Assembly: GCF_026914185.1 (NCBI RefSeq)
Contig: NC_070575.1
Location: 3,245,001-3,309,000, forward strand
Direction of reading: 5' to 3'
DNA length: 64,000 bases
Source: Puccinia triticina
Taxonomy: Eukaryota > Basidiomycota > Pucciniomycetes > Pucciniales > Pucciniaceae
This document shows, piece by piece, positions 1 to 64,000 of the stretch. Every line of letters starts with the position of its first letter. Within the stretch, counting starts at the first letter, position 1. The notes under the pieces were generated by a model that did not search any database, was not told the DNA's origin, and saw nothing but the letters and a program-made list of their open reading frames with translations. A program made the position numbers and the translations under genes.

Positions 1-209
1 GAATTTTATTATGGAAAAAAAAAGAAAAGATTCCTGTGGCTTGAAGCTAACACAGGGGGAAGTTGAGAGATTATAGAAGAGTGTTAAGGCAACATGGAAC
101 ACAGACAAAGGTATCAAGAGGAATAAAAAACAATTGATCAATATAATTTGATCAATATATGCTATACTGATCAATATATGACAGCCCAAATTCATCCATC
201 TTGGTAGTG
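1..209 (-). mobile_element. Right end of a CACTA-ended satellite element (cut by window edge)
   Basis: This stretch ends in GGTAGTG at 203-209. It is nearly identical to the inverted complement of 23059-23240 and to the right-hand ends at 30000-30150 and 34790-35243. The shared marks are the CCTGTGGCTTGAAGCTAACA block, an A-rich tract, ATTGATCAATATA motifs and the CATCCATCTTGGTAGTG tip. The rest of the element lies outside the window. Confidence 0.7.
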
Positions 210-1062
210 TTTGGCGCCAGTATAATCAGCAATATATCTAAGTATATTAAATCCACACTTAGGTGGAAATTTGCATCAAGGGTTCCCCCTGCATTTTTCT
301 GAAAACAGGCTAAAAAATTGACCCCCCACCCACAAATGGAAAATTGGAACTCCTGCCCAACCTCCAATTTTCTCAGGTATCAGCATATTACACTTAATAC
401 CGCAAGAAAATTAATTTAAAGTCCCCAAACATAAACGCCTTGGGCTTGCCCCCCAATGCCTGAAGCAGTCATGAAAAGGGGCAGGGTTCAACCTCCTCGT
501 GCCTGTTGCAATTGCTAGGGCAGGAAGGGGGCGAAAAAGAAAACACTGAGCGCGCAATAGAGGAATATGTTTGCCTTGGGTCAAATACAATTGTAATTGA
601 CGGAGGGGGGTTAATGTCAGCCACAGAGTACATGTCACAGTACCTTACACGTACCAAGTACCTGCAATTGTTCACATTACATATAGTACATTCCTTTTGA
701 CACCTTTATTATATATGTATATCATTAGATACAAGCTTAAGAATCTACTCCTGTTATAAATTAAATTACAGATAACCATAGTTAAATACAGTTACCATAA
801 TGTACTGTTGTTATGAGAGTTAAGTTACGTGCAACAGTAAGATTACAATACATTGTAATATTACTGTACACGTGAAATACCCCAAGACAGGTATCACTCA
901 TTTATCCCCTGTTACGCCTCAGTCCCCATTTACATAATATATTGGTTATGATATAAATACATAAACAATACATGATGTAATCCAATTCAAAGAGCACTGA
1001 TTGGTTATGATCAGCTAGTGTGCACAGCTACTGATCCAGGATCAGTACTGATCATTACACTG
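210..1062. other. AT-rich intergenic stretch
   Basis: No convincing gene is seen. Short open frames around 411-700 overlap each other on both strands and have no recognisable domain. From about 700 the DNA is AT-rich with many short TA-rich words such as GTTACCATA, and is probably decayed repeat DNA. Confidence 0.4.
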
Positions 1063-1085
1063 TGTAGAGCGAGTAAAAGGAATAG

Positions 1086-1157
1086 TGCGGACAGGGGGAA
1101 TCGAACCCGCATCTCCCCGATGCATGCTGGGTTGCTCTACCATTGAGCTATATCCAC
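1086..1157 (-). tRNA. tRNA-like sequence, copy 1 (probably pseudogene or tRNA-derived)
   Basis: On the minus strand the 72 bases fold as a tRNA. The acceptor stem GTGGATA pairs with TGTCCGC, the D arm is GCTC-AATGGTA-GAGC, and the T arm is GCGGG-TTCGATT-CCCCC with one mismatch. The A box (TAGCTCAATGG) and B box (GGTTCGATTCC) of an RNA polymerase III promoter are both good. The anticodon arm is poor: ACCCA against TCGGG pairs at only three positions, and the loop GCATGCA lacks U33 and would give anticodon ATG. A functional identity therefore cannot be assigned. Confidence 0.55.
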
Positions 1158-1310
1158 AGGTGTGAGGTGTACCAACATATACTACCTCTACACACCCCCT
1201 GTACACCTACACCGGTGACAGAGCCCACTAATCCTCCCAGAGGCTCATCCCAGGTACGCAGCTGCCTATAGCGCTGGGCTCATAACCTGTAGAGCGAGTA
1301 AAAGGAATAG

Positions 1311-1382
1311 TGCGGACAGGGGGAATCGAACCCGCATCTCCCCGATGCATGCTGGGTTGCTCTACCATTGAGCTATATCCAC
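1311..1382 (-). tRNA. tRNA-like sequence, copy 2 (probably pseudogene or tRNA-derived)
   Basis: Identical over its 72 bases to the copy 225 bases upstream, with the same intact A and B boxes and the same defective anticodon arm. The identity indicates a recent tandem duplication. Confidence 0.55.
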
Positions 1383-1420
1383 AGGTGTGAGGTGTACCAA
1401 CATATACTACCTCTACACAC

Positions 1421-4400
1421 TGCCCTGATCATTTCCAATGTTGATCCTCATGAGGATCTGCTTCCATTGAGCGCTTCCAGTTCCCCCCTGGTCCTGAAGC
1501 GCCTCCAAGCGCCTCATGTTCCCTCCTGCTCTTTTCCCCTCTATATAAACACGCCCCCCAGGACTTTTTATCCCTCAGAATATTATTACAGCAAAGTTTA
1601 ACCCATACTATAGTTAAACAGTGCTTTCATTCTCAACCATCATTCAATTCAGGAATACTCTCAACTCTTGATTACCCTTACCTTTCTGTAGGTAAAACCA
1701 CGAACCCAAGTTGAGTTATTCCTTGGATGCCTATTAACACCCTGTGTTGATCTGGATGCACCTTAATTGAGCAAGCTTCTCAGTCAAGATTACTGATAGA
1801 GTGAAACCTTTTACAGGTCTTACCACGAACCCATTGGCCCATCCTTGGCATATTACACTATCATCTTGCTAGTAACAACCCTCTCAGACACGGTTAGTTA
1901 CCCACAGGCTGACAGTTAAAAACTTGTGCAAATGCAACAGGGAAGTAAAAGAATTTTTGCTCCCCTCGGGCCTATCACAAATGCAAAGGCGGAGGGGGAC
2001 AGGATGAGTTCTTCTCAAACTTTGCCAATGCAACAGCTGAGCTTGACCTGTTGAGGGGAGAAGAGTTGCCAAGGGGCACAATATATATGTCTACCACTGC
2101 GCCAAATTTTTTTATCCCGCAGTAATTTCTTTGGGGGAGTAAGTCTGCATTCGATCCTGTATGACCGCCTTGAGAATGAGCGGCTCCCGTTTTGGAGTGC
2201 CTTCCAACAAGAAAGCATACAGACGGGGCTCTTGGTGTGTGGGAGGGAAGACCAATCTGGCTCTATTTGGATCTGGGGAGACGGTCAGGGGCCATAGTCT
2301 TGGTGGGAAAAACGTTGCCTGGCCCAAGCCTATGTACACTTGCGCTTCCCAAAAAAACCACCCCGGTTGTGCTTCGCTGACGACTCTCCCCTCATCAATA
2401 TCATTTTCTGAGCTTGTGGTTTCCGTCAGGAACCTCTTTGATTGCCTGCAACACATCAAGCCAACGAGACCCGCCCAGGAGCAAACTGGCCTTTGGTACA
2501 AATTTTTCTACCTCCCTGTGGTGCTGACACCTTGTCCCCAATTCGGAAGCATCTCCGCTGCGGCGGTTACAACATACTAACTATCGCCTTTTTTCCACTT
2601 GCGTCGTTCCCCCCTTTGGTCAAGGCTACTCACACTCAGTGTTCCGTTTCAAAAAGATCGGCACTGTTTCTGCAACTCCATCTATTTCCTTGAATCATCA
2701 CACCCGTAGGAAGGTCTGGCTTGTCATGGAGCTCGGGGTACTGATCTTAATCAGCTGCTCAATTTCCAGATGGGAATCCAATCAGTTTCCAGTTCATCAA
2801 GCACAGATAGGAACAGGTGATTATCACCTCGCTTTGTTTCTTGCCAACACAAGTACTGACTCTGCAGGCTGGGGTTTTTATTTGGCAGTCTCTTGAAGCG
2901 GTGGACGCGAGGTACCACATGAGGATCAAATACAGCAACCTTGGTGCTGGTGCAAGGCTCGGCAAACCCCATTTATTTCGGGATCGTGAAGGTAGTGCCG
3001 GCGGATACGGCGAACATCCAATACGGACGTGTGGGCGCTGGGATGCCTCTACCAGATGGTGTCCGTGCACACACCCTTCGCCAAGCTCGACACCTTCCTC
3101 AAGGTCCACACCATCCCCTACCCGGACCTCTCCGCCCCCTTGTGCTCACCAACAATGGCAAAAAGGTGCCCCTCAACCACGCCGCCGTCCCCGTCGCGAA
3201 AGCCCATATGCGCTACAAAGAGGATAGAAACCCGACAATCCCGGATCTCCTCAAGGACTAATTCCTGCTTGGCTTGCTGGCGCAGGAAGAGGCGGGTTCG
3301 CATGCCAACCAGGGTGGCGGAAGTAACCCCCCCTGAAACCATATCTCTCTCTGCTGTGCTGCACATTGGTCCCTCATTTTTTTGCCATCAATCACAAACA
3401 GTGACCTGCCAGGTGTGTTCCAGTTTGTGATCCAAATCGTTGGACTGGTACGTGGGCAAGGCGGCTAACGGGGACCAACTGACGTAGGCCCAGAATAACA
3501 AGTTCCTCACTGTCAGTCTCCCCGCTCTCATCTCCCGCTGCCTCGGCTCGTCCGCCGGTCTTGCGACTGATCTCTCTGTCAAATTTTCTTCCAATGCTGA
3601 TGATAATGAAGGGGTAAGTAATTGAAGATGTCCTTCAAGTGCAGCCAGTAGGCCTCCCTCTACACCAGCGTCCGCCTCCCTCCAAAAACATCCTGTTCCT
3701 CTTGGCCCCACTTCCATGCTCCATAACAACCCTCAACCCCCGCTTTCCTCTGTGATTGGAGGTGGACACCTTCAAACAGGAACCCTACACTGCTTGATGA
3801 AATGTGCCCAATACTTTACCACCCTTTAGTGAGGTAGAGTTACTTCAATTTCAAGCTTTCAATGTCTGCAGAACTTTTGCAACAATTGAAATATGTAGTT
3901 TGAACTTTCTATCACAAGGAATCATTTTGACACACATGCTCAAGAAACAAAGTATTTGTCAGAAAATAATTTGTTTCAAGAAACTGCTATGCAAACAGAT
4001 ACAATCCTAGACCTTGCAACTACTGTATTTTTGCAGGATTTTCTGAAAAAGAAATGAATCTCTTAAGTTTGAAGAGGGTAAATATTGATTTATGCCATAA
4101 ATAAACCTTGCCCCCCTGCAGCAGCGAAGCCGCCTTGGCCCCTAGTTTTACAAATATTTCACAATTATATCAATGAAATACTGGTGGTGTTTGGCAAACC
4201 AATACAAAGACTCACCTGTAATTACAATTATCACACCTCAATTATATTGGCAGCTCACAATTCAGACCCAGTAGCTCAAAAGGTCAACCAACAATGGACG
4301 GCCATGATCCACCCAACCCAACACCTGAAAACCACCACCTACAACCCACCCAGCCAAATGATGTCTGTCTGACCTACCACATCCGCACCTGGCCATCTGG

Positions 4401-4597
4401 CCAAGTACATGGACCTCCCACAGCCCAAGAACCTTATCCAGGCTGAGTACGTCTTGATTGACCAAACCCGCGGCTTGCAAGACCCCTGTTCATCATCTTC
4501 TTTTGATTTGTTGATTGCCGTCACTCCAGACAATTGGTTGACTGTTGCAGAAGATGGTGGTGCTGAGGGAGAGCGATTAAGGCTGTGACCCGAATCC
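1421..4597. other. Non-coding or decayed region with LTR-like promoter and unidentified coding-like patch
   Basis: 1430-1910 resembles an LTR U3-R segment: a TCTATATAAAC TATA box near 1540 is followed by pyrimidine-rich sequence. I found no target duplication. 1990-2060 in reverse encodes a peptide resembling one at 18660-18730 reversed (SAVALAKFE versus SAVAIAQFE), suggesting degenerate copies of one repeat protein. 2940-3260 is GC-rich and coding-like on the plus strand (end VPVAKAHMRYKEDRNP) but shifts frame, and I cannot name it. 3430-4597 shows nothing supportable. Confidence 0.3.
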
Positions 4598-4669
4598 ATG
4601 CCCCAACCCTGAACCCCAGGGTTCAGGGCTCCGGATGGCCTTCTGGAATGCCCCAAACCCTGGGGCATG
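4598..4669. repeat. Small GC-rich inverted repeat (CATGCCCC ends), copy 1
   Basis: Begins CATGCCCCAACCC and ends CCCTGGGGCATG, so it has complementary ends. A related copy preceded by the same TAAGGCTGT word lies at about 6199-6266. The two copies flank the FRG1-like gene in the same orientation. Confidence 0.5.
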
Positions 4670-4832
4670 GTGGGGTTTTTTGAAAGAGGGGGTGAGGGCG
4701 CAAAAACAGCCCTTGAGTGAGTTTTTTTTTTGGTTTTTTGGTTGCTTGTGTTTGTGTACTATTCCAAATGGCCATCAGCTAATTACATGTGTTGTGTGGG
4801 CAATACAACAACAACACACCAACTTCCATGGA

Positions 4833-5945
4833 ATGTCTTCATTGAAACTGATGGTAAACTAACTATCACATCCCCACTCAATCAAACCACCAGCTGACGG
4901 CTTCCACCAGTTCAAGGGTGACAAGAAGGAGAAGAAGAAACACAGGGAGCGACGCAGAGACCAGCACGAGCCTGGCGAGCACCCCGAGCCCACCAAGGGC
5001 TGGCTGAACCCGCCCAGCCAGGCGCACATCCAGGGCCCGCTCTACATCATCTGCATCCGGCCGGCGACCAGGCGGGCGGAGGAGAGCCGGCCAAGTGCGC
5101 TGGCCATCCAGCCCTTGCCCCTCTCCCCCATTGCCGCCCTCGTCCCCGCCCCGCTTGACCCAGCCGCCCTCCAGAGCCTCGAGCCCGCCAACGTCAACCA
5201 CGTCCTTTTTGCCACCCGCATCCTCGACAGCACCCACAAGCTCACCCTCCACACCACCACCGCCCGCTACCTCGCCGCCAACCAGCTCGGCGCCGTCTCC
5301 GCCAAGCAGGAGGCCCGCAGCGCCCAGGAGGAGTGGGCCTTTGAGCCCGTCCCCACATCCCCCAACAACGACCATCCTGACGCCGACGGCAGGTTCAAAC
5401 TCAAGTCCTGTCTCTACAACAAGTTCCTCTCCGTCGAGGAACTCGCCTCCGGCAAGCTCGTCATCCACGCCGACTCCAACTCCCCCGCCAAGCCCGCCGC
5501 CCACCTCCTCGTCCGCATGCAGGCCGCCGAGCTGCTCAAAGCCCGCAAGCGGCTCGCCGACGAGTAGGCCAAGAAGGGGCTGCTCTCCACCAAGACCGCC
5601 AACGCTGGACTCACCATCCTCAAGCCCGGACATTCCTTCCACGACCTCGAAGCCAACAACATGTACGCAACACTAGCCCCTCGTCTTCCTCTTCTACATC
5701 CACACTCATCCATCCATACACCCTTAACAGTCGCCAGTATCAGGCCAGAGGCGCCGGCCAATTGCAGCCCCCGGCCAAAGGCAAGGCCGGGCTCAAGAAG
5801 GCCAGGAAGGAGGGCTGGCTGGCCAAGGAACTGCTTGACCGGCGCGCCAAGCTCAAGAGCAATCGCTATGCCAAGGTACCCCCGCCCTCCACCTTGACCT
5901 CCCCATCCCTCACACTAATCTCTTCTCTGATCTCTTTTGTAGTAA
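4833..5945 (+). pseudogene. FRG1: FRG1 family protein gene with one in-frame stop
   Basis: FRG1 proteins are conserved nuclear and nucleolar RNA-associated factors with a fascin-like beta-trefoil core. The start ATG is at 4833. Exons are 4833-4853, 4911-5662, 5731-5875 and 5943-5945, with introns of 57, 68 and 67 bases. The N-terminus MSSLKLM-FKGDKKEKKK matches the basic FRG1 start. The C-terminus KKARKEGWLAKELLDRRAKL, followed by KSNRYAK, matches the family signature, and the last intron places TAA directly after it. One TAG at 5565-5567 interrupts an otherwise open frame that continues to the splice site at 5662. Codon use is extremely GC-rich compared with the flanks. The stop may be a real nonsense mutation, a sequencing error, or read through. 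Confidence 0.82.
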
Positions 5946-6840
5946 TCATATCACCTCGTCTGTCAAATCCTTCTCTTTTGTAAATTCATCCACCCCTCTG
6001 CATGCTCCCCGCTCGGGGACGCGTTGTACCAACCAACAAGTGTGGCATCCGTGGTGCCCAGAACTTGGCCAGCCCCGGGTGTCAGAGGAACGCTCTCCGA
6101 ACTTGGCAAATCTCCTGTGCTGCCGGGTGAAGCAAGCCTCCAACAGCCCTTGGCAGGAGGGACGTGCGCGCTATCAGTGCTAAGGCTGTAACCCAAACCC
6201 ATGCCCCCGCCCCCGGGATTCAAGGCTTGGGATGGCGCTCTGGCATGCCCCAAACCCCGGGGCATTGCATTCTCATGGGTAAATTGCTCAGCACAGGTGT
6301 TTGAGCCATTTTTTTTGGATTCCTGTGTTCATGCAGGAATGGCCATGTGACATTTGCATGTTGTGGTGGCATCTTAGCAACAAGAAAATCAAGGTTAGTT
6401 GCCTAAAGAGCAGTCAATGGATGTTGCACTTGTCCATCCATGGTGTCCAAAATTGCATAAGATTTTTTTACATAAAGTCATAAACTGCAATTTTGGCTGG
6501 GAGATGCCACTATAAGTTTGATGCACGCTGACCTCTCCCAGCCAAAATTGGCTTCATTATTTTATGTAAACTGTGACACACACCATAATCAAAGATTGCA
6601 AGTGATGATCTTGCCTAAACAAGGAGGGGGAGGCTTTGCTGGCCTGATTGTTGTCAGAATTCTAGTTTCTGTCTCTGCTCACAGAAATGGTGCAACAAGT
6701 ACAATACATGTAATTGTATTTCACTGTATTGTATTGGAAAAATATCAAAATAAATGTATCTGTATCATAATTTGTCAGCTGGCTACTATGGCAGAGCCAC
6801 TGTGACATAGAAATAATACAAACAAAACCATAAAAAGTAG
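5946..6840. other. Intergenic stretch with small inverted-repeat elements
   Basis: Contains the second CATGCCCC-type repeat (about 6199-6266) and a 104-bp hairpin element at 6467-6570, described separately. No gene is supported. Confidence 0.4.
6467..6570. mobile_element. Short hairpin MITE-like element
   Basis: Outer ends TTTACATAAA and TTTATGTAAA are complementary. Inner blocks CAATTTTGGCTGGGAGA and TCTCCCAGCCAAAATTG are exact inverted repeats, so about 104 bases fold into a long hairpin. No clear target duplication is seen. Confidence 0.55.
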
Positions 6841-8429
6841 TGTTACATATGAAAGAGACATTATTACTCTTACATATGTAAAACTACGCAAAAACATTAA
6901 ATACATATATAAATAATTAATTACTCAGCTTTATGTAATTAATATGTGAGATATTATAGAAGATTCTTGTTCTACGGGTAAATTAACCTAGGGTACCTCA
7001 CTTACAAGTACCCTTAATTATTACCCCTTCCTTGTGTAAACTAACTACAAAGTTTACGCAAGTGCATCACGCCCTGCGTGGATGCACTTGTATGCATATA
7101 TATACATAAGTACATATATTTACAACCATTTCCAGTGACGTAACTGAGGTGTTGTGTACAGTTTAAAAGATAGCTTTATTTGTTGCGTGGCGCACCCAAG
7201 CCCGCGTGTTCTGTTGCCTAGAGCTCAAGCCCGCGCCCATAGTGTACATATATGCATAAATGCATAAAGTAGCCCGCAACCAAAGCGCTCAGGCTACCAA
7301 TAAGTAAGAATGGGCCAGAATACGCCCCAATAACAAAATATTACATGTGTTATAGGGCTTGTACACATGTAATTAATCACCAAACAAGATGTAATTACCA
7401 CGTCATTCAATATAAAACATTCTAGATGGAAAAGAACTCTTGCAGCGTGCACAGGAGACACTAGAAAGCGCCCCAGCTTCTCCCAAGCCTCACTACACGT
7501 AAATTACAACTGTAGTAAATGTGTAGAAGGGATCAAATGAACTGGAGCAATCAATGAGCGCCTCCAGAACATGTATAAATCACTGCTGACACGTGTACAA
7601 GTACACAGAAGCCAGTTCTAGTACCTTCTGTGGCACATTTCCACGGAAATGAGCGTCACAGAACCCCCAAACCAGCCCCCATGACGTGTAAGGCATGTGT
7701 AAAATCACGCAGAACCTCTGTAAATGGTCCTTGGCAACTCTTGTATCCAAGCCCCAAGGTTCCACGACCCACAGCGCCTTCTAGCGCAACCAAATTGCCT
7801 CAGAATGCGCCCACAAGTGTCCCCATGTCCCCTGGGCGCCCCTGGAGGCCTGCCTAGGCTATAAAAAGGGCCCTTTCTCCGCCCAAAAGGAGATTCCCCA
7901 GCTTTACATTACCTACTAGAATTTTTACCCGCCTTCAACAGCCTCAATAGCCTGTGATTTGCCAGGTAAAATACCTACTTTCGTGATTTTTAGCCCCAAT
8001 TTCTGCCCTGAAGCTGTCCAGTAACCACCCTGCCCTCAAGATTACCTCCTCTGAGCGCCTCCAACTGCCCAACTTCACGCCTGAAGAACCTCAAGTGACT
8101 CTAGGGTCTTATACTAGTAAGTTTAAGCCCCTTCTCTTGAGATTCTCCGCCATTTCTTTCTGGGATTTGAAACACCCCTGTTTACAGGCCCCAGTTCTTC
8201 ATTCTAGAGGGATTAAACAGCCCTGATTTATCAGGCCCCTCTTGAAATTAATTATATTCATTTTATTACGTCAAAATTGGCCCAAATTGGCCCAAATTGC
8301 CTTATTCTTACGCCATAATTCCCAACAATTACGTTGGAATTAACCCTTATAACCTTGTCTTAGAGTTTTGTAACTCTAATCTTTTGATTTGCACCACGTG
8401 TAGCTAGAAGGATAATATCCTTGGCATCA
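6841..8429 (+). mobile_element. Probable solo LTR (about 1.59 kb)
   Basis: Starts TGTTACATATG and ends CTTGGCATCA, so it has TG...CA boundaries. It is flanked by AGTAG on the left and CGTAG on the right, a 4-of-5 target duplication. A TATA box (CTATAAAAAGG) near 7859 is followed by a plausible R region. No gag or pol lies next to it, hence solo. The length and the imperfect duplication leave the boundaries uncertain. Confidence 0.4.
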
Positions 8430-9396
8430 CGTAGGCTGACATAATTTTTTCCAAAAACTGTACATATGTATCATTGGAATTGTATGGTGAAACCAATACA
8501 AAATGTATTTATTGTAATTGAATGTATCTGCATGAAAATACAATACAATGTATAGCCTATACAATACATGTATTGTAATTGTTGCAGCGTTGCTCACAGT
8601 GTCTTTCCTGTTCCTGTCCTGTCATCCTGTCCTGTTCCCTGTCCTGTCCTGTGCCCTGCCCTGTCCTGTCCCTGTCACTTGTTCAGTTCACTGTCCAGTT
8701 CCCTGTCCAGTACCCTGTTCTTTCCTGTCCCCTGTCCTGTCCTGTTACCTGTTCTGTTCTGTTACCTGTCTTGTCCTGTCCTGTCCTGTCACCTGTCCCT
8801 TCATGTCCTGTCACTTTTCTACGCCCCCTTTGGATCTTGTTGAGGGGGCTCTCTAGTTGTCTTCTTAAGTCTGCTCCTCACATTTGAAATAGAGCATTGA
8901 GTCTGAGCCCCAATCATCCTCCTGTTATGCTCCTTGGTCTTATCAGTGACCCCAGATAGTCTTTCCTCATCTTCTTGCGCTGAAATCTTAACAATTGTTT
9001 CCATCCAACCTTTATAATTTGAGGTGGTTCATGAAAACACAGAAATTCTGCAAAAATCAACAAACAGCTGGATTTGCAAGCAGTGGTTAACTTGATCACA
9101 TCTGAGACATATTGCAAGTTGAGACATTCAAAGTGAACCTAAACTACCTCATTCCTCGACTGGACTGATTCAAATTTTGGTCGAATTTGATTTACATAAT
9201 ATTATACATAATTTGAATTACTGTGACCATACACTGGGTCCAAAACTTGTTTCAAAAGACAACTTAACTGTGTTTCCTTAAGCCCCTCTTCCCTCACAAC
9301 ATGACCAGCTTGCTAATCCATCTCAATCAATCACATCCTTCACAGAATCCACTAGCCTCCTTGACTGATCAATCACCCCATTTCACTGAATTACCT
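8430..9396. other. Intergenic region upstream of the first secreted paralogue
   Basis: Contains the CCTGT-rich tract (8601-8816) and, from about 9060, sequence that recurs upstream of the second paralogue (14610-14870). The duplication of the two genes therefore included at least 300 bases of promoter. The frame opening at ATG 9301 is not used as the start because the paralogue has a stop in the same segment. Confidence 0.5.
8601..8816 (+). repeat. Degenerate CCTGT pentanucleotide tract
   Basis: About 215 bases are built almost wholly from CCTGT, CCTGTC and CCCTGTC words on one pyrimidine-rich strand. All three forward frames stay open through it only because the repeat lacks stops, so the ORFs here are not genes. 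Confidence 0.8.
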
Positions 9397-12300
9397 ATGA
9401 TGTATCCCATCCTGGCCTTTTTAGCTATACTTCTATCTTGTCATGCAATGCAGGATATCTGTGAACCTGTGATTGATAATCATTTTTTATCCCGTCATGA
9501 GGAAACTCAGGGCCAACATCATTACTCTCAACTGACATCAACCTCAGGAATCAAACCCCAGGAAAACATAATTCAAAGCCCATCGATGGCCCAAATGGAT
9601 CATGAAAACACTGCCTCCACTCTGGTAGGTATCAGAAATACTGGCCAGCTAGACCCTGGAGCTCAAGGACAAACAGACCATCATGGATCTAGCATTGTTA
9701 AGTGTTCTTCATCATTGTCAGAAGTAAGGTTTAATAGACTTCCAGAAAATAATCACAATCATCAATGTGGAAGGGCATCGCCAATTACCAAAACAGACTC
9801 TGATCCCCTTCATGTCTCAGAAGCCCAACCAATATCTGGAAAAAAACTCACAGATTCAATCACTAAACCCCAAACCAAGAATAGAGACATAAAGATGGAT
9901 TTTTTGGGTGATTTCTTTGACTCAGCCTATATGAGAACTGCACTTAATGAAGGATTTCAACGACACAGACAACAATTCTCATCAAGAGGGAAACGTACAC
10001 ACAAGGATCTGGAATACAATTCAATGGAAAAAGTTAAGAGCTCAACAGCAAGTCCTGAAATCAGTAAAGCTCCTGATACTGGCAGTTGGCTGAGCAAATT
10101 TGGAACAGTAGGGAAGAAGCCTAGAACACCTCGTCCTTTGGCCATGATTGGGGCACAGAAAATGAATCATAATCTGATGTCTTTGGAGCAAAAAATGATA
10201 AAAGGCAGGTCCATTGAGAACTCCAAAGATCTCAAAGAAATCACAGAAACCAAGCATGCTTCCTCAGGTGTATCACTTGATTTTAGTGAACATCTGGAAT
10301 TGGGCTCTATTTCCATCCAAAAACCCACATCAAATCACGCAAGCCACGTGACCCCCAGATTTGCCACCTCTAGTAGCCCTGCAGAAAACAATATGATAAG
10401 ACAGGTTCCTCAAAAGGTGAATGAAAAAATGAGATCTTCAGGACCCAATAAACCACTGGATAATATTACATCCTCTTTTCCACCCAAAAGATCAGTTGGA
10501 AATGTTGGCCCTTACATAGGTAGAATCAGGGAGATGGGGGACAGAATATGTTCTGAACCACTCAAAGAAAAATTAGATGAATCAGTCCCTCTGAAGAAAA
10601 TGAAAGCCAAGCATTCAGATTTCATCACTGGGTCTAATGCTTCCTCAGGTGTATCAATTGATTTTAGTAAAAAGGAAATGAGTTCTATTTCCATCCAGAA
10701 GCCTAAATCAAATCACCCAAGCCAAGTGACTCCCAGCTGTGGTACCTCTAGTAGCCCTGCAGAAAAAAATAAAAGAAAAAATTGTGATGATTTTTTGGAG
10801 GAAAGAGTGCTTAAGAGACCCAAAACCAATGTGGACCTTTCTCAAGTTTCTCAAAAGATGATTAAAAAAATGCAATCTTTGGAATCAAATAAACCACTGA
10901 AGAATATAGCATCCTCAGTTCCACCCAGAGGATCAGTTGGAAACAATGGCCCTTACATAGGTAAAATCAGGAAGATGGGGGATGGAATAGGCTCTGACCT
11001 ACTCAAAGAAAAATTAGCTCAACCAGTCCCTCTGAAGAAAATGAAACTCAAGCATTCTGATTTCAACACTGGGTCTATCTCTCAGCTGAATATGAGACCT
11101 ATTGATAAGGGGATTGTATCTAATTCAATGAAAATCAAAATAAAAATCCATGAGTCCACAAAAGCTGGCTCACATTCTACAGTACAAACCAATCCAGCTA
11201 GAATTGGTCATGTGACAAAATGTATGAAGCAATCAGGAACCAAGGTGTTATCTGGAGAAGATGAAAGCTCAGTGAGAAGGCCAAGGTATGCGGAACAACA
11301 AATGAAACCTCATTTGTCCCAGGCAATCAAACTGGTAAATAAAATAGGGCACTCCAATCAAGACACTCCAAGTGACCCAACCTCTTCTCAAAACAGCAGA
11401 AAGAAGTTGGAAGATCAGCTTGTTGAAAACCTGAAAAAGGCTCCCTTGAAACCCCAAGAGCGGGCAAAAGCCATTGCATGTTCAGTTCTCCGCAACAAAA
11501 CAGCCAGATTTCACCTTACAAGCACAATTGCCAATTCAAAGATGGAAATCTTGTATTTCAACAAGGATAGCCTTGTTGCTGAAGATCCTCATAAGCATGT
11601 TCAGGATACATTTCAGAAGCTTCTTTCTTCAATACAATTGGGAAAAACAGGAAGCATCATGTTACATGCAAAGAATTTTGAAATGATTTATAAAGATTTA
11701 CACTCAGCTACCATTAAATTAATGGTTTTGGAGGACCTTGCAAAGAGTGGACTGAGGAGCAGGAAGGATTTTATTCATGCGATGTGTGTAAAAAAATTTG
11801 ATGCTTTCCTGAAGAACAAACAAATGTGGTTCAAATTCTGGGAGAGACAGACTGATGGCAAAATCCAATTTGGAAGAGAAATGAAAAATGAAATATTCTC
11901 ATCTGGTGGAAGTGCAGAGGAGATATTTCCTTTGTTCTTATTACATGTGCAGATGATTGATCACATAATGAATCCTTGTGAATCCATAAGAGAAAAGATT
12001 GAGGATGCTCCACGTCTGATAAAGCAGGCAATAGAAATCTTTAAAGCATCTGCACCAGTCATATTGAAAAAGGGGGATTGCAGAAATTCTTGGAGAGATG
12101 TATTTCCCTATAGGATTTGGAGCCTATTGAAGGACTGGATGAAGAGCTCATGCACAGAGGAAGTGCAGAGAATCGCTTTCAATGAAGGACAAGAGTTAAA
12201 AGGAATTTTCAAGACGTTTTTTAACATTGTTTTTATCTCATCATTTGACCAGTTGAACAATCACCTGTGGTTTACTTGCAAATTTCAGATGGAAAGAATG

Positions 12301-13086
12301 TATTTCAATCAAGACACTCTTTTCATCAAAGACCCAAATCAGAAAATCCAAAAAGCAGTCAATGATTTACTGAGAGGAATCAAAATCAATCAAAGCACAG
12401 GAAGCATCACTTTGACTGCTGAAAATGCCCCAAAAAGGTTTTCTGAGTTGAAAAAAGCTTTCCTGTCTGAATCTGAATATCATCAAGCTGCATTGGATGG
12501 TAATGACATGAAAACTAATAAAAAAGGAAGAATGGACACCAATTTTTCTCGGGAGTTTCATGCCAAATCTGTTAATGAGTTTTTAGAAGTCAAGAATTTG
12601 TGGTTAAACTTCTGGGAAAAGCAGCACAACATCAAACTGGTTGATCTGAACTTTGCAATTGAACTGCTGGCAAACAATGAGTTCCCGTTGGATCTTCTGG
12701 AAATGACCTATCCATTGTTTCTCTTTTACATTCACATGTTTTTCATTGTCATTGGACCACCAATCAGATCATTGGCTAATGATCAGCGCAACAATGACAG
12801 AAATATTGCAGAACTGTTGAGAAAGGCAAAGAGAATTTTTGAGGAATTTGCGACTTCTGGCTCTTTAAGAAAATTATATGCACAGAGGAATGCAACCCGG
12901 CAGGTCCCCTCTGTGGCATGGTACTGCTTAGAATATTGGATGAAGGAGTCTGGCAATGAACAATTGATGAACATTGCTTTTGGAGGAAATAAAAATCTGA
13001 GAACCCCTTTCAAAATCTTTTTCAATACAATCTTTAGAGCCTCAATCTTGCAGTTGAACACCCACCTGACTATGTTTGAAGTTTAA
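9397..13086 (+). CDS. Large secreted protein with internal repeats and duplicated C-terminal module (intact paralogue)
   Basis: A 1,229-residue intronless frame. The chosen start (MMYPILAFLAILLSCHA) begins a clear signal peptide with a likely cut after SCHA. The upstream in-frame ATG at 9301 is rejected because the paralogue has stops there. The middle is Ser/Lys-rich and disordered, with a repeat of about 190 residues present twice (markers SSGVSxDFS, SISIQKP, SNKPL, GPYIG, VPLKK). Basic patches VPLKKMKAKHS and VLKRPK could be nuclear signals. Residues about 702-955 and 956-1229 are two divergent copies of one module: KMEILYFNKDSL versus QMERMYFNQDTL, an FWE motif, PLFL, a W...WMK motif and an FKxFFN...QLNxHL end. 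I recognise no family; a rust effector-like role is inference. Confidence 0.85.
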   Translation: MMYPILAFLAILLSCHAMQDICEPVIDNHFLSRHEETQGQHHYSQLTSTSGIKPQENIIQSPSMAQMDHENTASTLVGIRNTGQLDPGAQGQTDHHGSSIVKCSSSLSEVRFNRLPENNHNHQCGRASPITKTDSDPLHVSEAQPISGKKLTDSITKPQTKNRDIKMDFLGDFFDSAYMRTALNEGFQRHRQQFSSRGKRTHKDLEYNSMEKVKSSTASPEISKAPDTGSWLSKFGTVGKKPRTPRPLAMIGAQKMNHNLMSLEQKMIKGRSIENSKDLKEITETKHASSGVSLDFSEHLELGSISIQKPTSNHASHVTPRFATSSSPAENNMIRQVPQKVNEKMRSSGPNKPLDNITSSFPPKRSVGNVGPYIGRIREMGDRICSEPLKEKLDESVPLKKMKAKHSDFITGSNASSGVSIDFSKKEMSSISIQKPKSNHPSQVTPSCGTSSSPAEKNKRKNCDDFLEERVLKRPKTNVDLSQVSQKMIKKMQSLESNKPLKNIASSVPPRGSVGNNGPYIGKIRKMGDGIGSDLLKEKLAQPVPLKKMKLKHSDFNTGSISQLNMRPIDKGIVSNSMKIKIKIHESTKAGSHSTVQTNPARIGHVTKCMKQSGTKVLSGEDESSVRRPRYAEQQMKPHLSQAIKLVNKIGHSNQDTPSDPTSSQNSRKKLEDQLVENLKKAPLKPQERAKAIACSVLRNKTARFHLTSTIANSKMEILYFNKDSLVAEDPHKHVQDTFQKLLSSIQLGKTGSIMLHAKNFEMIYKDLHSATIKLMVLEDLAKSGLRSRKDFIHAMCVKKFDAFLKNKQMWFKFWERQTDGKIQFGREMKNEIFSSGGSAEEIFPLFLLHVQMIDHIMNPCESIREKIEDAPRLIKQAIEIFKASAPVILKKGDCRNSWRDVFPYRIWSLLKDWMKSSCTEEVQRIAFNEGQELKGIFKTFFNIVFISSFDQLNNHLWFTCKFQMERMYFNQDTLFIKDPNQKIQKAVNDLLRGIKINQSTGSITLTAENAPKRFSELKKAFLSESEYHQAALDGNDMKTNKKGRMDTNFSREFHAKSVNEFLEVKNLWLNFWEKQHNIKLVDLNFAIELLANNEFPLDLLEMTYPLFLFYIHMFFIVIGPPIRSLANDQRNNDRNIAELLRKAKRIFEEFATSGSLRKLYAQRNATRQVPSVAWYCLEYWMKESGNEQLMNIAFGGNKNLRTPFKIFFNTIFRASILQLNTHLTMFEV

Positions 13087-14910
13087 ATCTTAATCACTGT
13101 TTTTAATTTCCACTAAAGCTTCTATACAATCAGATAATTAGCTTTTGCCAGTTCTTTCACCTCAATGTCACAGCCTGTCTGATCTAGCAGAAGAGGATAA
13201 GGATTCAATTGTAATACTGATCCTAATCCCTTTCGTAATTTTGACTATAGATATGATCACATAATCAGCTTTAATCATTTCTGTCATCTAAATAGCATAA
13301 CCTTTCTGATCTAAAGGGTAAGCATCCAATTTTAATACCTAAGCTAACATTTACCTTCAAGATTCAGACAAAAAGCCCCAGAGCCACCATCTCCTCCTGT
13401 CAGCTAGTACTTGTGCATAGAGAGTAAGCTGGGCAAATGGCATGGAAATTATTAGTACTAGTCTCTTTGAAACTGATCAGCTGTTAAAACTTGGCCTCTT
13501 CTACGCAAGTGTGTAAGAAGGAACAATCCAGATAGGTGTGGATTGTGGTAGTTTGTTGTTGGCGGGGTTGCATAACAGTTTATGTCTTTAAGTTTCATAA
13601 GATCAGTGATTTATGGAAACTTAGATCATGGGTTTGGCCTGTGCCATTCTCCCAGAAAGACTTGGGGTCACCCCACAAAGTGGAGGACTTCCCGTCAATC
13701 TGAGAACTCTGATTTTTCCAGATTTCACAGGGAAATCTGGGCTTGATTGTCCCAAATCCTAGATCTGCCTAGATTTCCCTGCAAAACCTGGGAAAATCTG
13801 GGTTTCCAGATCTGCAGGAAGTCCTCCAGTCATAGTCCACTTTGCCCTTATTGTGGTATGTACATAAAACCACACGCAAGTCCCGCTGACCAACTTCAAC
13901 CCCCTTTGCCCTTCAAGCCCCCATTGCCATAGGCGGCTCAGACGGCACATAATGTTGGAGCCGCGGGGGAAAATTAAACCGTGTCTCCAGCCTCTTTATT
14001 TTGGACTGAAAAAATATTCCTTGACTGAACCATCCTTGCAAGTGATGGCCTCTTCTTTCAGCCCCACAATGTGCCAAAACCTAGCTCTATGTGAAGGATA
14101 CCGGAGTCAATTAAATTTAAGGTATGTTTGAGCTAATTGTGCAACTCATCTGGAGGGGGTGGATCAACCTCAGGCTTGTCCTAAGCTTTGTCCAATGAGA
14201 GTTTCATTTCTTGAATGAGTTCGTAGCCTCAAAGAGAAATTATACGCAGATTGAACAGGACCCTCGAATGATTGAATAGACTTTTCAGGTACCCTCACCA
14301 CTTGAGTCGGCAATCTGATCCGTTTACTCCCGCATTTCTTGCGCTTCCCCATTTCGTGCAGACCAGGTCAGGTTATGTCAATGTTGACCAGTGAGGCTCA
14401 CAGCCTAGGCAGTTGAAGCCTTATCAGACGCCTCCTAGCTTGGGGGACAGGAGCACTCCCCCAAACTGCCAAAAAAGGTTAATTCCCAGTACCATCACAC
14501 GATGTCTCAAAACGGTCTTTGGCACCACTGGGGATCTGTTTCTCCAAAAGCTGGCCGGCATCATTCACATACATACCGTTACAAACTTGCTGATTAAGTT
14601 TTTAGCAGTATCACATCTGAGAAATTGAAGTTGAGACATTCAAAGTGAACCTGCACTGCCTCATTCTTCAACCAGGCTGATTCAAAAATACATAATTTGA
14701 GTTACTGTGACCATACACCTGGTTGAAAAGTTGTTTTAAAGACTAATTAGCTGCGCATCCTTATAAGCTCTTCTTCCCTCAAAAAATTACCAGCTTACTA
14801 ATCCATCTCAATCAATCATATACTTCACAGAATCCCCTAGCCTCCTTGACTGATGAATAAATATCAAAACCCATTCCACACAAAAGAACAAAATAAATAC
14901 CCAATAACCT
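13087..14910. other. Spacer between the two secreted-protein paralogues
   Basis: No gene is supported. It contains a short inverted-repeat element (13682-13827). From about 14610 it contains the duplicated upstream region shared with 9060-9396, including the motif GTTGAGACATTCAAAGTGAA. Confidence 0.5.
13682..13827. mobile_element. Small inverted-repeat element (GGAGGACTTCC ends)
   Basis: GGAGGACTTCC near 13682 faces its exact complement GGAAGTCCTCC near 13827. The interior contains further imperfect complementary blocks around AAATCTGGG and CCCAGATTT-like words. The size and hairpin form suggest a MITE; no target duplication was confirmed. Confidence 0.45.
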
Positions 14911-16682
14911 ATGATGTATCTCATCCTGGCCTTTTTAGCTACACTTGTCTCTTGCCATGCAATGCGGGACATCTGTGAATCTTTTGATACTTCCCTTCAT
15001 GAGGAAACTCAGGTCCAAGATCATTGCTCTCAACTGGCATCATCCTTGGGTATCAAACCCCAGGAAAACATAATTCAAAGACCATCAATGGCCCAAATGG
15101 ATCATGAAAACACTGCCCGCACTCTGGTAGATATCAGAAATACTGGCCAGCTAGACCCTGGAGCTCAAGATCAAACACACCATCATGGATCTAGCATTGT
15201 TAAGGGTTTTTCATCATTATCAGCAGTAATGTTTAATAAACTTCCAGAAAATAATCACAATCATGAATGTGGGAGGGCATGGCCAATTAACAAAACAGAC
15301 TCTGATCTCCTTCATGTCCCAGAATTCCCGCCAATTTCTGAAACAAAACTCACAGATTCAATCACTAGACCCCAAACCACGAATAGAGACACAAAGATGG
15401 ATTTGTTGGGTGATTTCTTTAACTCAGCCTATATGAAAACTGCACTTCTTGAAGGATTTCAAAAACACAGAGAACCATTCTCATCAACAGAGAAAGGTAC
15501 ACACAAGGATTTGGAATACAATGCAATGGAGAATATTGGGAGCTCAACAGCAAGTCCTAAAAACAAGAAGGATCCGGGAACTGGTAGTCATCTAGGCAAA
15601 TTTGGAAAAGTAGGGAAGAATCCTAGAACACCCCATCCTTTGGCCATAATGGGGGCACAGAAAATGAATCATAATCTGATTTTGTTGGAGCAAAAAATTA
15701 CCAAACGCAGGCCCATTGAGAACTCCAACACTCTTGAACAAATCAAAGAAACCAAGCATGCTTCCTCAGGCGTATCAATTGATTTTATTAAAAATCTGGA
15801 AATGGGTTCTATTCCCATCCAGAAATGTACATCAAATCACCCAAACGTGACTCCCAGACGTGGTACCTCTATTATCCCTACAGAAAACAGCAAGATAAGA
15901 AACAAGTCTGATGGTCATCATAAGGAAAGAGTGATTAAGAGACCCAAAACCAATGTGGACCTATCACAATTCTCTCAAAAGATGAATGAAAAAATGAGAT
16001 CTCTAGGATCAAACAAACCACTGAACAAAATGGAATCCTCAGCTCCTCCCAACCAGGGAGGTAAATCAAATGAAGCAAGACAAGTTAATCCAAGCTGTGA
16101 TACCTCTGGTAGCCCTGTGGAAAGAAATGATATAAGAAAGAAATGTGATAATTATTTTGAGGAACAGTTGATTAAGAGGCCCAAAAACAATGAAGACCCA
16201 ACACAAGTTTCTCAAAAGATTGTTGAAAATGTGAGATTTTTAGGATCAAACAAACCACTGAATCCTATAGGATCCTTAGCTCCTGCCATCCAAAAAAGTA
16301 GATCAAATCACCTGGGACAAGTTAATTCCAGCTGTGGTACCTCTAGTAGCCCTGCAGAAAAAAATAAAAGAAAAAATTGTAATGATTGTTTGGAGGAAAG
16401 AGTGCTTAAGAGACCCAAAACCAATGTGGACCTTTCACAAGTTTCTCAAAAGATGATTGAAAAAATGCAATCTTTGGAATCAAATAAACCACTGAAGATT
16501 ATAGCATCCTCAGTTCCACCCAGAGGATCAATTGGAAACAATGGCCCTTACATAGGTAAAATCAGGAAGATGGGGGATGGAATAGGCTCTGACCTACTCA
16601 AAGAAAAATTAGCTCAACCAGTCCCTCTGAAGAAAATTAAACTCAAGCATTCTGATTTCAACACTAGGTCTATCTCTCAGCT

Positions 16683-17429
16683 CTAACTTAACGAAGTCCC
16701 TCTCTATGTGGAGGGGGGATGCCGTCCCGCAGGGACCCTCCAAAGGAGGGACTTATGCGCTAAGTCACTTGGCTTGCGTATGAGGATTAGGAAAAAGTGG
16801 CTTTTTCTTTCTGAAGCTCTCTACAGCTACCCTCACGCCCTTGGCAGTTACCAAGTTGCCCACCAAAGTAAGTGGCTTATCTGGGAGAATCAAGCCATGT
16901 GCTTCATGATGTTGGAAATGCTCAGCAGGTTCTCCCAGCTGACTCTTTTTGATTGCAAGCAACATTTGGCTTTTTCATGTTCAGTCTGTATCATCCACCA
17001 CATCTGACACTCGACATCAACTGCATAGAATACAGCTGGTGAAATCAGAAGCTTGCACCATAATAACAGACCCAAACACCATGGTATCTGTGTATTGTTC
17101 AATGCAGTGCCGATGCATGGAAGACGCTGGACTACAGGCAGATGCCATAACACATATTCCAGATGCGCACAAAACTTCATGGCAGCGTTGTGACCCAACC
17201 TTGAGTGCTGAAGGGAAGCGGTCAAGGTGAGCAGATGCGCACAAGTGAGGCCATCATTTAAGTCAAAACAAGGAAGCAAAATGTTCAGAAAAGCATGAGT
17301 AGGTTGGGTTTTAAAATTTTCCCCAGCCATTTGCTTAATCCTCACAGGCCGCGGGGGCGACATAGCCCGTAAGTCCCTCCTTCGGAGGTCGCTTTGCTCC
17401 CCCAAGGAGGAGGGACTTAGCTAGGTTAG
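16683..17429. mobile_element. Non-autonomous DNA transposon, 747 bp, 9-bp target duplication (MULE-like)
   Basis: Ends CTAACTTAACGAAGTCCCTC and its near-complement GAGGGACTTAGCTAGGTTAG match at 17 of 20 positions. CTCTCAGCT is duplicated on both sides (16674-16682 and 17430-17438). Nine-base duplications are typical of Mutator-like elements. Comparison with the intact paralogue proves the insertion. No transposase frame is present, so it must move in trans. Inside each end lies a further AAGTCCCTC / GGAGGGACTT inverted pair. Confidence 0.9.
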
Positions 17430-17688
17430 CTCTCAGCTGAATATGAGACCTATTGATAAGGGGATTGTATCTAATTCAATGAAAATAAAAATAAAAATCC
17501 ATGAGTCCACAAAATCTGGCTCACATTCTACAGTACAAACCAATCCAGCTAGAATTGGTTATGTGACAAAATTTATGAAGCAATCAGGAACCAAGGTGTT
17601 ATCTGGAGAAGATGAAAGCTCAGTGAGAAGGCCAAGGTATGCGGAACAACAAATGAAACCTCATTTGTCCCAGGCAATCAAACTGGTA

Positions 17689-18156
17689 CAGCCATTCTGA
17701 AAAAGCTTGGCTTTGTTGGAAGGAATTTCCACCAAAACTTTGTCTCCGATTTTCCAATAATCACTGGCAAGGTTGGACATATGTATATTCATGCCCACCT
17801 CATTCTTATATGCAGGGTGCATATACAGCATCCAGATGCCCTCAATCATCTCCTTCCTTTCATTTTTTCCTAATTCTGAGTTCAGAATCAAGTGATTTGG
17901 CCAAATTTACCCTAGATGGCACGCCGATCCTGTTCGCAAGGTTGGATGGTGCTGGTCCCAGCGGCCGGCGTGTTTTTTTCCTGCTACCAAACGGCTCGAT
18001 TGGTATGGGATCCTGCAAGAGCTGCAAGCAACTGCGCTCGCAGGTCTGGATATCATGTGTCCAACCTTGATGTTGGATGCACATACATTGGCAAATCCAG
18101 AAGGAATTTCCAGCGGAAATTCCTCACAAAGAAGCCAAGTTTTTTCGGAATGGCTG
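17689..18156. mobile_element. Non-autonomous DNA transposon, 468 bp, TA target duplication
   Basis: The terminal inverted repeats are about 42 bases, beginning CAGCCATTCTGAAAAAGCTT on the left and CAGCCATTCCGAAAAAACTT in complement on the right. The element sits between duplicated TA dinucleotides (17687-17688 and 18157-18158), as Tc1/mariner-type elements do. The insertion is proven by the uninterrupted paralogue, which reads straight through at 11335. No coding capacity is seen. Confidence 0.9.
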
Positions 18157-18507
18157 TAAATAAAGTAGGGCACTCCAATCAAGAAACTCCAAGTGACCCA
18201 ACCTCTTCTCAAAACAGCAGAAAAAAGTCCGAATATCTGCTTTTTGAGAGCCTGAAAAAGGCTCCCTTGAAAGCCCAAGAGCGGGCAAAAGCCATTGCAT
18301 GTTCAGTTCTCCACAACAAAACAGACAGATTTCACCTTACAAGCACAATTGCCAATTCAAAGATGGAAATCATGTATTTCAACAAGGATAGCCTTGTTAC
18401 TGAAGATCTTTATAAGCATGTTCAGTATACATTTCAGAAGCTTCTTTCTTCAATACAATTGGGAAAAACGGGAAGCATCATGTTACATGCAAAGAATTTT
18501 GAAATCT

Positions 18508-21500
18508 AAGTTTATTAAAGACAGACAAACACAAAAACAAAAATCAAGGGTTTCCCCCCCCCCAAAAAAGAAAAAAAACACGGCCCAAACAACACCACCG
18601 GACCCAATACCCATCCTCTTCTAAAGAGGTTTAACGTATTGGGCAGATGACCCCCAGCGCGCCGCATTTAAGGCAATTGCAAGGGGGGGCCACCAAGAAT
18701 GAGTCCTCAAACTGTGCAATTGCAACAGCGGAGTGGCTTGAGTCGACCCACTGAATGGAAGTGCAGTGAAGAGGGTTGACTGGCATTTCATCTTGGCCAC
18801 AGGTCACTCTATTTATAGGCGCAACGTTCAGCTTAACTGTCACCGCCTCACCACGACCTTCATCACCCAACCAAGACCTGCACTGGTCAACCCAACCACC
18901 GCTGCACCGTTTGCTTGCCAACCATCACCTCAACTGTTGCCAGCGTTGCTTCTCCTTGACAGCTTCAAGCATCCACCATGTGTTTCAGCCTTAAGCACAA
19001 ACATCACCTCGCCCCTTGACTTTTGTCCTCTCGCATGACTACATACTAACTCTGACCAGTCCGATTCTAATTACCTGTGAGTTTACCTCTTGATCTCAAT
19101 ACCCTCAGTTTTCATGCTTATCATCATGTTTTTGTTGTATTCGTCCTTGACCACCCGCAGGGGCACTTTGACCACCCAGCGCACGCATGATCTTTGGGAT
19201 AGCCACAAGAGACCTCAGTCTTGTTACCTAACCAAAACCAATTTTTGGCCGCCCGGGGTGGTCGAGCTGTTCCTGCAGGCAGTTGAATGCCGAAAACTTC
19301 TTCTCTGCGCAATTGACACCTTCATCGCCCTTGCTCACCACTTTTATCAGAATGCCGGCACTCGGTCCTTGCCCTTGCCAACTCTTTTGCCCGGCCTCTC
19401 CAACCCCTTCCCCCATCCTTGCCAGGATCTTTTCAGCTGGCTGTAGGGCGCGATTTTGACCGCTCTTTCCAGGTAGCCAAGGCCATGGCCCAAGTCCGTC
19501 CTTGCCCTTCATCTTCATACATGATTATCACTAATGCTTTGTGACGTCTTTCCACCCCTATATCTGATCATCAACCACCAGTTTTCCTGGTACTAGAGGC
19601 AGGATAGTTGGGGAAATACAACATCTGAATGGCTTTGAAACCTCCGCTGTCAATAATGGCTAGCTCTTCAAACAAAAAATCCCTGAGATCTTGCCCAGGA
19701 GCTCATCTATTCTGTTACACAATTGATCAGACACCGCGGACGGGTTCAACAATCAGGATGGGCGCGAAGTAACATCTGCAGTTGGCCGGTGGCCCCAGCT
19801 AGTCCCTAGCCACGCGCTCATCCACCCAACTTGCCTGCCAACGCGATATCCTTATTGGCCTCAACTCAGCTGCTACTTCTTCTGAAACTCCCCTCAGCAC
19901 GACTTGTGGTTGCCAAGTTGGAGCTATGCTTGCTAACTTCCAACTCAATAACAATCCAGTCACCGTCCGAAGCATATAAACCTCACTCTGTTCACATATC
20001 TTTTCTACTGTCTATATTCAGAAATGGGAAAGCCACGATTGCATCACAGACCCTCACTACACTGATCCAGTTCAATGGAATACAAGCTGTGTAGCTTACA
20101 ACAATAAATTCACTGCAGACAGGCAGGCAAAGCCCATATGTGAGGCTGCTGCTACAATTACCAATCTGGCTCTTCTTCCTCTCCTTTCACCCTTTTATAA
20201 ATACTCTAGGTCTTCACTAAACCCATAAGTCAGCTCATCAATCTTTCCCCTTTTCAAAACCTCTTTTCATCTATTTCTATCTACCTGCCAAGAATTGCAA
20301 TTCAATGTACTCTGTTCCAAATTTCATTTTGCTAGAGGTTCAGAAAATTTTGGTGGTTAGATTTGGAAATTTTTGGGCAAAAATGTGAGCAGTTGTGAAC
20401 ACAGCTAGCACCCAACCTTGGGAATTTGAGGCTGATTCCGCATGGGGATCACTTGCAAGTGCCTGATATCACTGATTCAATTGCTATCAGTGGAAATGAA
20501 GGTCCACGTCTGGAGGAATTCATTTTTTGTGCAGATGGATAACTCTCACAGAGTGTAAATTTACCAGAATTGAAGCAATTGAGTTTTGAAAAGATGGCTA
20601 CAGCTGGAATCTTGGTCACATAGCACCCTCACCCTGTACTTGGCCCCCTCTTTGACTACTATGCCACATTACATTACTGTTCTGTTTGCCGCAGAAGGCT
20701 GTCTCTCCCTCTCATGTATTTAAGAGATTACTAGAGTCCAAGGCAGCTACGCCGCCGCACTCACAATGTATTCCTGTGGAAAACTCTCTCTCTCAATGAA
20801 AGGTTGAGCTGTTTTTATAATCCTAACCTCGGCACCACATCCACCCGGGGCGTCCGCCTCAACTCTCAATGCATAAGACATCCCCGCCGCCCAAACTTCT
20901 GCTGAGCTGTCCCGCCCAACAACTCTTTGTTGATGAAAGCATTTCTCTCCCCTCTAATCCAGGATGCCACATCCCCCCGCTCAGGCCATCACCAACACGC
21001 CACCAACCTCACAACCGCCCCCATCACGTTTCCTCTCATTACCTGCATCAAACCCCATGGACAAACAAATCAAAAGGACCCATTTTTTGCAAAATTCAAT
21101 CAACCAATTGACTCAAAGACAGGACCCCCGGAGACGAAAACTAGAGAAAATGCCCTCCGTGAAGGCAGGGAAGCACCAACTCAATCCCACGTTACAATTA
21201 CAACCCCAGCATTCCTCTAAAAGTTGGCATTCAACGAGCTTGACGAACCCTTGGAATCTGTGTCAAGGAGATCCTCCGCCAAAATTGTTGCATGTGTTAC
21301 CTGACCACCATGCGCTCAAGAAGTCAGCCAAGCTATCATGCCGTTAAACTTGGGAGAATCCGAACCTCAACAACCATCCACAGAAAAGTTCTCCAGAACC
21401 CATCCAACAAACCCCTGTAGGCAAGCCTACCTCCGGCAATCAATGATAACCCCCGCGGAAAATTATCAGTGAGGAAGCGGAGCACACAATGCACCCGGAA

Positions 21501-21559
21501 AACTTCACCGTTGGGCTGGTCCAATGATCAGTCTTCCTCCAAATAAGCTTTTGAGTTAA
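18508..21559. other. Decayed repeat region without supported genes
   Basis: 18530-18600 is A/C-rich. 18660-18730 in reverse encodes a degenerate Cys-rich peptide resembling a retroelement zinc knuckle and related to one near 2000. The remaining open frames are short, overlap on both strands and have no recognisable domain. 20200-20840 is AT-rich. I see nothing further. Confidence 0.35.
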
Positions 21560-22882
21560 ATTAAAGACTAACCTCCTCATCATGCTCAAGCGTTAGGCCC
21601 ACCAACATCCCACTTGCTCCTTGCCATGTTGGCTTGTTCTGCAGCTTCACAATTCTTCCAATTCCAGCAACGCGAACCCTTTCCCATTCTTTGTGATTCT
21701 TTCTGAGGTTTGATTCCCTCTCATTGCCTGCATTCCAAGTGAGCTGGGGCACACACATGAAATTCACGCCCCAAATATCTCCAGCAATGGTGTACACTTT
21801 ACCAACTTTGAGAGGCAAATCCGACGCGTTGTTGGTCCTCAAGGCCACTGGAAATATCTTGTTACTATGAGCCCATGAAACGCCCAACGATACCGCGTAG
21901 CTTTTACTTGCAAGTGGAGTGCGGCCATCTGGAAGCCTGAGATACTGTTGGGCCTGACTAATTCTGTCAGTATACTGCAGTTATTCAGCAAGCGATAAAC
22001 TCACTTCAGCAACCGGCACAAACTTCCCAAAAAACCTCATCCAGTCGTCAGCATCAAACAAATCTTCCCCGACTGCTACACTCAGACTTGTTTGGTGGAC
22101 CATGAATTTTTGATGCGAAGCGCAGATTGGTTTCTAGAATGATTGAGCTAGGGGGTCCCGCGGCAATGAAGGCTTTGATGACGGGGTTGATCTCTGGAGC
22201 GGTGTTGACAATTCGGCAGAACAAGCCAGCTTTTTAACAAAATCAATTCCACCCTGGAAAGTCAGTTTCCTGGGACAGATTGGTTTGTTGCAGACCCCGA
22301 CAACACAAATGTCCCCATTGCGGCAAAAACTTACACCTATGTTGTTTAAGCCATGCCACAGGATTTTCCATCGGACCCCGAGGTTCTCCTGCACTTGCAC
22401 TACAACAAGGACTGTCGCAACCGCCGTTTCCAGAATGTCAGGTGATGATTCCAGTCTACCAGCGCCTGCGTCCTTGTGTAAGCGTTTCAGGGAGTATGTC
22501 AGGGTTTGGTCTACCACCCAAAATATCCGTGAAAACAATCTCACTCTTCCCATCACTGGGCATTGTCGTCGGACCCTGGAAACAACAACTTCCCCTGAAA
22601 AAACTGTTGCCTTTATTTAAAGCCCGCTCCAACGCCTCGCCGTGGCAGCGGCGCCCAGCTTCTATTGTTGTTCCCAGCGACTTGCCCAATGTAGACCTGC
22701 TGTACATTGCCCCCAAAGCAGCTATCAGACAAGGCCGGGCCCTCAACATTTAGCAGTCTCAGTTCAACATCCACTGTCTCACCCACATCCTTCCGACCAG
22801 CAGCAACAAGAAAAAAAGGGCCAAAGTAACAAAAGTGGTCAAAATTAAGATTCCTGTTGTCATTGTTACCCGCTTGAAACAA
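21560..22882 (-). pseudogene. Unidentified coding remnant, probably a repeat-family protein
   Basis: Three minus-strand segments look coding: 22613-22882 (FGPFFLVAAGRKDVGETVDV), 22134-22556, and 21561 to about 21950 (SYAVSLGVSWAHSNKIFPVA). They are separated by frame changes and stops. I cannot name the family. The composition suits a rust repeat-associated protein, but that is a guess. No introns could be placed with confidence. Confidence 0.3.
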
Positions 22883-23711
22883 GGGTCCACTTGCCCGCCC
22901 TTATCCCATTAATGACGCCGCCTCCCTCTTTTGGTGTTCAAGAAGGTTCTCCAAAGCGTCCTTTTCATAGCTTGACGACTACCTTGCTGCGCAAAATCTC
23001 AGCTTTCTGAAAATTTGCAATTGTTCCTTGTTGATTTTTCTTTCCTGTGCGCTTATCACACTACCAAGATGGATGAATTTGTGATGTCGTATATTGATCA
23101 ATATAGCGTATATTGATCAATTTATATTGATCAATTTTTTTTTTTTTTATTATTCCTCTTGATACCTTTGTCTGTTTTCCATGTCTCCTTGATACTATTC
23201 TATAATCTCTCTCCTTCTGCCTGTGTTAGCTTCAAGCCACAGGAATTTTTTTTTTCTTTTGCCTGATAACATTCATAAATTTCTACATACACCACTCAAT
23301 TCTTCCTGAAAAAAAGACATTGCAAGTTTTACGATTAATCCAGGGTAGCTGAGGGGTCTCAAATTTTTTTTCTTTTTTTTTTTACTTCAACAATTGATGT
23401 TATCAGAAGTCTGCAAATCAACTTTTTTTCAAAAGAGGAAAAACATTGACCCCTGACCTCTCTCATGATACCATCCTGCGCACATTTTTAATTTGGTTGG
23501 TTGAACTTGCTCAAGATATTGCATATCATACTTATGCATAGAAGGCCTTTTTGAAATTAGTTTACCATTGTTTAGCATATTTTTGTCAGGTTCTTTTTTT
23601 TATCTACTTTTGTTATCAACCACAGGTTAATGAGGAATATTTCCACATAAAATTTCATTGGACAATTTTTCTGCATATAAAACCCAGAAATATTTTAAAA
23701 TATAATTTATT

Positions 23712-25140
23712 TGGGGTTGCATCCATTATGGAGCAGCAACAATGTGATCAGTTGCCAAATATCACTAATTTAGTGTTTCTGCCACTATATCTCAGCGCAG
23801 CATGGGAGTTCTTCCATGATATTGGTAAAAAAATGATCACATGCCCCTGAAGATTCATTGTGTAGCTTGAATGACCACAAAACCCCCAAATGTAGCAGCC
23901 ACAATGTGATCAGTTGCCAAATATCACTAATTTGGTAGTTCCTTGATGTTTCTGCCACTATATCTCAGCACAGCGTGGGAGTTCTTCCATGATATTCTTA
24001 CCAAAATGATTACATGCCCTCATGCATTCATTGGGTACCTTGAATGACCACAAAACCCCCAAATGTAGCAGCCACGATGTGATCAGTTGCCAAATATCAC
24101 TAATTTGGTAGTTTCTTGGTGTTTCTGCCACTATATCTCAGGCCAGCATGGGATTTCTTCCATGATATTGGTACCAAAATTATCACATGCCCCTGAAGAT
24201 TCATTGTGTACCTTGAATGACCACAAAAACCCCAAATGTAGCAGCTACAAAGTGATCAGTTGCCAAATATCACTAATTTGGTAGTTTTTTGGTGTTTCTG
24301 CCACTTTATCTCAGCGCAGCGTGGGAGTCCTTCCATTATATTGGTACCAAAATAATCAAACGCCCTCAAAGATTCATTGTGTACCTGGAACGACCACAGA
24401 ACCCCCAAATGTAGCAGCCACAATGTGATCAGTTCCCAAATATCACTAATTTGGTAGTTTCTTGATGTTTCTGCCACTATATCTCAGCACAGCATCGGAG
24501 TTGTCCCATGATATTTGTACCAAAATGATCAGATGCCCTCAAGCATTCATTGGGTACCTCGGATGACCACAAAACCCCCAAATGTAGCAGCCAAAATGTG
24601 ACCAGTTGCCACATATCACTAATTTGGTAGTTTCTTGGTGTTTCTGCCACTATATCTCAGCGCAGCATGAGAGTTCTTCCATGATATTGGTACCAAAAGG
24701 ATCACATGCCCTCAAACATTCATTGAGTATCTTGGATGACCACAAAACCCCCGAATGTAGCAGCCACCATGTGATCAGTTGCCAAATATCACTAATTTGG
24801 TAGTTCCTTGGTGTTTCTGCCACTATATCTCAGCCCAGCGTGGGAGTTCTTCCATTATATTGGTACCAAAATTATCACATGCCCCTGAAGATTCATTGTG
24901 TACCTTGAATGACCACAAAACCCCCAAATGTAGCAGCCACAATGTGATCAGTTGCCAAATATCACTAATTTGGTAGTTTCTTGATGTTTCTGCCACTATA
25001 TCTCAGCACAGCGTGGCAGTTCTTCCATGATCATGGTACCAAAATGATCAAATGCCCTCAAAGATTCATTGATTACCTTGGATGACTACAAAACCCCCAA
25101 ATGTAGCAGCCACAATGTGACCAGTTGCCAAATATCACTA
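23712..25140 (+). repeat. Satellite array A, about 172-bp units, plus orientation
   Basis: About eight tandem units are marked by GACCACAAAACCCCCAAATG, TGATCAGTTGCCAAATATCA and TTTCTGCCACTATATCTCAG. The short open frames within it repeat the same peptide and are not genes. Confidence 0.9.
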
Positions 25141-26895
25141 ATTTGGCAACTGATCACAGTGTGGCTGCTACATTTGGGGGTATTGGGGTCATTCAAGGTG
25201 CACAATGAATCTTCAGGGGAATTTGATCATTTTGGTACCAATATCATGGAAGAAATCCCATGCTGGCCTGAGATATAGTGGCAGAAACATCAAGAAACTA
25301 CCAAATTAGTGATATTTGGCAACTGATCACATTGTGGCTGCTACATTTGGGGGTTTTGTGGTCATCCAAGGTACACAATGAATCTTCAGGGCCATTTGAT
25401 CATTTTGGTACTAATATCTTGGAAGAATTCCCATGCTGCGCTGAGATATAGTGGCAGGAACACCAAGAAACTACCAAATTAGTGATATTTGGCAACTGAT
25501 CACATTGTGGCTGCTACATTTGGGGGTTTTGTGGTCATCCAAGGTACTCAATGAATTTTTGAGGGCATGCGATCATTTTGATACCAATATCATGGAAGAA
25601 CTCCCATGCTGCGCTGAGATATAGTGGCAGAAACACCAAGAAACTACCAAATTAGAACATTTGCCAACTGATCACATTGTGGCTGCTACATTTGGGGGTT
25701 TTGTGGTCATTCAAGGTACACAATGAATCTTCAGGGGCATTTGATAATTTTGGTACCAATATCATGGAAGAACTCCCACGCTGTGCTGAGATATAGTGGC
25801 AGAAACATCAAGAAACTACCAAATTAGTGATATTCGTCAACTGATCACATTGTGGCTGCTACATTTGGGGGTTTTGTGGTCATCCAAGGTACTCAATGAA
25901 TGTTTGAGGGCATGTGATCATTTTGAAGAAAATATCAGATCATGGAAGAACTGCCACGCTGTGCTGAGATATAGTGGCAGAAACATCAAGAAACTACCAA
26001 ATTAGTGATATTTGGCAACTGATCACATTGTGGCTGCTGCATTTGGGGGTTTTGTGGTCATTCAAGGTACACAATGAATCTTCAGGGGCATGTGATAATT
26101 TTGGTACCAATATCAAGGAAGAACTCCCACGCTGTGCTGAGATATAGTGGCAGAAACATCAAGAAACTACCAAATTAGTGATATTCGTCAACTGATCACA
26201 TTGTGGCTGCTACATTTGGGGGTTTTGTGGTCATCCAAGTTACTCAATGAATTTTTGAGGGCATGTGATCATTTTGAAGACAATATCATGGAAGAACTCC
26301 CATGCTGCGCTGAGATATAGTGGCAGAAACACCAAAGAACCACCAAATTAGTGATATTTGGCAACTGATCACCTTGTGGCTGCTACATATGGGGGTTTTG
26401 TGGTCATTCTAGGTACAAAATGAATCTTCAGGGGAATGTGATCATTTTGGTAACAATATCATGGAAGAACTCCCACGCTGCGCTGAGATATAGTGGCAGA
26501 AACACCAAGAAACTACCAAATTAGTGATATTTGGCAACTGATCACATGGTGGCTGCTGCATTTGGGGGTTTTGTGGTCATCCAAGGTACTAAATGAATGC
26601 TTGAGGGCATGTGATCATTTTGGTACAAATATCATGGAAGAACTCCCACGCTGTGCTGAGATATAGTGGCAGAAACATCAAGGAACTACCAAATTAGTGA
26701 TATTTGGCAACTGATCACATTGTGGCTGCTACATTTGGGGGTTTTGTGGTCATCCAAGCTACACAATGAATCTTCAGGGGCATGTGATCATTTTTTTACC
26801 AATATCATGGAAGAACTCCCATGCTGCGCTGAGATATAGTGGCAGAAACACCAAATTAGTGATATTTGGCAACTGATCACATTGTTGCTGCTGCA
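25141..26895 (-). repeat. Satellite array A, inverted arm
   Basis: The same ~172-bp unit continues in reverse complement for about ten units. The turn is at about 25125-25160, where CCAAATATCACTAATTTGGC abuts its own complement. The arm ends abruptly at the edge of the retroelement cargo. Confidence 0.9.
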
Positions 26896-27945
26896 TCCTC
26901 CAAGGATCTGAACCCCGGCGAAATAACTCGAAACCACTTCCACAGCTATCAATTCAAATCTGTACGACTCTTTCTGGACAGATCCGTGAGGGCAGTCACC
27001 CCAACACCTTTTCCCCTCCCAGCGCTGCCGCTGGCCTACCACCAAGCTGAGCTCCAAACTGTCCCCACCGGGACGGAGGTGGTTGTCCTTTTTGACGACG
27101 CTGCAATTCCAAACAACAACGACATTGGCCTCCCCTGGTTCTTTGCACAGAATCTCTTAGAATTACGAGCACCTTTGCCATTGACAATCTTCAACAAGTG
27201 GTGGCAGGAACAGGCGTTCCTTCACCAAGCCAAGAAACGGAACAAATCAGACAATGCTAGCGGAGAGCGATTGTGTTATACGGGCTTCCCGTATCCGAGC
27301 GAGTACCTCCAGACGTACCAGGAGTGGTCCGTTAACCACCAGGGCTTTCTTCGGGCCGTCAGCAAGATTCCCTTGCACAGGAACTTGGCAAATTGGATGG
27401 TGATGCACAAGCGGAAGGCAGATGGAATCATAAGGAGGGAAGGCTTTATGACCGCTCTCAGGTACGACATCCATGTAAGGATGAACGCCTTATGTCATCA
27501 GGTTCCGGTACCAGGAGGGCAACTCTCAGTCGCAAACATTTCAATTTTTTGAACCAAAATCATACAAGAGGTCCATGCCAAGACAGGCAGGTTTGGTGAG
27601 ACCAAATTCACCAACAACCCCTACGCCGCTGGAGGCTGCCGTTTTAGTTGGGACCCAACGACCGGACAACAAGCCCGGAAGAAAGACAAGCAGGCGGACA
27701 GGATGCCTCTCCACTTACAACAGCCGGGTAAGTCAATCAACCCCATTAACAAACCCGGCCCTGAAACCCCACAAGGCCCTAGCAACCAGAAGGGAACTGG
27801 CGGCAAGGACGGTGGCTTCAAGGGAGGCAAATGGGGGCCAAGCTACGATTGCAAGGGAGGAGGCCCAGGCAGCGGCGGTGGAGGAAACAGGGGTGGAGGA
27901 GGAGGAGGAGCAGGAAGCGGTTACGGGAAGGGAAAAAGCTATTAG
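26896..27945 (+). pseudogene. Gag-like ORF of a DIRS-type (tyrosine recombinase) retroelement, one internal stop
   Basis: Reads continuously from the satellite junction to TAG at 27943-27945 except for one TGA at 27550-27552. Landmarks are SALRYDI-like TALRYDIHVRMNALCH, then after the stop IIQEVHAKTGRF and NNPYAAGGCRFSWDPTTG, then a Gly-rich tail rather than a zinc knuckle. From memory this pattern occurs in fungal DIRS-like gag proteins. No start codon is seen; the first codons are satellite sequence, so the 5' end is missing. The TGA is consistent with a former CGA. Confidence 0.5.
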
Positions 27946-28199
27946 TTAGCGGTTCTTCTTTTGTTTTAGATCCGTACAGTCTGTTTCTTTGCACGGCCAA
28001 CACCTAGGCCGTGGCAAATGTCTTGTCATTTCTTGTTTTCCATCTATTGTCACAAGGAAATGGATAACAGTCTAACTGACTGGCACCCAATTGGGATTAT
28101 TTGCGCGCAGAAAAGAGAGTCATAAGAGCAATAATGACAAGACACAAGGTGTGCGAGATGGAAAGGTTACACGCTTAGGTTACCAGCAAGCAGCAGATC

Positions 28200-29427
28200 A
28201 GTGCCATCAACCTAATGGAACAAGATGGCCAACAGGCGTCTCCTGCGAGATGAACATTGAAGCATGGGAAGAAGCGCTACGCCGCGCAGACCTACTCCCA
28301 AAGTTCCAAGATGTGTTAGATGGGTTCCGGGATGGTTTTGATCAAGGGATCCCAGAACACCAGTTAAAAGACGTGTCAGCCCTTGGCTAGTCCAGACAGC
28401 GCCAAGGCTGACACCGCACGCACCACAGAAGCACTGTGCGCGCATAATGCCGCTCCAAGCACAGAACGCGCAGAAGACAACGAGTGCGCGCGCGTGCGCA
28501 ACTGAGTAGAGTGCCATCGAGTGTCATACCCGGCTGGGTAACACTCACGGGTTTTCAAGCTCAAGTGAGCACAATCCACGGGTGGATTCAGTTGTCATAG
28601 TTCAAGTGAGTACAATCCACGCGAATGTTATGCGCGTGGATTTAGTTCAACAAGAACGTTGTGGAGACACGATGCCTAAGTGCGGCCATCATTGTTGGCT
28701 ATAAGAAACCTGGGGCCTCCGCCCCACAAAAGGTCCAGCAGATTATTTTTAGATTACAACGCCCGTCACCCTTGTTTGATACAAAAACAACCAGGGCTTT
28801 TATCTAGCCAGATCTCAATTCCCTTCACATCTTCAATCCCCTTCTTCTCTTGCCTTCCTCATCTCTGCCTCCGCCGTCTCCTCCGCTATCACCACCCCCT
28901 CCGCCGTTACCAGCTTCCTCTACCTTCTTCTTCTTTCCACTCGCTACCGTAACCGGTAAGCTAGATTTTCTTTTTACAAACCTTCTCAGGTTCAGGTACA
29001 ACTCAGCTCTACCAGCCCCTCCACCGGAGGCGCGGCTTTCTCCTCCCGCTACGCGGTTGAGTTTGAGTGTGTTTTCCTCTTCAGGAACTCACAATTTGTT
29101 CTTTTCCATTCAGGGCGTCGTCACTTTAGAGACGCGCCCTGACAAGACGAGACGCCTTAATTCACGCCCCCAAATCACACCTCAGCACTCCTAGCAAAGA
29201 CTAAAATCAAGGAATCCATCCGCAAGGAGTTAGAAGCTGGCAGGATGTTTGGGCCATTCACATACGATTAGGTACAGGAATGGTTCAGCTTCTTCAGGAC
29301 AAATCCTCTGGGGGCCGTAATCAACGGCGACGGATCCTTGAGACCAATTAATGATTTGTCATTCCCGCACGGGGAGACAGGAATCCCGTCCATGGACTTG
29401 TTTGTGGACGCCAAAGATTTCCAGACG
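28200..29427 (+). pseudogene. Pol-like fragment of the same retroelement, interrupted by a solo LTR
   Basis: 28230-28373 encodes MNIEAWEEALRRADLLPKFQ followed by DVLDGFRDGFDQGIP. After the inserted LTR, 29195-29427 encodes KIKESIRKELEAGRMFGPF, then a TAG, then NPLGAVINGDGSLRPINDLS. The latter resembles the fingers region of a DIRS-type reverse transcriptase. The fragment stops at the satellite junction before the catalytic YxDD box would appear. A one-base shift separates the LTR edge from the KIKES segment. Confidence 0.5.
28374..29144 (+). mobile_element. Solo LTR, 771 bp, in the pol-like fragment
   Basis: Begins TGTCAGCCCTTGG and ends GCGCCCTGACA. AGACG is duplicated exactly on both sides (28369-28373 and 29145-29149). 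A TATA-like GGCTATAAGAAACC near 28700 and a pyrimidine-rich downstream part fit an LTR promoter. Removing it with one duplication rejoins ...HQLKDAL... in frame, which supports insertion into an open pol frame. Confidence 0.8.
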
Positions 29428-30789
29428 TCAAATGTAGCAGCCACAATGTGATCAGTGGCCAAATATCACTAATTTGGTAATTTCTTGGTGTTTCTGCCAC
29501 TATATCTTAGCGCAGCGTGGGATTTCTTCCATGATATTGGTACCAAAACAATCAAATGCCCTCAAAGATTTATTTTGTACCTTGAATGACTGCAAAATCC
29601 CCAAATGTAGCAGCTACAATGTGATCAGTTGCCAGATATCACTAATTTGGTAGTTTCTTGGTGTTAAGACCCTGACAAAAATATTCTCAACCATGTTAAA
29701 CTAATTTCAAAATGCCTTATATGCAAGTAGCATACCAAGGATCATATGCTAAATCTTCTGGAAATTTCAGGTCACACCAAATTAACAACCCAGGAAGGAT
29801 GGTATTTTGAGAGAGGTGAGGGGTCAATGTTTCCCTTTTTTGACAAAAAGTAGATTTGGAGACTTCTGATAACATCAATGGTTGAAGTAAAAAAAACAAT
29901 TCAAAAATTCTGAGACCCCTGAGCCACCCTGGATTAATCCTAAAACTTTTTTTCAGGAAGAACAGAATGGTGTATGTAGAAATTCATGAATTTTATCAGG
30001 GAAAAAAAGAAAAGATTCCTGTGGCTTGAAGCTAACACAGGGGGAAGTTGAGAGATTATAGAAGAGTATCAAGGCAAAATGGAACACAGAAAAAGGTATC
30101 AAGAAGAATAAAAAAAAATTGATCAATATACGCTATACTGATCAATATACCACTACCAAGATGGATGAATTTGCAATGTTGTATATTGATCAATATAGCG
30201 TATATTGATCAATTTATATTGATCAATTTTTTTTTTTTTATATTCCTGTTGATACCTTTGTCTGTGTTCCATGTCCCTTAATACTCTTCTATAATATCTC
30301 TCCTTCCCCCTGTGTTAGCTTCAAGCCACAGGAATCTTTTTTTTTTTGCCTGATAAAATAAAATTCATGAATTTCTACATACACCATTCAATTCTTCCTG
30401 AAAATGCAAGTTTTAGGATTAATCCAGGGTAGCTGAGGGGTCTCAATTTTTTTTTCTTTTTTTTACATCAACAATTGATGTTATCAGAAGTCTCCAAATC
30501 TACTTTTTTTCAAAAAAGGAAAAACATTGACCCCTGACCTCTCTCATGATACCATCCTGCACTCATTCTTAACTTGGTTGGTTGAACTTCCTGAAGATAT
30601 TGCATATCATACTTGAAGTACTACATGCGTAGAAGGCCTTTTTGAAATTAGTTTACAATGGTTTAGCATATTTTTGTCAGGTTCTTTTTTTTATCTACTT
30701 TTGTTATCAACCACAGATTGATGAGGAATATTTCCTCAGAAAATTTCATTGGGAAATGTTTCTGCGTATGAAACCCAGAAATAATATAT

Positions 30790-33020
30790 TTGGGGTAACA
30801 TCCATTATGCAGCAGCTATAATCTGATCAGTTGCCAAATAGCACTACTTTGGTTGTTTCTTGCTGTTTCTGCAACTATATCTCATCCCAGCCTGGGAATT
30901 TTTCCTTAATATTGGAACCAAAATGTTGACAAGCACATGAAGTTTCATAATGTACCTTTGCTGACCACAAAACCCCCAAATGTAGCACCTACAGTCTGAT
31001 CAGTTTCCAAATATCACTACTTTGGCAGCTTCTTGGTTTTTCTGCCACTATATCTCATCTCAGCGGGGGAATTCTTCTGTCATATTGTAACAAAAACATT
31101 CACAAGCCTCCAAAGTTTCATTATGTACCTTTATTGACCACAAAACCCGCAAATTTAGCAGCTACAGTCTGATCAGTTTCCAAATATCACTACTTTGGTA
31201 GTTTCTGGGTGTTTCTGTCACTATATCTCATCCCAGCGTGGGAATTCTTCTGCAATATGGTTACCAAAATGTTTACAAGACCCCAAAGTTTCATTATGTA
31301 CCTTTTCTCACCACAAAACCCCCAAATGTAGCAGCTACAGTCTGATCATTTTCCAAATATCACTATTTTGGTAGTTTCTGGGTGTTTCTGCCACAATATC
31401 TCATCCCAGCGTGGGTATTCTTCTGCCATATGGTTACCAAAATGTTTACAAGCGGCCAAAGTTTCATTATGTACCTTTGCTGACCACAAAACCCCCAAAT
31501 GTAGCAGCTACAGTCTGATTGGCTTCCAAATATCACTACTTTGGTAGTTTCTGGGGGTTTCTGCCACTGTATCTCATCCCAGTGTGGGAATTCTTCTGCC
31601 ATATGGTTACCAAAATGTTGAAAAGCGTCCAAGATTTCATTATGTACCTTTGTTCACCACAAAACCCCCAAATGTAGCAGCTACAGTCTGATCAGTTTCC
31701 AAATATCACTACTTTGGTAGTTTCTGGGTGTTTCTGCCACTATATCTCATCCCAGCGTGGGTATTCTTCTGCCATATGGTCACCAAAATGTTTACAAGCC
31801 CCCAAAGCTTCATTATGTACCTTTTCTGACCACAAAGCCCCCAAATGTAGCAGCTACAGTCTAATCAGTTTCCAAATATCACTACTTTGGCAGTTTCTGG
31901 GTGTTTCTGCCACTATATCTCATCCCAGTGTGGCTATTCTTCTGCCATATGGTTACCAAAATGTTTAAAATCCCCCAAAGTTTCATTATGTACCTTTGCT
32001 GACCACAAAACCCCCAAATGTAGCAGCTACAGTCTGATCAGTTTCCAAATATCACTACTTTGGTAGTTTCTGGGTGTTTCTGCCACTATATCTCATCCCA
32101 GCGTGGGAATTCTTTTGCCATATGGTTACCAAAATGTTTACAAGCGGCCAAAGTTTCATTATGTTCCTTTGCTGACCACAAAGCCCCCACATGTAGCAGG
32201 CACAGGCTGATCAGTTTCCAAACTTTGGTAGTTTCTGGGTGTTTCTGCCACTATATCTGTTCCCAGGGTGGGAATCCTTTGGCCAGAGTGATACCAAAAT
32301 ATTTACCAGCGGCCAACTTTCCATTATTTAGCTTTGCTGACCACAAAACCCCCAAATGTAGCAGCTACAGTCTGATCAGTTTCCAAATATCACTACTTTG
32401 GCAGTTTCTGGGTGTTTCTGCCACTATATCTCTTCCCAGCGTGGGAAATCTTCTGCCATATGTTTACCAAAATGTTTAAAAGCCCTTAAAGTTCCATTAT
32501 GTTCCTTGACTGACCACAAAACTGTTGGATTTAAAGACCCGTCCTTGGGTTGAGAGGAGGATGGAGAAGAAAGTTTGAAAGAGGAGCTCTTGGGAATTTA
32601 TTATCTTGATGAATCTTGAGGTGGTCAACAAGGAATAATGCTCTGACTCAATGGATTTATTACTATGCGGTCAGAGTACTACTTAAACTAGAATATACTG
32701 CCACACTTGTGACAGCTACAATACAACTTGACAAAAGAACTACATGTCTTAACACGTGAGAAGCTACATGTCTCAAACAGTAAATAAATTTAGCTACAAG
32801 TCTTAATATAATAAAATATGATAATTTTTATGATAATAACTTTTATAACTAGTTAATAAGATACTTTCAGGCTGAGAGTGACTAGAAATTTAACAGAAAC
32901 CCCCACATGTAGCAGGTACAGTCTGATCAGTTTCCAAAAATCACTACTTTGGTAGTTTCTGGGTGTTTCTGCCACTATATCTCATCCCAGCGTGGGAATT
33001 CTTCTGCCAGATTGTCAGTA
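30790..33020 (+). repeat. Satellite array B, about 170-bp units, plus orientation
   Basis: About eleven units are homologous to array A but form a distinct subfamily: GTTTCTGGGTGTTTCTGCCA, CTCATCCCAGCGTGGGAAT and CATATGGTTACCAAAATG replace the A variants. Peptides read from it (for example VVSGCFCHYISSQRG) are repeat artefacts. Confidence 0.9.
32523..32895 (+). mobile_element. Solo LTR, 373 bp, inside satellite array B
   Basis: TGTTGGATTTAAAG...AAATTTAACA interrupts the satellite word ACCACAAAAC / CCCCCACATG. Flanks are AAAAC and GAAAC, a 4-of-5 match expected for a 5-base target duplication. The TGTTGGA start is common in Ty1/copia LTRs. No internal domain is present. Confidence 0.65.
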
Positions 33021-34495
33021 AGTGTACTTAATGAAACTTTGAGGGCTTGTAAACATTTTGGTAACCATAACTGATCAGACTGTAGCTCCTACATTTGGGG
33101 GTTTTGTGGTCAGCAAAGATACATAGTGGAACTTTGGGGGCTTGTAAACATCTTTGTAACAATATGGCAGAGGAATACCCACATTGGGATGAGATATAGT
33201 GGCAGAAACACCCAGAAACTACCAAATTAGTGATATTTGGAAACTGATCAGACTGTAGTTGCTACATTTGGGGGTTTTGTGGTGAACAAAGGTACGTGAT
33301 GAAATTTTGGACGCTTACAAACATTTTGGTAACCATATGGCAGAAGAATACCCACGCTGTAATGAGATATAGTGGCAGAAACATCCAGAAACTGCCAAAG
33401 GAGTGATATTTGGAAACTGATCAGACTGTAGCTGCTACATTTGGGGGTTTTGTGGTCAGCAAAGGTACGTGATGAAATTTTGGACGCTTTTAAACATTTT
33501 GGTAACCATATGGCAGAAGAATACCCACGATGGGATGAGATATAGTGGCAGAAACACCCAGAAACTACCAAAGTTTGGAAACTGATCAGCCTGTACCTGC
33601 TACATATGGGGGCTTTGTGGTCAGCAAAGGTACATAATGAAACTTTGGCCGCTTGTAAACATTTTGGTAACCATATGGCAAAGGAATTCCCACGCTGGGA
33701 TGAGATATAGTGGCAGAAACACCCAGAAACTACCAAAGTAGTGATATTTGGAAACTGATCAGACTGTAGCTGCTACATTTGGGGGTTTTGTGGTCAGCAA
33801 AGGTGCATAATAAAACTTTGGGGGATTTTAAACATTTTGGTAACCATATGCCAGAAGAATACCCACGCTGGGATGAGATATAGTGGCAGAAACACCCAGA
33901 AACTGCCAAAGTAGTGATATTTGGAAACTGATCAGACTGTAGTTGCTGCATTTGGGGGTTTTGTGGTAAACAAAGGTATGTGATGAAATTTTGGACGCTT
34001 TTAAACATTTTGGTAACCATATGGCAGAAGAATACCCACGCTGGGATGAGATATAGTGGCAGAAACACCCAGAAACTGCCAAAGTAGTGATATTTGGAAA
34101 CTGATCAGACTGTAGGTGCTACACTTAGGTGTTTTGTGGTCAGCAAAGGTACATTATGAAACTTTGTGTGCTTGCCAACATTTTGTTACCAATATTTTGG
34201 AAAAATTCCCAGGCTGGGATGAGATATAGTTGCAGAAACACCAAGAAACAACCAAAGTAGTGCTATTTGGAAACTGATCAGACTGTAGGTGCTACATTTG
34301 GGGGTTTTGTGGTCAGCAAAGGTACGTTATGAAACTTTGTGTGCTTGTCAACATTTTGGTACCAATATTAAGGAAAAATTCCCAGGCTGGGATGAGATAT
34401 ATTTGCAGAAACACCAAGAAACAACCAAAGTAGTTCTATTTGGCAACTGATCAGATTATAGCTGTCGCATAATGGATGTGACCCCAAATATATTA
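33021..34495 (-). repeat. Satellite array B, inverted arm
   Basis: About eight units of the B subfamily run in reverse complement. It ends in the same CCATTATG...CCCCAAATATATTATTTC edge that opens the plus arm, so the arms are mirror images with matching boundaries. Confidence 0.9.
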
Positions 34496-34888
34496 TTTCT
34501 GGGTTTTATATGCAGAAAAATTCCCCAATGAAATTTTCTGAGGAAATATTCCTCATCAATCTGTGGTTGATATCAAAAGTAGATAAAAAAAAGAACCTGA
34601 CAAAAATATGCTAAACCACGGTAAACTAATTCCAAAAAGGCCTTCTAGTATGCATGTAGTACTCGAAGTATGCTATGCAATATCTTCAAGAAGTTCAACC
34701 AACCAAGTTAAGAATGAGTGCAGGATGGTATCATGAGAGAGGTCAGGGGTCAATGTTTTTCCTTTTTTGAAAAAAAGTAGATTTGGAGAAGCTAACACAG
34801 GGGGAAGGAGACAGATTATAGAAGAGTATTAAGGAGACATGGAATACAGACAAAGGTATCAACAGGAATAAAAAAAAATAAAAAAAAA

Positions 34889-35213
34889 TTGATCAATATA
34901 AATTGATCAATATACACTATATTGATCAATATAAATTGATCAATATACACTATATTGATCAATATAAATTGATCAATATACACTATATTGATCAATATAA
35001 ATTGATCAATATACACTATATTGATCAATATAAATTGATCAATATACACTATATTGATCAATATAAATTGATCAATATACACTATATTGATCAATATACA
35101 CTATATTGATCAATATACACTATATTGATCAATATACACTATATTGATCAATATACACTATATTGATCAATATACACTATATTGATCAATATACACTATA
35201 TTGATCAATATAC
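34889..35213. repeat. ATTGATCAATATA tandem array (33-bp then 19-bp units)
   Basis: Six copies of a 33-base unit (AATATAAATTGATCAATATA plus CACTATATTGATC) switch to about six copies of a 19-base unit made only of the CTATATTGATCAATATACA part. Each unit contains the palindrome TTGATCAA. The other three element ends carry only two or three such motifs, so this is a local expansion in the right end of element B. Confidence 0.9.
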
Positions 35214-35280
35214 GACATCGCAAATTCATCCATCTTGGTAGTGTACAACATCACAAATTCATCCATGTTGGTAGTGATAG

Positions 35281-35490
35281 CGTAGCATAGCGTAGCATAG
35301 CGTAGCATAGCGTAGCATAGCGTAGCATAGCGTATCATAGCGTAGCATAGCGTAGCATAGCGTATCATAGCGTAGCATAGCGTAGCATAGCGTAGCATAG
35401 CGTAGCATAGCGTAGCATAGCGTAGCATAGCGTAGCATAGCGTAGCATAGCGTAGCATAGCGTAGCATAGCGTAGCATAGCGTAGCATAG
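35281..35490. repeat. 10-bp minisatellite, 21 copies
   Basis: Twenty-one head-to-tail copies of CGTAGCATAG. Copies at 35331 and 35361 read CGTATCATAG. A degenerate edge continues to about 35505. The array directly abuts the last transposon tip. Open frames across it are repeat artefacts. Confidence 0.95.
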
Positions 35491-35589
35491 TGGCGTAGCG
35501 TAGTGGCCCACTGTTGGTGTTTTTTCTTGGTTTAATGCTTCAATTTCCTTTATATCATCTATCACGGTTAATGGTTGTATTAAATTTGA

Positions 35590-36952
35590 AATTCTAGGCA
35601 AGGTCTGGCAATTGTTGCATGTTTGTATCTTGAAGACAACAAATACTTCTCATTCCAGTCAAAATGGATGGCAAGGCAAATACTTGCCCAAGATCAAGAA
35701 GCTTATGAATCTTTGGACTACAACAGTACTTGCTGGCAAGTTGGGTTTGACATTTAAATGCCCAATACTTGGACCAAATTCAACCGAGACCCAGCCAAAA
35801 CCCAAAAAACCCCGGAAGAATAAGAAGTTGAAGAAGCACATAGCCAATTAATCCAATGAAGATGAACTATTGATTGCCAGAGTATATGAATCTAATGAGC
35901 TCCACCACGTAATGGATGAAACTTTGCGGCTGGTGTTCAAGAACGGAGAAGCCCCTCTGCAGTGGCACCTGTATTTTTTTGTTGATGTTACAACTTTGCC
36001 CAATGGTTACAAGAAGCAGGAGTTTCTTGCATTGACTAATTGACCTTTCAAGCTCGATTGTCATGGGGCCAGCTACACTTTGTTCTTGTGTGGGTTTTAC
36101 GGCGGAAAGCACTACTGGTGCAAGTTTCTCAGGACCGGGCCAGTGGGAACCACCGGGATTTGGCTTCATGATGACATGCAGAACAACGGAATTGCTCGGC
36201 TGGTCAACCCAGATGCAGCTAGCACAAGTGGTAAAGCTCTGATGACCAGTTGGCTGATGTATTCAAGGACTTGGACGCCAATCAAGGAAGAATTTGTCAC
36301 CAAAAGCATCAGCAATATCACTCAAGACCACCCCAATGCCAGAGGAAGGCTACCTTTCCTTGGTTATCAGAAGCTGTTCAACGTTGGTACTGGAACCAAC
36401 GGCGCTACTGAAAGCGGCGGTATGCAGCTTGGTACTCTTCCTGAAATGAACAAAGTAGCTGACCTGAGCGGCGGGCATTCAAGTAGCAACCAACAAGGAA
36501 ATTCAAGCAAGGATGAAAGCAGCAGCAATAAAGATGATTCAGAGTCGGAAAAGTCACGCGCCAACCATTCAAGCTGCACAAGCCCGGATTCGTTGCAGGA
36601 TGAGCGTGCTTGGTTCGACATGTCTTCCAAGCTTCCATCACCTCTTCCATCTTTCAGGCCCAATTCCCCTGTCAAGATAACGGAAACTCTTCACAATCTT
36701 CCACCCAAAAATCCCTCTCAGAGTAAAATCTGCCCAACAAATGATTGGTCACCCAATTTGAACCCAACCAAAATTGAAACAGTCAAAATTGTTTCAAAAG
36801 ATAGCGAATCGGCAAAGCCCCAACCTCTCATAGGAAGCCAACTGAAGAACAGAACAAGCCTATTGGAGCAACCTCCTGCCTGTCTCAAAGAAAGCTCTCC
36901 GCAGGCACCATCAACACTTGATATTTTTACAAGGCATAAGCCTTGTAAATAG
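35590..36952 (+). pseudogene. Degenerate copy of rust transposon protein, USP-like C-terminal part
   Basis: 35640-36060 shows coding remnants with stops (SKWMARQILAQDQEAYESLD). 36061-36952 is open: SYTLFLCGFYGGKHYWCKF, IWLHDDMQNNGIARL, TSWLMYSRTW, SKSISNITQDHP, then a low-complexity Ser-rich tail. The HYWC...HDDxxNxG block matches the minus-strand copy at about 38100-38400 and resembles the histidine box of C19 ubiquitin proteases; that equivalence is inference. The two copies lie tail to tail. Confidence 0.5.
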
Positions 36953-39275
36953 CATCCATTGTGAAATTACCACAAGCCAGGAGGCATTTATAATTTTGCA
37001 CACCTACTCCCATATTTTCCACCATTGTGAAACAAGCATTGTAAAAGATACTTTGTAATTTTTTTGTGCAAGGGACTGAAATGTAATTTCACAAGTGATT
37101 GTCTTACAAGGATCCCCCTTGTAAAAAACAAGCCTTGCAAAAAACTTGTGGGGCCGAAAAACTTGAAATTCACAAGGGTTCACTTACAAGGGATACATTT
37201 TTGTCCTTTTAACAGTCGCAAAATTCTCACCAGGCAAAAGGAAATGAGAATTTTGTGATCCATATGAAATTTTGCAAGTGATAAATTGCAAAGCAGGAAA
37301 CAAAAAACCCAAAAAGAAACCACAGATGACCGCCCAACATCCCTCTCCCAAAACACACAAATATGAGTTTAGCAATCAAATCAAGCTTGCAACGCTTGCA
37401 AAGCTTTGCGGGTACTTGATTGCGAGCCCACACGTATGGGCTTCTGTTGTTGGTCACTAGGTATCTTGAATTTTCCCGAAGTCTTTTGCTCTTCAATCGT
37501 TGGCTTGATAGTCGTGCTTGCCTGCTTTCCTTTTATGGGACATTTCTTCTCTTCGATATTTGAATCTGTGATCATTGGTTGAGGATTATTAGTCTTCAAG
37601 ACTTTCAATTGTATCCTGAACTCGCCCGATGCTTTCCGTTTAAGATCACCCGGATTTTCCTCTCCAGAGGGGGCGCCAATTGTTGCTTGGGCTGCTCCAG
37701 ATGGAGAGCTACCAGCTTCTTGAAGTCGTGTGATCTTCTTAGGTCGCCACTTCTTTTTTTGAGCGGTGGCAACCTCCTTTGCATCCAAGAGTATCTTGGG
37801 TGCTTGCTTGTCTGATACCGCCGCGATATGTTGATCTTCAATTGGCAAATTGTCCTCATTAAGCGGCAAATTGACCTTCTTAGGTCGCCGGTTATTTTTG
37901 GGAGCGGCGGCAACCTCCTTCCCATCCAATAGTATCAACTTGGGCCCTTGCTTGTCTGATAGAGCCGCGATTTGTTGATCTTCAACCGTCGAATGGTCCT
38001 CATTAAGCGTTGGGATGAGTTGACTAGGCAAATTTTTGAGAAGCATGCCCAGATGGGCAAATGGCAACAATCCAGGCGCTCCCAGGTGGTCACAAGCGAT
38101 GTTTGCAATGCTCTTGGAGACAAATTTGTCTTCGCTTGAGCTCCACAGTCGTGAGTAAAACACCCAGCTCGTGTTGGGTGCGCGTCCAGAAATTGTGCTC
38201 TGATCTGGACTGATCAGCCGAGAAATCCCACCGTTCTGACGGTTGTCGTGCATCCATACACCCAAGATGCCGCCAAGATTCTTGAGCATCTTGCACCAGT
38301 AATGCGAGCCGTTCCAGAAGCTGCATGCGAAGAGGGTGTATTTGACACCATGGAACTCCAAGTAGCGGGGAAAATCCAATCCCGCCATGAAAGTCTGCTG
38401 CTTGTCTTTGTTGAAGATTGTTGAAACTTGAGCAAACAAGTACAAGTGTTGGGGTGCTCCCCCATTCTCAACGGTCAATACGGACTTTTAAATGATATGG
38501 TGAGGTTCGGCTGGCTGTTTTGTCAAAGGGCATGACTTGCAGCAAAGTCCAGAAGTGGAGGCAATGCCATCCAAGGCCCAAGTTGCAATCAACCCTTGGA
38601 CCAAACAAGGTTCCATGTTTGCCGCTTCAAACATTTCCTTCTGAATCCGCAACACCGTAACATCTCGAATTCCACAAGGATGCGGCTTTTCAATGTCTGG
38701 TCAAGCTTCACATGTTGCCATGCGGACTTCGGTGACCGTGAAGAGATCTCAAGGAGGATATGAACTTTTTGGATTTTTCCTGAGGAAAGGATCAATGAGC
38801 AAGTCAATGAAAAGATTGGTTGAGCAAAAGACACCGGTGTTGAAACTGCCTGGTGATAACTTGTTGGCAGTTGAATGGAGGGAATTTTGACCGGTCGTAA
38901 GCATAGAACGGATTTGACCAGTCAGAGTCAGTTCCCAGGTGCTCCTTGCATTGTAATGCTTGACAAGGGTGGTGAAAATGTTGCTCTTGAGGCCATTTTT
39001 CCCACAAAGCCAAAGCGGGTTGAACAGGGCATATAGGCTCTCAAGTGCAGCGGCTAACCAGCATCAAAACTTCCTTGCCGGAGCGTCTGAAGCCAAGTAA
39101 GAGATGTAGGTAGTCATTGAGTCCTTGATCAAGTTGCGCAATCCGGGAGGCCGGCCTCCGGAATTCTTAGGGAGCAAGGCGGCGGTAGTGTTGGGAGCTT
39201 GACCGTCATTGAGCTCAGCTTTCTTGCAGTTGGCAGGGTTGCGTTTGGGTGGTTTCTGCCAACCAATCGACAGAG

Positions 39276-40063
39276 CACCGGGAAAAAATTCATGTCAACT
39301 GGGGGCAGGTGACATGAAGGAACACAGGCTGAGACTCTGCCGCAATTTCAGCATGACTCTGTGCAACATTTTGTTTTACTCATTTGCGCACCAGTGAGTA
39401 AGATTGAGTCAGCTCATCCACCAACCTGAACTCCTGAGCTCAAAAGTTGGAGTTCAGACTTTTGTTCAGCTTCAGTTGCAAGGATATGCATTTACACCTT
39501 GAGAAGGATCTCTCTTGACTATGGCAATTGCCATTGACACCACTTGATGGCCCGTACATACTGGCCATCCAGCGGGGCTTCGCTTGATGACCGGTACACA
39601 TGTCCACCATCCAGTGATCCAGGGAGGCTTGCCTCTGCTCAATGGCCCATACACACCGGCCCTGTGTTGTCCTCCTCAATGCAAGGGCTTGGCCAAGTCC
39701 ACCCCGAGGCCCCTGTATCATTGCAAGCAGGAGCTGTGCCATTGAGTGAAGGGAAGCCCCAGCTGGATGACCAGAGAAGGGGAAAGCCCAGCTCATTTGT
39801 ATATATGTATGTACATACATACATACATACATACATACATACATACATACATGTATGTACATGTTCTGAGCATAATATGGCCTGATGTGTTGATGAGCTG
39901 TGCTAACCAAGTACATACATGGAGGTGAGCAGACTAGCTGAACATGAAACGAGCTCATTGCATGAGCAGTACAAGTGGTGGGCCCAGTGGAGTTGGAATG
40001 GAGACTGAACTGGAGATGCCTTCACGTCACCTGCCCCCATTTGACCTGAAATTTTTCCTGGTG
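39276..40063. mobile_element. Non-autonomous CACTA-like element, 788 bp, 3-bp target duplication
   Basis: The ends CACCGGGAAAAAATTCATGT and, in complement, CACCAGGAAAAATTTCAGGT continue as about 45-base inverted repeats including GGGGGCAGGTGAC. GAG is duplicated on both sides. Removing the element and one GAG rejoins the surrounding minus-strand protein exactly in frame (QQDLA-LSIGWQKPPKRNPAN). CAC-starting ends plus a 3-base duplication fit the CACTA/EnSpm type. The interior has no transposase and contains a CATA microsatellite. Confidence 0.85.
39797..39860. repeat. CATA microsatellite
   Basis: About nine uninterrupted CATA units lie between TATGTATGTA and TGTATGTACAT, inside the CACTA-like insertion. 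Confidence 0.9.
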
Positions 40064-42654
40064 GAGCTAGGTCTTGCTGCCCTTTATTCTTTGCGCCGTA
40101 TTCAATTGAAACTCCCCGCATGACAGCATGCCAGTTGTCTTCAAGGGTCTTGACAAACGCGTAGAGCTGGGCCATGCCGATTATCAGACACTTTTTACCT
40201 TCACTTTAGACTCAAACATGGCAATGGTTAGTCGTTGGTAGAAGGAACTTGAATCAAAAAGGGAAGAAACAAACCTGATCATGTAATATAGACAATGCAT
40301 ACTCTCTTGTGCATTTGTGGTATCTGGGAGGTTGTCTTTGCCGTTTCCCGAATCAGAGATCATTGTTTGTTTTGAAGGAAATAAGATAGCCTTGACATCC
40401 ACCATGGTCCACCAGTCTAACCAACGTCTTGTTTTTGGGAAGAGCCGCCGTAGCTTGTCAATCTTCTGGTCATGAGTTGGCTTCCCTGCTTTGGGTAAGA
40501 CCAAAAGATCGAGGCAGAGCTTCTGGAATTCTTCCTGTGAATCAAATGGACATGTCAGACCAGCCGGCTCAAAGAGTAAATCAAGCACTGTACCTCTTGC
40601 TCAGGTGGGACCACGGCCCGATTACGTTTAACACGGGTGACTTGAGCTCAAAAATGCTTGTGGCACCCTTTCAACTTTGACAGCGCCTGTTGACGATCAG
40701 CAACACTGAATACCTTCATGTAAGCCAAGATGAATCCCTCCCTCTGGGCCAGGAAGAAGTCAACAACCTGACGGACAAGTGTCTCCCAATCCAAGAAACT
40801 GAAAGAAGGCTGAAGAAACTGCTCAAAGAGCGTGGTGAAATGTGCCTGGTAGTATTTGGCGCTGAGCCCTCAGATCCACAATAATTGGACAGGTATCCAG
40901 CGACTGGTCTCCTTGCAGAACATTGAGGTTGATAGTAGATAGCCCGTCTCAAACAGCCTGTAAGTTACGTCAGATAGGAGTCCCCCACTGTATACCTTGT
41001 TGTTGTGATCGCGGGTGACCAGACGTTCCGCCATCCACTTGGTTTGGAAGGTTAAATGTTCCACACCGGGTCTGAAGGACGCTGAGATGATGAGGAGACC
41101 CACGCTAGAATCTATGCATCAGCTGCCATTCAACGGGGAAAGTTGTATGCAAACAGACTTACTGGTTCCAATGAAACATGTTGTGCAGAAACTTGTTGCC
41201 TACACCAGCACCCCCTTTATCTGGATTGATCCCTAGCTCAGTGAGAATGAGGCGCCAATGGTAATGTAGTTGATTGCTATTCACAAATGCTTTGTGTATC
41301 TTGGTAACACTCTTGAATGGGTTCAAAGGAGCTGTGGGCTTGCCTAACTGCAGAATTCAATCATTTCTTATTGGATTAGAATCCCGGGCAATGGTGATGA
41401 ACAAAGATGGCAAAGGAGAACCTACTTTCAGTTTGAAAGCACCTGCACTGGGATTCTTCTTGATCTCATTTTTCAGCTTAAGTTTTGATAGGGGGTCTGG
41501 CTTTTTTGGAGCTGGCCATGGGTGGTTGTGAGTGCCGTGGTGACAGAGAATGGCCCAGCCGTTTAGCTTGTTTTTGTCAAATTGGATGAGGGTGTTCTTG
41601 CAGGCTTGATGTCCAACCTTTCCGGGGCATTTTCCGGCAGAACCGGGGCATCTTGGATCCCTATTGGCCATTTTGTTTGGATCCCTATTGGCCATTGTGT
41701 CAGCAGGGAAAACAGATGAGCTGCAACTAAGAAATGAATGAGATGACATACATCTCCAAATATTCCTCAATCACACCCTTGGCAGTTGGCGGAGACCCCA
41801 CCCACTGGCAACCTGGTTGATTGCAGATAAGAGCCCCAAGGCAATACATTCGGACACCTTTCCAGGACCTATTGGCTCGCCAATCAACACTTGTAGTCTT
41901 GGGGAATCCTACATGCCCAAAGTTGTGGACGGTCATCTCTGGGGTTTCGACAAAGATGGTCTGGCGGTTCGGATACAATGGATACCCTTTGTCATCTAGA
42001 GTGCAGTCGTGGTCAATAAAAGTTTGTTCGTTTCCAGAAGGGGCAAAGAAAGTTTTTCTGCCATTTATTGGCTTGTTTTCAGGGTCTTTGGGAGGAGAGT
42101 ACGGCTGGGATAAATCTTTGTGATTGCTACCGCTGTCCAACATGGCTGGAATAATCACAGACTTGAAGAGGTGAAAATAGAAGCCCGGAAGGAGGGATAA
42201 ATCAGCTAATGCCAGAAACACAGAGGTGGAGGCAGAATGAATGAGGTGGGGGGGACAGACCTATAATTGGCTGGGCATCCATCGTAATCAAACTGTTGAG
42301 GCGTGCAAATTTTGACCATCATCGTGAGGGGGTATGTTTTTCCGGCCAAATACAGGCTTGTAAAACAAGGCTCGTAACCTGTACGCCGGAAAACTACATA
42401 TCTGTGTTCAAATGTTGATATTCCAGGTGTGGTGTCACGAGGTTTGTGAAACATACAGTGTAATATTACATAACTCTCCTGTACACAGTATGTTTGCAAC
42501 GTATGTATTACATTGTATGATTTACAAGGGCTGAGAAAAGTCCGAAAGCCCTGGAAAAATATGTTTTACACCATACTTCCTGTAAAATTCCAACCTATAT
42601 ATTTCACAATTCATAAGCCTTGTGAAACAAGTTTTGTAAAATTCACGAACCCAC

Positions 42655-43603
42655 TCCAAAACCAGCCCCCATTTGGAGTGCCCAACCCGGCACTCCAGGC
42701 TGGTATGGAGTGAACACCCTGCCACGCCAAAACCAGCCACCCCTCAATGGCCGGTCTGCGCCGGCCATTGAGGGCAGTATGCACACTTGATGACCGGCAC
42801 AGGCCGGCCATCGAGGGCAGTACACTCGATGACCGGCGCAGGCCGGTCATCGAGCGGACACACCCCTCTCGATGACCGGCACAGGCCGGCCATCGAGGGC
42901 AGTACACTTGATGACCGGCGCAGGCCGGTCATCGAGCGGACACACCCCTCTCAATGACCGGCAAAGACTGGTCATTAAGAGACACACTCCTCTCAATGAC
43001 CGGCATAGACCGGTCATCAAGAGACACACTCCTCTCAATGACCGGTTTGTACCGGTCATCAAGAGGACACACCCCTCTTGATGACCGGAATAGACCGGTC
43101 ATCGAGAGGACAGATCCCTCTTGATGACCGGGATAGGCCGGTCATCAAGAGGACACCCCCTCTCAATGACCGGTCTATCCTGCTCATTGAAAGGACAAAT
43201 CCCTCTCAATGACCGGTACAGACCAGTCATTGAGAGGGATATATCCTCTTGATGACCGGTCTATGCCGGTCATCAAGAGGGTGTGTTCTCTTGATGACCG
43301 GTACAAACCGGTCATCGAGAGGGATGGATCCTCATTGAGAGGAGTGTGTCTCTCGATGACCGGTCTTTGCCAGTCATCAAGAGGGGTGTTTCCGCTCAAT
43401 GACCGGCCTGCGCCGGTCATCGAGTGTACTGCCCTCAATGGCCGGCCTGTGCCGGTCATCAAGTGTGCATACTGCCCTCAATGGCCGGTGCAGACCGGCT
43501 ATCAAGGGGTGGCTGGTTTTGGCGTGGCAGGGTGTTCACTCCATACCAGCCTGGAGTGCCGGGTTGGGCACTCCAAATGGGGGCTGGTTTTGGAGTGAAC
43601 AAT
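42655..43603. mobile_element. Long palindromic foldback element built of GACCGG hairpin repeats
   Basis: The ends CACTCCAAAACCAGCCCCCA and its complement are perfect inverted repeats that extend about 120 bases, including GGCACTCCAGGCTGGTATGG. Between them (42745-43510) lie about fifteen units, each itself a hairpin of the form TCAATGACCGG-N-CCGGTCATCGAG separated by GGACACA-type spacers. The orientation mirrors around 43130, so the whole ~950 bases can fold back. No coding potential or clear target duplication is seen. Confidence 0.8.
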
Positions 43604-44463
43604 CCTCCACTCCAAAAATCTTAGAGTGGTCCGGAGTTCACGCCTTTTTTGGTGTGCATCCGGCATTTTTTTGGCGTGCCTAAAGCCCAACCCTAAAATT
43701 TTATGCTAAAATCTGATCTTTCAGCAATCCAATTTTATACCAAAATTTTATCATTCAGCAACCATGAATTTAGCCGCAAGCATAAAATGGTCCAACGTGA
43801 ACCGGGCTATTGGATTGGTTACAGCGTTGGATGTCTACTCTTGATGACCAGGTTAATTCAATGGGGGATGAGGCCAATTAAGTTGCTGGAATACCTGGGG
43901 TTGTAAATCTGGCAGGTATTCTGGGATCTCAAGCGTGCAGAAAAGCTTCTCAAGCTAAAACAAGGGGATGCAGATCCAGCTTTACAAGTGCCAGATCTGA
44001 CATTACAAGGCCTTGTAAATTGAAGGGAAGTCGTCCATTCAGAGGAAGAAGTGGATGAGATAGACATCTGCTCAAAGATATAGTATTGGATAAATTTGCA
44101 ACACTGGTTAATCAAACAACAACTGAGATATTGGAGAGGTCATAGGTGATACATGGCAGGTCTGAGGAAATAGTGATAGCAACTTGGATGAGAGTATCAA
44201 AAAATAAGAGGGTCATTGAGTGAAGGTATTTGGATAGTACAGTGTAATTATAACGCTGACATTCTTGAGACAAGTTGAGTCAACAGGTGGCAATTTATTT
44301 TAAGATTGTTGAATGCATCTTGCCAGTATTGCTGAAACTGTTTATTCGTACACATGTTGAAGTAGAGAAAGGTATTGATGTGCATGTCGGTTTCCTGGCA
44401 AAACGACTTTTGGTGAACGTGATCGTGTCTGCCCATGTTTTTTTTTTTTTGGAAGGCCGATTA
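43604..44463. other. Intergenic region downstream of the vWA gene
   Basis: No gene is supported. Short words with CACTCCAAAA and TTTTGGTGTG continue just outside the palindromic element to about 43690, perhaps an older flank of the same repeat. Confidence 0.35.
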
Positions 44464-45896
44464 TTATAAGCGAAGATGGTCGATTTTGCGATTGACGCCA
44501 CCAATCAAAGCTTTCAAGATAAAGTCAGAAGTAATGACGTTCTGTAATTGGCAATCAAATTGAAAAAGGTATTAACAATGATGAGTTCAGGAACCAGTCA
44601 GACGGAGGATGTGGGAAGAGACCAGTGAAAAGATCGGCGGTGGGAGCTGGAGCAAAAGAGATCACTTGCCGTATGATTACTTGCCTGATATGGAGTACAG
44701 TCAACAAAGTCCCTAATTTTGTGTTTAGCTTTCAAGTCGTCATCGAGTGCTATCAAATGTCGGGTGGCCTTTATTCAAGGGTAGATAGCAGGATGGGTTT
44801 ATTTTGTGGTCCATCAGTGGCAGTCTGGCTCGCTCAAAGATATTCACTGCGACACGGACTTACATCGGGATCATTCCCGATCTGGACAAATGAAATTCCA
44901 AGTTGATTCAATGGAAACCTATTCGAGTCGAGATACCGGCCGATCTCGACGATGGCCTGCTCTGGGTCTTGACCTCGATCTGGTTCCCCATCTGTAGATC
45001 AGGGCGCAAACAATAAAAGATTAGTACGAAAGGTTTAGGAGCCAATCTCCAAACGAGCGGCAACACACCTGTTAAGACGATCAGATTCATTGGCTTGACC
45101 ATGGGTCCACCATTCTTGGACTGGTGAAGCAGGTTCAGATAAGGGTCGAGGACCCTCTTGATGGAGGCGGCCGTTGGAGTGGATCGTCGGGGAAGGACAT
45201 TTCGAAAGATTTGTCGAACTTGGTCTGGAGAGTTACAGTTCAAAGCGTGCTGGGGGTCGTTGAAGAAGAACAAATCGATCCCATCCGAGTCGTACTGCAC
45301 TGCTTTCTCGACCACTCCGCCCAATGCATCTCGGGTTTCATCCCAAAACATCTCTGAATATTTGACGAAATTAAACCGGGATGATCGTCAGTCAGCTGCA
45401 ATTTGAAAGCATAAATAGATTAGATTAAATTACCCATTGATCCGGAATCATCAACCAAGATGACTACATGAGGTAAAAATGCTCGATCAGCCAGGTTTCA
45501 TAGGTTTAGATGGCTCCGAAAACAGTTCAAGTAACAAACCAGTATCATACCGACTCAGCATCGCTAGAGGGTCTTCTGCGCCTGGTTGAAATTGATTACC
45601 ATAGCCTGGGGCATCATGGATGGGTGGGGGTGGTCCGGGAGGGGGTTGGTATTGGTTCTGGTTCGGCAGGTTATTAGAGCCGGGGTAAATGGGTGATGTT
45701 GGTTGCGAATGTCCATAGTAATTTCCTGCTTGGCCATGGGGGACCGATTGGCCTGGTGGTGGTCCAGCGGGCGGGGCATATCGGTTATTGGATTGTTTTT
45801 GGCTGCTATGTCGAAACAGCTACGAAAAAACAGCTCATTGTAAGACCGAGTAGAGGCAAATTGTTTTCAATGAGCTCAGGTGCTTACGTTCTCCAT
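44464..45896 (-). CDS. von Willebrand factor A domain protein
   Basis: Seven exons: 45896-45888, 45819-45540, 45481-45434, 45353-45069, 44991-44864, 44768-44685 and 44541-44464. They total 912 bases (303 residues) with phase closing throughout. The Pro/Gln-rich N-terminus (residues 1-95) precedes a vWA domain. Its metal-binding DxSxS motif is seen as VVILVDDSGSM. Further conserved parts are YDSDGIDLFFFN, LTDGEPD, ALDDDLKAKHKIRDFVDCTP and the end GGVNRKIDHLRL. The sixth intron begins GC (CAG/GCAAGT). Such small fungal vWA proteins are thought to be intracellular and mediate protein contacts; the partner is unknown. Divergent from the AlkB gene across 209 bases. Confidence 0.85.
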
Positions 45897-46105
45897 GTTG
45901 CTCGATAGGATTGGATTTTCGATGGAATCTTTCCAGAGGAGGAATGTTTGTGGGGCCGGGCGGTTATATATATGCGCCTGTGAAACTCCCAAGCTGTGCC
46001 AGGTGACAGCTCTGACAGCAGAGTGACAGGGCGGTGCGAGTGACAGGCCAGGGTGCGGAGTGCAGACCGAAAGAAAAGCGAACAGCGAGTGGAAAAAGAG
46101 GGCAG
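45897..46105. promoter_or_regulatory. Shared divergent promoter region
   Basis: The 209 bases lie between the start codons of the vWA gene (minus) and the AlkB gene (plus). A TTATATATAT motif at 45964-45973 could act as a TATA element in either direction. Two GTGACAG words (about 46001 and 46023) and a GTGACAGG-like third are clustered at the AlkB side. Co-regulation is possible but not shown. Confidence 0.4.
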
Positions 46106-47937
46106 ATGGACATCCCTCAACCAAAACCAGCATCGGTCGACAAATCTTCAGATATTGGTGAGTACCACATTCACATGCCAATTTCACTCACTCATTACTT
46201 ACCATTCAATCCCAAAGAATCTGCGCCCAATTATAATGGAAACGCCGAGGACGAGAGAGATCTTCCAGGTCAGATATCAAGGCACTTCTGCACAGTGGAG
46301 CTACAGAGCAATGCTGAAAAAGCAATGACATCGCTTTAATTCAAATATAGATACCAATCAAGTCGGCAAGAAAGCCACGACCAAATATGAGCGCAAGAAG
46401 CTAGAAAAGATGAGGAAGAACTACCATCTCAGTCGGTCTCGACAGCCAGACTATCAAGAACCTGAGTCAAATCCTACGCTCTTTCGCACGATCGAACAAT
46501 ATTATAAACGCAGGCTCTGGGAACCAGATTATAACCTTGGATTCGGCCACCATTCGATCCCCCCGTCGACCCATCTCTCCACCGTTCTTTCGCCTGTCGA
46601 AATTGAATGGAGTACGCCCAACCATGCCCAATCCATCCAGGCTCAGATCCGCACCTTACCCGCGACCAGTAGCCAATCCATCAAACCCTGTGAATTCTGT
46701 CATCCTCGCACTTCGCAACGCATCTGCACGTTCCCCAAACAATACCCCGGCTTGATTTATTTACCCTCTTACCTCTGCCCACATCAACAAGCTGACCTGG
46801 TCGACGATTGTCTCACAAACGGGCTGCGAAAACCTAACGTTACCAACATCGATACGCATTGGCAAACGCCCTATGAGCCTGGGATCTATGAATTATATCG
46901 CACTTGGTCGGATCATAACCAAAAGCAACCTGAAGATACAGATTCAGAGACAGCCGCCCAATTCATCCTCAACCCCCGAATCACTCCCTCGAGCTCCAAC
47001 CCTGAACCCGCCGAAAAGCCCTCTTCGTCGCAAGAAACCGCTAACAAAAGTCGGAGACAGAAGGTCGATTTCGAACCGATCAATTCGGAGAACTTCCTAG
47101 TTGCTCGGAACGATCGACCGAAGGAAGATCCCACCAGTTCGAAGACAGTTGAGCCGATACATATCCGGGACGTCTGGATGAACGGCAAGCTGAGATGGTG
47201 CACAATCGGCTGGCAGTATCATGTGTGTTGCGTCCCGTTTATCCTCAGCTCCCAGGCGCTCGCATACTCAAAAAATAAATGGCGGTGGTAATTCTTTTAA
47301 GTTAGTGGCCAACAAAGACGTATCATTTTGAAAGGGAGCCGACTCCGATCAGCAATCTGGTCCAATCAACTTGCAAAAATTTGGTCAATCATGTGATTCC
47401 TTGGGACATGATCGAAGGTGAATTCGAGCAAGAAGGCGACACTTATACCCAAAAAGATAGTTCGACTGACGATTGGAAAACGGATTATAAACCAGAAGCT
47501 GGTGTTATAAATTTCTATCAGGTAAGGTGTAAGAGTATTGCATATCAGCAGGATAAAATGAACAAAACTGCAACGACTGATGACACCCGGTATGATTTTT
47601 CTGGGGTGGGGATGATTAGTACCGAGATGCGCTGACGGCGCACATCGACCACTCGGAAGTCTCGACGGATGCGCCACTAGTCTCGCTATCCGTCGGCCAA
47701 GCATGCATGTTTCTGATCTCTCCGAGCCGAGAGGAAGAGCCGTTGGCGATCAAGCTTGAGAGCGGCGACGGCCTGATCATGTCGGGGCCCAGTCGTAGAT
47801 ACTTCCATGGCGTGCCCAGAATCATCGAGCATAGCTTGCCCGCTTGGCTTCAACAATCCCCTGAGCTCCTCCCTCCTTGGGCCCAGTGGTTCCAGAAAGG
47901 CGGAAGAATCAATCTTAACGTCCGGCAAGTCTTCTGA
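46106..47937 (+). CDS. AlkB-like Fe(II)/2-oxoglutarate dioxygenase (ALKBH1 type)
   Basis: Five exons: 46106-46157, 46218-46268, 46351-47222, 47306-47521 and 47620-47937, giving 502 residues. AlkB enzymes oxidatively remove alkyl groups from nucleic acids; ALKBH1-type members act on tRNA or DNA in the nucleus, cytosol or mitochondria. Visible features are PGLIYLPSYLCPHQQADLV, RWCTIGWQYHWPTKTYHFER, the HxD metal pair in ALTAHIDHSEV, LVSLSVGQACMFLI, the distal histidine in RRYFHGVPRI, and the 2-oxoglutarate arginine in RINLNVRQVF. A disordered Ser/Pro insert lies at about residues 205-270. The first intron is 60 bases and in frame, so its retention would be tolerated. Confidence 0.9.
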
Positions 47938-48582
47938 TCTTTCTTCTCATCTAGCATGAGCATAGAATCCGGGTCATACACCTCGGTCTCAAAAAAAACT
48001 CGGAAAAGAAATCATTCCTCCGCTTCCAAGAGAAAAATAATATGAATCAATTTTCTGGCTGGAATCAGATTTATTCGGGAAAAGACAGATCTTGATCCTG
48101 TGTAAGACACATGTGCATCATGAGGACTGTGGGACAAGTTTGCGTGTATTGTTGTTGTCTGTTGCTCATACTTACTTGACTTGGATAAGACAGGGTGATG
48201 GACTGCCAGTGTCAGCCTATCTTAGATAACCATCTTTACAGTCACACAATCACCATACTTGATTGGTGCTTAATGAGAATCTTACTCCTTGTACCTGCTC
48301 CATTGAAGTATTGGCTTCACTTTTATAATCTTCGGTTGTTGTGCAGCCCATCTCCACAGATCACATCCTCACAATCAGGAGTGGGGTCGGGGGTTGGCTG
48401 TTAGATTGTTTCTTGCCATCCTACACAGCATTGAGAATGGTTCAATGTCTGGATTTTGTTACAATTGTTTTGAGTGATTCAAAACTTTTGAATGGCCATC
48501 TTTCCAAATATTATGGGGTCATAATCTTGCCAAATAAAATGGGGAACCATATCCAACCAAAAGGAGCAGGGCACCTACAATA
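47938..48582. other. Intergenic region
   Basis: No gene is supported. Sequence is of ordinary composition; one short frame (48195-48583) lacks domain similarity. Confidence 0.4.
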
Positions 48583-48713
48583 GCACTGTTCACGTAAGCT
48601 AAACATCAGCAAGATTGAAATAAAGTTTATCCCATTGTGCCAGCCAATTTGGCTGGGAAAGTATGCTGATGTATATCTCTCACATGGTCATAGATTTCTT
48701 ACGTGAACAGTGC
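48583..48713. mobile_element. MITE, 131 bp, TA target duplication
   Basis: Ends GCACTGTTCACGTAA and TTACGTGAACAGTGC are exact complements. The element sits between TA dinucleotides at 48581-48582 and 48714-48715, as Tc1/mariner-derived MITEs do. It lies 150 bases from the larger mariner-like element but its ends are different. Confidence 0.85.
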
Positions 48714-49203
48714 TAATATAGGTACATATTTATGGAGGCTTCCGGCCATGTAATTTGAAAGAGGTCCAAGAGCTAAATGCCTATTTCCCTTTCACAATCT
48801 TTTGTGGCAAAAGCTAAGAAGTCCATTCTGAACAGCACCTGTGTGTAGATTTTTGTGAAATACAGCTGATGTGTAAAAGGTTGCTGTTTTCCGCGCTTGT
48901 TTATTTTTTTTTGAGACCCAAATTTTTTTTTTTCACCCCCGAATATTTTTTTCCCCCGGCGGGGAAGCCCTGGTCACGCCCCGGCCTCCTCAGCTCACCA
49001 ACAACACCGGCCGGCCGCAAACCATCAATCCCGCCAAATCTCAACCACCAACAATCAAGCCCGCTAAACCTCGGCCGCATACTGTTGGAACCATCCAGCA
49101 ACAAAAAATTAAATCAGCTGGTGAGTGTATCTTTCAACTCAATTATTCAGAAGAGCCAGCCAAATCTCATCTCCGTGTACTGATTTTTTTACGATTTGTA
49201 GAG

Positions 49204-50312
49204 ATGGGTTATCGCAAGTACTCTGCTGAGTTCAAATACTCAGTTATCAGAGCTGCACTCGATGGGAAGACTCTAGCCAAGATCAACACCTCGTTAGCCT
49301 CTTTGATCAGTGTCGATTCTCTTTGACGATGGACAAATCTGTACGAAAGGACACGAGCCGTTGTATGTGATCCCTCCACGTATGAAACCTGAGGCCGGCC
49401 ATTTGAATTGCTGGACGAAGATGTTGATTTCATCAGAGAGATGATTGCCGAAAAACCGACCGTGTATCTCGATGAAATCCAGCGGGCGTTAGTCGAGGAG
49501 CATGGGATCTCGGTCTGCCTAAAAACCATTTCTAAAACCCTTCACAAGCGACTAAACATGTCCAAAAAAACAATTAGAACTGTAAACCCTCGTCAGGACC
49601 CCAAAGCCAGGGCTTTTTACATCTCGCGGATCAGCTGTGTGCCAGCCTCCTATCTAGTATTTACAGGCACGTAATTTCCATCTAGTAACAACCTGAACCT
49701 TTTCTAATACTTATAATTATTTCATTCTTAGATGAATCGGGAGTCTCGCTTGAGGTGGCAATGCGAACGAGAGGCTGGGCTCCGGTTGGCCAGAGAACCG
49801 CAAGGGTGCCGCGCGAGAGGAGCACCCATCAGTACAACGTCATCCCAGCTATTGCCTCCGATGGCTTGGTTGTGCACATGGTCCAGGAAGAAACGATGAA
49901 TCGGACATCGTTTGAATTTTTCCTGGAACACATTCTGGTCAGCAAAGCAATTTATTTCTCTTCTGGGCTTCGTTGCTGATGCAAGTTTTTGGATCAGGTC
50001 CCATCAATGAACCCATTTCCCGGACCTCGTAGTGTGCTTGTCATGGACAATGCACAGATTCACCACCACGGTCGCATCGAAGAAATAGTCGAGGCACGCG
50101 GGTGTCTTTTACAGTATCTTCCTGCTTATTCACCCGATTTAAACCCGATTGAGAAGGGCTTTGCGGTTTACAAGTCGGCTTTGCAACGCAACAAGGATCT
50201 ACTTACGGGTGGCGAGGAGGACTACGAGGTCATTGAAGCTTTTGTTAGTTTTGTTTTTACAGCCGACTTGACTCGCAAACTTTTTCTTGGCGCGGGGTAT
50301 TTTGTCCATTAA
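49204..50312 (+). pseudogene. Tc1/mariner-like DD34E transposase with two internal stops
   Basis: Exons 49204-49666, 49732-49937 and 49998-50312 give a frame of 327 codons. The N-terminus (GYRKYSAEFKYSVIRAALDG) is helix-turn-helix-like. The catalytic triad is visible: the first Asp in DESG formed exactly at the first splice junction, the second in VMDNAQIHHHG, and Glu in YSPDLNPIEKGF, 34 residues later. The first intron starts GC. In-frame TGA codons at 49324-49326 (before CGATGG) and 49390-49392 (before GGCCGG) sit where Arg codons (CGA) are likely, so C-to-T change is the probable cause. Without read-through the protein is inactive. Confidence 0.88.
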
Positions 50313-50692
50313 CATGTATGGTAGAGACATTAGAAATGAATTCAATTGATCCCCTGCTATGTATGATAAATCACCAAAAAAATGCTCATTTCATTGTGAT
50401 GCTCGTAAGTTTAGCATTCACAACCAATTGAACTTTTGATATTTTTATAAGCAAAACACAATTTAACTTGTGATATTCTTATAATCTGATATTTTGATTG
50501 TAAACACAACAATTCATTGATATTGCATTCAATTCATCAAGACAACAATTTTTTGGGCTCAACTTCTAGCAGGATAAAATCACATAGTGTACCTTTTTAG
50601 TGGAGATCAAGAGAGATAGAGAGAAGAAAGGAAATCAAGCAGGAATCAAGTACAACAAAAAACTGGATAGATAGAAAAATTACAATGTCACT
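50313..50692. other. AT-rich spacer between the convergent transposon genes
   Basis: Lies inside the mariner-like element. AT-rich, with several TGATATT-containing words that could serve as 3' ends for both converging genes. No gene seen. Confidence 0.4.
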
Positions 50693-52734
50693 TTAATGGA
50701 GTTGTTCGCGGCGCCTTCGGAGATGGCGGGCAAACTTTTTGATGCTGCCCACAAGCAACCGGGCGTGGCTCTTCTTAACCCCCTCGGATTCCAACTCTTC
50801 AGGCTTGAAGTGTTTGAAACCTGAATAGTGATTGATTCCGTATTTTTCTAGGGCCTTTTTGAGGGCTTCGTCAGTTGGATCCACGTGGCAGAAGTGTAAG
50901 TACTCGCTGATATCCACAGAATCGTCTGAGGGGGCCGGGGACGAAGTAGGCACTGGTACCTGACTGACTGGAAAAGCAGCAGTGGCGGCGGCGGGAATAC
51001 CGGGGGTGGTGGCGGGAATGCCGGTGGCTGCGGCGGGAATGCCGGCAGCTGGAGCGAGATTACCAGCGGCTGCAGCAAGATTACTGGCGGCGGGGGTCGG
51101 AAAACCGGCGGCGGCGGGAATGCCGGTGGCTGCAGCGGGAATGCCGGCAGCTGGAGCGAGATTACCGGCGGCTGCAGCAAGATTACTGGCGGCGGGGGTC
51201 GGAAAACCGGCGGCGGCGGCTGCAGGCATTGCGTGGTAGGATGTGTAAGTATTTGGTGGGAGCCCCCACACCCAAGATGAAGTTGGCCAACCCATCATTG
51301 GGGGAAAGCCACCAATCCCGAACCCATGAAACAATGCTGCCAGCGACGGGGAGACATTCGAGACATTCGCAGGCAAGTTTGGGTTGACGTTACTTGCAGG
51401 CAAGATCTCAGTGGCATTACTTGCAGGCGATATGTGTGTGGGGCTGCCGGTGTTTTGGGGCGTTCTAGTACTTTTATTGATTGGACTAGCATCGGTTTCA
51501 TGCTCTTGACGTCGGCTTGAGAGCCTTTTGTACTCCTCCTTTGTCTGGAATTCGAACCCTGGCCCTTTTGGTGGGTTGTGCACGGTTATCTTGGGGTTAT
51601 TAGCCTGTAAATCAAAAAGATATTTAAGAAGGATTATTAACGAAAGAAAATGATTCAATACATATATAAAAAGCTACTTGCCATGGCTCAGGCCCAAAGG
51701 GCCACTCGATTGTGATAGAGTGCAATGAAACGGGTTGGATCGTTTGGGCTGATCATTACTGGAAGTTCGTGGGATCCGGTCAAGCTTTCACATGGGATGT
51801 GGGTCGCTTTGATCTGAAACATGTTGTTCAGTATGTCTTGCGCATGAGTTGCGCCAGCCAAAGGCTTGGGCTCTGGCGATTGTTTGTTACCCCGTTCTTG
51901 CCGTGATAGTTGTCTTAAAGCTTTGTTTCTCTGATTGTAATGAAACAAAAAAGTCATAAAATTGCAAATTAGAATGCGAATAGATTTAAATTTGATCAAA
52001 TTTGAAACTACACACCTCGGCAGCCACCTTGGGATCATTTTGAACCAATAAGATGGTAATCTTATCCTTGAACTTCTAGTTGAGGCCACCTCAAGAAATT
52101 CGGCTAGTACTTTGGCTTCATCCACCATCGTCTTGTTCTTCTCTTGGAATTGCCCACCATGAGGAATGATTGCGTACCAATCAATTTCTCCTTTGTTTTC
52201 GCGAAGTTGAGCGTGAGTCCCGAACTGTTTTGCATCATGAGTAGTAATCATGTGGATGGCAAAACGCTTGAAAGCTGTGAGATCGCTGTTGGATACCTTC
52301 CAAGAAAAGTAAATTTTCTTCTGAGGAACAACTTTTGTGTATTTCTCTTTGGGATCATTGGCCGGGACCCTTTGTCTTTTTGTCGCTTAACCAGACATTA
52401 TGGCTTTTGGTTTGGGAACGTACAGTCAATAATCAAGCAAGATCTTGACCTTTTTGTCACTTTCAGCTTGATCCTTTGAGGTTGGTTCCCGTGATTGTTC
52501 TGATACCAAGCCAACAACTGTTACTGAAGGGCTTTTTGACGTGCTTGAGGGATCAGCGGCTGGGGACGGAGTTTTTGGACTTTTGGGGCCAAACAACCAC
52601 TCATCAATTTCGTCTAGCGACCCGCTTTGCTTGATGAGACTGGAATAGTCTGAAGAAAAAAGAAAACAATGATTATTCAATGGAACAGATCAAAGATAAG
52701 AAGAAAAAGAATAAAAATACATACCTTGTTCCAT
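50693..52734 (-). pseudogene. Passenger gene of the mariner-like element, SAM-like C-terminus
   Basis: Starts ATGGAACAAG at 52734-52725, splices to 52649, and continues through exons near 52400-52018, 51954-51670 and 51604-50693. Recognisable stretches are SGSLDEIDEWLFGPKSP, YFSWKVSNSDLTAFKRFAIH, ALRQLSRQERGNKQSPEP, PPKGPGFEFQTKEEYKRL, and a C-terminal helical block (VDISEYLHFCHVDPTDEALK ... FKPEELESEGVKKSHARLLV) that resembles a SAM domain. A tandem Ala/Pro-rich repeat (two copies of about 126 bases, 51000-51230) lies before it. The reading shifts by one base near 52070 and again near 51718 with no room for introns, so the copy is probably dead. Function unknown. Confidence 0.6.
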
Positions 52735-53015
52735 GGTGGTAGGCAACCCAAAATCGTTGTTTGACGGTGTCAACGGTTTGCGGCGGTTTGCGGCCGGTGC
52801 TTTTGGAGAGCTGAGGAGGCCGGGGCGTGACCAGGGCTTCCCCGCCGGGGGAAAAATATTCGGGGGTGAAAAAAAAAAATTGGGTCGCAAAAAAAAATAA
52901 ACAAGCGCAGAAAACAGCAACCTTTTACACATCAGCTGTATGCCCCCAAAAAAGGTGGTAAGTTTGCTTCCAACACCCCAAAACATGAAGACGCACATGT
53001 CCCACCAAAACTTGT

Positions 53016-53104
53016 AGCGAGAGTCAGTTTCGATCCGACGACCTCTGGGTGACTTCAGATGACTGAATATGAGCCCAGCGCGCTACCAGCTGCGCCATCT
53101 CGCT
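53016..53104 (-). tRNA. tRNA-Met (CAT) with 17-base intron
   Basis: The cloverleaf is AGCGAGA/TCTCGCT acceptor, GCGC/GCGC D stem, CTGGG/CCCAG anticodon stem with loop CTCATAA, and GTCGG/CTGAC T stem (one G-T). The intron lies one base 3' of the anticodon (between positions 37 and 38), the standard nuclear site. The mariner-like element ends 78 bases away. Confidence 0.93.
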
Positions 53105-53367
53105 CATGGGAGACTTGATGATTTCACGCTCAAGCACCCCATGCTGAGTAACTCTTCATCTGACACACATGAACTAATGCACAGCAGATAGAGCTTGATA
53201 GAATAATATCATACAGAATTTGAAGTAAGATCAACAGCTAATAAAAATGCTAGGTGGATATCTGACTATCACGAACCCCATAAAATAAGTGTGAGAGTAA
53301 ATGTCAGGTTTGCACATGTTAAGTGCATTTTGGGTTGGTACGGTTGGGTAAGTCGATCAAAACAAAA
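53105..53367. other. Spacer between tRNA-Met and CDC37 3' end
   Basis: AT-rich and without coding features. It would contain the 3' untranslated region of the minus-strand CDC37 gene. Confidence 0.4.
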
Positions 53368-55366
53368 CTAGGCTATCTCATCAGGAATGACAACTTGAGC
53401 CTGGGCGGGAGCGCCATCCGCAGGGGTTACTTGGCCGTTAGAGCCAGTTGGTTGTGGATTAGCTGCAGCGGGGTCCGAAGCGAGAGCGCTAGTGTCGGCA
53501 TCTCCAGCCCCAGTCTTATCGATGATGCCGCCCTCACTGAAGCACAAGATCCCGACACGGTCGAGGTCCTGGACGATTTTCTCAGCCTCGGGGATATCCA
53601 TGTCGCCGATGACCTGATTGACCTGCTCGAGCTGCATAGATTTAAGCGCTTTTTGGAGCTTCTTGGGGAACTGGTTGAAGGTGTTCCAACGGTCCCAAAG
53701 GAACTTGCGGACCTCCTCCACATCCAACTGGTCCGCCTCCGCCGGGTCCTCCGTCTTCAGCTCTAAGTTCTCCGGCGGCGGGCCCTCCGGCACTTCGAAG
53801 GTGATCGACGTCGTCGGATTCGTTGGCACTAGCTGGATTTGCTCCTTCTGTGATGGCTCCTGCGATCTTTCCGCTATAATCACCGCACATCGGTTCGATA
53901 TCCGGTCGTATGTCGAGTTTACATCATCTATGAAGACCTGCATCGCCTTGGGTTCACCTGAGCCAATCCTAGTAGTGCAAATAAACCAGGTTAGGTAGAC
54001 CCGAAGACAGGTACCGGAAGATGGTGAAATCGAGCATCAAACGGAAATGAGAAAGATCAGGCGACTTACTTGCGGAAGAAGAGACTGACACCGTCTCTGC
54101 CTAGCTTTCGACAATACTGCAACAATAGCCCTTGGTGAACGCAGTTCTTGGCATAGGTTTTCTTGCCTTTCATCTCCGACTCGAACGCTTCGACAAGCAA
54201 CGCATCAGTTGTTGATTCGTTAAGGTACAGTGAAGGGTCGGCTTGGATAGCTGAGAGGGAAGAGGAATAGTCGGATGATTTGATCTTTGCAAATTTCTGT
54301 GCTGAGGGTGATAGCCGTGGCAGCTCTTCGTCGTCGTCATCGTCATCATCTGACTCTCCTTCGCTGTTGCTGTCCTGCGTTTTAAGAAAAAAATTGTCAG
54401 CCTAGAGCCATCCAAACGGTTTATAATAGGTTTAAAACAAACTTGTCCTGGGCTGGCTGCACTGGCCTTGGGGTTCAACACTTCAATGTTAGTTTTCTTG
54501 ACCTTCTTGGTCGACTTGGATTGAGAAGGTGCAGTGATTGGTTCATCGATGGCAACTGAAGGTTTTTTGTCGACGTGCTAAACAAAAAATGGCAAGTGAT
54601 GTTAGATCTGATGAGAACTCTTGAGCAACCCAATATTCATCCGAAGCGTGATTCCGGGGATGTATGAAAGCAAAAAGAAGCTGCGAACCGAAACATCGAA
54701 TCCATCGTGAATATCCTCGCTAGTGATATGTCTTTGGGCCTCGAATTCCTCCTTTTCCAGTTCGACCTTGCGCTTTTTTTCGCGATCAGCGAGTCGAGTG
54801 AGGTGGAAGTTGAGTTCTTTCTCGGCAGCGGCGTCTTGATCGGCCACGGAAGTGTCTTTAATCTTGGTGAGAATTTGCGAGATCAGATTGAAGATCATCT
54901 GGTCTATCGATGGTTGTTCATCGGAAGAAGGTGGCTTGGCATGTCCCTCAGCTGAAAGCTTCGAGGCCGTCTGTCGTAGATGGTCCGCTCCGCCTTTCGC
55001 AGTGTTCGCCACAAGCTCCTGGATCTTTTCTAGGAGAGCCGCGTTCATCGGTCCCTCCTTCTTGAGACTCTCAATCTTGATCTTCCTTTCATCTCGTTGT
55101 TGATGGATCTGACGCTGCTTGAGACGAATGAAACTTCGTTTGTCGACACTGCCCAAAAGAAACGTTAAGAGTGATATCAGCCATTGTTGGGCAGGCAAAT
55201 CAGGCCAACTACATCCCCACATACTTTGGATGGCATTCGATGTCCGAGTCATCGGATAACTGGAGCGGAACCATGAAATTCAGCGGACGTGATATGGTCA
55301 GACTGTGAAAATTGTATATTAAAGGCGTACCTCCAAAGCATCCCACTTGGAATAGTTGAGGGGCAT
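53368..55366 (-). CDS. CDC37: Hsp90 co-chaperone Cdc37
   Basis: Cdc37 loads protein kinases onto Hsp90 in the cytosol. Six exons: 55366-55331, 55259-55225, 55148-54689, 54556-54443, 54374-54070 and 53968-53368; 1,551 bases, 516 residues, phase closes. The N-terminus MPLNYSKWDALELSDDSDIE is the family hallmark, including the WDxxExSDDxD phosphorylation site. The coiled coil follows (RLKQRQIHQQRDERKIKIES). The Hsp90-binding middle domain shows KNCVHQGLLLQYCRKLGRDG and SLFFRKIGSGEPK. The C-terminal helices show FPKKLQKALKSMQLEQVNQV, followed by a low-complexity tail. Length is normal for fungi. The third splice site is chosen at 54556 because the nearer AG at 54579 breaks the frame. Confidence 0.93.
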
Positions 55367-56348
55367 TTTGTTGAATCGAAGTTGCAAGACGAGATATGTT
55401 GAGGATAGTAGTGGTACCTGATGGAGATTGTTCCGAGTTTCTGTCGTGGATTTACCAGACACCGATGCTATGTATGTAATGCGTTGGTGAAATATCACAG
55501 GGCCCGGTGCACCCGGCTATCTGGATTCTGGACTCGTCCCGCCGGGCGCTGCACCAGAAAAGTTCCAGAACCGTCTCGAAGGGTTCGGTCCCCATTCCTT
55601 CATCGGCATTCGGCATCGCAGCACACCATACACAGTTTCAGACACCTCTGACTCTCAGCGTACAGCAGCGCAGCAATCAAACCCTGTTAAAATCAGACTT
55701 CCCTTGAAAAGAGTTGTGGTTTGGCCCTTTCGGAAGCAAGATCCAACTGAAATCAAAAAATATGCTAGCATGCACAGCATGGTGTTGAAGCTGGGTTTGC
55801 TGGAATTGTGCATATTGCCACCCACTCCAAAATTAATTATTCACAGGAGTGGATCATACACTCTCATTTATCTTCAGCTTTTCCATGCCTGAGTTTATCA
55901 GCTCTACAGCTCTCAGGCCGTCTAGCCCTGTTCTTTATCCTATTTACATCTCTCAACAAGAGATGTACGAGCTACGTATTGCTCTTGGGTCAAACATTGC
56001 CCTCTGTCTCAGAAAGACTAGTTCTAGTCTCCTAGACTCCTGATTGCTGCCTGTGGTCAATTGATTGTTGGATATTGCTTGAATCACGAAGGATGTATTT
56101 CAAGGGTGGGTGGTTATCAAGGAGTGAAAACGAGCGTACTTATATATTTAGCGAAACGATTACAAGAGAAGTAAGATAACTAGAAAGGAACAGATCACGA
56201 GTCCAGGGAAAGAAGAAGAAAACACCGGGCTCCGCAAACAATGATTAGAGGCTCGAATTGAACTTCTCATGCAACTAAGACGGCTAAATTTCCGAGGCGG
56301 AAGTGGAGTAGCAATACTTCCGGGATCAAGGGGAGACTTTTGCTAGAT
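55367..56348. other. Spacer between CDC37 and carboxypeptidase genes
   Basis: No gene is supported. It should contain the CDC37 promoter and the carboxypeptidase 3' untranslated region, as both genes are transcribed leftwards. Confidence 0.4.
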
Positions 56349-59300
56349 TTAGGTGGATGGCCAGCTTGCAGAAGGGGAAGCAACTTGCCCTAAAAGAAAT
56401 TGTAGGATTTGGAAGGCTCCTCGTGATTGGTATTGCGGAACCATATGGCCGGCTTTCTCGAGCTCGACAAAGGTCAGGCCGCGTTCGGTAGCCTGAAAAA
56501 TTGAATCAGCATTAATCTTCTCGAATACTTTCACTTCTAAGGGCCAGAGATGACTTACGAAGCGTCCGGTAGCACCTTGGCCTGCAATGATGAAGTCTGT
56601 GTTAATTGGCTTGCGGAATCCTTGATCATGGCCCCATGTCAAGTTTCTGTGTAATCAAGAGATCAGTATTGAATTTTCATGAAGGCTCGGAGACGACAAT
56701 TGCTGAAAAGGGTACTCAACTGCAGGACCAGTTTAGTTCCTTGGTTGATTATCACCATGTCGGTTAGTCCGGAAGCTAAATGAAATGATAGTCAATGAGA
56801 TAAAGAAAAATATGAGCATTAGTTGTAGCGTATGATGCTGGTCATTAGCGAGTCAAGCGACTGACCAATTACGGATCTTTTGTTTCTGTCAATGACACTG
56901 GGTAACACAGTAAAAACTGGAGGGAGGGATTGGTCTCCATTGGGGAATACCTTTACAATGCGGGATGATCAGGTCGTTTCATTCGAGACACTTTGATAGA
57001 GGATCTGGACTCGGATATGTTCAGCTTACTCCGTGTGTGCACTCGACCCACTTTCCATTGGTCGGCACATGCAACGCTTGTTTGACGTCATCCCTGTTGA
57101 AGTACACTGCGTCACCTTGCATCCCCGGCCACCGCTGAGGCGCGTCAAGGACATCCCAGAATGCGGGTGGAATATCGAGAACCTGACTGTTAAATAGTCT
57201 CTTCATGAACAACTTGCTGGGGTGTAAATATGCCAGGGAAACTACAAAGAACTTACTATACGTTGAATGCTGAAAAACGTATCAGACGAGCCAAGAATAA
57301 GTCAATCATCAGAAGGAAACGTTCCACTGATCGTATTTCACTTGCCTGGGTTAGCCAGCTTAGCTGCTTCGTAAACCTGCGTTAAACCATGTCATTCAGT
57401 CACGCATCGATTATGGTGAAAGCTCTCTGATTGCATCTTATATTTGAAATTGACAGTCATCTCCACATACCATGCTAAATGTATCACAGCTCATGTTCGA
57501 TTGTTGGCCTTCATTGACTTTTTGATACAAGACGCGATAATTAACGAGAAGATTAGTGCTGATGGCGCAAACGGTTGTTAGTAGTTTGGACTTGGTGACG
57601 TTTACTCACAGGATCCGACCCTAGGATCAGCAAACGGACCTCGGGGAGGCGGATACACTTCGTACTGCCAAAGTAAAAACAGCGACATGGTGAGCAACAT
57701 CGTACACTAAAGAAGACCTGTCGAGAACTGGGAAACCTTAGCAAGGTAGTCGGCATATCCACATTCTTGATGCAGACGGTTGATAGTTGCCGTAAAGGTT
57801 TTGTTTAAAGCAAACACGTGTTCGTATCGCTTGACGAATGGGACGATGGGGATTTGTTCTTGCATCACTACCCTGTAAGGCCAAATTCATTCGGTGTCAG
57901 CCGGGGCCAGTTATCATAACCTAAGTAAGGTCTTGCATACCACGACAAGGACGGGTTCACTAGGTACATGCCCTGAAGCTTCAAGTTCAAGCGCGACTGG
58001 TAGGCGTAAATGTAATCAGCCAGGTAGGGGACGTAATATCCAGCGTAAGATTCTCCGCTAACTGTGTTCTTAAAAGGCGTCAGCTCGCAATAGGACCAGC
58101 AAATAGTGAAACGGTGCAGGCAGGCTGGATGAAATCACACGCACGCCAAAGATTCTTGCCGCCCATCTCTGGAAATACCTAGAGGCGGACAAATTTAGAT
58201 GTTTAGGTTCAAGTGAAGCAAATGCACGATTGGGACAAGTTTAACTGACCTGAAGGAATTGGTTGAAAAAGTTGAACAAGTCTCGTGACACGTCGGTCTG
58301 ATTGGTTGCTGTCGGTTTACCAACTGAATACCCTGTGCCAATAGGATGTTCCACATATATCATTGAAGTGGCATTGGTCCAAGAGCTTAATTTGGTTTTG
58401 GGAAAGGACAGTTGGGAAATTCATATCAGAATAACACATTCTTCATACGAAAAAGTCACACATTCTGCTCACTATGGATTTGGTGTCGGACGAGCTTGCC
58501 CAAATCTCCATTCGATCTGCAAGAAGAACGATGGGGAGAAAACTGCTTTAATGCAGTTTGGCCTCCAAGTCAGGTAGGAACCTAGCGGAACTTACAGGGC
58601 CGGTTTCTTGTAGCATCGATTCAAGAGAGCTACAGCCTGGACCGCCGTTGGTCTGGAGAGAAACCAATTTATCAGACTGGCAAAGAAAAAAAATGTTTCA
58701 GATGGAGATGTGCGCTCACCCAAAATGTCAAGTCATTGGCCCCGACGCGCTGAGCTGCAGGCCAAAACCAAAAGAAAAATTTGCGCTTCTCATTTGGATC
58801 TGAAGATAAGGGCATCAAACCTGCATAGCTGATTTGGGAAACAGATTTCGGCCGTTCCCCACCGCTATCAGCTACGAGATGGCAACAGCATTGGAAGGGG
58901 AAAAATCCTACCTGGGACCAGCGGCGAACTCGACAAATGGTAGTTTACTTCCATCCACATAGTACTGTTGTGCAGCTTGCGAAGAAAACCGCAAGGGAAA
59001 TGTGGATCCTGAGCCACCGGCGGTCGCGGGCCGGCCGGTTTGAGAGCCGTACTGCGGATTCGCGTAAGGGCCGGTTCCAGCGCCGTATTGCGGATTCATG
59101 CCGGGTTGCGCATTCATGCCGGGTTGCGCGTTCATGCCGGGTTGCGCGCTCATGCCGGGTTGAGAGCCGCGCTGTTGGCCCATGGCAGGTGTAAAAGCAT
59201 TCTGGCCCGGTTGACCAAGACCAGCCTGAGGGAAGGAGGGGTACCGAGGATGAGCTGCGCTCTGTGGAAAGCGATTGAAAGGAGACGCTCCTTGGAAATC

Positions 59301-59441
59301 CCCGTTAGGTGTCGAGAACCTGGATCCTAACGGGTTCGAGAGGGATGAAGCAGTGAAGGGAGAACGGAATCCTTGGGCTGTGGTACTGCCGAGTAAACTG
59401 AAAAGGAGCGTGATTGGCTGCCCTAGCGCTGTGATGAACAT
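56349..59441 (-). CDS. Secreted serine carboxypeptidase (peptidase family S10)
   Basis: S10 enzymes remove C-terminal residues from peptides in the vacuole or outside the cell. The start at 59441 gives a signal peptide (MFITALGQPITLLFSLLGST). Exons 1-3 are 59441-58912, 58864-58720 and 58652-58596 with phase closing; many further exons follow to the stop at 56349. Family motifs in order are LTFWTNGGPGCSSLESM (substrate site), IEWRFGQARPTPNP, MIYVEHPIGTGYS, VSGESYAGYYVPYLADYI with the catalytic Ser (about 58050), GLTDMVIINQGT with the likely Asp (about 56765), and AGHMVPQYQ with the His (about 56445). Residues 25-160 are an unusual Gly/Gln/Pro-rich prodomain with four QPGMNAQ-type repeats. Confidence 0.9.
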
Positions 59442-60291
59442 CGTGTCAGCGGGGGAAAGGGGCTGGCTTGCAAGTTGCAGCCGTGTAAGGAAGGTGGTGT
59501 AGGATGGAGCTTGTTGGCGGCGGAGTGGAAGTGAGACCCGCCAGCTAGCTATGGCCTACGTCTTTATGTACGTGGTTCAAGATTAGAACAGCGAGAAACA
59601 GCAAGATGTCCCCCAGATACCCACCAATACAAAAAAACATTTCCTTGCCCTGCGGGAATTGACTTGCAGCCTCTCACACCTTTCAATCCTCTCGGTCCTA
59701 GACTCTCAACAGCTCGCAATACCACGCGGAGACCAACTGGTCAAGATTTTTTCGAGCTCAAATTGGACCCTTGGAGGAGTGGTTCTTTACCAGGTCGCCT
59801 GTTGCTGATAAGGCTTGGTTGACTTTAAACCTCCATTCACTCTGAGATGATGCTTCTCACAGCAGCTCGCAGCCGGGCAACTTATGTAACATTTGATACT
59901 ACGGGTGGATGGAAGGTTTTTGGGAATTTAGTTGTTGAAGTCGACGGGCATCAGAAAGATGCATCTTCGCGTTCAAATGAAGTAACCCGATGTAGCCCGA
60001 TGTCAGCTGATATCTCCCGATGCAAATGCTGATCAGAGCAACTCTGCTATGTATTGATGTTGGCTTCCCCGGCGTGTGTATCGGGGAAATCGGCCTCGTT
60101 TGAAATGCCTCTCCCAAAAAGCGGCGGGGTACCGTGACCCAGAGTGACTTCCATACAAAATCTGTTTTTTTGGTGCAGGTAAAATAGTTTTTTTTTTGTG
60201 CTTTTCCGTTATTTTGAAAAACACATATCTGAAAAAACAGGATGTGATAAACATGTACCACAAACATCCCCAAGACTCCAGAATTTCCACA
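59442..60291. other. Spacer upstream of the carboxypeptidase gene
   Basis: Contains the carboxypeptidase promoter and, beyond about 60000, sequence downstream of the MTG1-like fragment. No separate gene is supported. Confidence 0.35.
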
Positions 60292-60593
60292 ATCAACCAT
60301 GTCCAGCCTCCAAATCGCCCGTCCCAAAAACATTTGAGCATCCACTGAGCCGCTGCCTCCATATTCGGAGCCCCGCCGACTTGGACAGCTTTGATGCGAT
60401 CTGCAATTGCTGAGAGCAATTTCTCCGTGGGTAAAGGTTGAGAAGCATCAATATCGTTGCTGATGGACGGAGCAAAAGACGGAGGGAGCTTCAGAATTTC
60501 GGATATCCTCAGGATGGATTTAGAAGGCGAAGAATATCGCAGGAGAAGAAGGTGGAAGAGGTATGATGCTAGGTCATAAGGGTCGAAAAGATC
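60292..60593 (-). pseudogene. 5'-truncated fragment resembling mitochondrial GTPase MTG1 C-terminus
   Basis: One open stretch reads LFDPYDLASYLFHLLLLRYS, then ILRISEILKLPPSF, LPTEKLLSAIADRI, and VQVGGAPNMEAAAQWMLKCF-WDGRFGG. The end (GGAPNxEAAAxxxL...GxxG) resembles the C-terminal helical domain of MTG1-type GTPases that assist mitochondrial ribosome assembly. No GTPase motifs occur upstream: a TGA lies nine bases before, and the next 400 bases are AT-rich repeats. Either the rest was lost or it lies behind an intron longer than is usual here. Weak call. Confidence 0.4.
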
Positions 60594-62741
60594 TCTGGTT
60601 CATTGTTGAGCTCGAAGAAGTTTATTCAGAGCAATACATAATTGCAAAGCGAGACAACCATATCAATAAGATCAGATGATAAGAGCAATGGAGTGTGATC
60701 AAGAAAGACGCCCAGAGTGCGACCGAGAAATATGACTATATGATTTTAAGACCGAGTGATAAAAGCAATGGATAACAGCCAATAAAGACAAGATCAGAGC
60801 AATAAATCACAATTGGGAAATAAACTGTATTGATTGATCAATCAATTGAGAAAGAAAGAGAACTGTATCTTGATCGATCGAGAAAGAGGATCGTATTTTG
60901 ATCGATTGGAAAAGAGAACCGTATCAATAAGAGCAATAAGAGCAATAGAATGCAACCAAGTGACTGTTAAACATGATTGATGTTGAAAAGGTGAAGCACA
61001 TAAATAGATCAGCGAGTGGAGGAAGGACAGATTCACAATACAAGTCATGCTTACAATTTATTCTTTCTTTTTGTTTTCCTTTGCCTCTTTAAATTTCTTC
61101 TCAAGCCACACCTGGCAAACATGATTGTTTGCAGTCCGAAGGAGGGTAAGGAAGGTGCGGGCCGAGCCGTTTTGAGTTTCTTTGGTTTGGCTGTTGGCTT
61201 CTTGGGCTTGGTTTTCTTGGACTGAGCCATTGGAGTAGGTGTTGTTGTTGGGTTGGGTGTTGATGAGAGTGGTGGGATGGTGTCCATTAGGACAATTGGA
61301 TCAATGAGATTGATGGACTTGGGCATTTGATGCTACTGGGATGGCGGCGGCGGCGGAGAGAAAAATAGCATCCAAAAAACAGGTCCGGACCTGTTTTTGA
61401 AAATGGGTGATTTTCAAGGGAATCTGTTTTCTGGATTTCACAAAAAACAGGTGCTGTGGTACGTGTTTTTTGGGGAAAACTGTTTTTTGTAGAAAAAAAC
61501 AATTTTCCCGGGAAAAACTGTTTTTTGTAGAAAAAAACAATTTTCCCGGGAAAAACTGTTTTTCCGCCTGCTATGGTACAGGCCCTTAGGGACGCTTGAC
61601 CTTCATTGCGACGTCAAAGGGTCCTCTTTGTTGCGTCAAACTTTCAAGTGTCGCCGGGATCCTTGGCGCCACTCACAAGAAGCGCGGTGGCTTGAGGGTG
61701 GCCGCTCAGCGCCAAGAAACAACCGACGAACAACGTTTTAACCATAACCCGTACAAGCCTAGGTTGTTAATTTGTACGATAACACATTAAACGACGAGGT
61801 CGGGTTCGGGGCATGTGCATCGGTTCAGAGGCCCAACATGAACATGATTTTTTCTGCCGATGAGCAGCTACGCATAGATATGTAGACTCCCCAACCTCTG
61901 AAAGTTTCACATAAAGTGTACTACATTCTCCGCGTAAATCTGAGTGAGCGAGCGCGGATCGTCTGATGACCAGTGATCTGGATTGAAGCTGGCTTCACGA
62001 ATTGTTGTACTTGGTCTGATTTGACTCCGGGATAGCTAGTCTTGAGCTTCTGGCCTGTAAGAATGGATCGTAAAAATCACAAAAGTTGACAGCTGGCTGC
62101 TGGATACTCTACGTGGTACTGGCACCCAGCATACTCGATCTGTTTTTTTTTCAAGAATTCGTAACGGGCATCATTGAATAGTGGATTCGTGTTGCTTAGA
62201 ATGGTATTTACTATTCATAAATAACTCGTTGTACTGGCCCTGCTGATGTGACTATTCAGCTCCCAGAGAGGTCGGCAACTCAGTGGATCAGGAAGGATGA
62301 ATCAATCAGTCGCTTGAATCGGAGAGCGTTTCGCAAATTACATTTCAATGATCCCCTCCCTGATCAAGTCTGGCACTGTGTTGTGCATCCAGGTGCTTTT
62401 CGATCAGGATCCCGGAAGCTCGAGCCGAGTTGATAAAGCAGCTTGGCTCATCTGTGTATGTATGTCCATTTTATTGGAAGGATATTCACCCTTAAAAACT
62501 CGGTGAGTGCATAAAGTGTTTTTTAGTATCAGATTATGCTTTCTTTCCAAACAGACTGTCATGAAAGGGCCTTCTTTGCCTTGGAAAACTGTGCAGTAGA
62601 TATTAAATAGAGAATCCAACTGGGTTTCGGGACCCATTCCTATGATTCTTTAACTTCGCACCATTCCAACCAGTTGGAATTCATCGACCCCTTTCGAAAC
62701 CCCTTTCAAACTCAAGTATACCCCTCCCCCTACATCACGAC
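60594..62741. other. Repeat-rich intergenic region
   Basis: 60620-61000 contains many AAGAGCAAT, GATCGATC and AGAAAGAG words. 61051-61326 in reverse is a Lys/Pro-rich frame with no domain. 61478-61563 is a short tandem repeat listed separately. 61570-62741 shows no supportable gene; one short frame at 62248-62433 has no similarity I recognise. Confidence 0.35.
61478..61563. repeat. 38-bp tandem repeat with internal palindrome
   Basis: About 2.2 copies of a 38-base unit containing CTGTTTTTTGTAGAAAAAAA and TTTTCCCGGGAAAA; the latter is a perfect palindrome. The repeat sits within T/A-rich sequence that carries further ACAG-TTTT words on both sides. Confidence 0.75.
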
Positions 62742-63588
62742 ATGGTACCCGTGCATGTGCAACTTTTGGCGCTTATGGCATTCAACTTGATTTATTCTTA
62801 CTGTTCGCCGCCCGGCGGCCACCAAGAATTCGGTATCTTGAACAAGAGAACGCAATCCAATATCCAACGGAACGCCTTGCCACCTTGCGGAGAAAAATGT
62901 ATAGCGAAGTCATTATCGGAGACGGCCTCTTGTCATCCGGTTGGTCCTCGCTCTCATACAGAAGACAATCTCTAATCCTCTACTCTAACATTGACCTGTC
63001 TTTTCTTATTAATTGTTTTTTTTTTTTTTTTTTTTCATTAGGCGGATAGCTGGTGCTTATGCCACACCGGACCATGGCAGCTCAAATTGGAACAGTGCTT
63101 TGAAACTACTTGCAGTTCCCCCGTCGATATGCTCACTTCACTAGTTGCCAATCACGATTTTTGTACGAAACTCAGTCCAACTCCAACGAAGCCTCCAAAA
63201 AAGCCACAAACGAACCCTTTCAAATCCTTACCCATTGATTCGAGTCTGCAAAATCAAACCACAACGGCAGCGACGGTTGCACCGCAATCATCTGGAGCAG
63301 AGAAGCCTCGTCCAAATGCCACTGAACTGTTTCACGGAGTAGTAAGCATCTTACTTTCATCCACATACACATATCGTTCTTCGTTTCTCTCTTCTCTCCC
63401 TATATCTAAAACTGAAGTATATGTTGCTGAGTTTCCATCCTGGATTACAAATGCAGTCTTTTAGAAATCAAACTCTGGCACCACATTCCCCTTTCGAATC
63501 TACTTCCTCGGCCTTAATAATTTTTAATTTTCATTTGATTTATTTTCATTTGGGGATGTTCGCTTTGATTTTCAACATGACCGAGTAA
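62742..63588 (+). CDS. Secreted CFEM-domain protein, possible GPI anchor
   Basis: Exons 62742-62939, 63042-63341 and (inferred) 63457-63588 give 209 residues. A signal peptide (MVPVHVQLLALMAFNLIYSY) is followed by the eight-cysteine CFEM pattern: LPPCGEKC, ETASC, ADSWCLC, EQCFETTC and NHDFC. The Asp before WCLC corresponds to the haem-ligand position in haem-binding CFEM proteins. A Thr/Pro/Asn-rich linker follows. If the third exon is right, the tail (ALIIFNFHLIYFHLGMFALI) is a hydrophobic GPI-attachment signal; without that splice the frame would end at 63464. Rust CFEM proteins are candidates for surface or effector roles. The first two exons are strongly supported. Confidence 0.82.
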
Positions 63589-63710
63589 TTGCTTGGATCA
63601 TTTTCTCCAGTTATTTTAAGGTGTGGAGTAAACCATTACAAGGTAGTTCGGGGACGCCCGCAAAAGCGCCCGAAGTTTGGTGATCGATCACATTGTCGTA
63701 CCTCGCGCAC

Positions 63711-63815
63711 CTAACCTAACGCAAGTCCCTTGCTTTGGACCCCTCTACATTTTATGTGCAAAGCGCCCCTCGCGCAAAGCGCAAGCCTCCAATCCAAAGG
63801 AGGGACTTGGGATTA
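63711..63815. mobile_element. Related end or small member of the 747-bp MULE-like family
   Basis: CTAACCTAACGCAAGTCCCT matches the left end of the 16683 element at most positions. About 90 bases later CCAAAGGAGGGACTT matches the internal inverted partner seen there at 16739-16753. The remainder may lie beyond, or this may be a truncated or solo hairpin end. No target duplication is seen. Confidence 0.5.
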
Positions 63816-64000
63816 ATGTCAACATTTTGGCCTGAGAGCTTTGCATATTGTGGCAGGGAAAATGTTGCCCTCACATTTGCCCCACCTTCCTAAAGAAAAC
63901 ACAACTGACCAAAGGGACTGTTCTATTAGTGTATTAGCAGTCTTATTGTGATTCATCTCTCCTATTAGCATAGCGTTAGAATCACAACTTGTATGTAGTC

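Follow-up and report, generated by a model that had tools for sequence, protein, structure and literature searches.

Mobile elements that carry satellite-like arrays have precedents, namely Tetris of Drosophila and the satellite-bearing CACTA elements of Chenopodium. The nearest comparison is Tetris of Drosophila virilis, which already has satellite-like tandem repeats in its foldback arms; these internal repeats are ~220 bp long and variable in number, and larger satellite arrays occur inside the element (PMC4079207). Like the elements described here, Tetris is a non-autonomous foldback with long terminal repeats and no known autonomous partner (PMC4079207). However, Tetris makes 8–10 bp target duplications and was assigned to Mutator by its authors, whereas the elements described here have CACTA tips and duplications of 3 bp, not of the Tetris length (PMC4079207). 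Three structurally complete copies of Tetris are described, compared with 25 copies with duplications out of 32 examined here (PMC4079207). Tetris repeats also have 37 bp in common with the terminal domain (PMC4079207), whereas here a monomer derived from the terminal repeat was sought and the two had no detectable similarity (BLAST, word size 5, E up to 1).

Chenopodium quinoa has a CACTA element with a captured 171-bp satellite array, and it shares CACTA ends, a 3-bp duplication, and an internal array with our elements (PMC8978399); Jozin is likewise a CACTA element with a satellite array inside it (PMC7320549). Those elements keep a transposase, with the array placed close to the 3′ end or with monomers that come from tnp2 (PMC8978399, PMC7320549). 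Unlike these, the elements described here have inverted array arms, and a coding core is unseen. In the host’s own genus, Puccinia EnSpm/CACTA families likewise have CAC..GTG termini and 3-bp duplications, but encode transposases and in some cases a TET/JBP protein; the consulted part of that account has no mention of satellite-bearing foldback forms (PMC12730594). Galileo of Drosophila is foldback-like, and the tandem repeats in its terminal repeats are thought to add transposase binding sites (PMC4079207). It belongs to the P superfamily, unlike the elements at this locus. Its repeats reportedly do not make up the bulk of its interior. Oyster Helentrons are said to be mobile elements that spread short satellite-like arrays, these carriers reportedly being of Helitron type and without inverted arms. 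No fungal element of the present form was found among the top-ranked matches in the openly accessible literature.

Two nested elements

The window, the whole 64-kb stretch of DNA that was analysed, holds two elements that are very probably non-autonomous CACTA-ended DNA transposons with a foldback body, consisting of ~640-bp terminal repeats, facing satellite arms, and an inversion junction, with the coding core unseen. They had been described as adjacent in the original prediction, which was wrong: element 1 holds element 2 nested in its right end, with the 3-bp duplication TAC. The features are as follows.

23059..35276, no strand: element 1 with subfamily A satellite, split by element 2 (tips, segment map, ends compared)
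23059..23727, +: element 1 left terminal region with the CACTACCAAGATGG tip, three TTGATCAA palindromes, and a terminal repeat of ~640 bp
23728..25146, +: satellite A + arm, 173-bp units (TRF)
25147..26896, −: satellite A − arm, inversion junction 25146/25147
26897..29432, +: foreign insertion of 2.5 kb in element 1 (segment map)
29433..29665, +: 1.3 satellite A monomers in unexpected + orientation, adjoining the right terminal repeat (segment map)
29666..30150, −: element 1 right terminal repeat, truncated, ending at the element 2 insertion point (sequence, segment map)
30148..30150, +: target site TAC, first copy (sequence, ends compared)
30151..35243, no strand: element 2 with subfamily B satellite, inside the element 1 right end (sequence, segment map, ends compared)
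30151..30780, +: element 2 left terminal repeat (segment map)
30807..33017, +: satellite B + arm, split by a 378-bp insertion (TRF, segment map)
33018..34470, −: satellite B − arm (segment map)
34497..35243, −: element 2 right terminal repeat (TRF, segment map)
35244..35246, +: target site TAC, second copy (sequence, ends compared)
35244..35276, −: what is left of the element 1 right tip, 33 bp, one substitution in the 14-mer (TRF, sequence, ends compared)

Element 2 starts at 30151, preceded by ...ATATAC, and beyond its end stands TAC AACATCACAAATTCATCCATGTTGGTAGTG (35244-35276). This last stretch supplies the right tip that element 1 otherwise lacks, so that element 1 spans 23059-35276; the end that element 2 broke is whole in other copies. 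The tips, TTGATCAA subterminal motifs, and opposed ~170-bp satellite interiors that had been claimed are all present, with a unit of 173 bp (TRF, within the window) and inverted arms of 0.9–1.2 kb at 89–92% complementarity. Short subterminal repeats of the TATATTGATCAATATA type, direct and inverted, adjoin the tips within the 64 kb, as expected of CACTA/EnSpm elements. The proposed division into subfamilies A and B also stands, given a mean monomer identity of 77.9% between them versus 86–88% within a family.

Element 1 is a damaged copy, with a foreign piece, misoriented monomers, and a truncated right end, and its ends have no 3-bp duplication (TCA / ATA). Its junction at 25146/25147 lies at the edge of the monomer’s own short inverted repeat, CCAAATATCACTAATTTGG, and differs from the common A junction by 2 mismatches in 29 (by eye). 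The 2.5-kb foreign piece, for which two open frames tested gave no Pfam match, looks by eye like a putative retroelement fragment, and the misoriented monomers at 29433..29665 are the rearranged right arm. In element 2, the 378-bp insertion (32523-32900) is also present in another copy (L021). The 19-bp unit ATTGATCAATATACACTAT is expanded to ~17.7 copies at 34902-35213 in the right terminal repeat, overlapped by a 33-bp row of 9.4 copies.

Element ends across the genome

Tips, 3-bp duplications, and inverted satellite co-occur as units at many sites. The 14-mer tip has 352 exact copies (169 + 183) in the 122.8-Mb, 18-contig assembly, where the reversed tip pattern, as a chance control, has 1 + 0; variant tips occupy 117 more places. 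Positions were listed for 295 of the 352 copies, the tip map of contigs C13–C18 being that of the matches listed, and among these, neighbours within 12 kb follow the order “+ then −” 74 times and “− then +” 6 times. Each of the 20 tip pairs fetched first has the CACTACCAAGATGG tip at both ends, as CACTA-type terminal inverted repeats would, and satellite in + then − orientation; with opposed arms in 20/20, long inverted repeats form most of the element, as in the foldback class, and the arms are built of internal tandem repeats (173-bp units), as in Tetris-type foldbacks. Terminal repeat and satellite alone make up 12 of these 20 mapped elements, and stretches that are neither occur in the other eight (segment map).

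An exact 3-bp target duplication is present in 25/32 elements with both ends recovered, compared with 26/992 mismatched end pairs as control; it is missing from seven, element 1 included, and a 4-bp match occurs at the ends of 1/32. The evidence from uninterrupted sites comes from one joined flank pair (L020), which matches seven such sites elsewhere (query 162–397, join at 200; 90–95% identity). The predicted combination of CACTA-type ends with a foldback satellite interior is thus borne out, and the 3-bp duplications indicate that the tips are element ends rather than bits of an unrelated larger repeat. PIF/Harbinger elements likewise make 3-bp duplications; the CACTA tips would argue against membership in that group.

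Transposase

Matches to PF02992 (Tnp2-type transposase) number at least 150 scored in the genome, from 179 candidates. None of the 98 A/B tip pairs shorter than 30 kb contains one (150 scored matches, tips listed), so the elements look non-autonomous. PF18759 has no match in any of 139 A/B/C pairs below 36 kb. Seven PF02992 matches lie inside six longer A/B pairs (31–317 kb) and one inside a 33.4-kb C pair; of these longer pairs, the 31-kb one on contig C9 (L051) was inspected, and on the single side examined its CACTA tip is not the same. A candidate piece on contig C6 (L069, 1,201 bases) has neither terminal-repeat nor satellite similarity. Terminal-repeat and satellite matches are likewise absent from L031–L051, and the TTGATCAATAT motif from L031–L051 and L069; L031–L050 reach only ~1.5 kb past the transposase domain, so element ends may fall outside them. 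The autonomous CACTA partner that the original prediction had proposed to look for was not found when PF02992 and PF18759 positions were crossed with listed tip positions, and, no transposase-coding copy with these tips having turned up, assignment to CACTA/EnSpm rests on the ends and the duplication length. We infer that a different element of this genome would supply, in trans, a CACTA/EnSpm transposase acting on both the tips and the subterminal TTGATCAA repeats. Most monomers retain TGATCA (408 occurrences in 284 A monomers versus ~15 in mononucleotide shuffles), which may add putative binding sites; it does not figure among the 12 best-conserved windows listed. Some of those windows owe part of their score to the anchor at which monomers were cut.

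Satellite arrays inside the transposon

As a few founder elements were copied, their satellite arrays spread along with them and were not rebuilt at each site. One and the same A-type inversion junction is found 62 times (42 of them exact), across 17 of the 18 contigs; listed tips lie within 30 kb on both sides of 41, on one side of 12, and on neither side of 9. The B-type junction has 10 places (≤3 mismatches), that of element 2 (C18:3278003) among them. For A monomers, the best match is closer in a different A element (0.960) than in their own (0.932), and the nearest relative lies in the same element for 162/504 monomers. The recurring junction and these better matches to other elements imply that arrays travel inside the transposon. 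The closest relative of a terminal repeat is its own partner in 0/22 cases and lies on the same side in only 9/22. Position-by-position orthology along the long arm is weak when counted from the tip (123/1859 versus 60 shuffled) and absent when counted from the junction (70 versus 74 shuffled).

Concerted evolution within each array left little sign in family A (0.880 within an arm versus 0.875 between elements) or in family C (0.882 versus 0.885). In family B, similarity is slightly higher among monomers of one element (0.883) than across elements (0.864), which would allow for some homogenisation at the local level. One arm is shorter in 30/38 elements; array length may shift, chiefly on one arm, through unequal exchange or slippage during replication. 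The original prediction had also offered a route by which a transposon becomes a satellite carrier: the transposon does carry satellite arrays, and a further step to free satellite would be hypothetical.

Alternative explanations

It is quite improbable that this is an ordinary dispersed satellite into which CACTA elements repeatedly inserted, or bits of which they captured. Some monomers do sit away from any listed tip (C1:1440645 and three loci on C2, C5, and C6), 4 of 12 rare-variant monomers on C1–C12 have no listed tip nearby (by eye), and family C demonstrates that the satellite can sit under different ends. In the samples, however, the satellite is not mostly in tip-less arrays: of 100 satellite 20-mers listed over the first 6.12 Mb of contig C1, 99 fall within six elements bounded by tips, one junction is repeated at many places between listed tips, and the elements have differing flanks with 3-bp duplications. 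Long-read assembly is known to produce false inverted arrays, and chimeric reads or collapsed repeats could in principle yield palindromes; yet arm lengths vary between copies, the same asymmetric differences appear on both junction sides in many copies, and the outer ends have matching 3-bp duplications, which makes an artefact extremely unlikely.

A more serious contender, which we still rate somewhat below an even chance, is that an autonomous CACTA element with subterminal arrays lost its transposase core, the A and B junctions being independent deletion points. Non-autonomous CACTA elements usually arise by internal deletion, and the junctions of A, B, and other elements fall at different monomer phases; but the arrangement of + satellite, coding core, and − satellite is absent from the 20 mapped elements, and the short pairs (<30 kb) have no transposase match. 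This alternative touches origin only and is compatible with a non-autonomous foldback CACTA element. It is also conceivable, though unlikely, that a putative host-facing effect, such as long double-stranded RNA feeding or evading silencing, maintains the inverted arrays, which would then not be passengers. Every element is a kilobase-scale inverted repeat, and Puccinia graminis is reported to have centromeric small RNAs (PMC8444563).

Family C and the spread of the satellite

Family C is a relative with variant tips and the satellite in reversed orientation, and its centre holds relics of A/B ends. It probably arose by rearrangement between neighbouring elements, which placed the satellite under new ends. 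As a tentative wider reading of the foldback CACTA elements, nearly all of one satellite may be a mobile passenger: the elements would carry whole inverted arrays to new sites, and recombination between neighbouring copies, or transposition from their facing ends, would leave the cassette inside out and give family C. If true, transposition, rather than in-place homogenisation, spreads and shapes the satellite. Each move of such a transposon in any case relocates ready-made arrays among the chromosomes. This bears on the old question of how satellite DNA moves between places, as hundreds of tips, shared junctions, 3-bp duplications, and monomer comparisons separate transposition from local array change. 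Among the eight of 18 contigs tested, the densest 0.5-Mb window of elements stays within simulation on C2, C3, C5, C6, and C10, and exceeds it on C1, C4, and C9.

Structure and nesting of the two window elements

The two CACTA-ended foldback elements of the window, which the original prediction had placed side by side, are nested, since the 3-bp sequence TAC flanks element 2 (30151-35243) on either side and the stretch of element 1 that it breaks stays uninterrupted in other copies (loci L052 and L053). The nest is itself a case of insertion accompanied by a 3-bp duplication. Element 1 carries satellite subfamily A and element 2 subfamily B, which like element 1 runs + then -.

Features of element 1 (window positions)
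23059: left tip, reading CACTACCAAGATGG
~640 bp: terminal repeat, with TTGATCAA palindromes adjoining the tip
up to 25146, +: satellite in 173-bp units
25147-26896, -: satellite in 173-bp units
26897-29432: foreign piece, 2.5 kb
35244-35276: last 33 bp of element 1, directly after element 2

Two open frames of the foreign piece were compared with Pfam and matched no family; 3' of this piece lie 1.3 monomers in the "wrong" orientation, then the truncated right end, which is broken by element 2 after 30150. The outer flanks of element 1 (TCA and ATA) show no duplication, and a 10-bp minisatellite (ATAGCGTAGC, 35277-35490, 21.4 copies, 98% matches), which begins one base past the right tip, may be the cause. 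Three TTGATCAA palindromes stand at the left end of each window element, and on its right side element 2 has an expanded row of its 19-bp subterminal unit (34902-35213, ~17.7 copies). A 378-bp insertion with ends TGTTG...AACA is common to two B elements (32523-32900 in element 2 and L021:2556-2957) and, by eye, looks like a solo LTR. Farther along the window, a GC-rich minisatellite (42760-43488) has 39-43 bp units, each palindromic (CGATGACCGG...CCGGTCATCG).

Genome-wide distribution and target site duplications

Across the assembly (122,823,596 bases, 18 contigs, C1-C18), the exact 14-mer tip occurs in 169 + 183 copies and its reversed control in 1 + 0. Positions, split by preceding base, were listed for 295 of the 352, the lists for A and T being incomplete on C13-C18. 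In this set, 74 + tips have a - tip as their next neighbour within 12 kb and the opposite order is seen 6 times; 98 + - pairs shorter than 30 kb sum to 936,334 bp. In the fetched sample (20 of the 23 listed pairs below 10 kb), the satellite runs + then - in all 20, an exact 3-bp duplication is present in 16, and the segment map shows terminal repeat and satellite only in 12 and additional other sequence in eight. Taking every element with both ends available, a set that includes four pairs picked as shortest and three of family C, a relative with variant tips, exact 3-bp duplications were found in 25 of 32, compared with 26 of 992 when left and right flanks came from different elements; a 4-bp match was found in one of the 32. 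At 708 bp, L052 (C10:6222044-6222751) is a MITE-like end point of the family: its segment map shows no satellite, and its duplication, AAA, lies in an A-rich flank.

In the samples taken, the satellite lies mostly within tipped elements. A satellite 20-mer has 1407 + 1478 copies genome-wide, and 99 of the first 100 listed (C1 to 6.12 Mb) fall inside six elements with a tip at each end, counting two with one substituted tip and one of family C; the remaining copy lies outside. A rarer variant, taken as a second sample, occurs at 17 places, five of them on C13-C18, where the tip lists are incomplete. For the 12 on C1-C12, comparison by eye with the tip lists put eight in or beside tipped elements and four, at three loci on C2, C5 and C6, with no listed tip nearby.

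Uninterrupted sites were sought with one flank pair, the two sides of L020 fused into a 397-bp query with the element removed (join at 200). Seven other places, on C13, C3, C11, C14, C1 (two) and C15, match unbroken over query 162-397 at 90-95% identity, extending just 38 bp left of the join; the outer left flank (query 1-172 at most) matches different places. Besides these seven, the 41 matches listed, from the best 40 of 733 candidates scored, include L020's own two flanks, and the remainder cover one side only.

Monomers, junctions and the history of the arrays

From 25 elements we cut 504 monomers, whose mean identity is 0.779 between A and B and 0.865 between A and C. Identity within an arm and between elements of a family is 0.880 and 0.875 for A, 0.883 and 0.864 for B, and 0.882 and 0.885 for C. 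Of the 504, 162 have their closest relative within their own element; across the 12 A elements fetched, best matches average 0.960 to another element and 0.932 to the monomer's own. Short-arm monomers share their rank from the tip with their match in another element in 227 of 1089 cases (27 when shuffled); agreement is weaker for long arms (123 of 1859, shuffled 60), and rank from the junction, where + and - arms meet, gives no signal in long arms (70 vs 74 shuffled). Our reading is that the arrays travelled as units, their length being altered later. Terminal repeats were compared in 11 A elements, whose orientation was set partly by eye: identity is 0.937 between the two repeats of one copy and 0.953-0.955 between same-side repeats of different elements; the nearest relative is the own partner for none of 22 repeats and a same-side repeat for nine.

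The arrays trace back to few founder elements. Spanning the A junction, one 29-mer recurs at 62 places, exactly in 42 and with one mismatch in 20, spread over 17 of 18 contigs; C6 has none at up to one mismatch. The 29-mer is found in both reading directions, as expected because copies insert either way round. Listed tips lie within 30 kb on both sides of 41 junctions, on one side of 12 and on neither of nine, eight of which sit on C13-C17, where tip lists are incomplete. Nine of the 12 fetched A loci belong to these places; the junctions of L016 and L018 resemble, by eye, mutated versions, that of element 1 has two mismatches, and L012 has a different break. By listed tips, the GAATGG side is the shorter arm in 30 of 38, with median arms of 2.2 kb on that side and 5.1 kb on the other. 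For the B junction, 10 places were counted at up to 3 mismatches, one of them in element 2, and six other B-type loci (L009, L011, L014, L026, L028, L055) have other junctions, so that inversion or core loss occurred more than once.

Three elements represent family C: L067 and L068 were fetched complete, C1:2735558 at its ends and centre. Variant tips whose position 7 is A, G or T number 57 + 60, and CACTACAAACATGGATGAATTTG makes up 92 of the 100 listed, counted by eye. All three elements have 3-bp duplications, terminal repeats that differ from those of A/B, and satellite A ordered - then +. The centres of L067 and L068 hold A/B terminal-repeat relics, one per direction and without tips, and in C1:2735558 the arms join directly. 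We interpret family C as the probable outcome of neighbouring A-type elements rearranging inside-out and coming to lie beneath novel ends, in a hypothetical sequence of steps.

Transposase

Among the best 150 of 179 candidates scored, no match to the CACTA transposase family PF02992 lies within the 98 listed A/B tip pairs below 30 kb, and none of the 29 matches to PF18759, the related Plavaka family, lies within 139 A/B/C pairs below 36 kb; we therefore infer that the elements are moved in trans by another element's transposase. Seven PF02992 matches fall within six longer A/B pairs (31 to 317 kb, by listed tips) and one within a 33.4-kb C pair, one of 31 C pairs below 36 kb. In the sole case inspected, a 31-kb A element (C9:1317625-1348522) with an intact ATT duplication and terminal repeats, the transposase has a different CACTA tip on the one side examined; nesting thus extends to tens of kilobases.

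Comparison with known systems and role of the arrays

Among literature matches that were mostly the top-ranked of longer result lists, we found no satellite-bearing foldback from a fungus. Tetris, as passages of PMC4079207 describe it, has the same plan as the elements here, but its duplications measure 8-10 bp and its structurally complete copies number three; duplication length excludes membership of Tetris, without thereby excluding a likeness of working. In Chenopodium CACTA elements, the array sits beside a transposase (passages of PMC8978399). The EnSpm families of Puccinia have termini and duplication length in common with our elements (passages of PMC12730594). In P. graminis, CACTA elements are reported to form 33% of one centromere (passages of PMC8444563).

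For Galileo and Tetris, the repeats have been proposed as extra binding sites (passages of PMC4079207). TGATCA, the core of the subterminal palindrome, is kept in most A, B and C monomers, with 408 occurrences per 284 monomers in A, 124 per 149 in B and 68 per 71 in C (15, 8 and 3 in mononucleotide shuffles), and may supply extra binding sites, but other monomer blocks are conserved at least as well as TGATCA. It is equally possible that the arrays are passengers.
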